This document shows, one piece after another, positions 1-41,325 of a DNA stretch of 41,325 nucleotides. The stretch is from a virus. The notes under the pieces were generated by a model. It had not been told where the DNA came from. It searched no databases and saw nothing but the letters and a program-made list of their open reading frames with translations. The DNA is taken from IMG/VR virus record IMGVR_UViG_3300027782_002219, positions 1 to 41,325 of that record. One strand, given 5' to 3'. Every line of letters starts with the position of its first letter. The stretch's first letter is position 1. The translations under genes and the position numbers were made by a program.

Positions 1-492
1 TCCATTAATAACAAAAATCCAATGTCTTATGGCATTACTAGCAGTTATGGTTGCTAGGGTTTCATTATCAGGAATACCATAATATAAATTTGTTGAACTA
101 TCCATATATGCTAGGTATCCCCCGCTAGTATTAAAAATTTCATTAGCCCAAATAGATCCCCAAAATGATGTTGGATTAAACGAAGCAACCACTTCAACTG
201 TTACAGTATTTAAAGCAATATTGTAAGGAACACTAATATAATCCGTACCATTTACATCCCCATTGTTCAGTCTTATGCCACCACCATTGCTTGACACATA
301 CGATGGAGAACCTAAAAGTGTTGCATTACGACCATTGCCACTAGAATCAGTCCATGTTGAACCAGTTGATGGTGCAGTTGCTAAGTTAAATTGCAGACCT
401 GAAGTGACTATTGACGATGATGGCGGTGCAGCAGATGTATTAGCATCTATGTAAATACCGCCTGTGAATGTTATTCCTGGTCCGATTATCAT
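1..492 (-). CDS. LamG/ConA-like virion surface protein (partial, C-terminus beyond window)
   Basis: The reading frame starts with ATG at 492 and is open to the window edge, giving 164 codons without a stop. After a short glycine-rich start (MIIGPGITFTGGIYID) the translation shows the pattern of a concanavalin A/LamG-like jelly roll: a phrase resembling W-x-D-x-S-G-N-G-R-N-A-T-L, then a serine/glycine segment and a DYISVPYNI strand. Such domains are common in tail-fibre, neck or surface-decoration proteins that bind glycans. The ATG overlaps the stop of the upstream gene as ATGA, so translation is probably coupled. Only the N-terminal part is visible, so the overall protein and its place on the virion are not known. 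The fold call rests on pattern recognition, and a virion role is inferred from the structural neighbourhood. Confidence 0.7.
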   Translation of the reverse strand, partial: MIIGPGITFTGGIYIDANTSAAPPSSSIVTSGLQFNLATAPSTGSTWTDSSGNGRNATLLGSPSYVSSNGGGIRLNNGDVNGTDYISVPYNIALNTVTVEVVASFNPTSFWGSIWANEIFNTSGGYLAYMDSSTNLYYGIPDNETLATITASNAIRHWIFVING

Positions 493-881
493 TTTAGTGT
501 TCTAAGGACATCTGCAACAGGCATGTCGATTGGTATGTCAGATGATATAATATCTTTTCCATTTATTCCTCTGACACGATCTGGCATAAGATTCAGAAAT
601 GTCAAATATGTTTTTAGTACACCATGGTCATCTTTTGACATACGAAAAAATAACAACCTGGTCGTGACTTCTGGTCCGAACAGATTGTTTAGTACAACTA
701 GGTGATTCAGTATAAGACGCTCACGCATCTCACCATGCTTACGATATCTTCGGAATAATCGTTTAAGATAATTCAACCGTTTCATATCTTCAGTAAACTC
801 ACTCATCACACAGTTTGGTTTGTCATATGCTTTTACTGCATAGAGTATGACATTCTCATCGGTTAAATCATCAAAGTACAT
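489..881 (-). CDS. Conserved T4-like phage protein of unknown function (130 aa)
   Basis: A 130-residue soluble protein with no signal peptide or membrane segment. The N-terminus (MYFDDLTDENVILYAVKAYD) and the central basic helices, rich in K-R-L-F-R-R-Y-R, followed by the LILNHLVVLNNLFG segment, look like a small family that I recognise from marine T4-like phages, where it is also unassigned. The start ATG shares one base with the TAA of the upstream gene (TAATG), and the stop overlaps the next gene by ATGA. It therefore belongs to the late structural operon. No catalytic motif is visible. A role in assembly is possible only by context. Confidence 0.8.
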   Translation of the reverse strand: MYFDDLTDENVILYAVKAYDKPNCVMSEFTEDMKRLNYLKRLFRRYRKHGEMRERLILNHLVVLNNLFGPEVTTRLLFFRMSKDDHGVLKTYLTFLNLMPDRVRGINGKDIISSDIPIDMPVADVLRTLK

Positions 882-1240
882 TATTCCTCGGTATCTTCCT
901 CCACATCCGACAGAATTTCTTCTATACCTTCATCGTTTGTGATTTCAGCATGGAATTCGTAATTACCATCATCGGTGAGATAATAAATGAAATACAGATA
1001 AACTCCAGCATCTAATTCATAAATGCTTTCATCGCCATCTGTATCTAAATCTTCAAATGCTGGAAAATCTATACTGTAACGTGATAGAACTTTTCGCATC
1101 CGTTGAACACCACCTTCTGGTGTCATCATAACTGTGTCATCTATCTCGGACAATAACGCACGATTAATCTCCGCTCTGACTTGTGGGTCAGAAAACGGAG
1201 ACTCTTCTACATGCCCTTGCAGATAACTTTTAAAGTTCAT
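881..1240 (-). CDS. Hypothetical acidic protein in structural operon (119 aa)
   Basis: This 119-residue protein is strongly acidic at its C-terminus (EEILSDVEEDTEE) and contains a predicted beta segment, GVYLYFIYYL. I do not recognise a family. It starts at an ATG that overlaps the stop of the upstream structural gene by one base (TAATG) and is followed by another TAATG overlap, so it is co-translated with its neighbours. The N-terminus MNFKSYLQGHVEE loosely resembles the capsid-targeting peptides described elsewhere in this window, but it lacks the [IL]xE cleavage triplet at the right place. I do not count it among them. Confidence 0.7.
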   Translation of the reverse strand: MNFKSYLQGHVEESPFSDPQVRAEINRALLSEIDDTVMMTPEGGVQRMRKVLSRYSIDFPAFEDLDTDGDESIYELDAGVYLYFIYYLTDDGNYEFHAEITNDEGIEEILSDVEEDTEE

Positions 1241-1902
1241 TAACTATCTGGGTAGTTACCATCTTCAGCAGCAGTTGCATCACCAGTCATTGAACCCATT
1301 GCTACCAAAGTTTCTTGCATAACACGATTTGCACGACCACCCATGGTAAGTGTGAATACAGCATTAGAATAACTTGGTGTTATAAGAGCATTGTTTGCAG
1401 CATGAAACAGGTTTTCTACACGTGGTGTATTTGCATATGAACCGCCCGATGACATTTGGACGTTGACAATATATCCAGCGGTGTTTACAAAAATGCGAGC
1501 ATTCGCAGCAACGTTGCCAGTCATACCAGCCTCAGCACCAGAAGAACCACCATTAAATGTAATGAAACTATTTACAGTAACGGCAGCAGCATTTACAGCA
1601 ATAGATAATACTGGACCAGTGAATGCAATACGTTCAACCCAACCAGCATGAGTGACATTACGGCCATCACCAGTTGTTAGTAATGAATTTGAATTTGCTT
1701 CAGTTGTATCTACACCAAAAACGCCAGTTGCTACACCCTCACGCCAGAAACCAATTGTGGTATTACCAAAAATACCAGCAAATTGGCCGTTAGCGGCATT
1801 TGCAGTTACCGATGCGTTAGCACTTACATTGGGCGTATAACCACCCGCATCCCAAAAGATTGGTGCGTTATTAGAGGCATCTAAATTTCCCCAAAGTGAC
1901 AT
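1240..1902 (-). CDS. Virion structural protein, beta-rich, Ala/Asn/Gly/Thr-rich (220 aa)
   Basis: The composition (many A, N, G, T, S and few charged residues) and the N-terminus MSLWGNLDASNNAPIFWDAG resemble a structural protein family of cyanophage- and pelagiphage-type myoviruses. Repeated short beta patterns such as VSANASVTANAANG and VNAAAVTVNS fit an extended beta-structured virion component. The start ATG at 1902 has a strong ribosome binding site, AGGAG, six bases upstream. A late-promoter-like CATAAATA lies about 33 bases upstream of the ATG. The gene heads a coupled string with the two small genes and the LamG-like gene downstream. The exact virion location cannot be read from the sequence. 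Confidence 0.75.
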   Translation of the reverse strand: MSLWGNLDASNNAPIFWDAGGYTPNVSANASVTANAANGQFAGIFGNTTIGFWREGVATGVFGVDTTEANSNSLLTTGDGRNVTHAGWVERIAFTGPVLSIAVNAAAVTVNSFITFNGGSSGAEAGMTGNVAANARIFVNTAGYIVNVQMSSGGSYANTPRVENLFHAANNALITPSYSNAVFTLTMGGRANRVMQETLVAMGSMTGDATAAEDGNYPDS

Positions 1903-1934
1903 GTTTTTCTCCTAAAAAAATCTATTTGATTTGT

Positions 1935-1942
1935 TATTTATG
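1935..1942 (-). promoter_or_regulatory. Candidate T4-type late promoter (CATAAATA)
   Basis: The minus strand reads CATAAATA, one mismatch from the T4 late consensus TATAAATA read by the gp55 sigma factor. It lies in the only spacer between the large head-protein gene and the structural gene starting at 1902, in the right orientation and at a sensible distance. In such AT-rich sequence a 7/8 match can occur by chance. Confidence 0.45.
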
Positions 1943-1949
1943 TTATTAT

Positions 1950-3959
1950 TTAAGTCTTATGGATTTCACTTGACAACTCAGGATCTTTCTGATACTTTTC
2001 TGGACTGTCTGATTTCTTACCTTTAGAGGCATTCATCACGATTTGTGCTTTGCGTGAATACCCTTGCTTACCTTTCATTTCTCCTTCGGTTGGTTCCGAT
2101 GCAGATTCTTTCTTCATAATGCTAAGTTTATTAGCAGGATTACCTCCACCAAACATTCCATCAAAAGCATTGCGTGCCTGTTGCTTAGTGTCTGCTTTTT
2201 TACTTGATGTTCTACTCAATGCCTGTCGTGCTAAGTTTCTTGCCTTAGACATTGGCGTGTGTTTAGCACCAGATTTGTCAGTTGTTGTTCCTGTATCTTG
2301 CTTATATGGTTTGTTGAATGGTACATCATGTGACGATTCTATGTTCAGAGTTTTTGGATAATCCTTGTCTCCTGGTTTTGCAGGAGATTCTCCACGCTTA
2401 CGTTTAGCATGAATGTTTGCCCATAGACCAGGTAGATTCTTCTTCTCATCGAATTGTTCAACATCTTCGTTGACATGACCATATTTCTTTTTGTACCAAT
2501 CGGGCATACCACTTGTTTTACGGAAATGGCGTACAGTTGCCGAATCATTTGCTTGATCACGATATTTGTTTTCTGCTTGTGGATTGTGACTCTTCATTGC
2601 TTCGGCAGCAGCATGTGCATCTTTGGCAATGTGAACCAATGCTTCATTCGACTTCTTGTGATACTCATGACCTTCTAAAGGGTGACGTTGTGATGCACGA
2701 CCTTCATCCATACGACCACTATTTGCAAGTCGTTCTTTGCGCCTTTGTGCTGCAAAATCTGCACCTTGTGGTATTTTCTTATTAGAAAGTGGATTCTTTT
2801 GACGTTTGGTTGCGGCTGCAAAATTCTTATTGTTTTTATCAATCTTTCTTTGATAATCGTTTTCATCTTCTTGAACAACTTCTTCTTTGACTGGATGATA
2901 TCCTTGTTGTTTATATCTCTCAACTGCTCTTTTCGTTACAACCAATTCTTTACCTGATTGATGATGTTTGACTTTAGTGGTTTCTTCTTTAGATGGAACA
3001 GCACCTTCATTCATTTCTGAACGCATGTAATTGGCAACAGTTGATAAATAATCTTCCGCAAGAGTAATCTTTGACTGACACCACTCTGCTAGATTAGTGG
3101 TATCTTCAATCATATCATGCAGTTCTTTAGCATGATGCATGATTGAACGCAAATCAGATTTGGCCATGTCGCCTTCGTAATCATACTCTTGTGAATCTTT
3201 TGCTTCTCTTAGTTTTGGATGTGTCTCTTTCATTTTCTTCCCCAAATCGGTTAGAGCAGATTTTAGTCTTTTCTGTAATTCTGTTTTTGGTTTAGATGGT
3301 ATGTTCTCTAATTCACTGCCATCTTTTGGTCCAGGATTTCTATCGTACATATGAACGTTTGCACCACGACTACCCATACCACCAATTCTGAAACTCTCTT
3401 CAACTTTTGATGCTTTCATAATACCACGGATCAATGGTGCTTTCAATTGATTGTGTCGCGGCACTGGAATAGAATGTTTTGCCTTTGGATGTTTGTAGAC
3501 ATCATGACCACCACTGCTACGTGCCAGTGCCCATCCAGATTTCTTCAGATGAGAATGTACATCACGTGTTTTCATACTTGATTCTGGCATCTCATCCAAC
3601 AGTTCAACTTCTTCATTTGCTTTGGCAATACCTTTTTGGCGTTTGGCAATAAAGTTCTTGGCAATGTCTCTATACTCATCAGTCTTTTTAGTAAAAGGTA
3701 GAGATTGTTTTATCTGCTTCTTGGCACCAGATACATACGATGTTTTGAGTTGTGCAGAAATTTCATCCAACTGCTCTTGCGACAGTGGACCATCATCTTC
3801 TTCGTAATTTTCCGACTTCATCGAATCAAGTTTCTTCTTATACTCGGACGGATCAGGAAGACCAGCGGCCTTCCTGTTCTTTTGCTGTTGAGCATGAAGT
3901 CTCTCAGCAGCAGTCGGTGTCGGCATCTTGAAGTTAATTTTAAGTTTCTTCGTTGCCAC
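1950..3959 (-). CDS. Mosaic prohead-interior-type protein with embedded HicA-like domain (669 aa)
   Basis: A very hydrophilic, lysine- and glutamate-rich protein built of short modules also seen in other marine T4-like phage head-region proteins, for example NLPGLWANIHAKRKRGE and GDMAKSDLRSIMHHAKEL. Residues about 129-185 match the HicA/YcfA mRNA-interferase fold: a basic helix (KTRDVHSHLKKSGW), the strand carrying the putative catalytic histidine H152 (SSGGHDVYKHP), then the SIPVPRH strand and the LIRGIMKAS helix. Sites of the form LDE occur at residues 64-66 and 121-123, the second just before the HicA-like part; L/I-x-E is the cleavage rule of the T4 prohead protease gp21. The start is GTG, preceded by AAAGGATTAATC. 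Membership of the prohead core is inferred. No HicB antitoxin is adjacent. Confidence 0.8.
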   Translation of the reverse strand: MATKKLKINFKMPTPTAAERLHAQQQKNRKAAGLPDPSEYKKKLDSMKSENYEEDDGPLSQEQLDEISAQLKTSYVSGAKKQIKQSLPFTKKTDEYRDIAKNFIAKRQKGIAKANEEVELLDEMPESSMKTRDVHSHLKKSGWALARSSGGHDVYKHPKAKHSIPVPRHNQLKAPLIRGIMKASKVEESFRIGGMGSRGANVHMYDRNPGPKDGSELENIPSKPKTELQKRLKSALTDLGKKMKETHPKLREAKDSQEYDYEGDMAKSDLRSIMHHAKELHDMIEDTTNLAEWCQSKITLAEDYLSTVANYMRSEMNEGAVPSKEETTKVKHHQSGKELVVTKRAVERYKQQGYHPVKEEVVQEDENDYQRKIDKNNKNFAAATKRQKNPLSNKKIPQGADFAAQRRKERLANSGRMDEGRASQRHPLEGHEYHKKSNEALVHIAKDAHAAAEAMKSHNPQAENKYRDQANDSATVRHFRKTSGMPDWYKKKYGHVNEDVEQFDEKKNLPGLWANIHAKRKRGESPAKPGDKDYPKTLNIESSHDVPFNKPYKQDTGTTTDKSGAKHTPMSKARNLARQALSRTSSKKADTKQQARNAFDGMFGGGNPANKLSIMKKESASEPTEGEMKGKQGYSRKAQIVMNASKGKKSDSPEKYQKDPELSSEIHKT

Positions 3960-3961
3960 GA

Positions 3962-4948
3962 TTAATCCTTTTTAGTCAAACGATCAACTGCTTTATTAAT
4001 ACCTCTTTCACGATTTCGACTTATTTTAGATAATTTCATTTTATCTTTGCTGTCACCACGTTTGTCGGATATTCTTCCATGCTTGAAATCTGCCATACCA
4101 CCTGAGTAATGTGCTTTCTTAACATACATTGAAAGAGTATCTTTTGACAATTCATCGATCTGTTCAACTTCTTCTTGCTTCACTGCTTGAACGGATGGTT
4201 TAGCAACTTCTGCCTTCTTACCACGACCAGCATTCTTTTCTTTCTGTGCTTCAACTTCTTTGGTGAATGTTTCATTATCCACTTCTTCAGCAACAGTGAT
4301 ACCAACTACACCGTTTACTTCGTTAGCATCAATCAGTTCAACTTCAGTATCACCAAACTTTACTGTTTGTGGAGCAATTTTATTGATAACTTCTATACCA
4401 TGTTCGTTATATAAATGAAGCATTTCTGTGAATGAAAGTTTTTCTTCTTTCATAGTTTTTTTCCTGCCATCACTTTGGCCACGTTTACCCATGTTCTGAC
4501 GAGCACCATAACCTTTTTGTGCTCTCTTAGGTGAACTTGTCATTTTCTTGGATTCATCTTCTTCTTTATCCCAATCGGTTTCACCATATTGTATGCCTTT
4601 TTCCAACTTTGCTTTGTGTTTAAAGACACCACCTTTGGACTCATATTCATCCAACTGCTCAACTTCTTCTTTCATTTTACCTGCTGCCTTAGCGGCACGA
4701 ATACGTGAACCAAGAAATTCTGATTTTCCAGATTCGACCTTACCATCACCATCATGATCTTTCTTGGCCATCTTTTCTGATTCTTCTTTCATGCCTTTTT
4801 TACCACGTAGAAGTTTAAAGTCGTGAGCATCAACTTTGCCATTCTTGTTGGCATCAATTTTATGCTGATTACCTTTAAGTTCTTCATCCATAATCTTTGC
4901 TACTGCTGCTGCTACACCTTTCAGTGCTTTATCGTTGAAAATTGACAT
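3962..4948 (-). CDS. Mosaic prohead-interior-type protein with EF-hand-like loops (328 aa)
   Basis: A hydrophilic protein of K/E-rich modules related in style to its neighbour. Two calcium-loop-like segments are visible: DANKNGKVDAHD at residues 32-43, which has all the usual EF-hand positions, and DHDGDGKVESG at about 64-74, which is less complete. The motif EEVEQ[LI]DE occurs twice (residues about 94-101 and 259-266), each time giving an L/IxE triplet of the kind cut by T4 gp21. The second copy is followed by LSKDTLSMYVKKAH, which resembles QLDEISAQLKTSYVSGAKK in the 669-aa protein. The start ATG has a strong AGGAG seven bases upstream. The role is probably an internal head or scaffold protein; calcium binding is untested. 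Confidence 0.75.
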   Translation of the reverse strand: MSIFNDKALKGVAAAVAKIMDEELKGNQHKIDANKNGKVDAHDFKLLRGKKGMKEESEKMAKKDHDGDGKVESGKSEFLGSRIRAAKAAGKMKEEVEQLDEYESKGGVFKHKAKLEKGIQYGETDWDKEEDESKKMTSSPKRAQKGYGARQNMGKRGQSDGRKKTMKEEKLSFTEMLHLYNEHGIEVINKIAPQTVKFGDTEVELIDANEVNGVVGITVAEEVDNETFTKEVEAQKEKNAGRGKKAEVAKPSVQAVKQEEVEQIDELSKDTLSMYVKKAHYSGGMADFKHGRISDKRGDSKDKMKLSKISRNRERGINKAVDRLTKKD

Positions 4949-4969
4949 TTAAGTCTCCTATTTTTATTT

Positions 4970-5419
4970 TTAGCAATTCCATTTACGCAAAGACTTATTG
5001 ATACGTGAATCTGGATCATTCGCAGTCTTTGCTGATGTTAATTTTTTCTTCATTCCACCCATTCTAGCACAGAATGATTTTCGTCTGTTTGCTGCTTTTG
5101 AATCTGGTTTCAGTTTACTGGGTTCAGTGGTCACTGCCATAGATAACTTTGAGCCTGGGTTTGCAGCACGATATGCAGCAATACCTTTACGACTCATACC
5201 ACCATCAGGATTTTTTAATTCATTTTCATCCAATTCGATTTCTTCGTTTTTAGGTGTGACACCTTTTTTCTTCATGCTGATGGCAATCGCTGCTTGTTGT
5301 GCGGCATTTGCTGCTTCTTTTACACAAGAATCTGGTGAGTATGCTTTTTTACCTTTTACGGGTTTATATCCTGTCCAGCAACGACCTGCTTCGGTTATAA
5401 AGTCTTTGAATTGTTTCAT
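4970..5419 (-). CDS. Probable packaged protein with T4-like capsid-targeting N-terminus (149 aa)
   Basis: The N-terminus MKQFKDFITE|A closely parallels the T4 capsid-targeting peptide MKTYQEFIAE|A, including the [IL]xE processing triplet. The rest is a basic, cysteine-containing protein with conserved blocks that I have seen in many marine T4-like phages: CWTGYKPVKGKKAYSPDSCV near the start, SRKGIAAYRAANPGSKL in the middle, and RKSFCARMGGMKKKL plus a terminal LRKWNC. An additional LDE lies at residues 63-65. It overlaps the upstream gene by ATGA. The four paired cysteines could bind metal or form disulfides, but no enzyme signature is visible. Packaging into the head is inferred from the peptide. 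Confidence 0.75.
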   Translation of the reverse strand: MKQFKDFITEAGRCWTGYKPVKGKKAYSPDSCVKEAANAAQQAAIAISMKKKGVTPKNEEIELDENELKNPDGGMSRKGIAAYRAANPGSKLSMAVTTEPSKLKPDSKAANRRKSFCARMGGMKKKLTSAKTANDPDSRINKSLRKWNC

Positions 5420-7680
5420 ACGTAATTTCTCTTTTTAAATGACGTTAGTGATATGCCTTTTTTCTTCAACTCATCTTCTTTTTGATCGCCAATAGATGCA
5501 CCTGTTTCATCACCAGTTAGTTCAGCAAGTCTACAATTTTTTGCGCCATGTTTCGGACATGAAATTCCAGCAGAAGTTCCATTACAAGTAACTTGCGTTG
5601 CTTTACCTTGTTTATCCAACTTCTCACCCATATCTCTTGCAGGTGATTCACCAGCACCTGCCATCGAAATGCCTGGTTCTATCCCTTTGTCGATTGACTC
5701 TTGGACTTTCTTTTTGAGGTTGTTGAGGGTAATTTTGGGGCGGGAGTTACTTCCGTTTCCGTAAGATTCACTGACAGGTTTGTCGAGGGCAGGTTTTCCT
5801 TTTGGTCTAAAGTTGGTTCCAACTTTACCAAGTTGTTTTGCATCGGGGGTGGAGATATTTTGTCCATAAACTGCTTCAATAGCATTATTAGTTGGTGAAG
5901 ATATTTCATTTAAGTCCTCTCTAATTTTAACAACATACGATTTACCAATCTTGTGAACTATACCATTATTACGATGTGCTTCTTTTGCTGCTGACATGCG
6001 GAAATGAAATACTCTTGGTTTTCCATTTATGTCTGATATGAGTTTTTGTTTTTTCTTTTCATCCTCAAAGAAATCCTCAAATGCTTCATTTACTTTTTTC
6101 TTAGCATCTCTCTTACGGTCATGACGATTAGATGCCGTTCTAACTTTTACAGTAGATCCAGAACGATTTGGTTGTATACCAGAAGCCTTAGCAATTTTCT
6201 TTTGATGAGTTTCAACTGTCTTAGCAATCTTCTCAACAGGCACTAAACGATCATGAATAGAACGATGTGTTACTTTACCACCTTTACCATAGCGACCAAA
6301 TCCATAATACTCAAGACCCATCGTGTTCATCTCATCATTAGTCTTTGCGGTTGGATGAGGTTGCGCTGTCTTACTGATTGGTGCAGTATCTTTCTGTCCT
6401 AATTGTGATGCAATCCAATGTTTTGCTTTTTCATTCTTAGGAGGCGCATTCACAAACTTTTCTATTTCTTTGTGAATTTGCACCATCTCTTCTTTTTTTG
6501 CTTTTACAACATCGGGTGATGCATTACGCAAATCTTCAGAGTTATCAAACTCAATGTAATTATTACGGAATAGTTTACCAAACTCGGCACGGGCCGCTTG
6601 TACTGCTTCCCACTTTTGTTTACGAATATTTTCTGGTACTGTACGACCACCATTCTGACCACGTTCTATATTTCTTGATTTTGACACTTCATCTGCGGTA
6701 TTAACCATGATCATTGAAGTATCATAACCTAACTTGTCCAGACGTTTCTTAATCTCCATATATTCTTTTGGATCAGCACCAGTACCATTAATGATCAATC
6801 CATTACGCCCTTGAAGTGCCATAAGGTGACGAATCTCAGCAACATCTTTCGCTTTTTTACGAATAACATTACGTTGTGCTTCTTCATTATCTGGCATTTT
6901 TTTGTCAAGATTTTCTTTATCCATCAGATACTCTAATGCTTTATCTGAATTAATTTCGATCATGCCATGTCCATCAAGGGTATTTGATAGGACATAATCT
7001 TTACCAGAACCAGGACCACCACCTAAGAATACTGCTTTGAATATGCCTTTATCATGTACGCCTTCTTCTAGAATAGATTCATGCAGATTCATACCTTTGC
7101 GAACATCATTGTACATGTGTTTAGCATGTTCGTCCGACATTGAAGATGGGGCACCTTTTCTAAATTCTTTAAAGTTACCCTTGCCCGCATGGTCACGCAT
7201 CTTAGATGCTGAAATGCCAGTTGTGCCTTCTGCATCTGGATCACGTTCACCAGCAGAATGCACTTTGATGGATTTAAAATTATACAAGGCACCTTTGTGT
7301 GTTCCATTGTATTGATGAAGATACTTTTTAAAATCTTCGGCACGATCCGAACCACCAACCATATGAAGATGAGTTACACCTTGTTTGTGTAATTTCTCCG
7401 CTTGTTTTAAATATGTTGGATGCTCTTTATCGGATGTAGAAAAGTTGGTACCAGGAAACGCACGTTTGGCGTGTTTGAGTTTTTGTGCTGCGGTAAGAGG
7501 ATTCTTCTTGGAGTCCTGTGAGTGTGACAGAACGATATGATGAGAACCACCGACAGAATCGGCAATATCTTTGACTTTTTTGATTAATTTTTCGTGGCCA
7601 GAAGTAATTGGGTTCATACGCCCAAATGCTAGTACAGCATGTTTTTCCTTCTGCTCTCGCAGAAAATCGCTAAATTTCAT
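5416..7680 (-). CDS. Cytidylyltransferase-like / P-loop kinase fusion with capsid-targeting N-terminus (754 aa)
   Basis: Residues 1-9, MKFSDFLRE, look like a T4 capsid-targeting peptide ending in an LxE site. Residues about 14-170 form a nucleotidylyltransferase domain: AFGRMNPITSGHEKLI gives the (T/H)xGH motif and GISASKMR the ISxxxxR motif typical of NMN, pantetheine-phosphate and related adenylyl- or cytidylyltransferases. Residues about 214-400 form a P-loop kinase with Walker A GGGPGSGKD (220-228) and a zeta-toxin/AAA_33-like arginine region. The two domains are joined through ILEEG, another LxE site. The C-terminal 300 residues are basic mosaic sequence with a C-x8-C cluster and the segment GDETGASIGDQKEDELKKKG. 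The substrate is unknown; a NadR-like NAD role is possible but unproven. It precedes the packaged-type genes. Confidence 0.8.
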   Translation of the reverse strand: MKFSDFLREQKEKHAVLAFGRMNPITSGHEKLIKKVKDIADSVGGSHHIVLSHSQDSKKNPLTAAQKLKHAKRAFPGTNFSTSDKEHPTYLKQAEKLHKQGVTHLHMVGGSDRAEDFKKYLHQYNGTHKGALYNFKSIKVHSAGERDPDAEGTTGISASKMRDHAGKGNFKEFRKGAPSSMSDEHAKHMYNDVRKGMNLHESILEEGVHDKGIFKAVFLGGGPGSGKDYVLSNTLDGHGMIEINSDKALEYLMDKENLDKKMPDNEEAQRNVIRKKAKDVAEIRHLMALQGRNGLIINGTGADPKEYMEIKKRLDKLGYDTSMIMVNTADEVSKSRNIERGQNGGRTVPENIRKQKWEAVQAARAEFGKLFRNNYIEFDNSEDLRNASPDVVKAKKEEMVQIHKEIEKFVNAPPKNEKAKHWIASQLGQKDTAPISKTAQPHPTAKTNDEMNTMGLEYYGFGRYGKGGKVTHRSIHDRLVPVEKIAKTVETHQKKIAKASGIQPNRSGSTVKVRTASNRHDRKRDAKKKVNEAFEDFFEDEKKKQKLISDINGKPRVFHFRMSAAKEAHRNNGIVHKIGKSYVVKIREDLNEISSPTNNAIEAVYGQNISTPDAKQLGKVGTNFRPKGKPALDKPVSESYGNGSNSRPKITLNNLKKKVQESIDKGIEPGISMAGAGESPARDMGEKLDKQGKATQVTCNGTSAGISCPKHGAKNCRLAELTGDETGASIGDQKEDELKKKGISLTSFKKRNYV

Positions 7681-7714
7681 TTATCCGCCTCTACAGCAGG
7701 GTTATATTTTATTC

Positions 7715-7722
7715 TATTTAGT
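7715..7722 (-). promoter_or_regulatory. Weak candidate late promoter (ACTAAATA)
   Basis: The minus strand reads ACTAAATA across the stop codon of the upstream gene, 35 bases before the start of the nucleotidyltransferase-kinase gene. It matches six of eight positions of TATAAATA. The arrangement, with the stop codon inside the promoter, is the same as at the perfect late promoter near 16478, which is why it is listed despite the weak match. Confidence 0.3.
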
Positions 7723-8419
7723 AATTTTCAACTGTGCCAGTGCCAGCAACGATGCCTGTACAGTGGATTTCATCTAATTCCACCAATAAGTCTTTGTTTA
7801 TATTGACAAAGTGGGCATGTTCCGTATCGATTCTGGTTTGAAGAACCAATGAGATATTATGTTCACACATTTTCATGTAGTCATCCATCAGAGTTGGACA
7901 GAAAGAAAACATACGGGTAATCAGCAGATCGGTGGCAAATTCCTTGCGAGAATCTGACAACCAAGTAGGAATACGTTTCTTGAACACATACTTACCTTCT
8001 ACCATATGTTGCTCAACATCAAATCCATCGGTCAAATCAGTTCTGGCAGATATTTTGAATATTCGTTCAACACCAGTCATAACATCTTTCATGCTTTCAT
8101 CTTGCTGTAGAAGCATCAAAGTTTTTAGTATCAAAAGATTTTCCGCTTCACTTTTACGATGATTGATTGCCAATTCAGTTATCTGTGGATCAGTAGAAAA
8201 ATCAGCAGCATAGTTAGCAAAATCTGAAAGTGCTTTTACCTTTTCTACTTCAAGTTTATGTGGTGATCCATCTGCCAAAAGAATGATTGCATTTGGAAGA
8301 TGGTTTCGCAATGTCATCAAACCTTTTATGGTCTGTTGAAATCTATCTGATCTTTTGATTACACCCATGTCAGCATTTATTGCTGAGGTTACGATAATTA
8401 ATATTTTATTTGTGTTCAT
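7718..8419 (-). CDS. Putative glycan-cassette protein, glycosyltransferase-like (233 aa)
   Basis: The N-terminus (KILIIVTSAINADMGVIKRSDRFQQT) and a following NAIILLADGS strand suggest a Rossmann-like or GT-A-like nucleotide-sugar fold. FKISARTDLTDGFD in the middle resembles phage and bacterial glycosyltransferase-like proteins that carry FKISGRY-type motifs. I cannot name a family with confidence. The gene is the last of a run of sugar-related genes and overlaps the upstream nucleotidyltransferase by ATGA, which supports a shared pathway. No signal peptide or membrane segment is present, so it acts in the cytoplasm. Confidence 0.65.
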   Translation of the reverse strand: MNTNKILIIVTSAINADMGVIKRSDRFQQTIKGLMTLRNHLPNAIILLADGSPHKLEVEKVKALSDFANYAADFSTDPQITELAINHRKSEAENLLILKTLMLLQQDESMKDVMTGVERIFKISARTDLTDGFDVEQHMVEGKYVFKKRIPTWLSDSRKEFATDLLITRMFSFCPTLMDDYMKMCEHNISLVLQTRIDTEHAHFVNINKDLLVELDEIHCTGIVAGTGTVENY

Positions 8420-9441
8420 AGATAATTTGCCACCTGATCTTTATCTCTTTCCACATTAATTGCAGTAGCACGTGGAAAAGGATTTGCGCTGTTAAAATCG
8501 TTAATCAATATACGTCTGGTATTCTGTAACCCCATAATCAGTTCAAAGTTATGGAATCCAAGTGATACTAACATGCTATACGTCAGTCTCTCTACATCTT
8601 TTGGTCTTGCTGTTGTGAATACGAACTGTGCTCCATTCTTTTGATATTCTAAAAGTATATCTAAAGTTTTCCGCATTGGTACGATTGGTGAATCAAAACT
8701 CTTACCACCAACACGTCCTTGTGATTCAATTATAGTACCATCGATATCACAAAAGATTACTGGTCTGTCGTTGTATTCAAACCAATCTGCTGCTGTACCA
8801 ACATCAACATAATTAGTCACCATTTTTTCTGTAAAGATATGACCATTGTGTAGGCATCGTTGAATAACATCGGAAACAAATATTTCATTTTGTGTGTCCA
8901 ACTCTTCAAATGCTTCACAGAACAATCTAACACTTGAGAATTTATAACCACCAACACAGAATGTATCTGATACCACATTCTTCTCAATGATATCTGTAAT
9001 GATACCCTGTTCGTTGGCAATAACAAAACTCTTGGAAGATAGTTTCTTTAATACCTCATGTTGTGCAATATTAGATACACAAACATAATTACCTTCTGAC
9101 ACTTCATGGTCAAAGAAATTGTCGCAGTCTTTAATTAAAAGTTCTGCATCAGGATCGATAGTTGAATTCTTGATTATCTGGTAGACTGTATCGGCAGGAC
9201 CTCTGGTCATCTTATCGATGATACAAATTTTTGCTGTGTCTTTGAATTCGTGCAGCAAATAATCAGATGCGGAATGGTGAGCATCATGATCTTTGAGAAT
9301 ACCAATCGTAATGTTGTGGCCTTCATATGGTTCTAATGCTCTTTGTATCATCATCTTGTGACCATAATCATACAACAAATACTTTGGTTTCATATCAGGG
9401 AATCTAGTAGATGCTCCTGCTGCAGGTACAATTATTTCCAT
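8416..9441 (-). CDS. Sugar nucleotidyltransferase / HAD phosphatase fusion (341 aa)
   Basis: Residues 1-220 are a sugar-1-phosphate nucleotidyltransferase-like domain: IIVPAAGASTRFPDMKPKYL is the glycine-rich NTP-binding signature with the following lysine, LLIKDCDNFF supplies an acidic metal site, and VDVGTAADW is a typical C-terminal motif. Residues about 226-335 are a HAD-superfamily phosphatase: motif I VIFCDIDGTI (catalytic D232 and D234), motif II FTTARP and motif IV ILINDFNS. One polypeptide could therefore both activate a sugar phosphate and dephosphorylate a pathway intermediate, as in heptose or capsule precursor pathways, where these activities are usually separate proteins. The substrate is not readable. 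It sits between a kinase-fold gene and a glycosyltransferase-like gene. Confidence 0.82.
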   Translation of the reverse strand: MEIIVPAAGASTRFPDMKPKYLLYDYGHKMMIQRALEPYEGHNITIGILKDHDAHHSASDYLLHEFKDTAKICIIDKMTRGPADTVYQIIKNSTIDPDAELLIKDCDNFFDHEVSEGNYVCVSNIAQHEVLKKLSSKSFVIANEQGIITDIIEKNVVSDTFCVGGYKFSSVRLFCEAFEELDTQNEIFVSDVIQRCLHNGHIFTEKMVTNYVDVGTAADWFEYNDRPVIFCDIDGTIIESQGRVGGKSFDSPIVPMRKTLDILLEYQKNGAQFVFTTARPKDVERLTYSMLVSLGFHNFELIMGLQNTRRILINDFNSANPFPRATAINVERDKDQVANYL

Positions 9442-10178
9442 AATCTTTTAATCTCTTTTATAATAAATTTATGATTGCTATCACCAGGTTGTGTGTGACG
9501 ATATACTCGCAACAACATAAGAATCAAAATATAATCATTCTTTGCAAGTGGGAATCTCTCTAATACTTTGTCCTGTAGATTTCTTAACTTAACATCAAGT
9601 TTAAGTGTATCATCTCTTAGGAACCATTTACATTCTAAATCTTGCCGTAACTTTGCAATGTCAAATATGTAGGAATTATATTCAATGGTAACCGCATCTA
9701 TCATTATAAACTTATCTTCAGAAAACATCAAGTTCTCTAAGGTAAAATCACCATGATATTGTGACCGTGGAAGTTCTTTTGGTAATCGAGTAATCAACTC
9801 ATCCTTAGAAAAAGGTAGATCAGTTGCCGAATCTACCCAATCCAACTTTTGATGGTATACACCAGTATAGTCATATAGTACCGAACTTTTCGCAAAACTA
9901 TTAAGTGTCTCAACAATGAAACCAGCAAGTTTATTGATGGTATTCATTTTTAAATACTCTTTCATGTCAAGACCATGGACGTATTCCATGTCCATGAAAG
10001 TCTCACCATCAGTATTTAATATGCAGGGTACATCATAAAACTCACGAAACAAATCTTGCAGTCTCTCTACGTTTCTTTTAACATCACCAGATTTATGTAC
10101 ATACAGTTTATCATTCGATTGTAATAAATGAATTTTGTTTCCTGAATGGCCCTTCAGTTCTTTTATTATTTTAACCAT
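9432..10178 (-). CDS. Protein-kinase-fold small-molecule (sugar?) phosphotransferase (248 aa)
   Basis: The catalytic loop YHGDFTLENLMF (H142, D144, N149) followed by the metal-binding IMIDA (D161) is the signature of aminoglycoside/choline/ethanolamine-type kinases. An N-terminal ATP lobe is suggested by KIHLLQSNDKLYVHKS. It lies directly upstream of, and overlaps, the nucleotidyltransferase/HAD fusion, so a kinase that phosphorylates a sugar or alcohol for nucleotide activation is the simplest reading. An antibiotic-resistance role is unlikely given the context. The exact substrate is unknown. Confidence 0.75.
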   Translation of the reverse strand: MVKIIKELKGHSGNKIHLLQSNDKLYVHKSGDVKRNVERLQDLFREFYDVPCILNTDGETFMDMEYVHGLDMKEYLKMNTINKLAGFIVETLNSFAKSSVLYDYTGVYHQKLDWVDSATDLPFSKDELITRLPKELPRSQYHGDFTLENLMFSEDKFIMIDAVTIEYNSYIFDIAKLRQDLECKWFLRDDTLKLDVKLRNLQDKVLERFPLAKNDYILILMLLRVYRHTQPGDSNHKFIIKEIKRLWK

Positions 10179-10879
10179 TCTGCATAGTCATCCCGAATTA
10201 AAGAATGCGGGGTACCATTATATTCCCCTGGTGGGAAAGGATGATTGATATCACAATACACTAGATTTTCACCAACCAAACCATACTTTTTCCAATTAGC
10301 ACTCATAAAATCTTCACACATATACTGTACGCCTGAATCGTAGAACTCATCAATATGTTCTACTGCTCTGGCATACTTGTCCATATTCTCAGAGGAAGAG
10401 AATGCAAACTGATCATTACCAAAATCTCTTGTTGGTACCATGCGACAATTTGGAATGTAAAGTTTACTGTTGTCCAACTCACCAAATGGTATTCGTGCAT
10501 TGATAGCAAAATCAGGTCGTGAACGAATCACCCAATCAAACTTTTCATAGAGGGTACTTTCCCATCGTTTTTTAGTTGCCATACACCAATGAATGCCATG
10601 CAACTGAGCAAGAGTTGACATTCGTCCATCTTTCACTTTCCAGTTAGGTGATGATGGTGGTGTGTTAGGATATCTACTAAAATCAACATTAAGATTTGGT
10701 TCTACAATATAATCAACAGGTTTATAGAGTTCTATTATCTTTTCATGTAATTTTTCTTCTGTTTCCCATGTGTGGAAGAATACAGTTACATCATTACCAT
10801 CAAGAATATTCTTTTTATGAAACTCATAACCTGCTTCCACACTTCGTGCTTGACCAACTAAACATAATGCTATCTTCAT
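10166..10879 (-). CDS. Putative glycosyltransferase-like protein (237 aa)
   Basis: The N-terminus MKIALCLVGQARSVEAGYEF and the segments VTVFFHTWE and FDWVIRSRPDFAIN resemble a family of bacterial and viral glycan-biosynthesis proteins with a nucleotide-diphospho-sugar transferase-like fold. RSRPDFAIN takes the place of the DxD-containing strand. The protein has no membrane anchor. It is bound by ATGA overlap to the methyltransferase upstream and overlaps the kinase downstream, consistent with one pathway. The family assignment is by resemblance only. Confidence 0.65.
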   Translation of the reverse strand: MKIALCLVGQARSVEAGYEFHKKNILDGNDVTVFFHTWETEEKLHEKIIELYKPVDYIVEPNLNVDFSRYPNTPPSSPNWKVKDGRMSTLAQLHGIHWCMATKKRWESTLYEKFDWVIRSRPDFAINARIPFGELDNSKLYIPNCRMVPTRDFGNDQFAFSSSENMDKYARAVEHIDEFYDSGVQYMCEDFMSANWKKYGLVGENLVYCDINHPFPPGEYNGTPHSLIRDDYAEWLK

Positions 10880-11595
10880 AGATCACGTCCAATATTTACT
10901 TTGTTGTCTGTAATACCAAAAGGTTTCAATGCTTCTCTTTCAAATACAACCATGCTGTTGTAGAATGCCACAGAATACAAACAATGATAGTTTGATAGAA
11001 CTTCTGGCATAATTGGTGAACCTTGAAAATGTTGTTGATTCAAAATATCTGTGGTACGTTTAGCATGTTCAGTGAATGTGTTAGCACCACGGAATGTGCC
11101 ACCCCAAGGGTGTGGCCAATAACTTGTGTGTGTATCTTCACAAATATAAACACCGCCTACATTCAATTTTGGAAATAGTTTATTCAACGTAGTAATCTGA
11201 TGATTCATTATATGCGAACCATCATCAATCACAATATCAAAACCATTTTTATCTGCTAGAAACTTATCCCAAAATGCTGGATTGCCTTGATCACCCATCA
11301 CAATTTCTACATTACCATCATACTCATATTTTTTACATTCTTCGTTGATATCGATACCAACAACTTGAGTGCCTTCACCAAAGTATTTTAACCACATCTC
11401 AATTGAACCACCACCAAGAACACCAATCTCTAGAATTCGTGGTGCTTTACCAATAAACTTGCTTAGATGTCGTTCATAAACATCAAAGTATCCAGACCAT
11501 TTTGTAGAACCTTTTTCTAGATTCCAGAAAATCTCTTTTAGTTTAAGTTTAGGTGGAGATTCATCATCACTGATATACATTTTTTCATAGACCAT
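10876..11595 (-). CDS. SAM-dependent (sugar O-)methyltransferase-like protein (239 aa)
   Basis: Class I methyltransferase motif I RILEIGVLGGGSIEMW (about residues 53-68), then VVGIDIN (motif II acidic residue), GDQGNPAFW and FDIVIDDGSH with a metal- or substrate-binding DDGSH. This is typical of the CmcI/rhamnosyl O-methyltransferase (Methyltransf_24-like) group found in glycan and antibiotic clusters. I chose the ATG at 11595 because GAGGAG lies seven bases upstream; the longer frame would need a TTG that is itself part of this ribosome binding site. The gene overlaps the upstream glycosyltransferase-like gene by 11 bases. It probably methylates a sugar made by this cassette, but the acceptor is unknown. 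Confidence 0.8.
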   Translation of the reverse strand: MVYEKMYISDDESPPKLKLKEIFWNLEKGSTKWSGYFDVYERHLSKFIGKAPRILEIGVLGGGSIEMWLKYFGEGTQVVGIDINEECKKYEYDGNVEIVMGDQGNPAFWDKFLADKNGFDIVIDDGSHIMNHQITTLNKLFPKLNVGGVYICEDTHTSYWPHPWGGTFRGANTFTEHAKRTTDILNQQHFQGSPIMPEVLSNYHCLYSVAFYNSMVVFEREALKPFGITDNKVNIGRDL

Positions 11596-12472
11596 TATAT
11601 TTCTCCTCAATTATTTTCTTCCACTCAGGGACACGATCATACTGATGTACTATAGTATACTCTATTCCTTCTGAAGTTACAATTTTATCTCCATCTAATT
11701 TCGGTGATGGTTCAAGTAAGAATGGTCGGAACTGTTCCAATTTACTTGGATCGGCAGTTGTACCTAGTTGACATGCCCAACCATCTTCTGATTGTGTATA
11801 TTTGGATGTTTTCAAATATGGATGCTGAGATATCAGAAAATTGAATGTGGATTGGTCACAGATTTTAATTGGACGACCAAGACACGATGCAAAGATATTC
11901 ATACACAAATCTTTCATGGCATATCCACGACCAGCAAGAACACCTACATTGTAAATGATATTGTCTTTGAAATCCTCATAGATTTGTGTTCCAAATGTTT
12001 CTTTAAGGTTTTGGTTACCCCACGGTTCATCTTTATATTTCATACTCTCGGAAGAGAATACTAGATTACCTTTATTAAATTGAGATGATGGATGAGATAT
12101 ATGCATTTGGTCAAAAGTATGACCTAAATTTTCATCCAACCATAAAGATGGATTCTTTTGAAAGATAACATCCTTGACATCCGTAGTGATAACATAACGG
12201 TAGTCATTGTTCTTGAGGTGTTGGTAAATGTGATAGAATCTCTCAACATGAACCATCATGTTAGATTTATATGACAGATTACCATTAGCATCTTGACCAA
12301 ATGCAATAATATCAAAATCTGCTTCAGTAACTTTATTTGCAGTTTCTTTATCACAGTTCATCAAAATTAGAACTTTATCACCAGTAAACCCCGATGCATT
12401 AATTGAGTTTACCCAATACTTTAATTGCGACCAATTGTAATTAGTCGCACATCCTACTATCAAATCTTTCAT
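11585..12472 (-). CDS. Putative glycosyltransferase, GT-A-like (295 aa)
   Basis: The N-terminus MKDLIVGCATNYNWSQLKYW, the YRYVITTDVKDVIFQKNP segment carrying D-x-x-D in place of a DxD metal site, and a C-terminal VHQYDRVPEWKK are shared with glycosyltransferase-like proteins found in polysaccharide loci and in some large phages. There are no transmembrane segments. It is the first gene of the sugar cassette, with GGAG about six bases before the ATG at 12472. The donor and acceptor sugars are not readable. Confidence 0.7.
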   Translation of the reverse strand: MKDLIVGCATNYNWSQLKYWVNSINASGFTGDKVLILMNCDKETANKVTEADFDIIAFGQDANGNLSYKSNMMVHVERFYHIYQHLKNNDYRYVITTDVKDVIFQKNPSLWLDENLGHTFDQMHISHPSSQFNKGNLVFSSESMKYKDEPWGNQNLKETFGTQIYEDFKDNIIYNVGVLAGRGYAMKDLCMNIFASCLGRPIKICDQSTFNFLISQHPYLKTSKYTQSEDGWACQLGTTADPSKLEQFRPFLLEPSPKLDGDKIVTSEGIEYTIVHQYDRVPEWKKIIEEKYNGL

Positions 12473-12483
12473 AACAACTCCAG

Positions 12484-12762
12484 TTAATTATAAATTAGTT
12501 CCCTGTTATCCTCAATCAATGCTATAATCGCATGAGTACCTATTTTGACTTGTTCTTCAGTTAGATTCAAACCATAAGCATCACTTACTAAATGTAACAC
12601 CTCATGAAATACTGCTATTCGTTGTGTCTGCTCGGTATGATCTTTGTTGATAGAAATTAGTTGGCGATTGAAATCTGCTGTTCCAACCAACCCATTCATT
12701 TCTTCTGTAGATTTCATTGCAATGCTATAATCAATACCTGCTATTTTAATTGTGTCTTTCAC
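12484..12762 (-). CDS. Small HExxH metallopeptidase-like protein (92 aa)
   Basis: A 92-residue protein with the zinc motif FHEVLHLVSD (H53, E54, H57) in a helix, as in ImmA/IrrE-like and SprT-like peptidases. It is much shorter than full ImmA proteins and shows no clear third ligand. The start is GTG, overlapping the upstream stop as GTGA, so it is translationally coupled to the packaged-type gene before it. Possible roles are cleavage of a host regulator or of a phage protein; neither is shown by the sequence. Confidence 0.75.
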   Translation of the reverse strand: MKDTIKIAGIDYSIAMKSTEEMNGLVGTADFNRQLISINKDHTEQTQRIAVFHEVLHLVSDAYGLNLTEEQVKIGTHAIIALIEDNRELIYN

Positions 12763-13163
12763 TTTTTATATTTCTTATATAGTTTCTTACTTTGACCAGG
12801 AGTATCACTTAAATATTTGTCTCTAAGTTCTGGTCTACCCCACTCACCAGCACCTGCTTTTGAAACAAACTCTTGCTTTTCACGGATTGGTTTATTCATC
12901 ATATATGCCATGTCCGCTTTGTTACTGAATTCTTTTACCCAACTAAACTTTGTTGAAGCAGGAATCCATTTTTGACCAAGACTGTTCTTACCTCTAGCAA
13001 AATCACTATCAACCATTAACCAATCTTTGTCTTTACTGAATGCAACTGTATGTGCTTTTTTCAGTAACCGAACAATCTTTCCCGTCTTTTCTAGTTTACC
13101 TAGAGTTATTACGTCCTTGTCATATATATTCGTTTCGAATAAATGTTCTTTAAAAGTTTTCAT
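12759..13163 (-). CDS. Small protein with T4-like capsid-targeting N-terminus (134 aa)
   Basis: The ATG at 13163 forms an ATGA overlap with the upstream carrier gene, the usual arrangement in this operon, so I prefer it over the in-frame ATG at 13184. From this start the protein begins MKTFKEHLFE|T, nearly the same layout as T4 MKTYQEFIAE|A with an LxE cleavage triplet. The remaining 124 residues are basic and end in LSDTPGQSKKLYKKYKK; a W-G-R-P-E-L segment precedes this. I recognise no catalytic motif. It is probably carried in the head if the peptide works as in T4. Confidence 0.7.
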   Translation of the reverse strand: MKTFKEHLFETNIYDKDVITLGKLEKTGKIVRLLKKAHTVAFSKDKDWLMVDSDFARGKNSLGQKWIPASTKFSWVKEFSNKADMAYMMNKPIREKQEFVSKAGAGEWGRPELRDKYLSDTPGQSKKLYKKYKK

Positions 13164-13483
13164 ACGGCAAAAGAAGAACCACATCCACAGGTTGCTTTGA
13201 CATTAGGGTTACGAATAGTAAAGTTTGCACCTGCTAAACTTTGAGTATAATCTAATTCTGATTCATTCAAATACTGTAAACTCACACTGTCTACAACGAC
13301 TGAAATCCCATCTTTGTCAAAAACAAAATCATCTTCCGCTGGAGGTAATTCTTCTAGTGAGAAACCATATTGAAACCCTGTGCAACCACCACCTTGAACA
13401 AAGACCCGCAACTTGAGTGTTGGATCTTCTTCTTCAATAATATTTTTGATTTTCTTTGCTGCTTCTGTTGTGATAGTAATCAT
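13160..13483 (-). CDS. erpA-like: A-type Fe-S carrier, ErpA/IscA-like (107 aa)
   Basis: A full-length HesB/IscA/ErpA family protein with the three cluster-binding cysteines C34 (GGGCTGFQYGF), C99 and C101 (TCGCGSSFAV). The GGGCTGFQYGF wording and the DSVSLQYL segment are closer to ErpA than to E. coli IscA. Such carriers pass [2Fe-2S] or [4Fe-4S] clusters from the IscU scaffold to apoproteins. The gene directly follows iscU with an ATGA overlap, so the two are made together. No cysteine desulfurase (IscS) or HscA/B is encoded here, so sulfur would come from the host. All key residues are intact and the gene looks functional. Confidence 0.93.
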   Translation of the reverse strand: MITITTEAAKKIKNIIEEEDPTLKLRVFVQGGGCTGFQYGFSLEELPPAEDDFVFDKDGISVVVDSVSLQYLNESELDYTQSLAGANFTIRNPNVKATCGCGSSFAV

Positions 13484-13863
13484 TGGATATATTTTTCCTT
13501 ATAATCCTTTATTGCTGCTTTGATTGCATCTTCTGCTAGAATAGAACAATGTATCTTCACAGGAGGTAGAGCAAGTTCTTCTGCTATGTGAGTATTCATT
13601 ATGAGTGCTGCTTCATCAAGTGTCTTACCCTTGACCCATTCAGTTACTAACGATGAGGATGCTATTGCAGAACCGCAGCCGTATGTTTTAAACTTTGCAT
13701 CTTCAATAATTCCATCATCACTTACTTTGATCTGTAGCCGCATAACATCACCACACGCAGGCGCACCTACCATACCTGTTCCAACTCGTTTTATTTCTTT
13801 CGCAAATACGCCAACATTTCTTGGATTCTCATAGTGATCTAATACTTTGTCGGAGTATGCCAT
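13480..13863 (-). CDS. iscU: IscU Fe-S cluster scaffold protein (127 aa)
   Basis: Almost the whole length can be aligned by eye to bacterial IscU. The cluster ligands C37 (GAPACGD), C63 (KTYGCGSAIASSS) and C106 (KIHCSILAEDA) have the same numbering as in E. coli IscU, D39 is present, and the HscA-recognition LPPVK motif is intact at residues 99-103. It assembles [2Fe-2S] clusters with host IscS. The sequence has stayed so close to a proteobacterial chromosomal gene that recent acquisition from a host is likely; GVFAKEIKRVGTG at residues 18-30 is the most divergent part. It overlaps its neighbours (TAATG upstream, ATGA downstream) inside a late operon. Confidence 0.96.
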   Translation of the reverse strand: MAYSDKVLDHYENPRNVGVFAKEIKRVGTGMVGAPACGDVMRLQIKVSDDGIIEDAKFKTYGCGSAIASSSLVTEWVKGKTLDEAALIMNTHIAEELALPPVKIHCSILAEDAIKAAIKDYKEKYIQ

Positions 13864-14135
13864 TATCCCCTCGTTAAGGTTAATATTTTCTGTATCTGTT
13901 TCTCAATGATTGGACCACGATTAGGCCAATGAATATATGGTTGTGTCTGTGACTTTAAAAGATTGGTCAGAAAAGGCATGATAATCTTTTCTACTTGTGC
14001 CAATCTTGTTTTGTATTCTTCTACCGTTTCATCTTTCTCTGCAATGACTGCATCATACTCTGCCTCATCAACTGTGGTAAATCCAAAGTCATCATCACCA
14101 TACTCTGCCATAATTTTGTTTATATCGTATTCCAT
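13863..14135 (-). CDS. Conserved small T4-like phage protein, unknown function (90 aa)
   Basis: A 90-residue protein: an acidic N-terminus (MAEYGDDDFGFTTVDEAEYD), a helix likely to form a coiled coil (KDETVEEYKTRLAQVEKIIMP), and a C-terminal YIHWPNRGPIIEKQIQKIL block. The WPNR...I..QI.KIL pattern is one that I associate with small proteins of T4-like phages of aquatic bacteria. Their function is not known to me. It is joined by TAATG overlaps to the RNA-ligase-like gene upstream and to iscU downstream. Confidence 0.75.
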   Translation of the reverse strand: MEYDINKIMAEYGDDDFGFTTVDEAEYDAVIAEKDETVEEYKTRLAQVEKIIMPFLTNLLKSQTQPYIHWPNRGPIIEKQIQKILTLTRG

Positions 14136-15361
14136 TATTTACTCCAATTCTTGGCAGCATTAAAGTTTTGATGACTGAACTCTAATCGATCAACCAGTTT
14201 CAATGCATTACCTTTTAGTTTATCTACAGCAACAAATCCTTCTGGTGCTGTGCTTTTGAAACCACTGTCTGTACGTACAAATGTGCCAATTGATCTAATG
14301 GTTTCCAATTTACGAATGATCATAAGTTTTGCTTCAATGATCATATTCATCAAATCAAATACATTCTTTAATTGAGCGGCATTAGTACGATAGAATCGCA
14401 TGACTTCTGTTTTCTCTTTGATGCGCTTTTCTTTTGTATCTGCTTTCTTTGCTGCTAGTATTTCTTTATTGAGTCTATCTTCCACCCATTTCATTAACCC
14501 ATTTACATGTGCTCTGGTATCACGAATCTCTTGACCTTCACGCACTTTGGTGTTGTTGTACGTTTTGATCTGCATCAGATAAGTTTCGGACGATGATATT
14601 TTATTCAATGTCAGTGCAGGTATTGTAGTAAACAATCTTCCTGCTTGTGAAAGAATGGATGTAAGATCAGCAGTTTCTTTTTCTGTAAACGTAGCAGAAC
14701 CAGAGGCATCAGTGAATGATGCGTCACGAAACCAAACATCTTTCGTTGTTGTTAGATGTCCCAAATCAATGTTGAAGGATGCTTTCATGTTTTCAATATC
14801 TTTGCCCGTGTATGATGTATGAAACACCACACCAAGTTGTGCCGCCATCATCATCTTTGCAAGTTTAGTATTTGCTGGTACAGCATACACAATCGTATTT
14901 GGTTGAAAGGTAATATACTCTTCACCTTCAATTGTTTGTGGAGTCAGATCATCTTTGGTAAACATCATATCACCCTGTAGAATACCTTTAATGCCTAACT
15001 TTGGTAGATACGCAAGTGCAATCTTTAGTTTATTGTTTAGACCTTCTGCCGCATGGTTCTCATCAATATCTTCATCAGTATAATTTAGTTTGGCATTCTT
15101 GTTAAACACTGATTTTGTACCAACAAAAAATTTACCATTCTCTGGGTTGATACCAGCAAAGATAGCAGGTGACCCGTCCCATTTTGTAGTAACATTCACT
15201 TTAACATCAGAGTGACCTGCTAACATATTACGGAGTGAACGCAGAAAATTAATTGCTTCTCTTGCACCAGACACACCATTATTCAATACATTATCTTCCA
15301 AATGTTCTAGATGAACATTCTTGCCTTCTTTTGCTTCTGTTATGTATTCTAAAAATTTCAT
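14135..15361 (-). CDS. RNA-ligase-like nucleotidyltransferase with capsid-targeting N-terminus (408 aa)
   Basis: The N-terminus MKFLEYITE|A again matches the T4 capsid-targeting layout with an IxE site. Residues 57-64 (VTTKWDGS) look like motif I of the covalent nucleotidyltransferases (ATP-dependent RNA/DNA ligases, capping enzymes), K60 being the candidate AMP-linked lysine. FFVGTKS (78-84) fits motif III, ILQGDMMF (127-134) motif IV, and LMQIKTYN (262-269) motif V. The C-terminal third is helical and basic. T4 RNA ligases are not packaged, so an RNA-ligase-like enzyme in the head would be new to me. The start ATG shares a TAATG overlap with the upstream gene. Ligase activity is inferred from motifs alone; other nucleotidyl transfers are possible. 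Confidence 0.78.
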   Translation of the reverse strand: MKFLEYITEAKEGKNVHLEHLEDNVLNNGVSGAREAINFLRSLRNMLAGHSDVKVNVTTKWDGSPAIFAGINPENGKFFVGTKSVFNKNAKLNYTDEDIDENHAAEGLNNKLKIALAYLPKLGIKGILQGDMMFTKDDLTPQTIEGEEYITFQPNTIVYAVPANTKLAKMMMAAQLGVVFHTSYTGKDIENMKASFNIDLGHLTTTKDVWFRDASFTDASGSATFTEKETADLTSILSQAGRLFTTIPALTLNKISSSETYLMQIKTYNNTKVREGQEIRDTRAHVNGLMKWVEDRLNKEILAAKKADTKEKRIKEKTEVMRFYRTNAAQLKNVFDLMNMIIEAKLMIIRKLETIRSIGTFVRTDSGFKSTAPEGFVAVDKLKGNALKLVDRLEFSHQNFNAAKNWSK

Positions 15362-16443
15362 TATAGTTGTAAACCTAACTTATCATTTATTCTCGTAAAT
15401 GATGCTTTATTTCGAAATATATAATTACCACCTTTTACAGTGTCTTCCGCTTCCACCGTTGAAACCATTTTAAATGCAGGAACTCCATCTTTACTCATAC
15501 TCATTTTAACGACATTCAAATCTTGAAACGCTTGATTTATAACATAGTCAAAGTCAAAATCTGTTTTTGCAATAACTTTAGTTAAACCGTAAACCACATT
15601 TGTACTCGTATATGCTTTTTTACCACTTTGATAATCTTTTATTTCTTGTGCTGGAACTTTTTTTGTAGAATCAATAATGAATTCATTTAAAAACCTTGCA
15701 TATGCTGTAGGTTTTTCTAAACCTATTTTGGTTATTTCTTTAAGTTTAAAAGTTTCAAATTTCGTGGAATCATCTTTAAAATTGACACCCTTAAATATTT
15801 CTTGCAATTTGATTGCAGGAATATCCATTTTATTTTTAGTTGAGGAATCTTTTAACAATTCACCAAAGGCAAGAACAATACCCTCATACATTCCACTATT
15901 CGTCAAAGTTCTTAGAACTACAATCTCTTTCTGATATTTCGCAAATTCTCGGTCATCACTCATCGCATCTAATCTTTCGACCACAAGTTTAGGTGCCAAT
16001 GTGTTTGTACCACCCGATGCTGCCTTAGAACTAAAACCGTAATAATGTTCATTTTTAATGAAGAAATCAAAAACTTCATAGTTCTGTCGAACTGGGAAAA
16101 CTATATTGTGTACTGTTCTACCTCTAAGAAATTTAAGTGCAAAAAACGGCCCTAATAATTCTCCAAAATTTTTGATTAAATCTTCAGTTTTTATTTGTTT
16201 ACCACTATTAACATATAATTTTTTTAAATTATCTGCTGTAGTGTTACCTTCCATAAAATCAACCAAACCTTTAAGATACCCTTTTGATTCTGATGGAATT
16301 TCCGTACTTTTTTGTATTTCCCCTTTCAGAATCTTAGAATATTCTTTAATTGGGATTTCCCAAAATTTATCATTTTTTTGTCGAACCAATTGTGGTATGT
16401 CTATCTTTTGTAAAGTAGCAAATAAATCTTTTGGTTGTAACAT
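15361..16443 (-). CDS. Unknown protein, first gene of the late operon (360 aa)
   Basis: I do not recognise this family. It is soluble and lysine-rich, with a segment EVFDFFIKNEHYYGFSSKAA (residues 123-142) in which D126 and S139-K140 are spaced as in some PD-(D/E)xK nuclease cores, followed by a glycine/serine turn. That suggestion is weak. The gene begins with ATG at 16443 behind AAGGA and lies 32 bases from a perfect late promoter. It has no capsid-targeting-like N-terminus (MLQPKDLFATLQ). It may be a virion or takeover protein because of its late expression, but no function can be given. Confidence 0.75.
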   Translation of the reverse strand: MLQPKDLFATLQKIDIPQLVRQKNDKFWEIPIKEYSKILKGEIQKSTEIPSESKGYLKGLVDFMEGNTTADNLKKLYVNSGKQIKTEDLIKNFGELLGPFFALKFLRGRTVHNIVFPVRQNYEVFDFFIKNEHYYGFSSKAASGGTNTLAPKLVVERLDAMSDDREFAKYQKEIVVLRTLTNSGMYEGIVLAFGELLKDSSTKNKMDIPAIKLQEIFKGVNFKDDSTKFETFKLKEITKIGLEKPTAYARFLNEFIIDSTKKVPAQEIKDYQSGKKAYTSTNVVYGLTKVIAKTDFDFDYVINQAFQDLNVVKMSMSKDGVPAFKMVSTVEAEDTVKGGNYIFRNKASFTRINDKLGLQL

Positions 16444-16474
16444 TCCGAGTCCTTTCCATACAACGTTGACTCAG

Positions 16475-16482
16475 TATTTATA
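16475..16482 (-). promoter_or_regulatory. T4-type late promoter (TATAAATA)
   Basis: The minus strand reads TATAAATA, a perfect match to the T4 late promoter -10-like element recognised by gp55-RNA polymerase. It overlaps the stop codon of the helicase gene and lies about 32 bases before the ATG of the 360-aa gene. It would drive the long coupled operon that contains the ligase-like gene, iscU, the A-type carrier and the sugar cassette. A gp55 gene is present in this window. Confidence 0.75.
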
Positions 16483-17881
16483 CTTTAAATCCCCCAAAGT
16501 TTTTGAACTTGCTTGTACGTTCACGTTCACCGAAAGTATTCAGTGGTTTGTTATCAATTTGACCAGCATCGACAATATCTTCTTGTGCCGACTGTTCTAC
16601 ATCATACAGTTTCATCTTGCCTCTGTCAATACCTATAACGAATCTTTTGAAGGTATTGGGATCATTGTACCGATTCTTTAGTTGCTTAACCATTAACTGA
16701 TTTAACTGCTCTAATTCTTCGGTACTTATCAAAGCAAACATAAAATCAGCAGTCGCTGGAAGACCGAATGATTCTGATGTATCCTCAAGCCCAGGATCAC
16801 TGCTTGTGAACCCGCTACGGGTTGTCTGAGTGGCTGAGACTATGGGTACTGAGAACTCGACCGCTAGACCCCGCAATTCTTCTGCAATCGCCTTAATATA
16901 TGAGTAACTATTGACATTAGAACCCGCTTTAATTCTGGCACTTGCACAAATGTTAAGGTAGTCAATAAAGATGATATCAGGTTTGAAACTTTTCTTTAGT
17001 TGCAATTCATTTAACAAAGCGCGGAAGTGTAGTGCCGATGCGGCCGCGGTCGGATATTCTTTGATAATCAACTTACCTTGTGTCTTTACTCGCATTGCAG
17101 AGAACTTGCGGTCATAGTCCTGTTTACTGATGGCATGCAAATCAGAAATGTCAATGTTCAACAAATTGGCATCGATACGTTCAGCAATTCTTTCTTCTGC
17201 CATTTCCATTGTAATGTACAATACGTTCTGTCCTTGAGATAAACATGAACCAGCAACGTGACACATAAACAAAGATTTACCAACACCTGTACCTGCAAGT
17301 GCAATGTTCAGAGTTTTTGTTGGCAGACCACCTTTAGTGATCTTATTGAATATGTCTAGGTCAAATGGAATCTTTGTTTCATGGCGATGATAGAAGTCAA
17401 ATCGATTTTCAGAATCTTCAACATAATCATGACCAACAGATGAATCAAATGATACACCAAGTGCATCACTCAATAGTTGTGGAATAGAACCTTTACTGTC
17501 TTTGTCGGATTTGTTATCAAGAATCTTTACAGATTGCATGATGGCATTATAGATTGCTTTATCTTGGCAAAACTTTTCAGTGTTGTCTATTAACCATTCT
17601 ATATTTGATTTCTCTTCTTTCTCTGAATTGATTCTACGAAGAATTTCAATTGAATCTTGAACTTGTTGTTCGGTAAGTCTTTTGGATTCTGAAAAATTAA
17701 TTACAAGTGATTCGTAGGTTGGAAGATGTTTGTAGTGATTGATATACTCATTGACTTCTTCAAAGAGTATTTTTTCGGTGTTGTCTGTAAAGTATTCTGA
17801 CTTTATGAAAGGTAAAATTTTACGTGCGTAGTCCTCATTGAATATCAAGTTCTTTATTATTGTCGTTTCCAATCTCTCCAT
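16478..17881 (-). CDS. 41: Replicative DNA helicase, DnaB/gp41 family (467 aa)
   Basis: The N-terminal DnaB-like domain (ERLETTIIKNLIFNEDYARK) is followed by a RecA-type motor: Walker A GTGVGKS (197-203) and Walker B DIIFIDYLNI with the downstream SATQTTR sensor region. The length is close to T4 gp41 (475 aa). As a hexamer it unwinds the fork 5'-3' on the lagging strand and works with a primase, which is not in this window. I chose the ATG at 17881; the longer frame would need TTG at 17887. The gene overlaps the small protein upstream by 47 bases, the uvsX-small gene-gp41 order known in cyanophage-type genomes. A late promoter is embedded at its end. Confidence 0.95.
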   Translation of the reverse strand: MERLETTIIKNLIFNEDYARKILPFIKSEYFTDNTEKILFEEVNEYINHYKHLPTYESLVINFSESKRLTEQQVQDSIEILRRINSEKEEKSNIEWLIDNTEKFCQDKAIYNAIMQSVKILDNKSDKDSKGSIPQLLSDALGVSFDSSVGHDYVEDSENRFDFYHRHETKIPFDLDIFNKITKGGLPTKTLNIALAGTGVGKSLFMCHVAGSCLSQGQNVLYITMEMAEERIAERIDANLLNIDISDLHAISKQDYDRKFSAMRVKTQGKLIIKEYPTAAASALHFRALLNELQLKKSFKPDIIFIDYLNICASARIKAGSNVNSYSYIKAIAEELRGLAVEFSVPIVSATQTTRSGFTSSDPGLEDTSESFGLPATADFMFALISTEELEQLNQLMVKQLKNRYNDPNTFKRFVIGIDRGKMKLYDVEQSAQEDIVDAGQIDNKPLNTFGERERTSKFKNFGGFKV

Positions 17882-18152
17882 TTTCAACTTTCGATAATAG
17901 TATTTCTGTTAGTATATCACCAAGAATCTCACGAAACTCGGGATCATTTTGCAATTCTTCAACCGTAAATTTACCTTCTTGAATTAGAGTATAGTCAAAT
18001 TTTAATCGTGCAACTTCCTCTTCTTCTATTATTTGTGCGTGACCATAGTGATATAAAACTCCTGTATATTTTCCAGTTTTGATTCCCACTGCTGTGGCTT
18101 TTCCATCTTCAGAGGGAACCAAATCATAGTCTATACTATACAATAGTGTCAT
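17835..18152 (-). CDS. Conserved small protein between uvsX and gp41 (105 aa)
   Basis: From the ATG at 18152 (MTLLYSIDYDLVPSEDGKAT), which has GGAAGAAG upstream, the protein resembles the conserved 'hypothetical' found between uvsX and gp41 in T4-like phages of aquatic bacteria. It is beta-rich at the start (VGIKTGKYTGVLYHYG) and ends in an acidic helical part (EILGDILTEILL). A longer frame to 18209 would overlap uvsX by 74 bases and is less likely. The function is not known; the fixed position suggests a replication or recombination accessory. Confidence 0.8.
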   Translation of the reverse strand: MTLLYSIDYDLVPSEDGKATAVGIKTGKYTGVLYHYGHAQIIEEEEVARLKFDYTLIQEGKFTVEELQNDPEFREILGDILTEILLSKVENGEIGNDNNKELDIQ

Positions 18153-19200
18153 CGGTTTCTTCTTCCAGAACTGAAGTGTTTCCCATAATGCTGCCATACG
18201 TGATCTCATATCGTTTCCTTACATATTCTTTGAACTTCTCACTAGCAAGAATATCATTCCAAAACTCTGCGGTTTGTGTATCATCAAAACGTTTCTTGTC
18301 ACCAATCTCACCAGTCTCTTGATCAACTTTGGCATACCAACCATTAGATGGTTTATTTACAAAGTTACCTTCAAGTGCAATGTCCATCAGACCAGAATAC
18401 TTTTGAATACCACCATCGAACGATACTGCCACAGGTATCTTTGACTTCTCACGCACGAATCGTGACTTCTCAACATTGATAATGAAGTTGTATCCTGTGA
18501 TTTCGGTGCCGGTCTTTTCTTGCTGACGACCAAGAATCCAAATTGTATCTGCTGAGTAATACGAACCTGTACCACCACCAACGATATCTCTAGGATACAA
18601 ACCAATCTCTTTGTATGTGTGATTCACAACAACCATTGGAATGTCTTTGATAGTCAAGTGTGGTGTGACCATACGGAACAACGACTTCATTTGTTTTGCA
18701 CGACTCATATCTGCAACAGTCTTACCTTCTGTTGCATCATCAACTTCTTTCTTTGATGCTAGATTACCAATTGAATCAAGAATGATAATAACTTTATCGC
18801 CTTTTGCAATCTGCTGCAACTGGACCATTATATCATGTTTTAACTGCTCAACGTCGGTAATAGGAGTATGCAACACCCGATTGGTATCAATATTGAATGT
18901 ATCGAAATAAGATTGAGGAGTCCCAAACTCGCTATCGTAAAATAGAATAACGGCATCTTTGTATTTCTCCAAGTATGCAGATGCCATTAACAAAGCAAAT
19001 GCAGTTTTAAAATGTTTTGATGGACCAGCAAACATAGTCAGACCAGGTGTCAGACCGCCGTCCAGATTACCAGATAGTGCCACATTAACCATAGGCACAC
19101 CAGTTTGTATCATATCTTTCTCAGTAAAAAACTGAGATGATGCAAGGATCGAAGTTTCTTTAATTGTCGATGCCTTTTTTAACTTGTCAAGAACGCTCAT
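18136..19200 (-). CDS. uvsX: UvsX, RecA-like recombinase (354 aa)
   Basis: A RecA-fold ATPase with the UvsX-type Walker A GPSKHFKT (59-66), Walker B KVIIILDSIGNL and the polymerisation/L2 region around VGGGTGSYYSADTIW. Length and wording fit T4 UvsX (391 aa), with a shorter, acidic C-terminus (VLEEETDDTIV). It forms filaments on single-stranded DNA and drives strand exchange and recombination-dependent replication with gp46/47, which are also encoded here. The ATG overlaps the upstream membrane-protein gene by 14 bases, and a promoter candidate lies about 70 bases upstream. Confidence 0.95.
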   Translation of the reverse strand: MSVLDKLKKASTIKETSILASSQFFTEKDMIQTGVPMVNVALSGNLDGGLTPGLTMFAGPSKHFKTAFALLMASAYLEKYKDAVILFYDSEFGTPQSYFDTFNIDTNRVLHTPITDVEQLKHDIMVQLQQIAKGDKVIIILDSIGNLASKKEVDDATEGKTVADMSRAKQMKSLFRMVTPHLTIKDIPMVVVNHTYKEIGLYPRDIVGGGTGSYYSADTIWILGRQQEKTGTEITGYNFIINVEKSRFVREKSKIPVAVSFDGGIQKYSGLMDIALEGNFVNKPSNGWYAKVDQETGEIGDKKRFDDTQTAEFWNDILASEKFKEYVRKRYEITYGSIMGNTSVLEEETDDTIV

Positions 19201-20089
19201 CTATATCTCCAATGTCAGCAATGTTATCTTTCCGTATTACTTGATGCTTATCATCTACTAAGAATGATTCTATACTAGGAGTATCATTCTTGTCAATCTT
19301 TTTCTTTCTTACTGCCCTTTTAGGTTTAACTCTTTCTTCTTCTATTCTACGATACGTTTGATTAGCAGCAATCAACAACAACACTGCCAGTGGATCAAAT
19401 ACCACAATAATTACAAAGATTACTAACCGAACTGCTTTATCAATCAAGTCACGATCTTGTGTGCCATAAACTACATCTGCCACATACTTTATAGGCCCCA
19501 AGTCTGATTCAGCCTTTTTGATTTCCAAGGAGATAGGAGACTTTTCTTCCGTAATTTTCTGTATTTCGGTCTGCGCCCTAGTAATCTCATCAGCCGCTCG
19601 TAGACGTTCTTTCTGTTGGGCTTTGCGGATTTGGTTCGACCTCTCAGCCCCCCTTTCGTCCGTCGAGCGTGCCATGACTTGATCGACAGCCGCATCCAAC
19701 TGTAAAAGATTTTTGCGATTAACTTCGATGGTTTCTTTAAGCGTTTTGATCTTCTCATCATAAATGAATTCCTTTTCAACCAATGGTGTAATACCAGTAG
19801 AATGCTCAATGTGTGCTTTTGAAAGATAACCAAAGATACCCATTGAAGTTATACCCATGAGTAATATAACTGCAATCAGAAAATACACTTTCAATGCAGA
19901 GAATGTTTCTTTCCAGTTATTGTATAACCAAGATACTGTTACCAATTTTGCTGCTTCAAGTACCGAACCCATAATGATAATAGGCCAGTATGAACCAGGA
20001 AATATCTGTGCAAGACCAATAACGGAATAATATGCTGCAATACCAGACAGAGCAATTGCAGTAATAAATGGTAGAATAGCGTTTATCAT
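19187..20089 (-). CDS. Multi-span membrane protein with long coiled coil (300 aa)
   Basis: Three hydrophobic helices are visible near the start (about residues 3-24, 34-54 and 67-90). A charged coiled-coil-like stretch of about 100 residues follows (KIKTLKETIEVNRKNLLQLD and on), then a fourth helix near residues 220-243 (VIFVIIVVFDPLAVLLLIAA), and a basic, then acidic cytoplasmic tail. The same organisation with an FDPLAVLLLIAANQ helix occurs in unassigned proteins next to the recombination genes of other T4-like aquatic phages. No enzyme motif is seen. A structural role at the inner membrane, such as anchoring replication or influencing lysis timing, is speculation. Confidence 0.8.
   Translation of the reverse strand: MINAILPFITAIALSGIAAYYSVIGLAQIFPGSYWPIIIMGSVLEAAKLVTVSWLYNNWKETFSALKVYFLIAVILLMGITSMGIFGYLSKAHIEHSTGITPLVEKEFIYDEKIKTLKETIEVNRKNLLQLDAAVDQVMARSTDERGAERSNQIRKAQQKERLRAADEITRAQTEIQKITEEKSPISLEIKKAESDLGPIKYVADVVYGTQDRDLIDKAVRLVIFVIIVVFDPLAVLLLIAANQTYRRIEEERVKPKRAVRKKKIDKNDTPSIESFLVDDKHQVIRKDNIADIGDIDERS
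19267..19296 (-). promoter_or_regulatory. Candidate sigma70-type promoter for uvsX (TTGACA-N18-TAGAAT)
   Basis: The -35 TTGACA (19291-19296) and the -10 TAGAAT (19267-19272, five of six matches) are separated by 18 bases on the minus strand. They lie in the 3' end of the membrane-protein gene, about 67 bases before the uvsX ATG. The match is good but inside coding sequence, so chance cannot be excluded. Confidence 0.45.
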
Positions 20090-20631
20090 GGATTTCGTTT
20101 ATTATGTGGTACATCAAACACTAATGTAATACGTACCTCATCTCCTATGTTTTTAGCGGAATGTTCAAGTTTATTGTTGAACCAAAACAATGTGCCAGGT
20201 TCAACAATAAAACTCTCATCTCCTACAGTATACATGTATCGACCCTGTATTGACAAGTGATATCTGTCTTTAGTGAGGTAATAAGTACCAAAGTCAGTAT
20301 GTTTACCAACTTCACCACCAACAGGTAATGAAAGAAACGCACATCGTCTGAAATCTTTAAAATGTCGTTTTATAAATGACACTGCTTCAGTGTGATGATA
20401 ATATGCTGGTGCTGGTGTACACCCTTCAGAATCAAATACATAATCATCAGGTTTATCTATTGTACCAATTACCAGTTGAAGCACACCACTTTGGCTTATA
20501 TAAACATCAGGATCAAGAACTGTGGCATTTTCAAGTCCCTTCTGATAATTCCAATCGGATGCATGTTCTTCCAACTGCTTCTTTATCTTAGAAACGTTAA
20601 TGCCAGTTTTAATTATGCGTATGTTTTTCAT
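20086..20631 (-). CDS. Aspartyl/asparaginyl beta-hydroxylase-like 2OG-Fe(II) oxygenase (181 aa)
   Basis: The double-stranded beta-helix iron site is complete: H111 and D113 in KHTDFGTYYL, H157 in NNKLEHSAKN and the 2-oxoglutarate-binding arginine R167 in VRITLVFDV. This pattern, with GTLFWFNN before the distal histidine, is that of the aspartyl/asparaginyl beta-hydroxylase family. The substrate may be a protein side chain or a small molecule; it is not readable. The gene lies between DNA polymerase and the membrane protein, overlapping both neighbours. A second, different 2OG oxygenase is encoded at 25304-25867. Confidence 0.85.
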   Translation of the reverse strand: MKNIRIIKTGINVSKIKKQLEEHASDWNYQKGLENATVLDPDVYISQSGVLQLVIGTIDKPDDYVFDSEGCTPAPAYYHHTEAVSFIKRHFKDFRRCAFLSLPVGGEVGKHTDFGTYYLTKDRYHLSIQGRYMYTVGDESFIVEPGTLFWFNNKLEHSAKNIGDEVRITLVFDVPHNKRNP

Positions 20632-23159
20632 CCGAAGAATGAGTTTAGTGTGGATTGCTTCTCAGTTTCCCATCCAATAGAAACAAGAATGATTTTAATT
20701 GGATCAAGGAATGTTTTCTCAAACTGCATGTCATAATCAATATAGTTTTGTAGACCCAACTCTTTTGGCAATCTTGATGGATAGGATACCACTGAGTCTT
20801 TGAAAGGATTTGGCGTTTTTAGATAAGTGAATTTAATCTTTTCACCTTCTTGAATTAATGGATACTTGGTAGTCAGATTATATTGTTTTAGAAAATGATT
20901 ATATAGTATCGCACCCTTTACATGAATTGGTGTGCCTTTTTTATATAGTGTAGCAGAATCAGAATACTCTTTCAATCCATTCATGCCTCGAGGAAAAGAT
21001 ATCTCTTCAGCAGGCAATGAATTAAATTCTTCCTTGAATTTCGCAATGTAATTCTGTACTGTTAGTTCATCTGTGGTAACAATCAATTTAATAAGTTGTT
21101 TCATCTTCTCACGCACAGCCGCAGGTGTGGAAGACTTGACCATCTCAAGACCCATTACCTTTAGATGAGGTTCATTGTATTGAACACCTTCATTATTGTA
21201 CACATTAAGAATGTAACGTTTCTTGGCAGTCCAGATACCTTTATCTGAAAGACCTTCACGTTTCATAATCATCTTTTGGTCAAACGCATGTACATATTCA
21301 GCAAGTTCTTTATAACTCTCATCAATAAACGGTTGAATTTTATCTTCACAGACCTTGTCCATGAATGAGATAACTGCTGAAGGTTCCTTTCCTTTTTTGT
21401 AGACGCTATTAACCAACGGGCCAAGGTTGAGATAAATCGAATCTGTGTCAGAGGCGATAACATAGTCTTTCTCAGTTTTTAATATATTGTTTAGATATTG
21501 ATTTAGTTTGTTTTCAATCCAACGAATTGATAGTTGACCAGCAGTAGTAACAGCAAGTGCCAAACGTAAATCATAAAATCTAAAATACTGTGAACCCATG
21601 GCACCATAAGCGGAATTCAAAGTAACTTTCTTTGCCAACTGTAGATTATTGTATCGTGCAATCAGTTTTTCAATTTCGAATTTCTTTTTTGGATCACTTT
21701 CATTCTCATAGTCCTGCTGAGACTTCAGCATCAACTTCTTGAACTTCTTTCGGTCCTCATACATCTCTACCATCATCTGTGGTAGAAAACCTTGTTCAGT
21801 TGTATGAAAGAACTGACCATTTGGTGTAAGGGTAACATCTTTCATGGTACTTGTATCTAATCGTTTGTTTAATAGGTTCTCAACATTCGCTTGTGAAGAG
21901 AGTGAACCCATATTATCAGTATAATCTTCAGTTTCAATCAAAGTTTCTGGTGAGATATTATATTGAATGATCAAATGTGGATACAAAGAATTCAAGTCAA
22001 ACGATGCAACCCAATCATGCATACCAATCTGTGGGTCTTTGACATATGCACCCTCAAACGCTTCGTTCTTTTTCTGTGTTATACGAGGTGGTATAATGAT
22101 CTTTTTTCCCAGAAGGTGATTATAGATCAGTGCATCCCACATCCTAGTTTGTGCAAAGACATCCTCAAAGTTGGTTTTGGTATCATATGCAAGAGTAATA
22201 GCCAACTCAATCAACTTCAACTTATCTTCAAGTTGAACAACCAAGTCAACGTCTTTGATGTTGTACTCGATAAACTTTTGATAGTTAAGTTTGTACAACT
22301 GATGAAGATTATCATACTCATCATATGATAGTTTTGTTTCACCAAGTTCTACGTTAGCAATAGAATCTAGTTTATATGATTCTTGTGAATTACCACCAGG
22401 TGCATACCAACGATAGAGTTCAATATAGTCGAGTGCTGAGATGCCCACAATCTCATGGATCATCTGCTCTTTACCTTTGAATGTAGCATTCCGTGTAAAT
22501 GTATGGCCCCATGGAGATAGTTTCTTTACGCTATCCTCGCCAAGTAAACGTGTAAAGCGATTGATAAGGTAAGGAACATCAAAAAACTTGATATTCCAAC
22601 CAGAGATAATATCAGGATAGTTATCTGACCAATCAACAAGGAACTTTTTACAAAGATCGATTTCATCACGGCACTCCACATAATTAACAGTTTCATTTTG
22701 ATTGTCAAACTTACCGCAACCATACACAATAGTACCGCCATTCAATTGACGAACGGCAATAGCAGTGATTGGTTCAGTTGCTTTGTATGGATCAGGAAAT
22801 CCATTCTCTGAACCAACCTCAATATCGATTATAACAATTGATAGATGAGAAATATCCCAATCAACGATGCCTCTATGATTGTCGGCGATAAATGCATATT
22901 CATAACGTGTATTACCAAAGATTTTAAAATTCGAAACATCTCCATACCTCTTTACAAAATCACGTGCCTCACGAACATTCTCAAACTTCATTGGTTCAAG
23001 AGGTTCATTGAATAGAGTTTTATACTCGGAAGGTTTTTTAGCAGGCAAAAACAACGTCGGAGAGTAAGATATTTTCTCTTTTACTCTCCGACCGTTACTT
23101 ACACCACGGTACAAGACATGATTGCCTTGTACAACAACATTAGTATAATATTTTGACAT
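20628..23159 (-). CDS. 43: DNA polymerase, family B, gp43 (843 aa)
   Basis: A complete family B polymerase. The 3'-5' exonuclease shows Exo I IIDIEV (D112, E114) and Exo II ISGWNIKFFDVPYLI. The polymerase shows motif A DLNSLYPHLI, motif B KKVTLNSAYGAMGS and motif C ASDTDSIYL. The length matches the slightly shorter polymerases of cyanophage-type myoviruses (T4 gp43 is 898 aa). The last residues, QSTLNSFFG, fit a PIP-box (QxxLxxFF), which would bind the gp45 clamp encoded at 28650-29330. No intein or split is seen. The start ATG at 23159 has only a weak ribosome binding site. It overlaps the 2OG oxygenase gene by ATGA. Confidence 0.97.
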   Translation of the reverse strand: MSKYYTNVVVQGNHVLYRGVSNGRRVKEKISYSPTLFLPAKKPSEYKTLFNEPLEPMKFENVREARDFVKRYGDVSNFKIFGNTRYEYAFIADNHRGIVDWDISHLSIVIIDIEVGSENGFPDPYKATEPITAIAVRQLNGGTIVYGCGKFDNQNETVNYVECRDEIDLCKKFLVDWSDNYPDIISGWNIKFFDVPYLINRFTRLLGEDSVKKLSPWGHTFTRNATFKGKEQMIHEIVGISALDYIELYRWYAPGGNSQESYKLDSIANVELGETKLSYDEYDNLHQLYKLNYQKFIEYNIKDVDLVVQLEDKLKLIELAITLAYDTKTNFEDVFAQTRMWDALIYNHLLGKKIIIPPRITQKKNEAFEGAYVKDPQIGMHDWVASFDLNSLYPHLIIQYNISPETLIETEDYTDNMGSLSSQANVENLLNKRLDTSTMKDVTLTPNGQFFHTTEQGFLPQMMVEMYEDRKKFKKLMLKSQQDYENESDPKKKFEIEKLIARYNNLQLAKKVTLNSAYGAMGSQYFRFYDLRLALAVTTAGQLSIRWIENKLNQYLNNILKTEKDYVIASDTDSIYLNLGPLVNSVYKKGKEPSAVISFMDKVCEDKIQPFIDESYKELAEYVHAFDQKMIMKREGLSDKGIWTAKKRYILNVYNNEGVQYNEPHLKVMGLEMVKSSTPAAVREKMKQLIKLIVTTDELTVQNYIAKFKEEFNSLPAEEISFPRGMNGLKEYSDSATLYKKGTPIHVKGAILYNHFLKQYNLTTKYPLIQEGEKIKFTYLKTPNPFKDSVVSYPSRLPKELGLQNYIDYDMQFEKTFLDPIKIILVSIGWETEKQSTLNSFFG

Positions 23160-23171
23160 TCATAGTTTTCG

Positions 23172-23483
23172 TTATAGTCTCAAACCAGCAGGTGCAATTT
23201 CAATACCACTGCCGAACATTTTATTGTATTGATTTAGTATATCAATCACTGGTGTGGTTACGCAAATCACATCTTCTTTTTTGATTGTAATACCAGTTAC
23301 AAACTCTTCAGCAAATGCAAGATAAGGTGCAAATCCAATACCACCTTGGTCTTTATTACTTTGTGGTGGAACAGAAATTATCTGAACTGGATTTTTTATA
23401 TTCAGATCATACTCATCAGTATATTCCAATGTGCAGAGAATTGTTTGTTGTGTTTTAAATGTTACGCATTTTATTTGACTCAT
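23172..23483 (-). CDS. Conserved small phage protein upstream of gp43, unknown function (103 aa)
   Basis: A beta-rich N-terminal half (KCVTFKTQQTILCTLEY and NPVQIISVPP) is followed by FAPYLAFAEEF and a conserved-looking tail, VICVTTPVIDILNQYNKMFG. The pattern resembles small proteins next to gp43 in cyanophage-type genomes; the beta part is loosely reminiscent of an Sm-like fold, but I cannot support that further. It overlaps the preceding gene by ATGA and lies 12 bases before gp43, so it is co-expressed with the polymerase. Confidence 0.75.
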   Translation of the reverse strand: MSQIKCVTFKTQQTILCTLEYTDEYDLNIKNPVQIISVPPQSNKDQGGIGFAPYLAFAEEFVTGITIKKEDVICVTTPVIDILNQYNKMFGSGIEIAPAGLRL

Positions 23484-23710
23484 ATGGACACTTTCATAGA
23501 AGATTCGAGGACATCAACAGTCACCCATTTTTTAGGAAATAACATCTCACGACCACGGAAGTCGGCAATGTCATATGTAGGATCATCAACAAGACCAACT
23601 AACTCAACCTTGCTGTCGAACTCACGCAAAAACAAATCATACTTATATGCTTTAGGGTATTTTGAATTTGTTTCAACGATTTGCTTTGCTACTTTTGTGG
23701 TACTAATCAT
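23480..23710 (-). CDS. Small unknown protein, first gene of the polymerase transcript (76 aa)
   Basis: A 76-residue soluble protein. A short helix (TTKVAKQIVETNSKYPKAYK) is followed by alternating beta patterns (KVELVGLVDDP) and FRGREMLFPKKWVTVDVLES. I do not recognise it. The ATG at 23710 has GGAG seven bases upstream and lies about 30 bases after a strong promoter, so this is probably the first gene read from it. Confidence 0.7.
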   Translation of the reverse strand: MISTTKVAKQIVETNSKYPKAYKYDLFLREFDSKVELVGLVDDPTYDIADFRGREMLFPKKWVTVDVLESSMKVSI

Positions 23711-23739
23711 GTAAACTCCATAAAATTAAGACTATAAAC

Positions 23740-23768
23740 AGTATATCAAGACTCTTGTTGTTTGTCAA
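23740..23768 (-). promoter_or_regulatory. Sigma70-type promoter (TTGACA-N17-TATACT)
   Basis: On the minus strand a perfect -35 TTGACA (23763-23768) and a -10 TATACT (23740-23745, five of six) have the ideal 17-base spacing. The promoter is embedded in the last codons of the dCMP deaminase gene and points at the 76-aa gene and gp43. It shares the ACTTGACAAA core with promoters at 31.8 and 34.2 kb. Confidence 0.75.
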
Positions 23769-24255
23769 GTTTATACACATTTGTACCGCATTTTTTTAAA
23801 AATTCAATACCGCCATTTGCCCGTGGGTAACCATTACGGTAATATACTTCTTTGATTCCTGCTTGATATATGATTTTAGCACAATCTAAGCAAGGTTCGT
23901 GAGTAACAAATAGTGTTGCCCCTTCAGAAGAATTGGTAGATCGTGCAATCTTTGCCAGAGCATTGGTTTCTGCATGGAGAACTTCAGGTTTGGTTTTCTT
24001 TCTTGTCCAACCGTGAGCAGTTTCGGTAAAACCATGCTCAATCAACCATTCTGGAGTAGCATGGCATTCGTCTTTCAAGATATATTCAGTAACTTCACAG
24101 TTATTATCCCAACCGCTTGGCATACCGTTATAACCAATACCTATGATGGTATTGTCTTTTACGACTACGCAACCTACATGAAGTCTAGTTGCTGATGATA
24201 ATTCGGCATAAACTTCTGCTGCCTGCATGTGTGCTTTAATAAATTTAGTTTTCAT
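23746..24255 (-). CDS. cd: dCMP deaminase (169 aa)
   Basis: A zinc-dependent cytidine/deoxycytidylate deaminase: the zinc and proton-shuttle motif VLHAETNAL (H94, E96) and the THEPCLDCAKII motif (C122, C125) are intact, as is the N-terminal TRLHVGCVVVKDNTIIGIGYNG core. It converts dCMP to dUMP for thymidylate synthesis, as T4 gene cd does. Length and motifs fit this family. Thymidylate synthase is not in this window. The 3' end also carries the promoter for the polymerase transcript. Confidence 0.94.
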   Translation of the reverse strand: MKTKFIKAHMQAAEVYAELSSATRLHVGCVVVKDNTIIGIGYNGMPSGWDNNCEVTEYILKDECHATPEWLIEHGFTETAHGWTRKKTKPEVLHAETNALAKIARSTNSSEGATLFVTHEPCLDCAKIIYQAGIKEVYYRNGYPRANGGIEFLKKCGTNVYKLDKQQES

Positions 24256-24256
24256 A

Positions 24257-24334
24257 TTATAAGTAAGTGCTCACTTCACGTATAGCATTCTGACGATTTT
24301 CTTCGGCGACTATTTCGAATTCGAAAATGAAATT
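24257..24334 (-). other. Gap region with protein-like micro-frame and 14-base palindrome
   Basis: This 80-base gap has no normal gene. The frame running from the stop of the upstream gene to a TAA just before the deaminase ATG reads like the end of a small acidic protein (FEFEIVAEENRQNAIREV), but it contains no ATG, GTG or TTG. Only ATT or ATA codons could start it. A perfect palindrome, TTTCGAATTCGAAA, lies at 24313-24326 and could be an operator or chance. It may be a remnant of a small gene that lost its start. Confidence 0.3.
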
Positions 24335-25153
24335 TTATTCTACCAGTACCAGTGGTACGTATGCAGGATTTAAACCGTTTGCATACACAAAGAACGGGAA
24401 GAATCTTTCACCTAAGAACCCAGGATAACGCCAAGGAAATGGTTCAGATGTTGTTGGTTCTATTGGATACGTTTTATCGGTATGAGTCCAAATGTATTCC
24501 AACAATTCAAAAAATTCACTTATGTATTTCTTGAACATCTGTTTACGCATAATATAAGATGTTTCAAAGTTTATCGTGTTACCTTTGAACCAATCAATTT
24601 TATTACGGTAGTCTGGAAACAGTTCCATGATTCCTTGAATAAACAAGTTCCAATACTCATATGGTTGAGATTCAAGATATTGTGATTCAATGTCTTTACC
24701 TGATAAAGTGATAGGAAGATTTGTAATTAAGTCGTGCTTCTCAAGCAGTTTTAATGCAGTATCTTTCATTGCTTCTGAGGACAAATAATCCGCAGTTGTT
24801 TGATTTGCTGCCATGATAACTTTAGGTGCTGATTGTGGCATAGTATCATCAAGTAACAAATACCGACGATAACTTCCTGCTCCAATATAATCTGCTTTAC
24901 CATACTTCCATAGATAATACTCTGTTGCAAGAACACCCATTGCTTTCAAAAACTCAGACTCACTAACACGTGAATAATGGTGTGCATACTCATGAATACT
25001 CAGTTGTCTTGTGGTATTGATATACTCATCATCAGTAGGAGGATGCCAGCCATACGGTGCTTTTTCACCAGCATAGGTTGCTTTTATCCAACTCGATTTG
25101 AAGTTGAAAGGAAACGGTTTATGAAAGTGCAAACCCATCAGAATATCATTCAC
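24335..25153 (-). CDS. DUF4422-like glycosyltransferase-family protein (272 aa)
   Basis: The block VLATEYYLWKYGKADYIGAGSYRRYL (about residues 74-99, quoted in parts as YYLWKYGKADYIG and GSYRRYL) and the C-terminal RYPGFLGERFFPFFVYANG pattern match DUF4422 proteins. These are glycosyltransferase-like enzymes of capsule and LPS loci whose hallmark is an [HS]YRRY motif followed by a late GFLAERL motif. I chose GTG at 25153 as start because AAAGGAG lies seven bases upstream; the longer frame needs TTG at 25195 and would erase the small gene's role as its neighbour. It overlaps the 52-aa gene by eight bases. The acceptor is unknown: host envelope glycan, virion or DNA are possible. Confidence 0.72.
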   Translation of the reverse strand: MNDILMGLHFHKPFPFNFKSSWIKATYAGEKAPYGWHPPTDDEYINTTRQLSIHEYAHHYSRVSESEFLKAMGVLATEYYLWKYGKADYIGAGSYRRYLLLDDTMPQSAPKVIMAANQTTADYLSSEAMKDTALKLLEKHDLITNLPITLSGKDIESQYLESQPYEYWNLFIQGIMELFPDYRNKIDWFKGNTINFETSYIMRKQMFKKYISEFFELLEYIWTHTDKTYPIEPTTSEPFPWRYPGFLGERFFPFFVYANGLNPAYVPLVLVE

Positions 25154-25304
25154 TTGGTGTCTCCTTTTTCTTTTTAAATTCGATCTTTGGTGCAATTATT
25201 GCTGATATCATAGCATCACGATAGACTTTTTTATGTTCAGGTTCCATATTGGCCAACATGACCTTCAATGGTTTAGTCATTTTAAAATTAGAATTAGGTT
25301 TCAT
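25146..25304 (-). CDS. Small conserved-type protein, unknown function (52 aa)
   Basis: A 52-codon gene that is easily missed because of its size. The ATG at 25304 overlaps the TAA of the upstream oxygenase gene (TAATG), the standard coupling in this genome, and the stop overlaps the GTG start of the next gene. The protein begins MKPNSNFKMTKPLKVMLANM, continues with a basic helix (EPEHKKVYRDAMISAI) and ends in a run of lysines. Short basic proteins with a similar NFKM[ST]K start are familiar to me from T4-like aquatic phages. No function is known. Confidence 0.7.
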   Translation of the reverse strand: MKPNSNFKMTKPLKVMLANMEPEHKKVYRDAMISAIIAPKIEFKKKKETPSE

Positions 25305-25867
25305 TACCATGCCCAAGAAACATATGAGTACCTAGTGCCTTCAGTCACCAGTTTGACCTCATGTGGATATAAAAAGTTTGAAGGAAATATCATCAACTCA
25401 CCTGCTTTTAGTTCAACAACTTTATCTTTCCAGAATACAAGTTCACCACCCTTATAATCATCATTTAAACAACCTAGAATTGAAAGTGTTGGTATACCTT
25501 TACGGATACCATCAAACATGGAATGAATATGGTCACAATGAAGTGCCATCTGTGTGTCGGTACGATAGCGATTGAAACGAACTTCTGAATAACCATTCCA
25601 ACTTCTGAACCATGGACATTCAACATCTAAAATATATTTTTTTAGTGTATCCCAAATCTTCTGCATGATCAAATCTTTTGTTTCGATTTTAGAATATGCT
25701 ATCGAAAGTTCATGTTCATATGAGTGGTAACTATTGTTTTGAACATTATAAAATTGGTGCACCTGGAATTCTTTATCTTTTTCTTCCAGAGCATTGACTG
25801 ACTTGATACATTCTTCCTCAGAAAGTACCTGATAAACTTTTAGATATGATTCTGTGTTTCTATCCAT
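25304..25867 (-). CDS. 2OG-Fe(II) oxygenase, prolyl-4-hydroxylase-like (187 aa)
   Basis: The iron ligands H110 and D112 (ALHCDHIHSMFDG) and H169 (FLYPHEVKL) plus the 2-oxoglutarate arginine R179 (TEGTRYSYVSW) are all present, with GGELVFW between them, giving a full P4H-type jelly-roll. The ATG at 25867 is supported by AAAGG six bases upstream; an in-frame GTG at 25903 lies inside a hairpin and is less likely. T4-like phages of cyanobacteria carry related oxygenases of unknown substrate. Candidate targets are prolines in virion or host proteins, or nucleobases. Confidence 0.85.
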   Translation of the reverse strand: MDRNTESYLKVYQVLSEEECIKSVNALEEKDKEFQVHQFYNVQNNSYHSYEHELSIAYSKIETKDLIMQKIWDTLKKYILDVECPWFRSWNGYSEVRFNRYRTDTQMALHCDHIHSMFDGIRKGIPTLSILGCLNDDYKGGELVFWKDKVVELKAGELMIFPSNFLYPHEVKLVTEGTRYSYVSWAW

Positions 25868-25884
25868 GATATACCTTTTAATAA

Positions 25885-25903
25885 GTGGGGCGTAATGCCC
25901 CAC
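25885..25903 (-). terminator. Intergenic GC-rich hairpin after hsp20
   Basis: A perfect 7-bp stem, GTGGGGC/GCCCCAC, with a 5-base loop sits between the hsp20 stop and the oxygenase ribosome binding site. On the minus strand it is followed only by TTATTAAAAGG, so it is at best a weak terminator. It may instead be an mRNA-stabilising or processing hairpin. Confidence 0.5.
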
Positions 25904-25906
25904 CGT

Positions 25907-26428
25907 TTATGATGCTAGATTATCCGCCCAAGTTGAACGTAGATTTTCTGCTTGAGCACGACTCATAGGTTCTTGCTCTTGTAGAAGTTGAGGGTTATAA
26001 TCACTCAAGTTATTACCAATTTCGACCTTACGTGGTTTCTTGTGTTCTGGAATGATGTTCTCAAGTCCAATGCGTAGAATACCATCCTTGATATCAGCAC
26101 CTCGTACCTCAATCGTGTCTGCAAGTGTAATCACTTTAGTGAAAGACCGAGTGCCAATACCTTGATGTAGATATGTCACTTCGTCCTTATGTTTCTTCTC
26201 ACCTTTGATTGTCAAGTTACCTTCTTGGACTTGAACATCAATTTCATCTTTGGTAAAACCCGCAACAGCAATTTCTATGTAATATCTATTATCAAGAGAT
26301 TTAATGATATTGTGTGGTGGGAAAGTTGATGGTTTGATTTCACTATCAAGAATTTTCTCAACATCACGAATAAAGTTTTCAAAGCCAAGTGTTTGATGGA
26401 ACAAAGGTCCAAATGAAATACGTGTCAT
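25907..26428 (-). CDS. hsp20: Small heat-shock protein Hsp20/IbpA-like (173 aa)
   Basis: An alpha-crystallin domain spans about residues 38-135, with KSLDNRYYIEIAVAGFTKDE, the NLTIKGEKK strand, an aromatic/arginine turn (GIGTRSFTKVITL) and the G-x-L motif DGILRIGLENIIP. The flexible C-terminal tail is longer than in IbpA and lacks an obvious IxI motif beyond VEIGNN. Start ATG 26428 is set by AGGAG seven bases upstream. Hsp20 genes next to replication genes are a hallmark of cyanophage-type T4 relatives; the chaperone may protect phage proteins during assembly or infection. Confidence 0.92.
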   Translation of the reverse strand: MTRISFGPLFHQTLGFENFIRDVEKILDSEIKPSTFPPHNIIKSLDNRYYIEIAVAGFTKDEIDVQVQEGNLTIKGEKKHKDEVTYLHQGIGTRSFTKVITLADTIEVRGADIKDGILRIGLENIIPEHKKPRKVEIGNNLSDYNPQLLQEQEPMSRAQAENLRSTWADNLAS

Positions 26429-26458
26429 ACATTTTCTCCTATTAAGCAAGTTAAAATA

Positions 26459-26479
26459 CGTGACCCCGAAGGCATCACG
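26459..26479 (-). terminator. Hairpin with C(UUCG)G tetraloop
   Basis: On the minus strand the end of the 60-aa gene is followed by a stem (CGTGA/TCACG plus inner pairs with one bulge) closed by CTTCGG, the very stable UUCG tetraloop often found between T4 genes, and then by TATTTTAA. It may be a terminator or a message-stabilising hairpin before hsp20. Confidence 0.55.
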
Positions 26480-26481
26480 AC

Positions 26482-26664
26482 TTACTTGCCAATCTCAAAC
26501 GCTGTGCGATTGACAAGATAAGTTCTTTGAGGATTTGATTGAGTAAAGACCCGAACGAATTCATTGGCGCCTTCTCTAATCACATCATCGTAATCTCTAG
26601 TAAATACTTCTTCTTTGGTATACTTATTCACAAGTTTGACCAAATTGTTTTTCGCTTTGTACAT
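26482..26664 (-). CDS. Small conserved phage protein after regA (60 aa)
   Basis: A 60-residue basic protein (MYKAKNNLVKLVNKYTKEEV... ending VNRTAFEIGK) with a helix-strand pattern and no known motif. It lies 14 bases after regA and before the UUCG hairpin, in the same orientation, with a plausible weak GGTGACTTATC leader. The position and the composition resemble small genes at this place in other T4-like aquatic phages, but the function is unknown. Confidence 0.65.
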   Translation of the reverse strand: MYKAKNNLVKLVNKYTKEEVFTRDYDDVIREGANEFVRVFTQSNPQRTYLVNRTAFEIGK

Positions 26665-26678
26665 GATAAGTCACCATA

Positions 26679-27083
26679 TTAGTAATCAGTTTTCTTTTTA
26701 CCTATATTATATTTAGCAATCAATTCCCATTCATCTTTTTCTTTGAAAGCAATAATCTTGATCTGATGAATTGGTGCCATATTATGTTCTACTATATCAT
26801 AGTCCACGATCTTTAGCAACCCCCATTCTTCTAATAAATTGGCAATTGCGTTCCGTCTTTGTATATCATTTTCAGTAATTGTAGATAACTTACCATCTAA
26901 AGCAAACAATTCTTTAAAGTGTACAATATAATACTTGCCCTGCTTATGTAAAATATGGCAAGATTGATACAATACCTTTTCTTTACGTGAGGACACACCA
27001 ATACGGGTTAGTGTCTCACGAACCTTCAAGAAGTCATCCTGTTCTACTAGGGTGACCTCGACAAATTTAGATATATCAACCAT
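26679..27083 (-). CDS. regA: RegA translational repressor (134 aa)
   Basis: It aligns by eye to T4 RegA through KVRETLTRIGVSSRKEKVLY, QSCHILHKQGKYYIVHFKEL, RRNAIANLLEEWGLLKIV and the C-terminal EWELIAKYNIGKKK. T4 RegA (122 aa) binds ribosome initiation regions of early mRNAs, including those of the clamp and clamp loader, and represses them. The gene stands just after gp62, as in T4, and its start region TAGGAAAATGAAATG is the kind of AT-rich initiation site that RegA autoregulates. The extra length is mostly an N-terminal MVDISKF and a middle insertion. Confidence 0.95.
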   Translation of the reverse strand: MVDISKFVEVTLVEQDDFLKVRETLTRIGVSSRKEKVLYQSCHILHKQGKYYIVHFKELFALDGKLSTITENDIQRRNAIANLLEEWGLLKIVDYDIVEHNMAPIHQIKIIAFKEKDEWELIAKYNIGKKKTDY

Positions 27084-27084
27084 T

Positions 27085-27471
27085 TCATTTTCCTAACCCA
27101 CCTATAAAGGTTTCTTTTTTTAGTTGTTGGATTTGTTCTTTGGTTAGTAGACGCATGGCATCACGTGCCTTGCCGTCGGAAAGTCCGTAGACCAGTTTGA
27201 TACATGCTATATCATCATCTTTTTCCGACTTTGCCCACTTCGCAAACGATCTTTTCACAGACCTAACAGTATTTAGTAAAAAGTCATTCTGCATCTTTTT
27301 GTCTAAATGGTGGCGCTGGTTCATCTCATTTGCGAGGAGAACGCAGTCCCTATGTTGAGATAAACTTCTATTGGTTAGAAATGGTACGTACTCCTTCTCA
27401 GTTAGTTCATCCACGATAAGTTGTTTCTTACCCTGAAGAATCTGATTCACATAGTCAAATGGGTTACTCAT
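27085..27471 (-). CDS. 62: Clamp loader small subunit gp62 (128 aa)
   Basis: A gp62-like protein: PFDYVNQILQGKKQLI at the start, then NRSLSQHRDCVLLANEMNQRHHLD and FLLNTVRSVKRSFAKWAK, the residues best kept between T4 and cyanophage gp62. It is shorter than T4 gp62 (187 aa), as is usual in the cyanophage type. It joins four gp44 subunits to load the gp45 clamp. It overlaps gp44 by ATGA, so the two subunits are made in a coupled way. Confidence 0.9.
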   Translation of the reverse strand: MSNPFDYVNQILQGKKQLIVDELTEKEYVPFLTNRSLSQHRDCVLLANEMNQRHHLDKKMQNDFLLNTVRSVKRSFAKWAKSEKDDDIACIKLVYGLSDGKARDAMRLLTKEQIQQLKKETFIGGLGK

Positions 27472-28397
27472 TTGAACTCACCATCTGCCATAATTTGAGT
27501 CAAACATGCAACCAAATTAATTTCTTGATCAGCAACAAACGCCTGCTTGTATTGGTAGTCTGCCAGAACTATCACCACACCAGGTATGCTGGATGGCTTC
27601 AGTATCTCATACAAATTATCATACAGTTTGCGGAAGAACATTGTCGGATCAATCTCTGCGGTTGCTGCCCACTTACGAACAGATGTAAAGTCTTTTTCTT
27701 TCATATGTTTGACAATCTGCGTCAACGATATATCACCAATCTGAGAAAGAATACCTACATCAATTTTACCCAGTTGAGCATAACGTTGGAGTTCATTAAT
27801 AACACGCCGAAAATCTGGAAAGTGTTTCTTGACAAGTTCAACAATTACCTTATCATCATACTCTACCTTTTCAGTTTCAAGTACGGATTGAATACGTTTG
27901 AAGAATGCGCTTGCCATCTTCTGCTTCTCACCATTCTTCATAGCAAAGTCAATTACAGCACACCGTGAATGAAGTGGATCAATAATTTTTGCTTTGTAAT
28001 TACAAGTAAATATAAATGAGCAATTGACTGCAAATTCTTCTATTGCATTACGGAGACATGCTTGTGCATTTGGAGATAGATAATCTGCTTCATCAATAAT
28101 AATAACTTTACGACCACCAGAGAATGACATTGATGATGCATAGTTCTTTACTTTGACACGAATAACGTCAACACCATTCTCATCAGAACCATTGATTACC
28201 ATGTAGTCGCAACCGATCTCGTTGCACATTGCTTTTGCTATCGTTGTCTTGCCTACGCCCGCCCCACCAGTCAGTAGGAGATTTGGTATCTGCTTTTGAT
28301 TGACGTATTCCTGAAACGGAACTTTCAATCGTTCTGGCAAGATACAATCCTCTACTGTCTTTGGGCGATACTTTTCTGTCCACAGAAATTGTTCCAT
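27468..28397 (-). CDS. 44: Clamp loader ATPase gp44 (309 aa)
   Basis: An AAA+ ATPase with EKYRPKTVEDCILP (the N-terminal box typical of clamp loaders), Walker A GGAGVGKT (44-51), Walker B VIIIDEADYL and the SRC arginine-finger motif HSRCAVIDF. The length is close to T4 gp44 (319 aa). It loads the gp45 sliding clamp onto primer ends together with gp62. The start ATG has GAAAGG seven bases upstream. Confidence 0.96.
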   Translation of the reverse strand: MEQFLWTEKYRPKTVEDCILPERLKVPFQEYVNQKQIPNLLLTGGAGVGKTTIAKAMCNEIGCDYMVINGSDENGVDVIRVKVKNYASSMSFSGGRKVIIIDEADYLSPNAQACLRNAIEEFAVNCSFIFTCNYKAKIIDPLHSRCAVIDFAMKNGEKQKMASAFFKRIQSVLETEKVEYDDKVIVELVKKHFPDFRRVINELQRYAQLGKIDVGILSQIGDISLTQIVKHMKEKDFTSVRKWAATAEIDPTMFFRKLYDNLYEILKPSSIPGVVIVLADYQYKQAFVADQEINLVACLTQIMADGEFK

Positions 28398-28431
28398 GAA
28401 AACCTTTCACATAAATCATAATAAAATAAAA

Positions 28432-28647
28432 TCAGTCTTTTTGGTTCAGTGTATTAACTACTTCAAGATACGATTCTTTAACATGCCAATCAGTACCATT
28501 GACACCAAAGATAACTGTACGCATCTGTAGTTTAGCATTTTCATCAGGACTAATCAACTCAAATACTGATGCTACAATATCTGAATTGATAGCAATCGAT
28601 TCACCATCAAATGCTGACGATGCATTTGTAAACATTTTCATTGCCAT
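28432..28647 (-). CDS. Small conserved protein between gp45 and gp44 (71 aa)
   Basis: A 71-residue protein (MAMKMFTNASSAFDGESIAI...), probably beta-rich, with VIFGVNGTDWHVKESYLEVVN. The ATG at 28647 has AAGG seven bases upstream; a second in-frame ATG two codons later lacks one. A small unassigned gene at this place between clamp and clamp loader is familiar from cyanophage-type genomes. The function is unknown. Confidence 0.75.
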   Translation of the reverse strand: MAMKMFTNASSAFDGESIAINSDIVASVFELISPDENAKLQMRTVIFGVNGTDWHVKESYLEVVNTLNQKD

Positions 28648-28649
28648 GA

Positions 28650-29330
28650 TTAAGCCTTTGTAAAAGTAGAACCAGTTTCAGTTGCAATCCAATACTGAAT
28701 ATTAACTGTCTTATGTTTAAAATGAGAGATACCTTTTGATGATATCGAAACAGAATACCCACCAGCCAGCATCTTAAAGTTTTCAGTTTTGAATATCATA
28801 CGATACTTATCACCATTACCATCAGACACTTCTAATGAATCATTATGTTTAGAATCATCTAGTATATCAATAGTGGTCACATATATCTTGTCACCGTCAG
28901 ATTCAACAACAATATTTGGTGAAGATAAAACGTTCGCGGCTCTCAATATCCAATCAAAATCCTCGGCTGAAATATCAAAAGAGATTTCAGGGTCAGGCAT
29001 ATTGATTTGTTTCTCTGGTGGAACCACAATCATATGTGCAGCACAGAAGCGATACTTGATTTTACTGCGACCTTTTAGACCTGAGATAATAACATCGTTG
29101 GTTTCAAAATCTAAGACAGGTTCTTCTTTATGCAATGATAAAACTGAAAGAAAATTGTTCAGATCATATACACCAAAGTCTGTTGGAATTTCTTCATTGA
29201 TGGTTGCTTCAGCAAGAACATTCTTACCACCAGATACAGTTTTCAAAGTCTTACCTTTTTTAAACATGATGCTCTGGTTAATTGAGGCAAAGTTTTTCAA
29301 TACATTCAGTGTGTCGTTAGACAGTTTCAT
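28650..29330 (-). CDS. 45: Sliding clamp gp45 (226 aa)
   Basis: The length equals T4 gp45 (228 aa), and the sequence follows its pattern: MKLSNDTLNVLKNFASINQS at the N-terminus, IPTDFGVYDLNNFLSVLSL, the ISGLKGRSKIKYRFC strand and a C-terminal TVNIQYWIATETG. It forms the trimeric processivity ring for gp43 and, in T4, also activates late transcription with gp55 and gp33. Two clamp-binding peptides are visible elsewhere in this window (gp43 and gp55 C-termini). The ATG has GGAG eight bases upstream. Confidence 0.95.
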   Translation of the reverse strand: MKLSNDTLNVLKNFASINQSIMFKKGKTLKTVSGGKNVLAEATINEEIPTDFGVYDLNNFLSVLSLHKEEPVLDFETNDVIISGLKGRSKIKYRFCAAHMIVVPPEKQINMPDPEISFDISAEDFDWILRAANVLSSPNIVVESDGDKIYVTTIDILDDSKHNDSLEVSDGNGDKYRMIFKTENFKMLAGGYSVSISSKGISHFKHKTVNIQYWIATETGSTFTKA

Positions 29331-29369
29331 AAATTACTCCATAATTAAAATTATTTTTCACGTACATTT

Positions 29370-29396
29370 ATTATAGTCTACCAGTATACTGTGCAA
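29370..29396 (-). promoter_or_regulatory. Weak promoter candidate for gp45 (TTGCAC-N15-TATAAT)
   Basis: A perfect -10 TATAAT (29370-29375) overlaps the stop of the glycosyltransferase gene. The nearest -35-like TTGCAC is only 15 bases away, shorter than ideal. It lies about 40 bases before the gp45 ATG. Confidence 0.3.
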
Positions 29397-30186
29397 CTGC
29401 TGGCATGTTACCAGTGAATGCATAGGTACCGATATGCTGTAGTTTCATCCAAGGACAGAGATAGATTTGACCACCCATCTTACGCCACATCTGACAGAAC
29501 ATATAATCTTCTGACAGGTAACGTTCAGAACCCCCACCAACAATAGAATCAACCGAGTCGATTACTGTATCAAAGTAGGCATGAATGTAACGTGAACCAT
29601 CAAAGTGTGCTTGACCAACATGATCAGGTTTGTATTTGATAGTTGGATACTGTGCTGCCATCTTATCGAATACTTCACGCTTGATCATCATATGACCAGT
29701 ACCAATTTCCATAACTTCTAATGGTTCTGAAACTTGGAACTGTTGCGTGCCTTTAACAACATTAAAAACATATTCACCAACTAGATTCTCAAGTTCTTTA
29801 GGATTCAGATCAGGATTTTTACGTGCGGTTTCTGCTACGTTGTTCCAGTTGATAGATTTTTTAGGGTAAGGACCACCGATAACATCTTTATCAAGTGCCA
29901 TCAGTGCTACGATATCGTTCGGATCAAAGTGAATGTCCGAGTCAATAAACAACATGTGTGTGAAGTCTGTACGAAGGAACTCATCTACCAAATAGTTACG
30001 TGCTCTGGTAATAAGTGATTCGTTAAAAAGGAAGGAGAATTTTACTTCAATACCGTAGCGCATCATTACGGTTTGTAGATCAAGACAAGATTTTACATAC
30101 AGTCCATGTGACATACCACCATACATCGGTGTCGCAACAAACAGTTTGTTCTTTCTCAATTCTTCAATGTTTACTTGTATTTGCAT
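29371..30186 (-). CDS. GT-A glycosyltransferase (271 aa)
   Basis: A family-2-like glycosyltransferase fold: KLFVATPMYGG start, RARNYLVDEFL, and the metal/nucleotide-sugar motif HMLFIDSDIHFDP with the DxD at D82-D84. A late acidic SEDYMFCQMW and HIGTYAF histidine complete the usual set of catalytic and metal residues. It is cytoplasmic, with no membrane segment. In T4 a glucosyltransferase modifies DNA, and this gene stands among DNA-replication genes rather than in the sugar cassette, so DNA modification is a possible role; host envelope modification is another. It follows a strong terminator, and its own promoter is not evident. Confidence 0.8.
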   Translation of the reverse strand: MQIQVNIEELRKNKLFVATPMYGGMSHGLYVKSCLDLQTVMMRYGIEVKFSFLFNESLITRARNYLVDEFLRTDFTHMLFIDSDIHFDPNDIVALMALDKDVIGGPYPKKSINWNNVAETARKNPDLNPKELENLVGEYVFNVVKGTQQFQVSEPLEVMEIGTGHMMIKREVFDKMAAQYPTIKYKPDHVGQAHFDGSRYIHAYFDTVIDSVDSIVGGGSERYLSEDYMFCQMWRKMGGQIYLCPWMKLQHIGTYAFTGNMPAVAQYTGRL

Positions 30187-30197
30187 AATTTATCCAT

Positions 30198-30236
30198 AAA
30201 AAAAGAGTAGAGACACATAATATATTGTCTCCACTC
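30198..30236 (-). terminator. Rho-independent terminator after the wHTH gene
   Basis: On the minus strand an 11-bp stem (30226-30236 pairing with 30205-30215, one G-T wobble) with a 10-base loop is followed directly by seven T residues (30198-30204). This is the clearest intrinsic terminator in the window and closes the unit that begins at the promoter at 30575-30603. Confidence 0.85.
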
Positions 30237-30255
30237 CACGAAGTTTCAAACTAAT

Positions 30256-30510
30256 TTAGGCAAATGCTTGTGCGCCCATCAACGAATAGGCTGCTGCTAC
30301 CATTGCACGACTAGGTGTACCCAAGCGGTAGATTGTATGACCATTCTTGGTTTTGTTTTTGTAGATGCTGTAACCTTCTGCACGAAGTTCAGCAATACGT
30401 GCTGGAAGATTTGCTACACCAAAACGGGTACGTGCTTGACTTTCAGTGATATCTTTACCTGACTTGAAAAACTCAACCAGTTTTTCATTTTGAGATTTAG
30501 GTACTGACAT
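30256..30510 (-). CDS. Small winged-helix DNA-binding protein (84 aa)
   Basis: An 84-residue protein with a helix-turn-helix/winged-helix pattern: NEKLVEFFKSGKDITESQAR, the recognition-helix region FGVANLPARIAELRAEGY and the wing SIYKNKTKNGHTIYRLG. The tail SRAMVAAAYSLMGAQAF is hydrophobic. Highly similar small proteins are widespread in T4-like phages of aquatic bacteria. Unlike nearly all other genes here it is a separate transcription unit with a strong promoter, structured leader, GGAG ribosome binding site and intrinsic terminator, so abundant expression is likely. An inverted repeat overlaps its promoter and would suit autoregulation. The DNA targets are unknown. Confidence 0.82.
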   Translation of the reverse strand: MSVPKSQNEKLVEFFKSGKDITESQARTRFGVANLPARIAELRAEGYSIYKNKTKNGHTIYRLGTPSRAMVAAAYSLMGAQAFA

Positions 30511-30528
30511 AAAATAACTCCATAATTA

Positions 30529-30563
30529 GTATCACACAATAATCGAGAGGTGATACATCTCTC
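30529..30563 (-). promoter_or_regulatory. Leader with two mutually exclusive hairpins
   Basis: The 5' leader of the wHTH gene has a 7-bp stem at 30545-30563 (GAGAGGT/ATCTCTC on the plus strand, one wobble, loop of five). It also has a competing perfect 7-base inverted repeat, GTATCAC (30529-30535)/GTGATAC (30550-30556). The two share bases 30550-30551 and cannot both form. This could be a regulatory switch or simply a stabilising 5' structure. Confidence 0.4.
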
Positions 30564-30574
30564 TTTAAAATACA

Positions 30575-30603
30575 ATTATGACACAGACTTGCGTCTGTGT
30601 CAA
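30575..30603 (-). promoter_or_regulatory. Sigma70-type promoter with overlapping operator-like repeat
   Basis: On the minus strand -35 TTGACA (30598-30603) and -10 CATAAT (30575-30580, five of six) are 17 bases apart. A perfect 9-base inverted repeat (GACACAGAC at 30580-30588, GTCTGTGTC at 30593-30601, 4-base centre) fills the spacer and overlaps both boxes. It has the geometry of a repressor operator. The expected transcript start is near 30568. Confidence 0.78.
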
Positions 30604-30625
30604 TGGTTTAAATGGTAATTGTGAA

Positions 30626-31816
30626 TTAGAAAGGAACTTCTACCGAAGGATCTGGTGTTGGTTCTTCTGCTTGTTTGATTGTCTCTGGCGTTGCACCAGC
30701 ATCAATTTTGGTATACAGATCAAGGAAGGTAACTTTCGTATCAGTATCAAAACGATTCAAGCAGAACTGAATTGCCTTCAGTTTGTTACCGAAGATGCCA
30801 TAGGTCTTTACAATATGTACCAGACGGCGAGTGGAGATAACTTCATCACAACCACCCTCATCAAAGGTATTACGAATTACCGTAGCCCATGATACAAGTT
30901 TCTCGGCAAAATCTTTATCTTCTTTACCGACCGACTCTAATTCTTTGGCAACAATTTTTTTCTCAACTGCTGCTGGTGCCCATTCTTGTTCGAATGTATT
31001 TGGGAAACGTTCAAGGAAGGCTTCGTTCAATACGTTGGTAAACATATAGCGACCATCTTCTGAACCTTTACCTTTTGTATTTGCAGTAGCAAAAACTGTA
31101 AAGCCTTCGGCAGGTGTGATTAACTCATTCTTTTTCTTTAGTAAGAATGGTTTGCCTTCAAATACACGTTGCAAACAGGAAAGATTATTTGAGCCGTAGT
31201 CAATCTCATCAATACAGAGCACGGCACCTTGACGGGCTGCTAGAGTAACTGGACCATCACGCCATTCCATTTGACCGTTGATCAATACATAGTTACCAAG
31301 CAGATCACCCTCATCGGTATCTGGTGTCATTGATACGCAAACGAATTTACGTTTTGCTTTGGCACAGGCTTGTTCGATTGACATTGTTTTACCGTTGCCA
31401 GAAGGACCAGTGACAAATACAGGGAAGAACTGTTTTGCTTGTATGATTGACAACACATCTTCAAAGTTGCCAAAAGGAACATAGTTATCATATTTGACAG
31501 GCACTAAGTCTTCCATCTCAAGTTCTGTTATCACATTCGCAATGCGATTACCAGACTTAGATTCTACGGGCTTTGTCATAGGGAGAACCTGTGCTGAGAG
31601 TTCTATAACGGGCGCTGGAGCCGTCGAATTAACAGCGGAGGGTACACGATACAGACCACGACCTACGCGGTTTGTCTCATCTTTTGTGAACCATTGTGGA
31701 CTTGCTAACCCTAACTTTTTAGCAAGGTCTTTTGCTTCTTGACGGGTTACTGTTGTCTTACCTGTAAGGATAAGAGCATTAATAAATTTACTACGCACAT
31801 CGGAACGATTAGCCAT
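30626..31816 (-). CDS. cobS-like: MoxR/CobS-like AAA+ ATPase (396 aa)
   Basis: Residues 1-60 form a basic helical domain (KFINALILTGKTTVTRQEAK, GRGLYRVPS) and about 60-105 a linker. Then comes an AAA+ module with Walker A GPSGNGKT (137-144), Walker B VLCIDEID (199-206), sensor 1 FATANTKGKG and an ERFPNTF arginine-finger region. Such proteins are often labelled CobS (cobaltochelatase subunit) in aquatic T4-like phages, but the family is the general MoxR type that works with a VWA-domain partner. That partner is encoded just upstream (31892-34171). Remodelling of a protein complex, phage or host, is more likely than cobalt insertion, as no large CobN subunit is seen. It has its own promoter and a TTGGAG site. 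Confidence 0.88.
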   Translation of the reverse strand: MANRSDVRSKFINALILTGKTTVTRQEAKDLAKKLGLASPQWFTKDETNRVGRGLYRVPSAVNSTAPAPVIELSAQVLPMTKPVESKSGNRIANVITELEMEDLVPVKYDNYVPFGNFEDVLSIIQAKQFFPVFVTGPSGNGKTMSIEQACAKAKRKFVCVSMTPDTDEGDLLGNYVLINGQMEWRDGPVTLAARQGAVLCIDEIDYGSNNLSCLQRVFEGKPFLLKKKNELITPAEGFTVFATANTKGKGSEDGRYMFTNVLNEAFLERFPNTFEQEWAPAAVEKKIVAKELESVGKEDKDFAEKLVSWATVIRNTFDEGGCDEVISTRRLVHIVKTYGIFGNKLKAIQFCLNRFDTDTKVTFLDLYTKIDAGATPETIKQAEEPTPDPSVEVPF

Positions 31817-31847
31817 AATATAAACTCCAATTAACTATTGAAACATC

Positions 31848-31888
31848 ATTATAAATGGTACCCGACCGTTTGTCAAGTGGTCGGGTAC
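31848..31888 (-). promoter_or_regulatory. Consensus sigma70 promoter (TTGACA-N17-TATAAT) with 10-bp inverted repeat
   Basis: The minus strand has both boxes perfect: -35 TTGACA (31871-31876) and -10 TATAAT (31848-31853) with 17 bases between. The -35 sits in the 11-base loop of a perfect 10-base inverted repeat (31858-31867 and 31879-31888, GTACCCGACC/GGTCGGGTAC). It may serve as operator and also as a hairpin ending the upstream message. It drives the CobS-like gene. Confidence 0.85.
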
Positions 31889-31891
31889 TTA

Positions 31892-34171
31892 TCAAACTGC
31901 TATCTGTGTTATGAACCTTGATACTAACACACGGTTGATCTGGCGGGTCTTATTGAATTTCATGAATGCTTTGGTAAGTGTTGCTGTTGTTGCCTTACCA
32001 TTCACTTCAAAAGTTTCATCTTCAACTGACAGATCGGAACCAGCAGGTAAAATATAGAAAGAATCATAACCTTTATTTTTTGATTCAAGGTATTTTTCTT
32101 TCTTCAATTTCTTCACATACTTTGCAAGAATTTCATTTGCTTCATGATACTTGTGACGGACTGCATTTAGATCATCAGCAAACATACGGCGCTTCAATGC
32201 TAACTTAGCACTGGTGATTGGTGTCAGATAGAAACCTACGATCTTGGTACCAGTTGTTTTCTGGAGCCATTCACATACACCTTCACGAACATCATCCTCA
32301 CCCATTGACAAGTTCACTTGCACTTTGTTTTTCTTATCGACCAGAAAAACGTTTTGATTGTTTGAATCAAAATACTTTGCCTTCTCATCATTTTGTGCAT
32401 TGAACCAGCATATCGTATCAGCATCACCGTCATGAACGATTGTAGTATTTACAATGTCAAGATTGTTGACACGGCGAAACTCTTTGATGATTGGTTGCAA
32501 AGCAATCAATGCTTCGGACATCGGTGTATTCGACAACGAATCACACTGTGGACGCATGAATCTACCACGTCCGTTACGATTTGCCCATGCATCCATCAAA
32601 CAAAGAATATTCTTTACTGATTTAGAAAACTCTGCATTGCTCATTTTAGAATTGATCATCTCACGAAGATAAACTTCGGAACAACGAAGTTCACCAACGT
32701 TTTCACTGAAGCAACCTGAACTATGACCAAATTTGAAATGACCATCTTCATCAAAGTTACTATTTTTTTCACGTGGATAATCTAAGTCACGGAGACCACG
32801 TGCATTACCAAAACCGTATGCTGTAAAAGGAATGTTTACTTTACGGCAGAACATTGCAAGGATAAGAATCTGTTCGTATGATGCAGCAAGGTTACCAGCC
32901 ATCGAACCTGACTTATCTAACAACAACATCATGCCGTGTGATTTACCTTTAGGAACACGCATAATCTTTTTGAAAATGTTATCATCAATCTGGTACTTGT
33001 AAATTTTGTTTACGTCAATGTCACCAGTCTCAGATACTTTTGCTTTTGCAAACTTAGATGCTGCTTTACGCATTTCAAATTCTTTTGCTAACAAAGAAAT
33101 ATAACGTTCATTTTTTTTACGGAACTCATTATACAATTCGTTAGCACCGCTACCGTATGCTACAGTACCGCATTGAGCAACAAAGGCTTCGGTCAACAAT
33201 TCTTGAACACGTTTTGCAGGTGTCACAATTCTTTGCAGATTTGGCGTAGGGATACTTATATACACATACTCACGTGCCTTAGCAGCAATTAATGACGATT
33301 CATTCTTACGGAAGTTATCATCAGTCTCACAAGTTGGTTCAAAGTCCTCATCAGTACCTTGTGATTCTTTGAAGCGATTAATAACATCGGTTAGTTCATC
33401 ATCTTCACCATCCTCATCATCTTCACCATCACCAGAACTTTTGCCTTCTGCTTCATCACCATCTTCATCAAGGTTGCCCTTAGACTTACCTTCTTCTTCA
33501 TCTTCACCATCAGTCTCGGTATCACCGTCACCTTGACCAGATTCAGAATCATCACCGTCACCAGATTCACCAGCACGGTAATCATACTCTTCAGGCAATT
33601 GATTTTCTTGCTGTTCTTTTTTAGAGTAATCCCAAACTTCATTGGTAACTCGGAGAACATCATCCCATGTTTCACATTCTTTAACTTTGTCAATCATCAC
33701 CAATTCATCATCGGTGAATGCAATTTGCATTGTGTAACCAGACTTGGTAAAAAGATTCAGACGGTCAATGAATGTCATTGCATTAACATCACGACCAGAT
33801 AGACCAAAAAAATCACGCTTCATTAATTCATCATAACCTTTGATGAATGATGAACGAAGGCCAGGGTAACGGCGCTTCTGACGTTTCTCAATACGTGCAT
33901 CCTCAACTACGTTTAAGAAACCTTTATAGTTCTTACCCATAGCGTGGATTGCATCATGCCAACCGTCGGATGGTGTGTCTAAGGCGTGACCAACTTCATG
34001 ACCCATCAATAGGTCATACATATCACCTGACATATCTTCCCATATAGGGCAATACAGTACACGATTTTTAGGATCGAATGCTGCGGTAGATATTTTTTTG
34101 TGTTGGATTGTAAGATTCTCAGTAGCCAGCAGTTTGGCTAGACCTGATTTTTGATTTTGAATGTTGCTCAT
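31892..34171 (-). CDS. cobT-like: Metallopeptidase-like/VWA-domain partner of the AAA ATPase (759 aa)
   Basis: The N-terminal part has a zinc motif, LLMGHEVGHALD (H58, E59, H62). Residues about 200-260 are a highly acidic D/E/G/S linker. The C-terminal half is a von Willebrand A domain with the MIDAS motif LLLDKSGSMAG (D419, S421, S423) and VHDGDADT later. This combination (peptidase-like domain, acidic linker, VWA) is the CobT-like partner of MoxR ATPases. I chose ATG 34171 because TGGGA lies seven bases upstream and its leader aligns with that of the ATPase gene; ATG 34183 is possible. Peptidase activity is plausible, not proven. The pair probably remodels or processes a large complex. Confidence 0.85.
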   Translation of the reverse strand: MSNIQNQKSGLAKLLATENLTIQHKKISTAAFDPKNRVLYCPIWEDMSGDMYDLLMGHEVGHALDTPSDGWHDAIHAMGKNYKGFLNVVEDARIEKRQKRRYPGLRSSFIKGYDELMKRDFFGLSGRDVNAMTFIDRLNLFTKSGYTMQIAFTDDELVMIDKVKECETWDDVLRVTNEVWDYSKKEQQENQLPEEYDYRAGESGDGDDSESGQGDGDTETDGEDEEEGKSKGNLDEDGDEAEGKSSGDGEDDEDGEDDELTDVINRFKESQGTDEDFEPTCETDDNFRKNESSLIAAKAREYVYISIPTPNLQRIVTPAKRVQELLTEAFVAQCGTVAYGSGANELYNEFRKKNERYISLLAKEFEMRKAASKFAKAKVSETGDIDVNKIYKYQIDDNIFKKIMRVPKGKSHGMMLLLDKSGSMAGNLAASYEQILILAMFCRKVNIPFTAYGFGNARGLRDLDYPREKNSNFDEDGHFKFGHSSGCFSENVGELRCSEVYLREMINSKMSNAEFSKSVKNILCLMDAWANRNGRGRFMRPQCDSLSNTPMSEALIALQPIIKEFRRVNNLDIVNTTIVHDGDADTICWFNAQNDEKAKYFDSNNQNVFLVDKKNKVQVNLSMGEDDVREGVCEWLQKTTGTKIVGFYLTPITSAKLALKRRMFADDLNAVRHKYHEANEILAKYVKKLKKEKYLESKNKGYDSFYILPAGSDLSVEDETFEVNGKATTATLTKAFMKFNKTRQINRVLVSRFITQIAV

Positions 34172-34186
34172 TTGATATCCCATCAA

Positions 34187-34363
34187 CTATTGAACTAACA
34201 TTGTATCAGGGACCACGACATTTGTCAAGTGGGTTATAAGATGTGACGGCAACACTTCTGCTAGTATATCTATACCGTAGGTGGATATTGCATTCTTGAT
34301 ATCAAGAATAGCAAATTCATAATCCATTTCATTTCTGTCAACTAACTCTTGTAATTTTGACAT
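34187..34363 (-). CDS. Small unknown protein with own promoter (58 aa)
   Basis: A 58-codon gene starting with ATG at 34363 behind TAGGAG (six to seven bases) and a good promoter at 34392-34420. The protein begins MSKLQELVDRNEMDYEFAIL, is helical and acidic, and ends LTNVVVPDTMLVQ. The promoter for the VWA gene lies inside its last codons. I do not recognise a family; expression signals are the main support. Confidence 0.65.
   Translation of the reverse strand: MSKLQELVDRNEMDYEFAILDIKNAISTYGIDILAEVLPSHLITHLTNVVVPDTMLVQ
34200..34228 (-). promoter_or_regulatory. Sigma70-type promoter (TTGACA-N17-TACAAT) for the VWA gene
   Basis: The minus strand shows -35 TTGACA (34223-34228) and -10 TACAAT (34200-34205, five of six) with 17-base spacing, inside the 3' end of the 58-aa gene. 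The -35 context CCACTTGACAAA and the leader TTCAATAGTT are shared with the promoter of the CobS-like gene, which suggests common control of the pair. Confidence 0.82.
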
Positions 34364-34391
34364 TTGCTTCTCCTAGTAACTCAATATACAT

Positions 34392-34420
34392 ATTGTCTCA
34401 TAGGTACCGCAGATTGTCAA
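34392..34420 (-). promoter_or_regulatory. Sigma70-type promoter (TTGACA-N17-GACAAT)
   Basis: On the minus strand -35 TTGACA (34415-34420) and -10 GACAAT (34392-34397) are 17 bases apart, just after the stop of the CmoA-like gene and about 30 bases before the 58-aa gene. The -10 is imperfect, but the spacing and position are ideal. Confidence 0.65.
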
Positions 34421-34425
34421 GCCCT

Positions 34426-35106
34426 TTATTTTATTGCAATAAAAGCAACAAACCCATAGTTCTGCCAGAATGATTCTATTTTTTGGAAACTAAAGCCAGC
34501 AGTGGCACACTTGTTCATTAACTCAGTTCTGGTATTCAACTTCATCATGTGGCGCAACTGTCTTTCTTTATTTAGAATATCATCCGATGTGAAGTGTTCT
34601 CGTTTGTAATCGTAGTATGTAAAGGTTCTTATCTCATTTATTCTTGCACACTCTGATACAGTTTTCTCAGCAAAGATAAATGCACCGCCAGGGTTTAACC
34701 CATCATAGATTTGTCGAATGATATTAGTTCTTGCAGCCTCTGGTATGAATTGCAAAGTAAAGATTGATGTTACTAAGGAACAGTTCTTAAATTCAAAGTC
34801 ACGAACGTCACCCTTAAAGTATTTAAGATTGGAAAATTCTTTTTCATCTGCTGGAAATGTTGAAAAGAAATCTTCTTCTACTTCAATACCAAAGTAGTTT
34901 GCTTTAGGTGCAAACGTATTCTGATCTATCATTGCCTTCAATAATTTACCTGTTGAGCAACCAACATCAACAACCGATGCTTCATCTTCAACAAAGTATT
35001 CTGAATACTTCAACACATCATTCCATAGGTTAGTATAACCACGAATAGAATGTTCTATGTGATTATCGAAACCTTCTTCTCTCTGTGCAAATGTAAACTT
35101 AGTCAT
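34426..35106 (-). CDS. cmoA-like: CmoA-like SAM-dependent methyltransferase (226 aa)
   Basis: The sequence follows bacterial CmoA along its length: HIEHSIRGYTNLWNDV (CmoA has RSIPGYSN), motif I VVDVGCSTGKLL (45-56), GDVRDFEF, LVTSIFTLQFIP, IYDGLNPGGAFIFAEK, and a C-terminal NTRTELMNKCATAGFS then YGFVAFIAIK. CmoA makes carboxy-SAM, used by CmoB to modify tRNA uridine 34 and widen wobble reading. Whether this phage version makes carboxy-SAM or is an ordinary methyltransferase cannot be told by eye; no CmoB is seen here. It overlaps the DNA methyltransferase gene by ATGA, so a role linked to DNA modification is also possible. Confidence 0.82.
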   Translation of the reverse strand: MTKFTFAQREEGFDNHIEHSIRGYTNLWNDVLKYSEYFVEDEASVVDVGCSTGKLLKAMIDQNTFAPKANYFGIEVEEDFFSTFPADEKEFSNLKYFKGDVRDFEFKNCSLVTSIFTLQFIPEAARTNIIRQIYDGLNPGGAFIFAEKTVSECARINEIRTFTYYDYKREHFTSDDILNKERQLRHMMKLNTRTELMNKCATAGFSFQKIESFWQNYGFVAFIAIK

Positions 35107-36338
35107 AGCGATTCCTTGTAGGGCTTCAATATATTCTCATAAATGTTTGATGCTAATGCTGCCATCATCTTCGGTGCAACCATACGGCCAAGTCGTTCTG
35201 CTTTCTGATCAAACGTTCCAGTCAGTATATAATCATCTGGAATGCTCATCAATATTTTTAATTCTTTGATTGTCAACTTACGATTCTTAGCATAGTGAAA
35301 CACACCACTCACACCTTTCTGTTGACCTGCTTGTGTCAATGTAGGTGATGGTAATTGAATCGCTGGTCGAATCATATTGAAACACGAACCTTTAGGATTC
35401 TTATCACGGAATTCTGTATCAGATGGTTTAGTATGTCTAGTTGGATTGAATGGTAGTAACTCAACAAACTTTTTCTGAAACGAACCTTCAACAAAATCTA
35501 ATAGTTCTTTCTCTTCTTCTGGATCATTTTCAATATGATCGATAGCATCTTTGATACCTATATGTTTTGTTGTTGCATGTGGCCTAGTCATTGCTTCCAT
35601 GTTTAGAAAGTTGATACCAACAGCATCAGCAACATCTTGACGTACACACACAAAGAACAAACGTTCACGTGCTTGTGGCACACCATAGTCAGCAGCATTC
35701 AACACGTGATGTGTTACAAGATAACCTGGTTCAATCTTTTCAAAAGCATTTTGAAACTCAATCAGTTTTCTACGTGCTTCACCCATCGTAATGCCTTTGA
35801 CATTCTCTGCAATGATTATCTTGGGTTGTAATTCTTTTGCTACACGAATATATTCAAAGAATAAATCTTCAATTGCTTCTACAGTTTGATCGTCTGAGTA
35901 TTGTTTAACACCAGACTTAACTTCGACTTCACCTTCAGATACAACTTCACCAGTTTCAAAATCAAAATGACTCTCAGTGGTATCTTTGACTGCACCTTTC
36001 CAATTCTTCTCACGCTTACCTGCAACGGAGAATGCAGAACATGGTGGTGAACCATCAAGTATATCCAACTCACCAACTTGCAGATTACCAGCATCAAGAA
36101 AATCTTTACCACTGATCTTCTTGATATCGCCCGGAATTACTATTGTGTCTGGGAAATTTGTAGAGTAAGTTTTGATTGCTTCTTCCACAAACTCATTGAT
36201 AGCAATCACTTTGCCACCAGCAAGTCTGTAACCTGTTGAACTACCACCACCGCCAGCAAACGTACTGACAACGGTAAACAGTTTACGGGCAGAGGATTTC
36301 TTTACATCTTCAATCGAATAGTGTTCGTACTTCGGCAT
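35103..36338 (-). CDS. dcm: DNA cytosine-5 methyltransferase (411 aa)
   Basis: All main C5-MTase motifs are present: motif I TFAGGGGSSTGYRLAGG, motif IV DGSPPCSAFSVAG with catalytic C100, motif VI IIAENVKG, motif VIII PQARERLFF, and a late motif X-like region (MVAPKMMAALASNIYENIL). An insert of about 50 residues rich in E, D and S (around 115-155) separates motifs IV and VI. Target recognition cannot be read. I chose ATG 36338 with GGAAAG upstream; the longer frame to 36362 would overlap the previous gene more. It could protect phage DNA from host restriction. No cognate endonuclease is next to it. Confidence 0.92.
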   Translation of the reverse strand: MPKYEHYSIEDVKKSSARKLFTVVSTFAGGGGSSTGYRLAGGKVIAINEFVEEAIKTYSTNFPDTIVIPGDIKKISGKDFLDAGNLQVGELDILDGSPPCSAFSVAGKREKNWKGAVKDTTESHFDFETGEVVSEGEVEVKSGVKQYSDDQTVEAIEDLFFEYIRVAKELQPKIIIAENVKGITMGEARRKLIEFQNAFEKIEPGYLVTHHVLNAADYGVPQARERLFFVCVRQDVADAVGINFLNMEAMTRPHATTKHIGIKDAIDHIENDPEEEKELLDFVEGSFQKKFVELLPFNPTRHTKPSDTEFRDKNPKGSCFNMIRPAIQLPSPTLTQAGQQKGVSGVFHYAKNRKLTIKELKILMSIPDDYILTGTFDQKAERLGRMVAPKMMAALASNIYENILKPYKESL

Positions 36339-37122
36339 AATCTTTCCAATCTCGGTATACATCTAACATGCGTTTTCGTTTTTTATAATTCACTCTATTT
36401 GATTGTAACAGGACTTCAAATGCTTTGTCAATACCTGATCCCAATTGGAGATTAATATGTGACTTAGGTTTACCTATAGTTTCAAATTCTGGAAATGCGG
36501 CAAGCACATGATGCTTTTGATGTGGCTTATTCAACTCGAACCAATCGTATTGTCGGAAGAAATCGACAACGGTAGTATCAAGATATGGTGCTACAAACTT
36601 TTTATTATATTTTTCGGCAAGTAATAACTGCTGACTTAATCCTGCTGGATTAGATTGACCAAAGTAATCTTGACGAAATTGATCGAATAATGACTTGGGT
36701 TGTTTGAAATGAATACATGCTCTCTTTGATACTCCATAGTGTCCATCGGCAGCAATTCCAGATAGAATATTTGTCTCTTCTATTTTAGGATAGATGTACA
36801 TAAAAGGAAACGTACATTCATAATGTGTTTTCTTAACACACTTCCAATTCTTACGTAATGTTTCAAAATCATTTTCTAAATTGTTTATTGGTACAACTAC
36901 AGTTGTGCAATCCCAACCCATCTTATCGCTTGTACTCTTTGCTTTCTCAGCATCATATGTAGGTTGACCTTCTAAGTGAAAAGTATAGGCATGAACTTTC
37001 TTACCTAATCGATGTGCTGTAAGTGCTAGTGATAATGAATCTACACCACCTGAAAGAAGAACGGCAACAGTTTCATCGTTACAATTAGTTGCAACAAATT
37101 TCTCAAGCAATTTGTCGATCAT
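36310..37122 (-). CDS. Asparagine-synthase-like ATP pyrophosphatase (270 aa)
   Basis: A PP-loop ATPase: VAVLLSGGVDSLSLAL (SGGVDS at 24-29) followed by KKVHAYTFHLEGQPTYDAEK, ILSGIAADGHYG with the GxxxDG motif of asparagine synthases, and a helical C-terminus. There is no N-terminal glutaminase domain, so ammonia or another amine would be the nitrogen donor. Stand-alone domains of this type occur in several large phages with unknown products. The gene overlaps PDF upstream by 20 bases and the methyltransferase downstream. Neighbouring DNA and RNA modification genes leave a base-modification role open. Confidence 0.8.
   Translation of the reverse strand: MIDKLLEKFVATNCNDETVAVLLSGGVDSLSLALTAHRLGKKVHAYTFHLEGQPTYDAEKAKSTSDKMGWDCTTVVVPINNLENDFETLRKNWKCVKKTHYECTFPFMYIYPKIEETNILSGIAADGHYGVSKRACIHFKQPKSLFDQFRQDYFGQSNPAGLSQQLLLAEKYNKKFVAPYLDTTVVDFFRQYDWFELNKPHQKHHVLAAFPEFETIGKPKSHINLQLGSGIDKAFEVLLQSNRVNYKKRKRMLDVYRDWKDYAEVRTLFD
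36402..36431 (-). promoter_or_regulatory. Candidate promoter (TTGACA-N18-TACAAT) for the DNA methyltransferase
   Basis: A -35 TTGACA (36426-36431) and a -10 TACAAT (36402-36407) with 18-base spacing lie in the 3' part of the asparagine-synthase-like gene, about 64 bases before the methyltransferase ATG. The match is good, but it sits inside coding sequence. Confidence 0.45.
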
Positions 37123-37690
37123 TCTTTGCTTTCCTCACGATGGTCTTGATTGTTTTCTTTTGTTTCTTACGTGCCATTTGTAGTGCTACTGGTTTAGCAT
37201 GACTAGTAAACTTAATTCCATTTAGATGTTCCAGTTCATGTAAGAAACATTGAGCACTTACACCCTCAAGTCTACCTTCTTTTACAACGCCATACTCATC
37301 CATATATTCTACATCAATCCACTCTGGTCGATCAACATTAAAAAACAATCCAGGGAAGGAAAGACAACCCTCTTTATTTTTGGCAAGCGTTTCTGATTGC
37401 CTAATGACTTTTGGATTTAAACATACCATTTGGAACTCATCTGTACCTATAACAAACATTCTTTCCGATGCACCACATTGATTGGCAGATAGTCCAACAC
37501 CACCATATAACTTCATGGTCATCTTCAATCGTTTTGCTAAGGTCACTAATGCTGGAGCAGGAAATCCATCTTTGTATTCTGGAATTACAGTAAGTAACAT
37601 AGGATAATTTTCGCCAAACAAAGGCAATGGATCAAGTCTCTCTGTTGTTTGTATACCTGCTGTGGTATCAATCGTTAATATCTCACTCAT
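37103..37690 (-). CDS. def: Peptide deformylase (195 aa)
   Basis: All three PDF motifs are intact: GVGLSANQ (64-71), EGCLSFP with metal ligand C109, and FLHELEHLNG with H151, E152 and H155. The enzyme removes the formyl group from new proteins. It carries an N-terminal extension (SEILTIDTTAGIQTTERLDP) and a basic C-terminal tail. Phage PDFs are known from cyanophages. The ATG at 37690 overlaps the stop of the small upstream gene (ATGA); another in-frame ATG at 37705 lies inside that gene and is less likely. Confidence 0.92.
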   Translation of the reverse strand: MSEILTIDTTAGIQTTERLDPLPLFGENYPMLLTVIPEYKDGFPAPALVTLAKRLKMTMKLYGGVGLSANQCGASERMFVIGTDEFQMVCLNPKVIRQSETLAKNKEGCLSFPGLFFNVDRPEWIDVEYMDEYGVVKEGRLEGVSAQCFLHELEHLNGIKFTSHAKPVALQMARKKQKKTIKTIVRKAKNDRQIA

Positions 37691-37863
37691 TTTTCTAGTA
37701 CCCATTCTTCAGCAAAGTTCTCTGCTGCATGTAAAGTTAAAAAGTCTGAGGTATATCTTACACCAAACTTGTCCGTACAGGTTACAATATAATTTTTTGT
37801 TTCTTCGTCCAAAGATACGACCGCCTTACGATCTCTATCCATGTGTCCACTTATCTCTATCAT
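37687..37863 (-). CDS. Small unknown protein between gp46 and PDF (58 aa)
   Basis: A 58-codon gene with ATGA overlaps at both ends (with gp46 at 37860-37863 and with PDF at 37687-37690), which strongly supports that it is translated. The protein starts MIEISGHMDRDRKAVVSLDE, continues YIVTCTDKFG and ends in an amphipathic helix (TLHAAENFAEEWVLEK). Similar short beta-beta-alpha proteins occur in this position in related phages as far as I recall; the function is unknown. Confidence 0.75.
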   Translation of the reverse strand: MIEISGHMDRDRKAVVSLDEETKNYIVTCTDKFGVRYTSDFLTLHAAENFAEEWVLEK

Positions 37864-39566
37864 TTTACTATCCTCGAAAAGTTTTTTACTTTCTCAAATT
37901 TAATTGTGTTGGCAAATTTATCTTGCAGTATATCGCCCTTATGACTAATTACAAATAGGTTTACTTCATCAAGTGCATGTAGAATCTTCATCAGTTCTTC
38001 TGTGCCTGTAGTATCTAGGGAAGAATCGAATACCTCATCTAGTATCAACAGATTGGTACTGGATGAGTTCTTTAGTTTAGCAACCGCCCTCCACGTCAAC
38101 ATCAATGCCATATCAATACGTTGCTTCTCACCTTCAGAGAAGTTGTGGTAACTAAAGTCATCACGATGGCGTGACTTGATTGTCTCTTTGAATGACTCAT
38201 CAAGATTAAAGTTGACAAAGAAGTCTAATGAGGCAAGATACTTGTTGATTAGTTTATTGATGATGGGTAGATATTGTTTGATGATCTTAGTCTTGATGCC
38301 AGTATCTTTTAAAAGAACTGATGCTGCATCATAGTATGCCCTCTCTGTAATCAACACTCTCAAATCAGATTGTGATGTTGAAATTTGTTCCTGTAAGTCA
38401 ACCAACTCATTAGCATCAGCACTTTCTTCAGATGCATTTAAATCTGCAATTTGTTTTTCTAGTTTTACAATTGCTGCTTCCAATCCTGCTTTGCCAGTTT
38501 GTTTGGTTGCAAGTTCAATTCGTATTGTGTGTAGTGTCTGTTCATCGGAACGCAAAGATGTCAGCAAAGTTTCATGCTCTGTTATCTTCACTTGAAGTTC
38601 TGTTAGACCACTAACAAGTTCCTGCTCCTTTGATAGTAGAGTGCCCATGTGCCCTTCTTTAAACTCCAAGGTAATGGCCTGCCTACACGTTGGGCAATCA
38701 GCATTGTGTTCATAGAAATCTCTATCTGTTCCCACTTGGGATATCTTGCTTTCAATTTTTGATTCAACTTTTTTAAACGCAGTAATCTTCTTTTCATTTT
38801 CAGGAATTTTCGAGCAGACTTCGGTATATGTTTGTTTCTGTCGCTCCAGATCGTCAATCTCTCTATGTAAGGTGCGTATGGTTTCTCTGCAACTTTGTAT
38901 TTCACTAGCATATTCGTTTACCTTTACATCTTTATCTTCGTTGAGTTTATCTTGATGTTCTTTTTTTAAATTGTATTTCTGCGTCAGTAAATCTATCTCA
39001 CTTTTCTTTACAAATGTTTGTTCTTTATTTGTTGAAGTTCTTTCTTTTACCAAACTATTCATGGTAGAAAAGATTTCAATATCTAAAAGATCCTCAATGA
39101 TAGAGCGGCGATCAGATGCAGACAATTGCATGAATGGTGTGAATGATGCCGATCCAAGAATAACAATCTGTGTAAATGATTTATAGTTTAATTTTAAAAT
39201 AAACTTTTCCAAATACTCTTGATAGTCACGTACTGCGGCGTCTTGATTAATCAATTCACCATCTTGATATATCTCAAACAAATTTGGTTTGATGCCACGA
39301 ACAATCTTATATTGTTTGTTGCCAATATTAAACTCAACTTCTACAATACAATCTTTACCGTTGATTGAATTTAATAGATTAGGTTTGTTTATATTACGAA
39401 ATGGTTTGCCAAACAAAGCAAAACACAACGCATCCAGCATGGTGGACTTACCAGAACCATTAGTACCAACAACTAGGGTGTTGGTATTACTGTTTAGTTT
39501 TAGTTCCGTAAAATGATTACCAGTTGAAAGTAGATTTTTCCAACGGAGTGTTTTGAATATTATCAT
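37860..39566 (-). CDS. 46: Recombination endonuclease subunit gp46, SbcC/Rad50-like (568 aa)
   Basis: An SMC-like ATPase: Walker A VGTNGSGKSTMLDAL (GTNGSGKS at 34-41), two long coiled-coil arms (about 170-280 and 300-400) around a zinc hook CPTC at 291-294, the signature FSEGEKQRIDMAL and Walker B/D-loop LLILDEVFDSSLD. The length is like T4 gp46 (560 aa). With gp47 it resects DNA ends for UvsX-driven recombination and helps degrade host DNA. It overlaps gp47 by ATGA. Confidence 0.96.
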   Translation of the reverse strand: MIIFKTLRWKNLLSTGNHFTELKLNSNTNTLVVGTNGSGKSTMLDALCFALFGKPFRNINKPNLLNSINGKDCIVEVEFNIGNKQYKIVRGIKPNLFEIYQDGELINQDAAVRDYQEYLEKFILKLNYKSFTQIVILGSASFTPFMQLSASDRRSIIEDLLDIEIFSTMNSLVKERTSTNKEQTFVKKSEIDLLTQKYNLKKEHQDKLNEDKDVKVNEYASEIQSCRETIRTLHREIDDLERQKQTYTEVCSKIPENEKKITAFKKVESKIESKISQVGTDRDFYEHNADCPTCRQAITLEFKEGHMGTLLSKEQELVSGLTELQVKITEHETLLTSLRSDEQTLHTIRIELATKQTGKAGLEAAIVKLEKQIADLNASEESADANELVDLQEQISTSQSDLRVLITERAYYDAASVLLKDTGIKTKIIKQYLPIINKLINKYLASLDFFVNFNLDESFKETIKSRHRDDFSYHNFSEGEKQRIDMALMLTWRAVAKLKNSSSTNLLILDEVFDSSLDTTGTEELMKILHALDEVNLFVISHKGDILQDKFANTIKFEKVKNFSRIVK

Positions 39567-40633
39567 TCAGTTTCAGTGTTTAGTGCTTCAACATAAAGTT
39601 CACGCATTAGACCTTTAAGTTTATCACTTTCTACATTCAGTGTCAAGTTATCAATGTATTTGGAAAGAATCGTCATGGTATCTTCCGCTTGATCAATCAA
39701 GTCTTGATCAGCATCAAGAGTGACTTCGGTAAAATCTTCAACAATGGAAATGTCAGCAACACCTGCTTTGTATAATTGATCTATTACTATATCAAACAAG
39801 AATGGATTTGATTTGTTTACCACTACCACTTTAACATACGAACCTTCATAGATTGAATAATCAAATGTTCGATATTGTTCTGCCATATTTTCTAAGGTAT
39901 CATCATAGTTTATCTTATAGAACATGCGGTATGGATTTTGAATGAATTCCATTTCACGGGTATGAGTATCAAAGATATGAAAGCCTCTTGGGTCTTTATA
40001 ATCTGACCATGTTATTTCACCTGGAGTACCAACATAGTGAATGTGACCATCATTAGACTTGTGATGAAAATGTCCAGAAAGAACTACATCGTATTTGGTT
40101 AATTTATCTTTCTCTATACCTGTATGACAGAACACACCACGTTCCATTTCAAACCCACGAAGTTCAAAATGCCCTAAACAGATTTGCGATTTGGTTTGTT
40201 TGATCTGCTCAAAGATATCATCTTCATTATCATCACATAACCAAGGCACAATATCAATATCGATACCGTCAAAGTTAAGTGTAGTAAAAGAATCACATAT
40301 AGTAATGTTGTCATACTCGTTTAAGAGTAATTGTGATGAGTTAACCTGTAAGGTGTTTTTGAATGCGACATCATGGTTGCCCAACAATGTAATGAATCGT
40401 ATACCATTGTCTTGTAATTTCTTGAAGAAATATTCACGGCAGAGGTAAAGTGAGTTAAAGTTAATAAACTTCCGACGGTCGAATAGATCACCAAGTTGTA
40501 TAACGGTAGTAACATTGTGATCCTTTAGATATGGAAAGAACGTGTTCGTGTAGAACTTCTCCATGTATTTATGAAACTCTAAAGAATCACCACGCATTCC
40601 GTGATGCGTATCGCCAAGTATGCAAATTTTCAT
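39563..40633 (-). CDS. 47: Recombination nuclease subunit gp47, SbcD/Mre11-like (356 aa)
   Basis: A calcineurin-like metallophosphoesterase with the full motif set: ILGDTHHG (D8, H10), LGDLFDRR, LLGNHD and LSGHFHHK. The length matches T4 gp47 (339 aa). It is the nuclease partner of gp46. The gene follows gp55 by four bases and is presumably in the same transcript. A weak promoter-like TTGACA-N17-TAAACT lies inside its 3' end (39618-39646), but the -10 is poor. Confidence 0.96.
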   Translation of the reverse strand: MKICILGDTHHGMRGDSLEFHKYMEKFYTNTFFPYLKDHNVTTVIQLGDLFDRRKFINFNSLYLCREYFFKKLQDNGIRFITLLGNHDVAFKNTLQVNSSQLLLNEYDNITICDSFTTLNFDGIDIDIVPWLCDDNEDDIFEQIKQTKSQICLGHFELRGFEMERGVFCHTGIEKDKLTKYDVVLSGHFHHKSNDGHIHYVGTPGEITWSDYKDPRGFHIFDTHTREMEFIQNPYRMFYKINYDDTLENMAEQYRTFDYSIYEGSYVKVVVVNKSNPFLFDIVIDQLYKAGVADISIVEDFTEVTLDADQDLIDQAEDTMTILSKYIDNLTLNVESDKLKGLMRELYVEALNTETE

Positions 40634-40637
40634 ATGT

Positions 40638-41174
40638 CTATTCTACATCATTTTGTAGGAAAGATTCAAGACCTTCCGCTTTCTTTTCCTTCTTTTTCTT
40701 CTTATTTTCCTCAAAGTTAAAGATGAATTCGGAAATGTTATCGTACAATTCAAACTGTTTCATATTACCATTTTCATCTTCAAACATTTCGCCTTCATCC
40801 AGTAATCCAAATTGTTGAGTTGCCTTATACTTCACATATAATTGTTTCTTTTCCTTCATAATTCTACGAAGAAAAGCATAGTAAATTATCTGGGTAAAGT
40901 ATGCAAATGGATTCTTTGATTTGGCAGGATCAAAATTGCGGAAGTACATGATACAGTTCTCTACACCATCAGAGATCATTTCATCACGGTACGTATAGGA
41001 AATAAAATTTGGTTTGCGAGACAGATGTTCAGCAATCTTTAAAAAACATTCACCAATATAGTTAGGTATCTTGGGTTCTGGTCCGTCTGTTTCTTTTGCT
41101 TTCGCACAGTCCTCATGGTACTTAATGAGTGCTGCCAGGAAGTCTGCGTTGTTCACATAATGATTTGTAGCCAT
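40638..41174 (-). CDS. 55: Late-transcription sigma factor gp55 (178 aa)
   Basis: It can be aligned by eye to T4 gp55: YVNNADFLAALIKYHEDCAK, then RDEMISDGVENCIMYFRNFD (region 2 core; T4 has [20 protein letters not shown]) and SKNPFAYFTQIIYYAFLRRI. The length equals that of T4 gp55 (185 aa). The C-terminus GLESFLQ (168-174) resembles the T4 SLDFLYE peptide that binds the gp45 clamp and couples late transcription to replication. Its promoter target TATAAATA is found at 16475-16482. The ATG follows AAAAAGG at a rather long distance. Confidence 0.94.
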   Translation of the reverse strand: MATNHYVNNADFLAALIKYHEDCAKAKETDGPEPKIPNYIGECFLKIAEHLSRKPNFISYTYRDEMISDGVENCIMYFRNFDPAKSKNPFAYFTQIIYYAFLRRIMKEKKQLYVKYKATQQFGLLDEGEMFEDENGNMKQFELYDNISEFIFNFEENKKKKKEKKAEGLESFLQNDVE

Positions 41175-41251
41175 AATATTATTTACCTTTTTAATTGCTT
41201 GACATCTTTGAAACCAGGGTGTAAAATGCTCTTGTAGTGATTGAAATCTAA

Positions 41252-41325
41252 TTATACATTACCATAGATGTTGTTCTTGATCATTCTATAACCCGTCAGC
41301 AACTCCATAATTCCACTATCTAAAT
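41252..41325 (-). CDS. C-terminal fragment of an upstream gene (partial)
   Basis: A frame open from the right edge ends at TAA (41252-41254) after 23 codons, including MELLTGYRMIKNNIYGNV. It has the orientation and the packing of its neighbours, so it is probably the end of the next upstream gene, but it is too short to identify. The 77 bases between it and gp55 hold no further gene; no strong promoter is visible there. Confidence 0.4.
   Translation of the reverse strand, partial: LDSGIMELLTGYRMIKNNIYGNV

Follow-up and report, generated by a model that had tools for sequence, protein, structure and literature searches.

The window analysed here, a 41,325-nucleotide stretch of viral DNA (IMG/VR record IMGVR_UViG_3300027782_002219), raises the question of what a toxin-like domain is doing inside a large mosaic phage protein. 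The protein, of 669 residues, is encoded from a GTG start at 1950-3959 on the minus strand, as are all the window features given below, and Pfam recognises no domain in it other than HicA, which lies amid many shuffled modules. An earlier sequence-only reading had noticed a HicA/YcfA pattern at about residues 129-185, directly preceded by LLDE, a site of the [LI]xE type cut by prohead proteases. It had proposed that a toxin-like RNase is made as part of a scaffold-like polyprotein, released in the head and injected with the DNA.

The identity of the domain could be established by several approaches. The Pfam profile HicA_toxin (PF07927) matches residues 132-184 (3408-3566) at 38.8 bits (E 1e-9), where the cut-off is 27, and a six-frame search of the genome recovered the same segment at 42.8 bits; all 12 related contigs searched with this profile likewise score above the cut-off. 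PHROG 353, annotated as 'toxin', matches residues 127-186, and the best PDB sequence matches of the protein are HicA proteins, including that of Burkholderia pseudomallei, so that the pattern noticed earlier is borne out. PADLOC defence-system annotation and NCBIfam added nothing for this protein. An AlphaFold2 model of residues 124-190 built with 20 sequences (pLDDT 85) has the element order H-E-E-E-H, which corresponds to the dsRBD-like topology of HicA, and the five best PDB matches found by Foldseek are all HicA/YcfA structures: 6g26 (two chains), 1whz, 4c26 and 4p78. The superposition on 6g26 gives TM-scores of 0.76/0.83-0.85 with an rmsd of 1.1 A. The full-length model, by comparison, has a mean pLDDT of 53 and is mostly of low confidence, too poor to serve as a query in a fold search.

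Alignment to 4c26, which carries the H24A substitution, equates G150-G151-H152 (3504-3512) with G22-S23-H24 of B. pseudomallei HicA, in which G22C and H24A abolish toxicity (PMC3969222). The GGH triplet is invariant in the 20-sequence alignment of relatives, and H152 lies in the conserved histidine region that the sequence-only reading had pointed out. Comparisons of the window domain with its relatives gave, for example, dN values of 0.02-0.18 and dS values of 0.29-2.3, with dN/dS of about 0.07-0.2, and the median pN/pS over all pairs is 0.23; hence, the domain evolves under purifying selection. Profile, fold and conserved catalytic residues together rule out a chance match, and residues 132-184 are confirmed as a member of the HicA family by sequence, predicted fold and key residues.

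The domain is unaccompanied by an antitoxin: the HicB families PF05534 and PF15919 found no match in the window or in the 8-10 longest related contigs searched, in agreement with the earlier remark that no HicB is nearby, and an ordinary HicAB pair is thereby ruled out. Recent capture from a bacterium was likewise rejected, as a search for cellular relatives of the cassette yielded five loci at 32-40% identity and no close one. Nor did we find a cyanophage isolate with the mosaic cassette; the matches in phages QB2 and S-M1 are to a separate small HicA-like ORF elsewhere. The ORF of Synechococcus phage QB2 (L047:5938-6198) encodes 86 residues, scores exactly at the Pfam cut-off and lies outside any mosaic protein. 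The psbA family PF00124 had no match in ten related contigs of up to 172 kb (G001, G002 and eight others), and consequently the hosts of these phages may not be marine cyanobacteria.

The want of an antitoxin bears on whether the domain is a toxin at all. The HicA fold, being dsRBD-like and positively charged, might have been co-opted by an internal head protein as a basic bead without catalytic function, which helps to condense DNA or binds RNA, either in the head or in the newly infected host. The composition of the locus is congenial to this idea, with Lys and Arg making up 0.19-0.21 of the residues in the HicA gene group against about 0.12 in most other ORFs, as is the rest of the protein, which appears as a mosaic of mostly low-confidence helical modules. 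However, G150 and H152, whose counterparts in B. pseudomallei HicA are essential for toxicity, do not vary among the aligned relatives and would not be needed for mere binding. We therefore regard a purely binding role as unlikely, if still the best placed of the alternatives, and consider it slightly more likely than not that the HicA module is active as an RNase.

Where such a protein might act is suggested by its neighbours. Directly upstream of the HicA gene lies one for a lysine-rich protein of 328 residues (3962-4948) with dockerin/EF-hand-like (calcium-binding) loops, and the next two genes, directly upstream of this pair, encode a 149-residue DUF6321 protein (4970-5419) and a 754-residue protein combining a nucleotidyltransferase with a zeta-toxin-like kinase (5416-7680). 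Both of the latter begin with leaders resembling that of T4 IPIII: MKQFKDFITE, with a predicted cut before A, in the DUF6321 protein and MKFSDFLRE, followed by Q, in the fusion protein. Two further window genes, for a 134-residue protein (12759-13163) and a DUF6267 protein (14135-15361), have leaders of the same kind, MKTFKEHLFE followed by T and MKFLEYITE followed by A, respectively. As a separate observation, the nucleotidyltransferase/zeta-toxin-like kinase fusion might itself be a second toxin-related cargo beside HicA. On the other side of the HicA gene, a 220-residue protein (MSLWGNLDASNNAP..., 1240-1902) occupies the position of a cyanophage virion structural protein, as judged by synteny with P-HM2, S-WAM2 and S-SZBM1. 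With P-HM2 and S-WAM2 the window shares a gene order that runs from DUF6267 through the cytidyltransferase, the motif proteins and the virion structural protein to DUF7207, and S-SZBM1 has a similar one.

The late-promoter-like element ATAAATA is strongly under-represented in the window (4 occurrences on both strands against 14.3 expected), and two of its four copies are placed 32-33 nt before genes, as expected of a late promoter. One (1935-1941) is 33 nt upstream of the gene for the 220-residue protein and the other (16475-16481) 32 nt upstream of a gene for a 360-residue protein that precedes the DUF6267 gene; both are found at the same places in contigs G001 and G002. In two related contigs the element also stands before the scaffold gene. 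For the HicA gene itself we found no copy of it.

We formulated the leaders as a strict pattern, M-K-x-[FY]-x-x-[FY]-[IL]-x-E. In 50 kb of T4 it retrieves only IPII and IPIII, and in the whole six-frame S-CREM2 genome exactly four ORFs, the SAM hydrolase, gp13, the APH-like kinase and the cytidylyltransferase (positions 5081, 10546 and 12846 of record L060 and 124608 of L056). All four are in the S-CREM2 virion proteome of 52 proteins (PMC10665884; hypergeometric P 0.003), a result to be read with the fact that T4 and the window had been inspected before the pattern was drawn up, and that the S-CREM2 leaders too had been seen before its exact form was fixed. In the scanned part of S-SZBM1 it matches the virion-detected cytidylyltransferase, and two further leader ORFs of that phage (122628 and 123125; genes 191 and 192) are absent from the portion of its virion proteome table that was consulted. 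A similar stretch, RFASFMAE followed by A, occurs near the N-terminus of the virion-detected Cas9-like gp12 of S-CREM2. The 669-residue protein, unlike the four window genes named above, does not match the leader pattern, and among the forms of the HicA protein only those of L011 (LKFRKLRE then G) and L017 (YFSAMRE then G) look leader-like.

Homologues of several proteins of the locus have been detected in virions. The locus of relative L002 has, upstream of its HicA gene, a longer homologue of the 149-residue protein with the leader MKEFNQFVKE, and this DUF6321 protein is 53% identical over 190 residues to S-CREM2 gp160, detected in the virion by 7 peptides. S-SZBM1_139, detected by 4 peptides, contains a module of the form CWKGYK..G.K.K.G..VP.C that recurs in the HicA polyproteins of two relatives, L009 and L025. 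Cytidyltransferase homologues of the 754-residue protein were detected in the virions of S-SM1 (PMC3037559), S-CREM2 and S-SZBM1, as was S-SZBM1_136, which is syntenic with the position of the 220-residue gene. The authors of the proteomes caution that abundant non-virion proteins may persist through CsCl purification. We also noted that S-CREM2 gp156 (L056:6513-7226), a virion-detected protein with an NTP_transf_2 match encoded beside the cytidylyltransferase, is a possible injected enzyme. A search for an isolate with the HicA mosaic protein, or for a virion proteome of its phage group, found none. Because the neighbours bear leaders and have homologues in virion proteomes, we take the HicA neighbourhood to be a virion-cargo locus, and we infer from homology and context that the 669-residue protein is packaged; its association with the virion thus appears probable.

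Alternatively, the protein could work in the cytosol of the infected cell rather than in the virion, for instance as an RNase in mRNA turnover, with the acidic motif to which LLDE belongs as a signal that a host or phage protein would recognise for docking or degradation. This would account for a HicA protein that is devoid of a clear targeting leader, which is also the main weakness of the cargo reading, and it would fit both the location of the locus among replication genes and the lack of direct proteomic detection of the HicA protein. However, it has to contend with a gene order that is the same as that of cyanophage loci with virion-detected members, and with modules that are homologous to virion proteins. 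Moreover, similar acidic sites are present in head-core proteins of G001, namely DKVELVDE in the scaffold gene beside gp23 and EEIEVDEDVLEE in a 153-residue core protein. Taken together, these points make a cytosolic role improbable.

The remaining evidence for a cargo polyprotein comes from the acidic motif itself. The site before the HicA domain is EEVELLDE (residues 116-123; 3591-3614), and it ends exactly where the HicA cassette begins with MPESS, as the sequence-only reading had recognised for its LLDE part. The protein has a second motif-like site, EQLDE (residues 62-66; 3762-3776), and a third copy, DVEQFDE (residues 499-505; 2445-2465), which stands before the KKNLPGLWANIHAKRKRGESPAKPGDKDYPKTL module common to cyanophages. 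This module of some 33 residues, within residues 506-543 (about 2331-2444), recurs at about 80-96% identity in many functionally uncharacterised cyanophage proteins. The 328-residue neighbour has two copies, EEVEQLDE and EEVEQIDE, and the DUF6321 protein one, EEIELDE. In a scan of viral contigs we obtained 29 relatives with the HicA cassette, and in all 29 the cassette is preceded by the motif E(E/D/S/T)(V/I/T)E-x-(L/M)-(D/E)-E, usually as EEVEQLDE; in most of them residues resembling SEE-x-E(I)DE follow it. Upstream of the junction between motif and HicA the relatives have modules of several unrelated types, and a YPSAYANGW module that is near the C-terminus in most of them comes directly behind HicA in L011.

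Across the loci, 60 motif-bearing proteins have 119 copies of the motif against 0.45 expected from composition shuffles, where the fair excess is about 59 extra copies since these proteins were chosen for having at least one copy each. When the motif was masked, 20.2% of the ends of local alignments fell within 8 residues of it, against 6-9% for equal-sized random masks. Copies of the motif delimit modules throughout a family of adjoining mosaic proteins. The [LI]xE triplet alone is common, and its density by itself does not discriminate; some such triplets also sit inside modules, which counts against the cargo reading. In T4, gp21 cuts after L/I-x-E (PMC9026906), and the hydrophobic-x-Glu end of the motif fits this rule, with L or M at P3 in the relatives; EEVELLDE is located in a low-confidence linker (residues 110-129) of the full-length model. 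On the opposing side, the P2 residue of LLDE is Asp and Met follows at P1'. On balance, cleavage at LLDE seems somewhat more likely than not. That the motif is just a flexible linker or a recombination landmark easing module exchange, with no proteolysis, would agree with its place at module junctions, but seems very unlikely because the 28 copies of EEVEQLDE have 18 different DNA spellings, indicating that amino acids rather than DNA homology are under selection, and because a plain linker would not need the terminal hydrophobic-x-Glu.

We return to the cargo reading, in which the 669-residue protein is packaged in the head and the prohead protease liberates its HicA part, which is then ejected along with the DNA; as a whole, we hold it to be evenly poised between right and wrong. 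The protein would be made late with its neighbours of the cargo locus and would enter the prohead core, where leaderless HicA proteins may be admitted through interactions along the chain, as, in our interpretation, are T4 core proteins without an IPIII-type leader. A gp21-type protease would then cut the acidic L/I/M-x-E linkers, and the freed pieces would leave with the DNA. Among them, a small basic HicA fragment with M124 as its first residue would act as an RNase that lacks an antitoxin and degrades the RNA of the next host as infection begins. An active HicA without an antitoxin might harm the producing cell, which speaks against this reading; conceivably, a toxin held inside a larger precursor and released only in the head would be tolerated in the absence of HicB. 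The sequence-only reading's idea of a polyprotein with pieces carried in the head finds support from far more than a single site, namely from the motif junction in all 29 relatives, the leaders of the neighbours and the virion-detected homologues of neighbours and modules; 'scaffold' is better replaced by virion cargo. More tentatively, and with slightly less confidence than in the case of this protein, a group of aquatic T4-like phages might deploy cargo polyproteins with swappable cassettes, including an antitoxin-free HicA RNase, and with prohead-protease sites between them; matured by that protease into separate effectors, the cassettes would leave the head together with the genome, and a toxin domain would become an injected takeover tool.

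If true, this would extend the idea of the T4 internal proteins to modular cargo with repeated protease sites, and a family of toxins familiar from toxin-antitoxin pairs would acquire a part in delivery by the virion. It would also provide a simple sequence rule, a leader combined with acidic L/I-x-E linkers, by which to predict, among the uncharacterised proteins of very abundant phages of aquatic habitats, those that enter the host together with the DNA; its leader part is checkable on existing virion proteomes, as in S-CREM2, where every ORF that it picked is a virion protein. In the part of the literature that our search covered, we came across neither a report of HicA as virion cargo nor one of cargo polyproteins delimited by a motif.

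Among known systems, the toxins of HicAB pairs, such as B. pseudomallei HicA (4c26/6g26), resemble the phage domain in profile, predicted fold and the catalytic Gly and His. However, the phage HicA is embedded in a larger protein, has no HicB, comes from a lytic-type T4-like phage and shows only about 35% identity with the few cellular relatives that the search recovered. The polyvalent proteins, large multidomain phage effectors that are injected (PMC9503650, PMC7824862), similarly combine several modules in one polypeptide and are thought to travel in the virion. In contrast to them, the phage HicA protein has protease-like sites between its modules as well as a HicA domain, of which we found no mention in either of these papers. 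The T4 proteins IPI-III and Alt, which are targeted to the capsid, processed by gp21 and ejected, are paralleled by the basic composition of the locus and by the N-terminal leaders of the neighbouring genes ending in [IL]xE. Yet each T4 internal protein is small, stands alone and is cut once, at its N-terminal end, whereas here there are several cassettes with repeated sites and the HicA protein is leaderless. Finally, the virion-associated regulatory proteins of S-CREM2 (SAM hydrolase, APH-like kinase and cytidylyltransferase), although no HicA domain has been reported for them, have in common with the present locus the leader pattern, the cytidyltransferase-centred gene arrangement and the modules of gp160.
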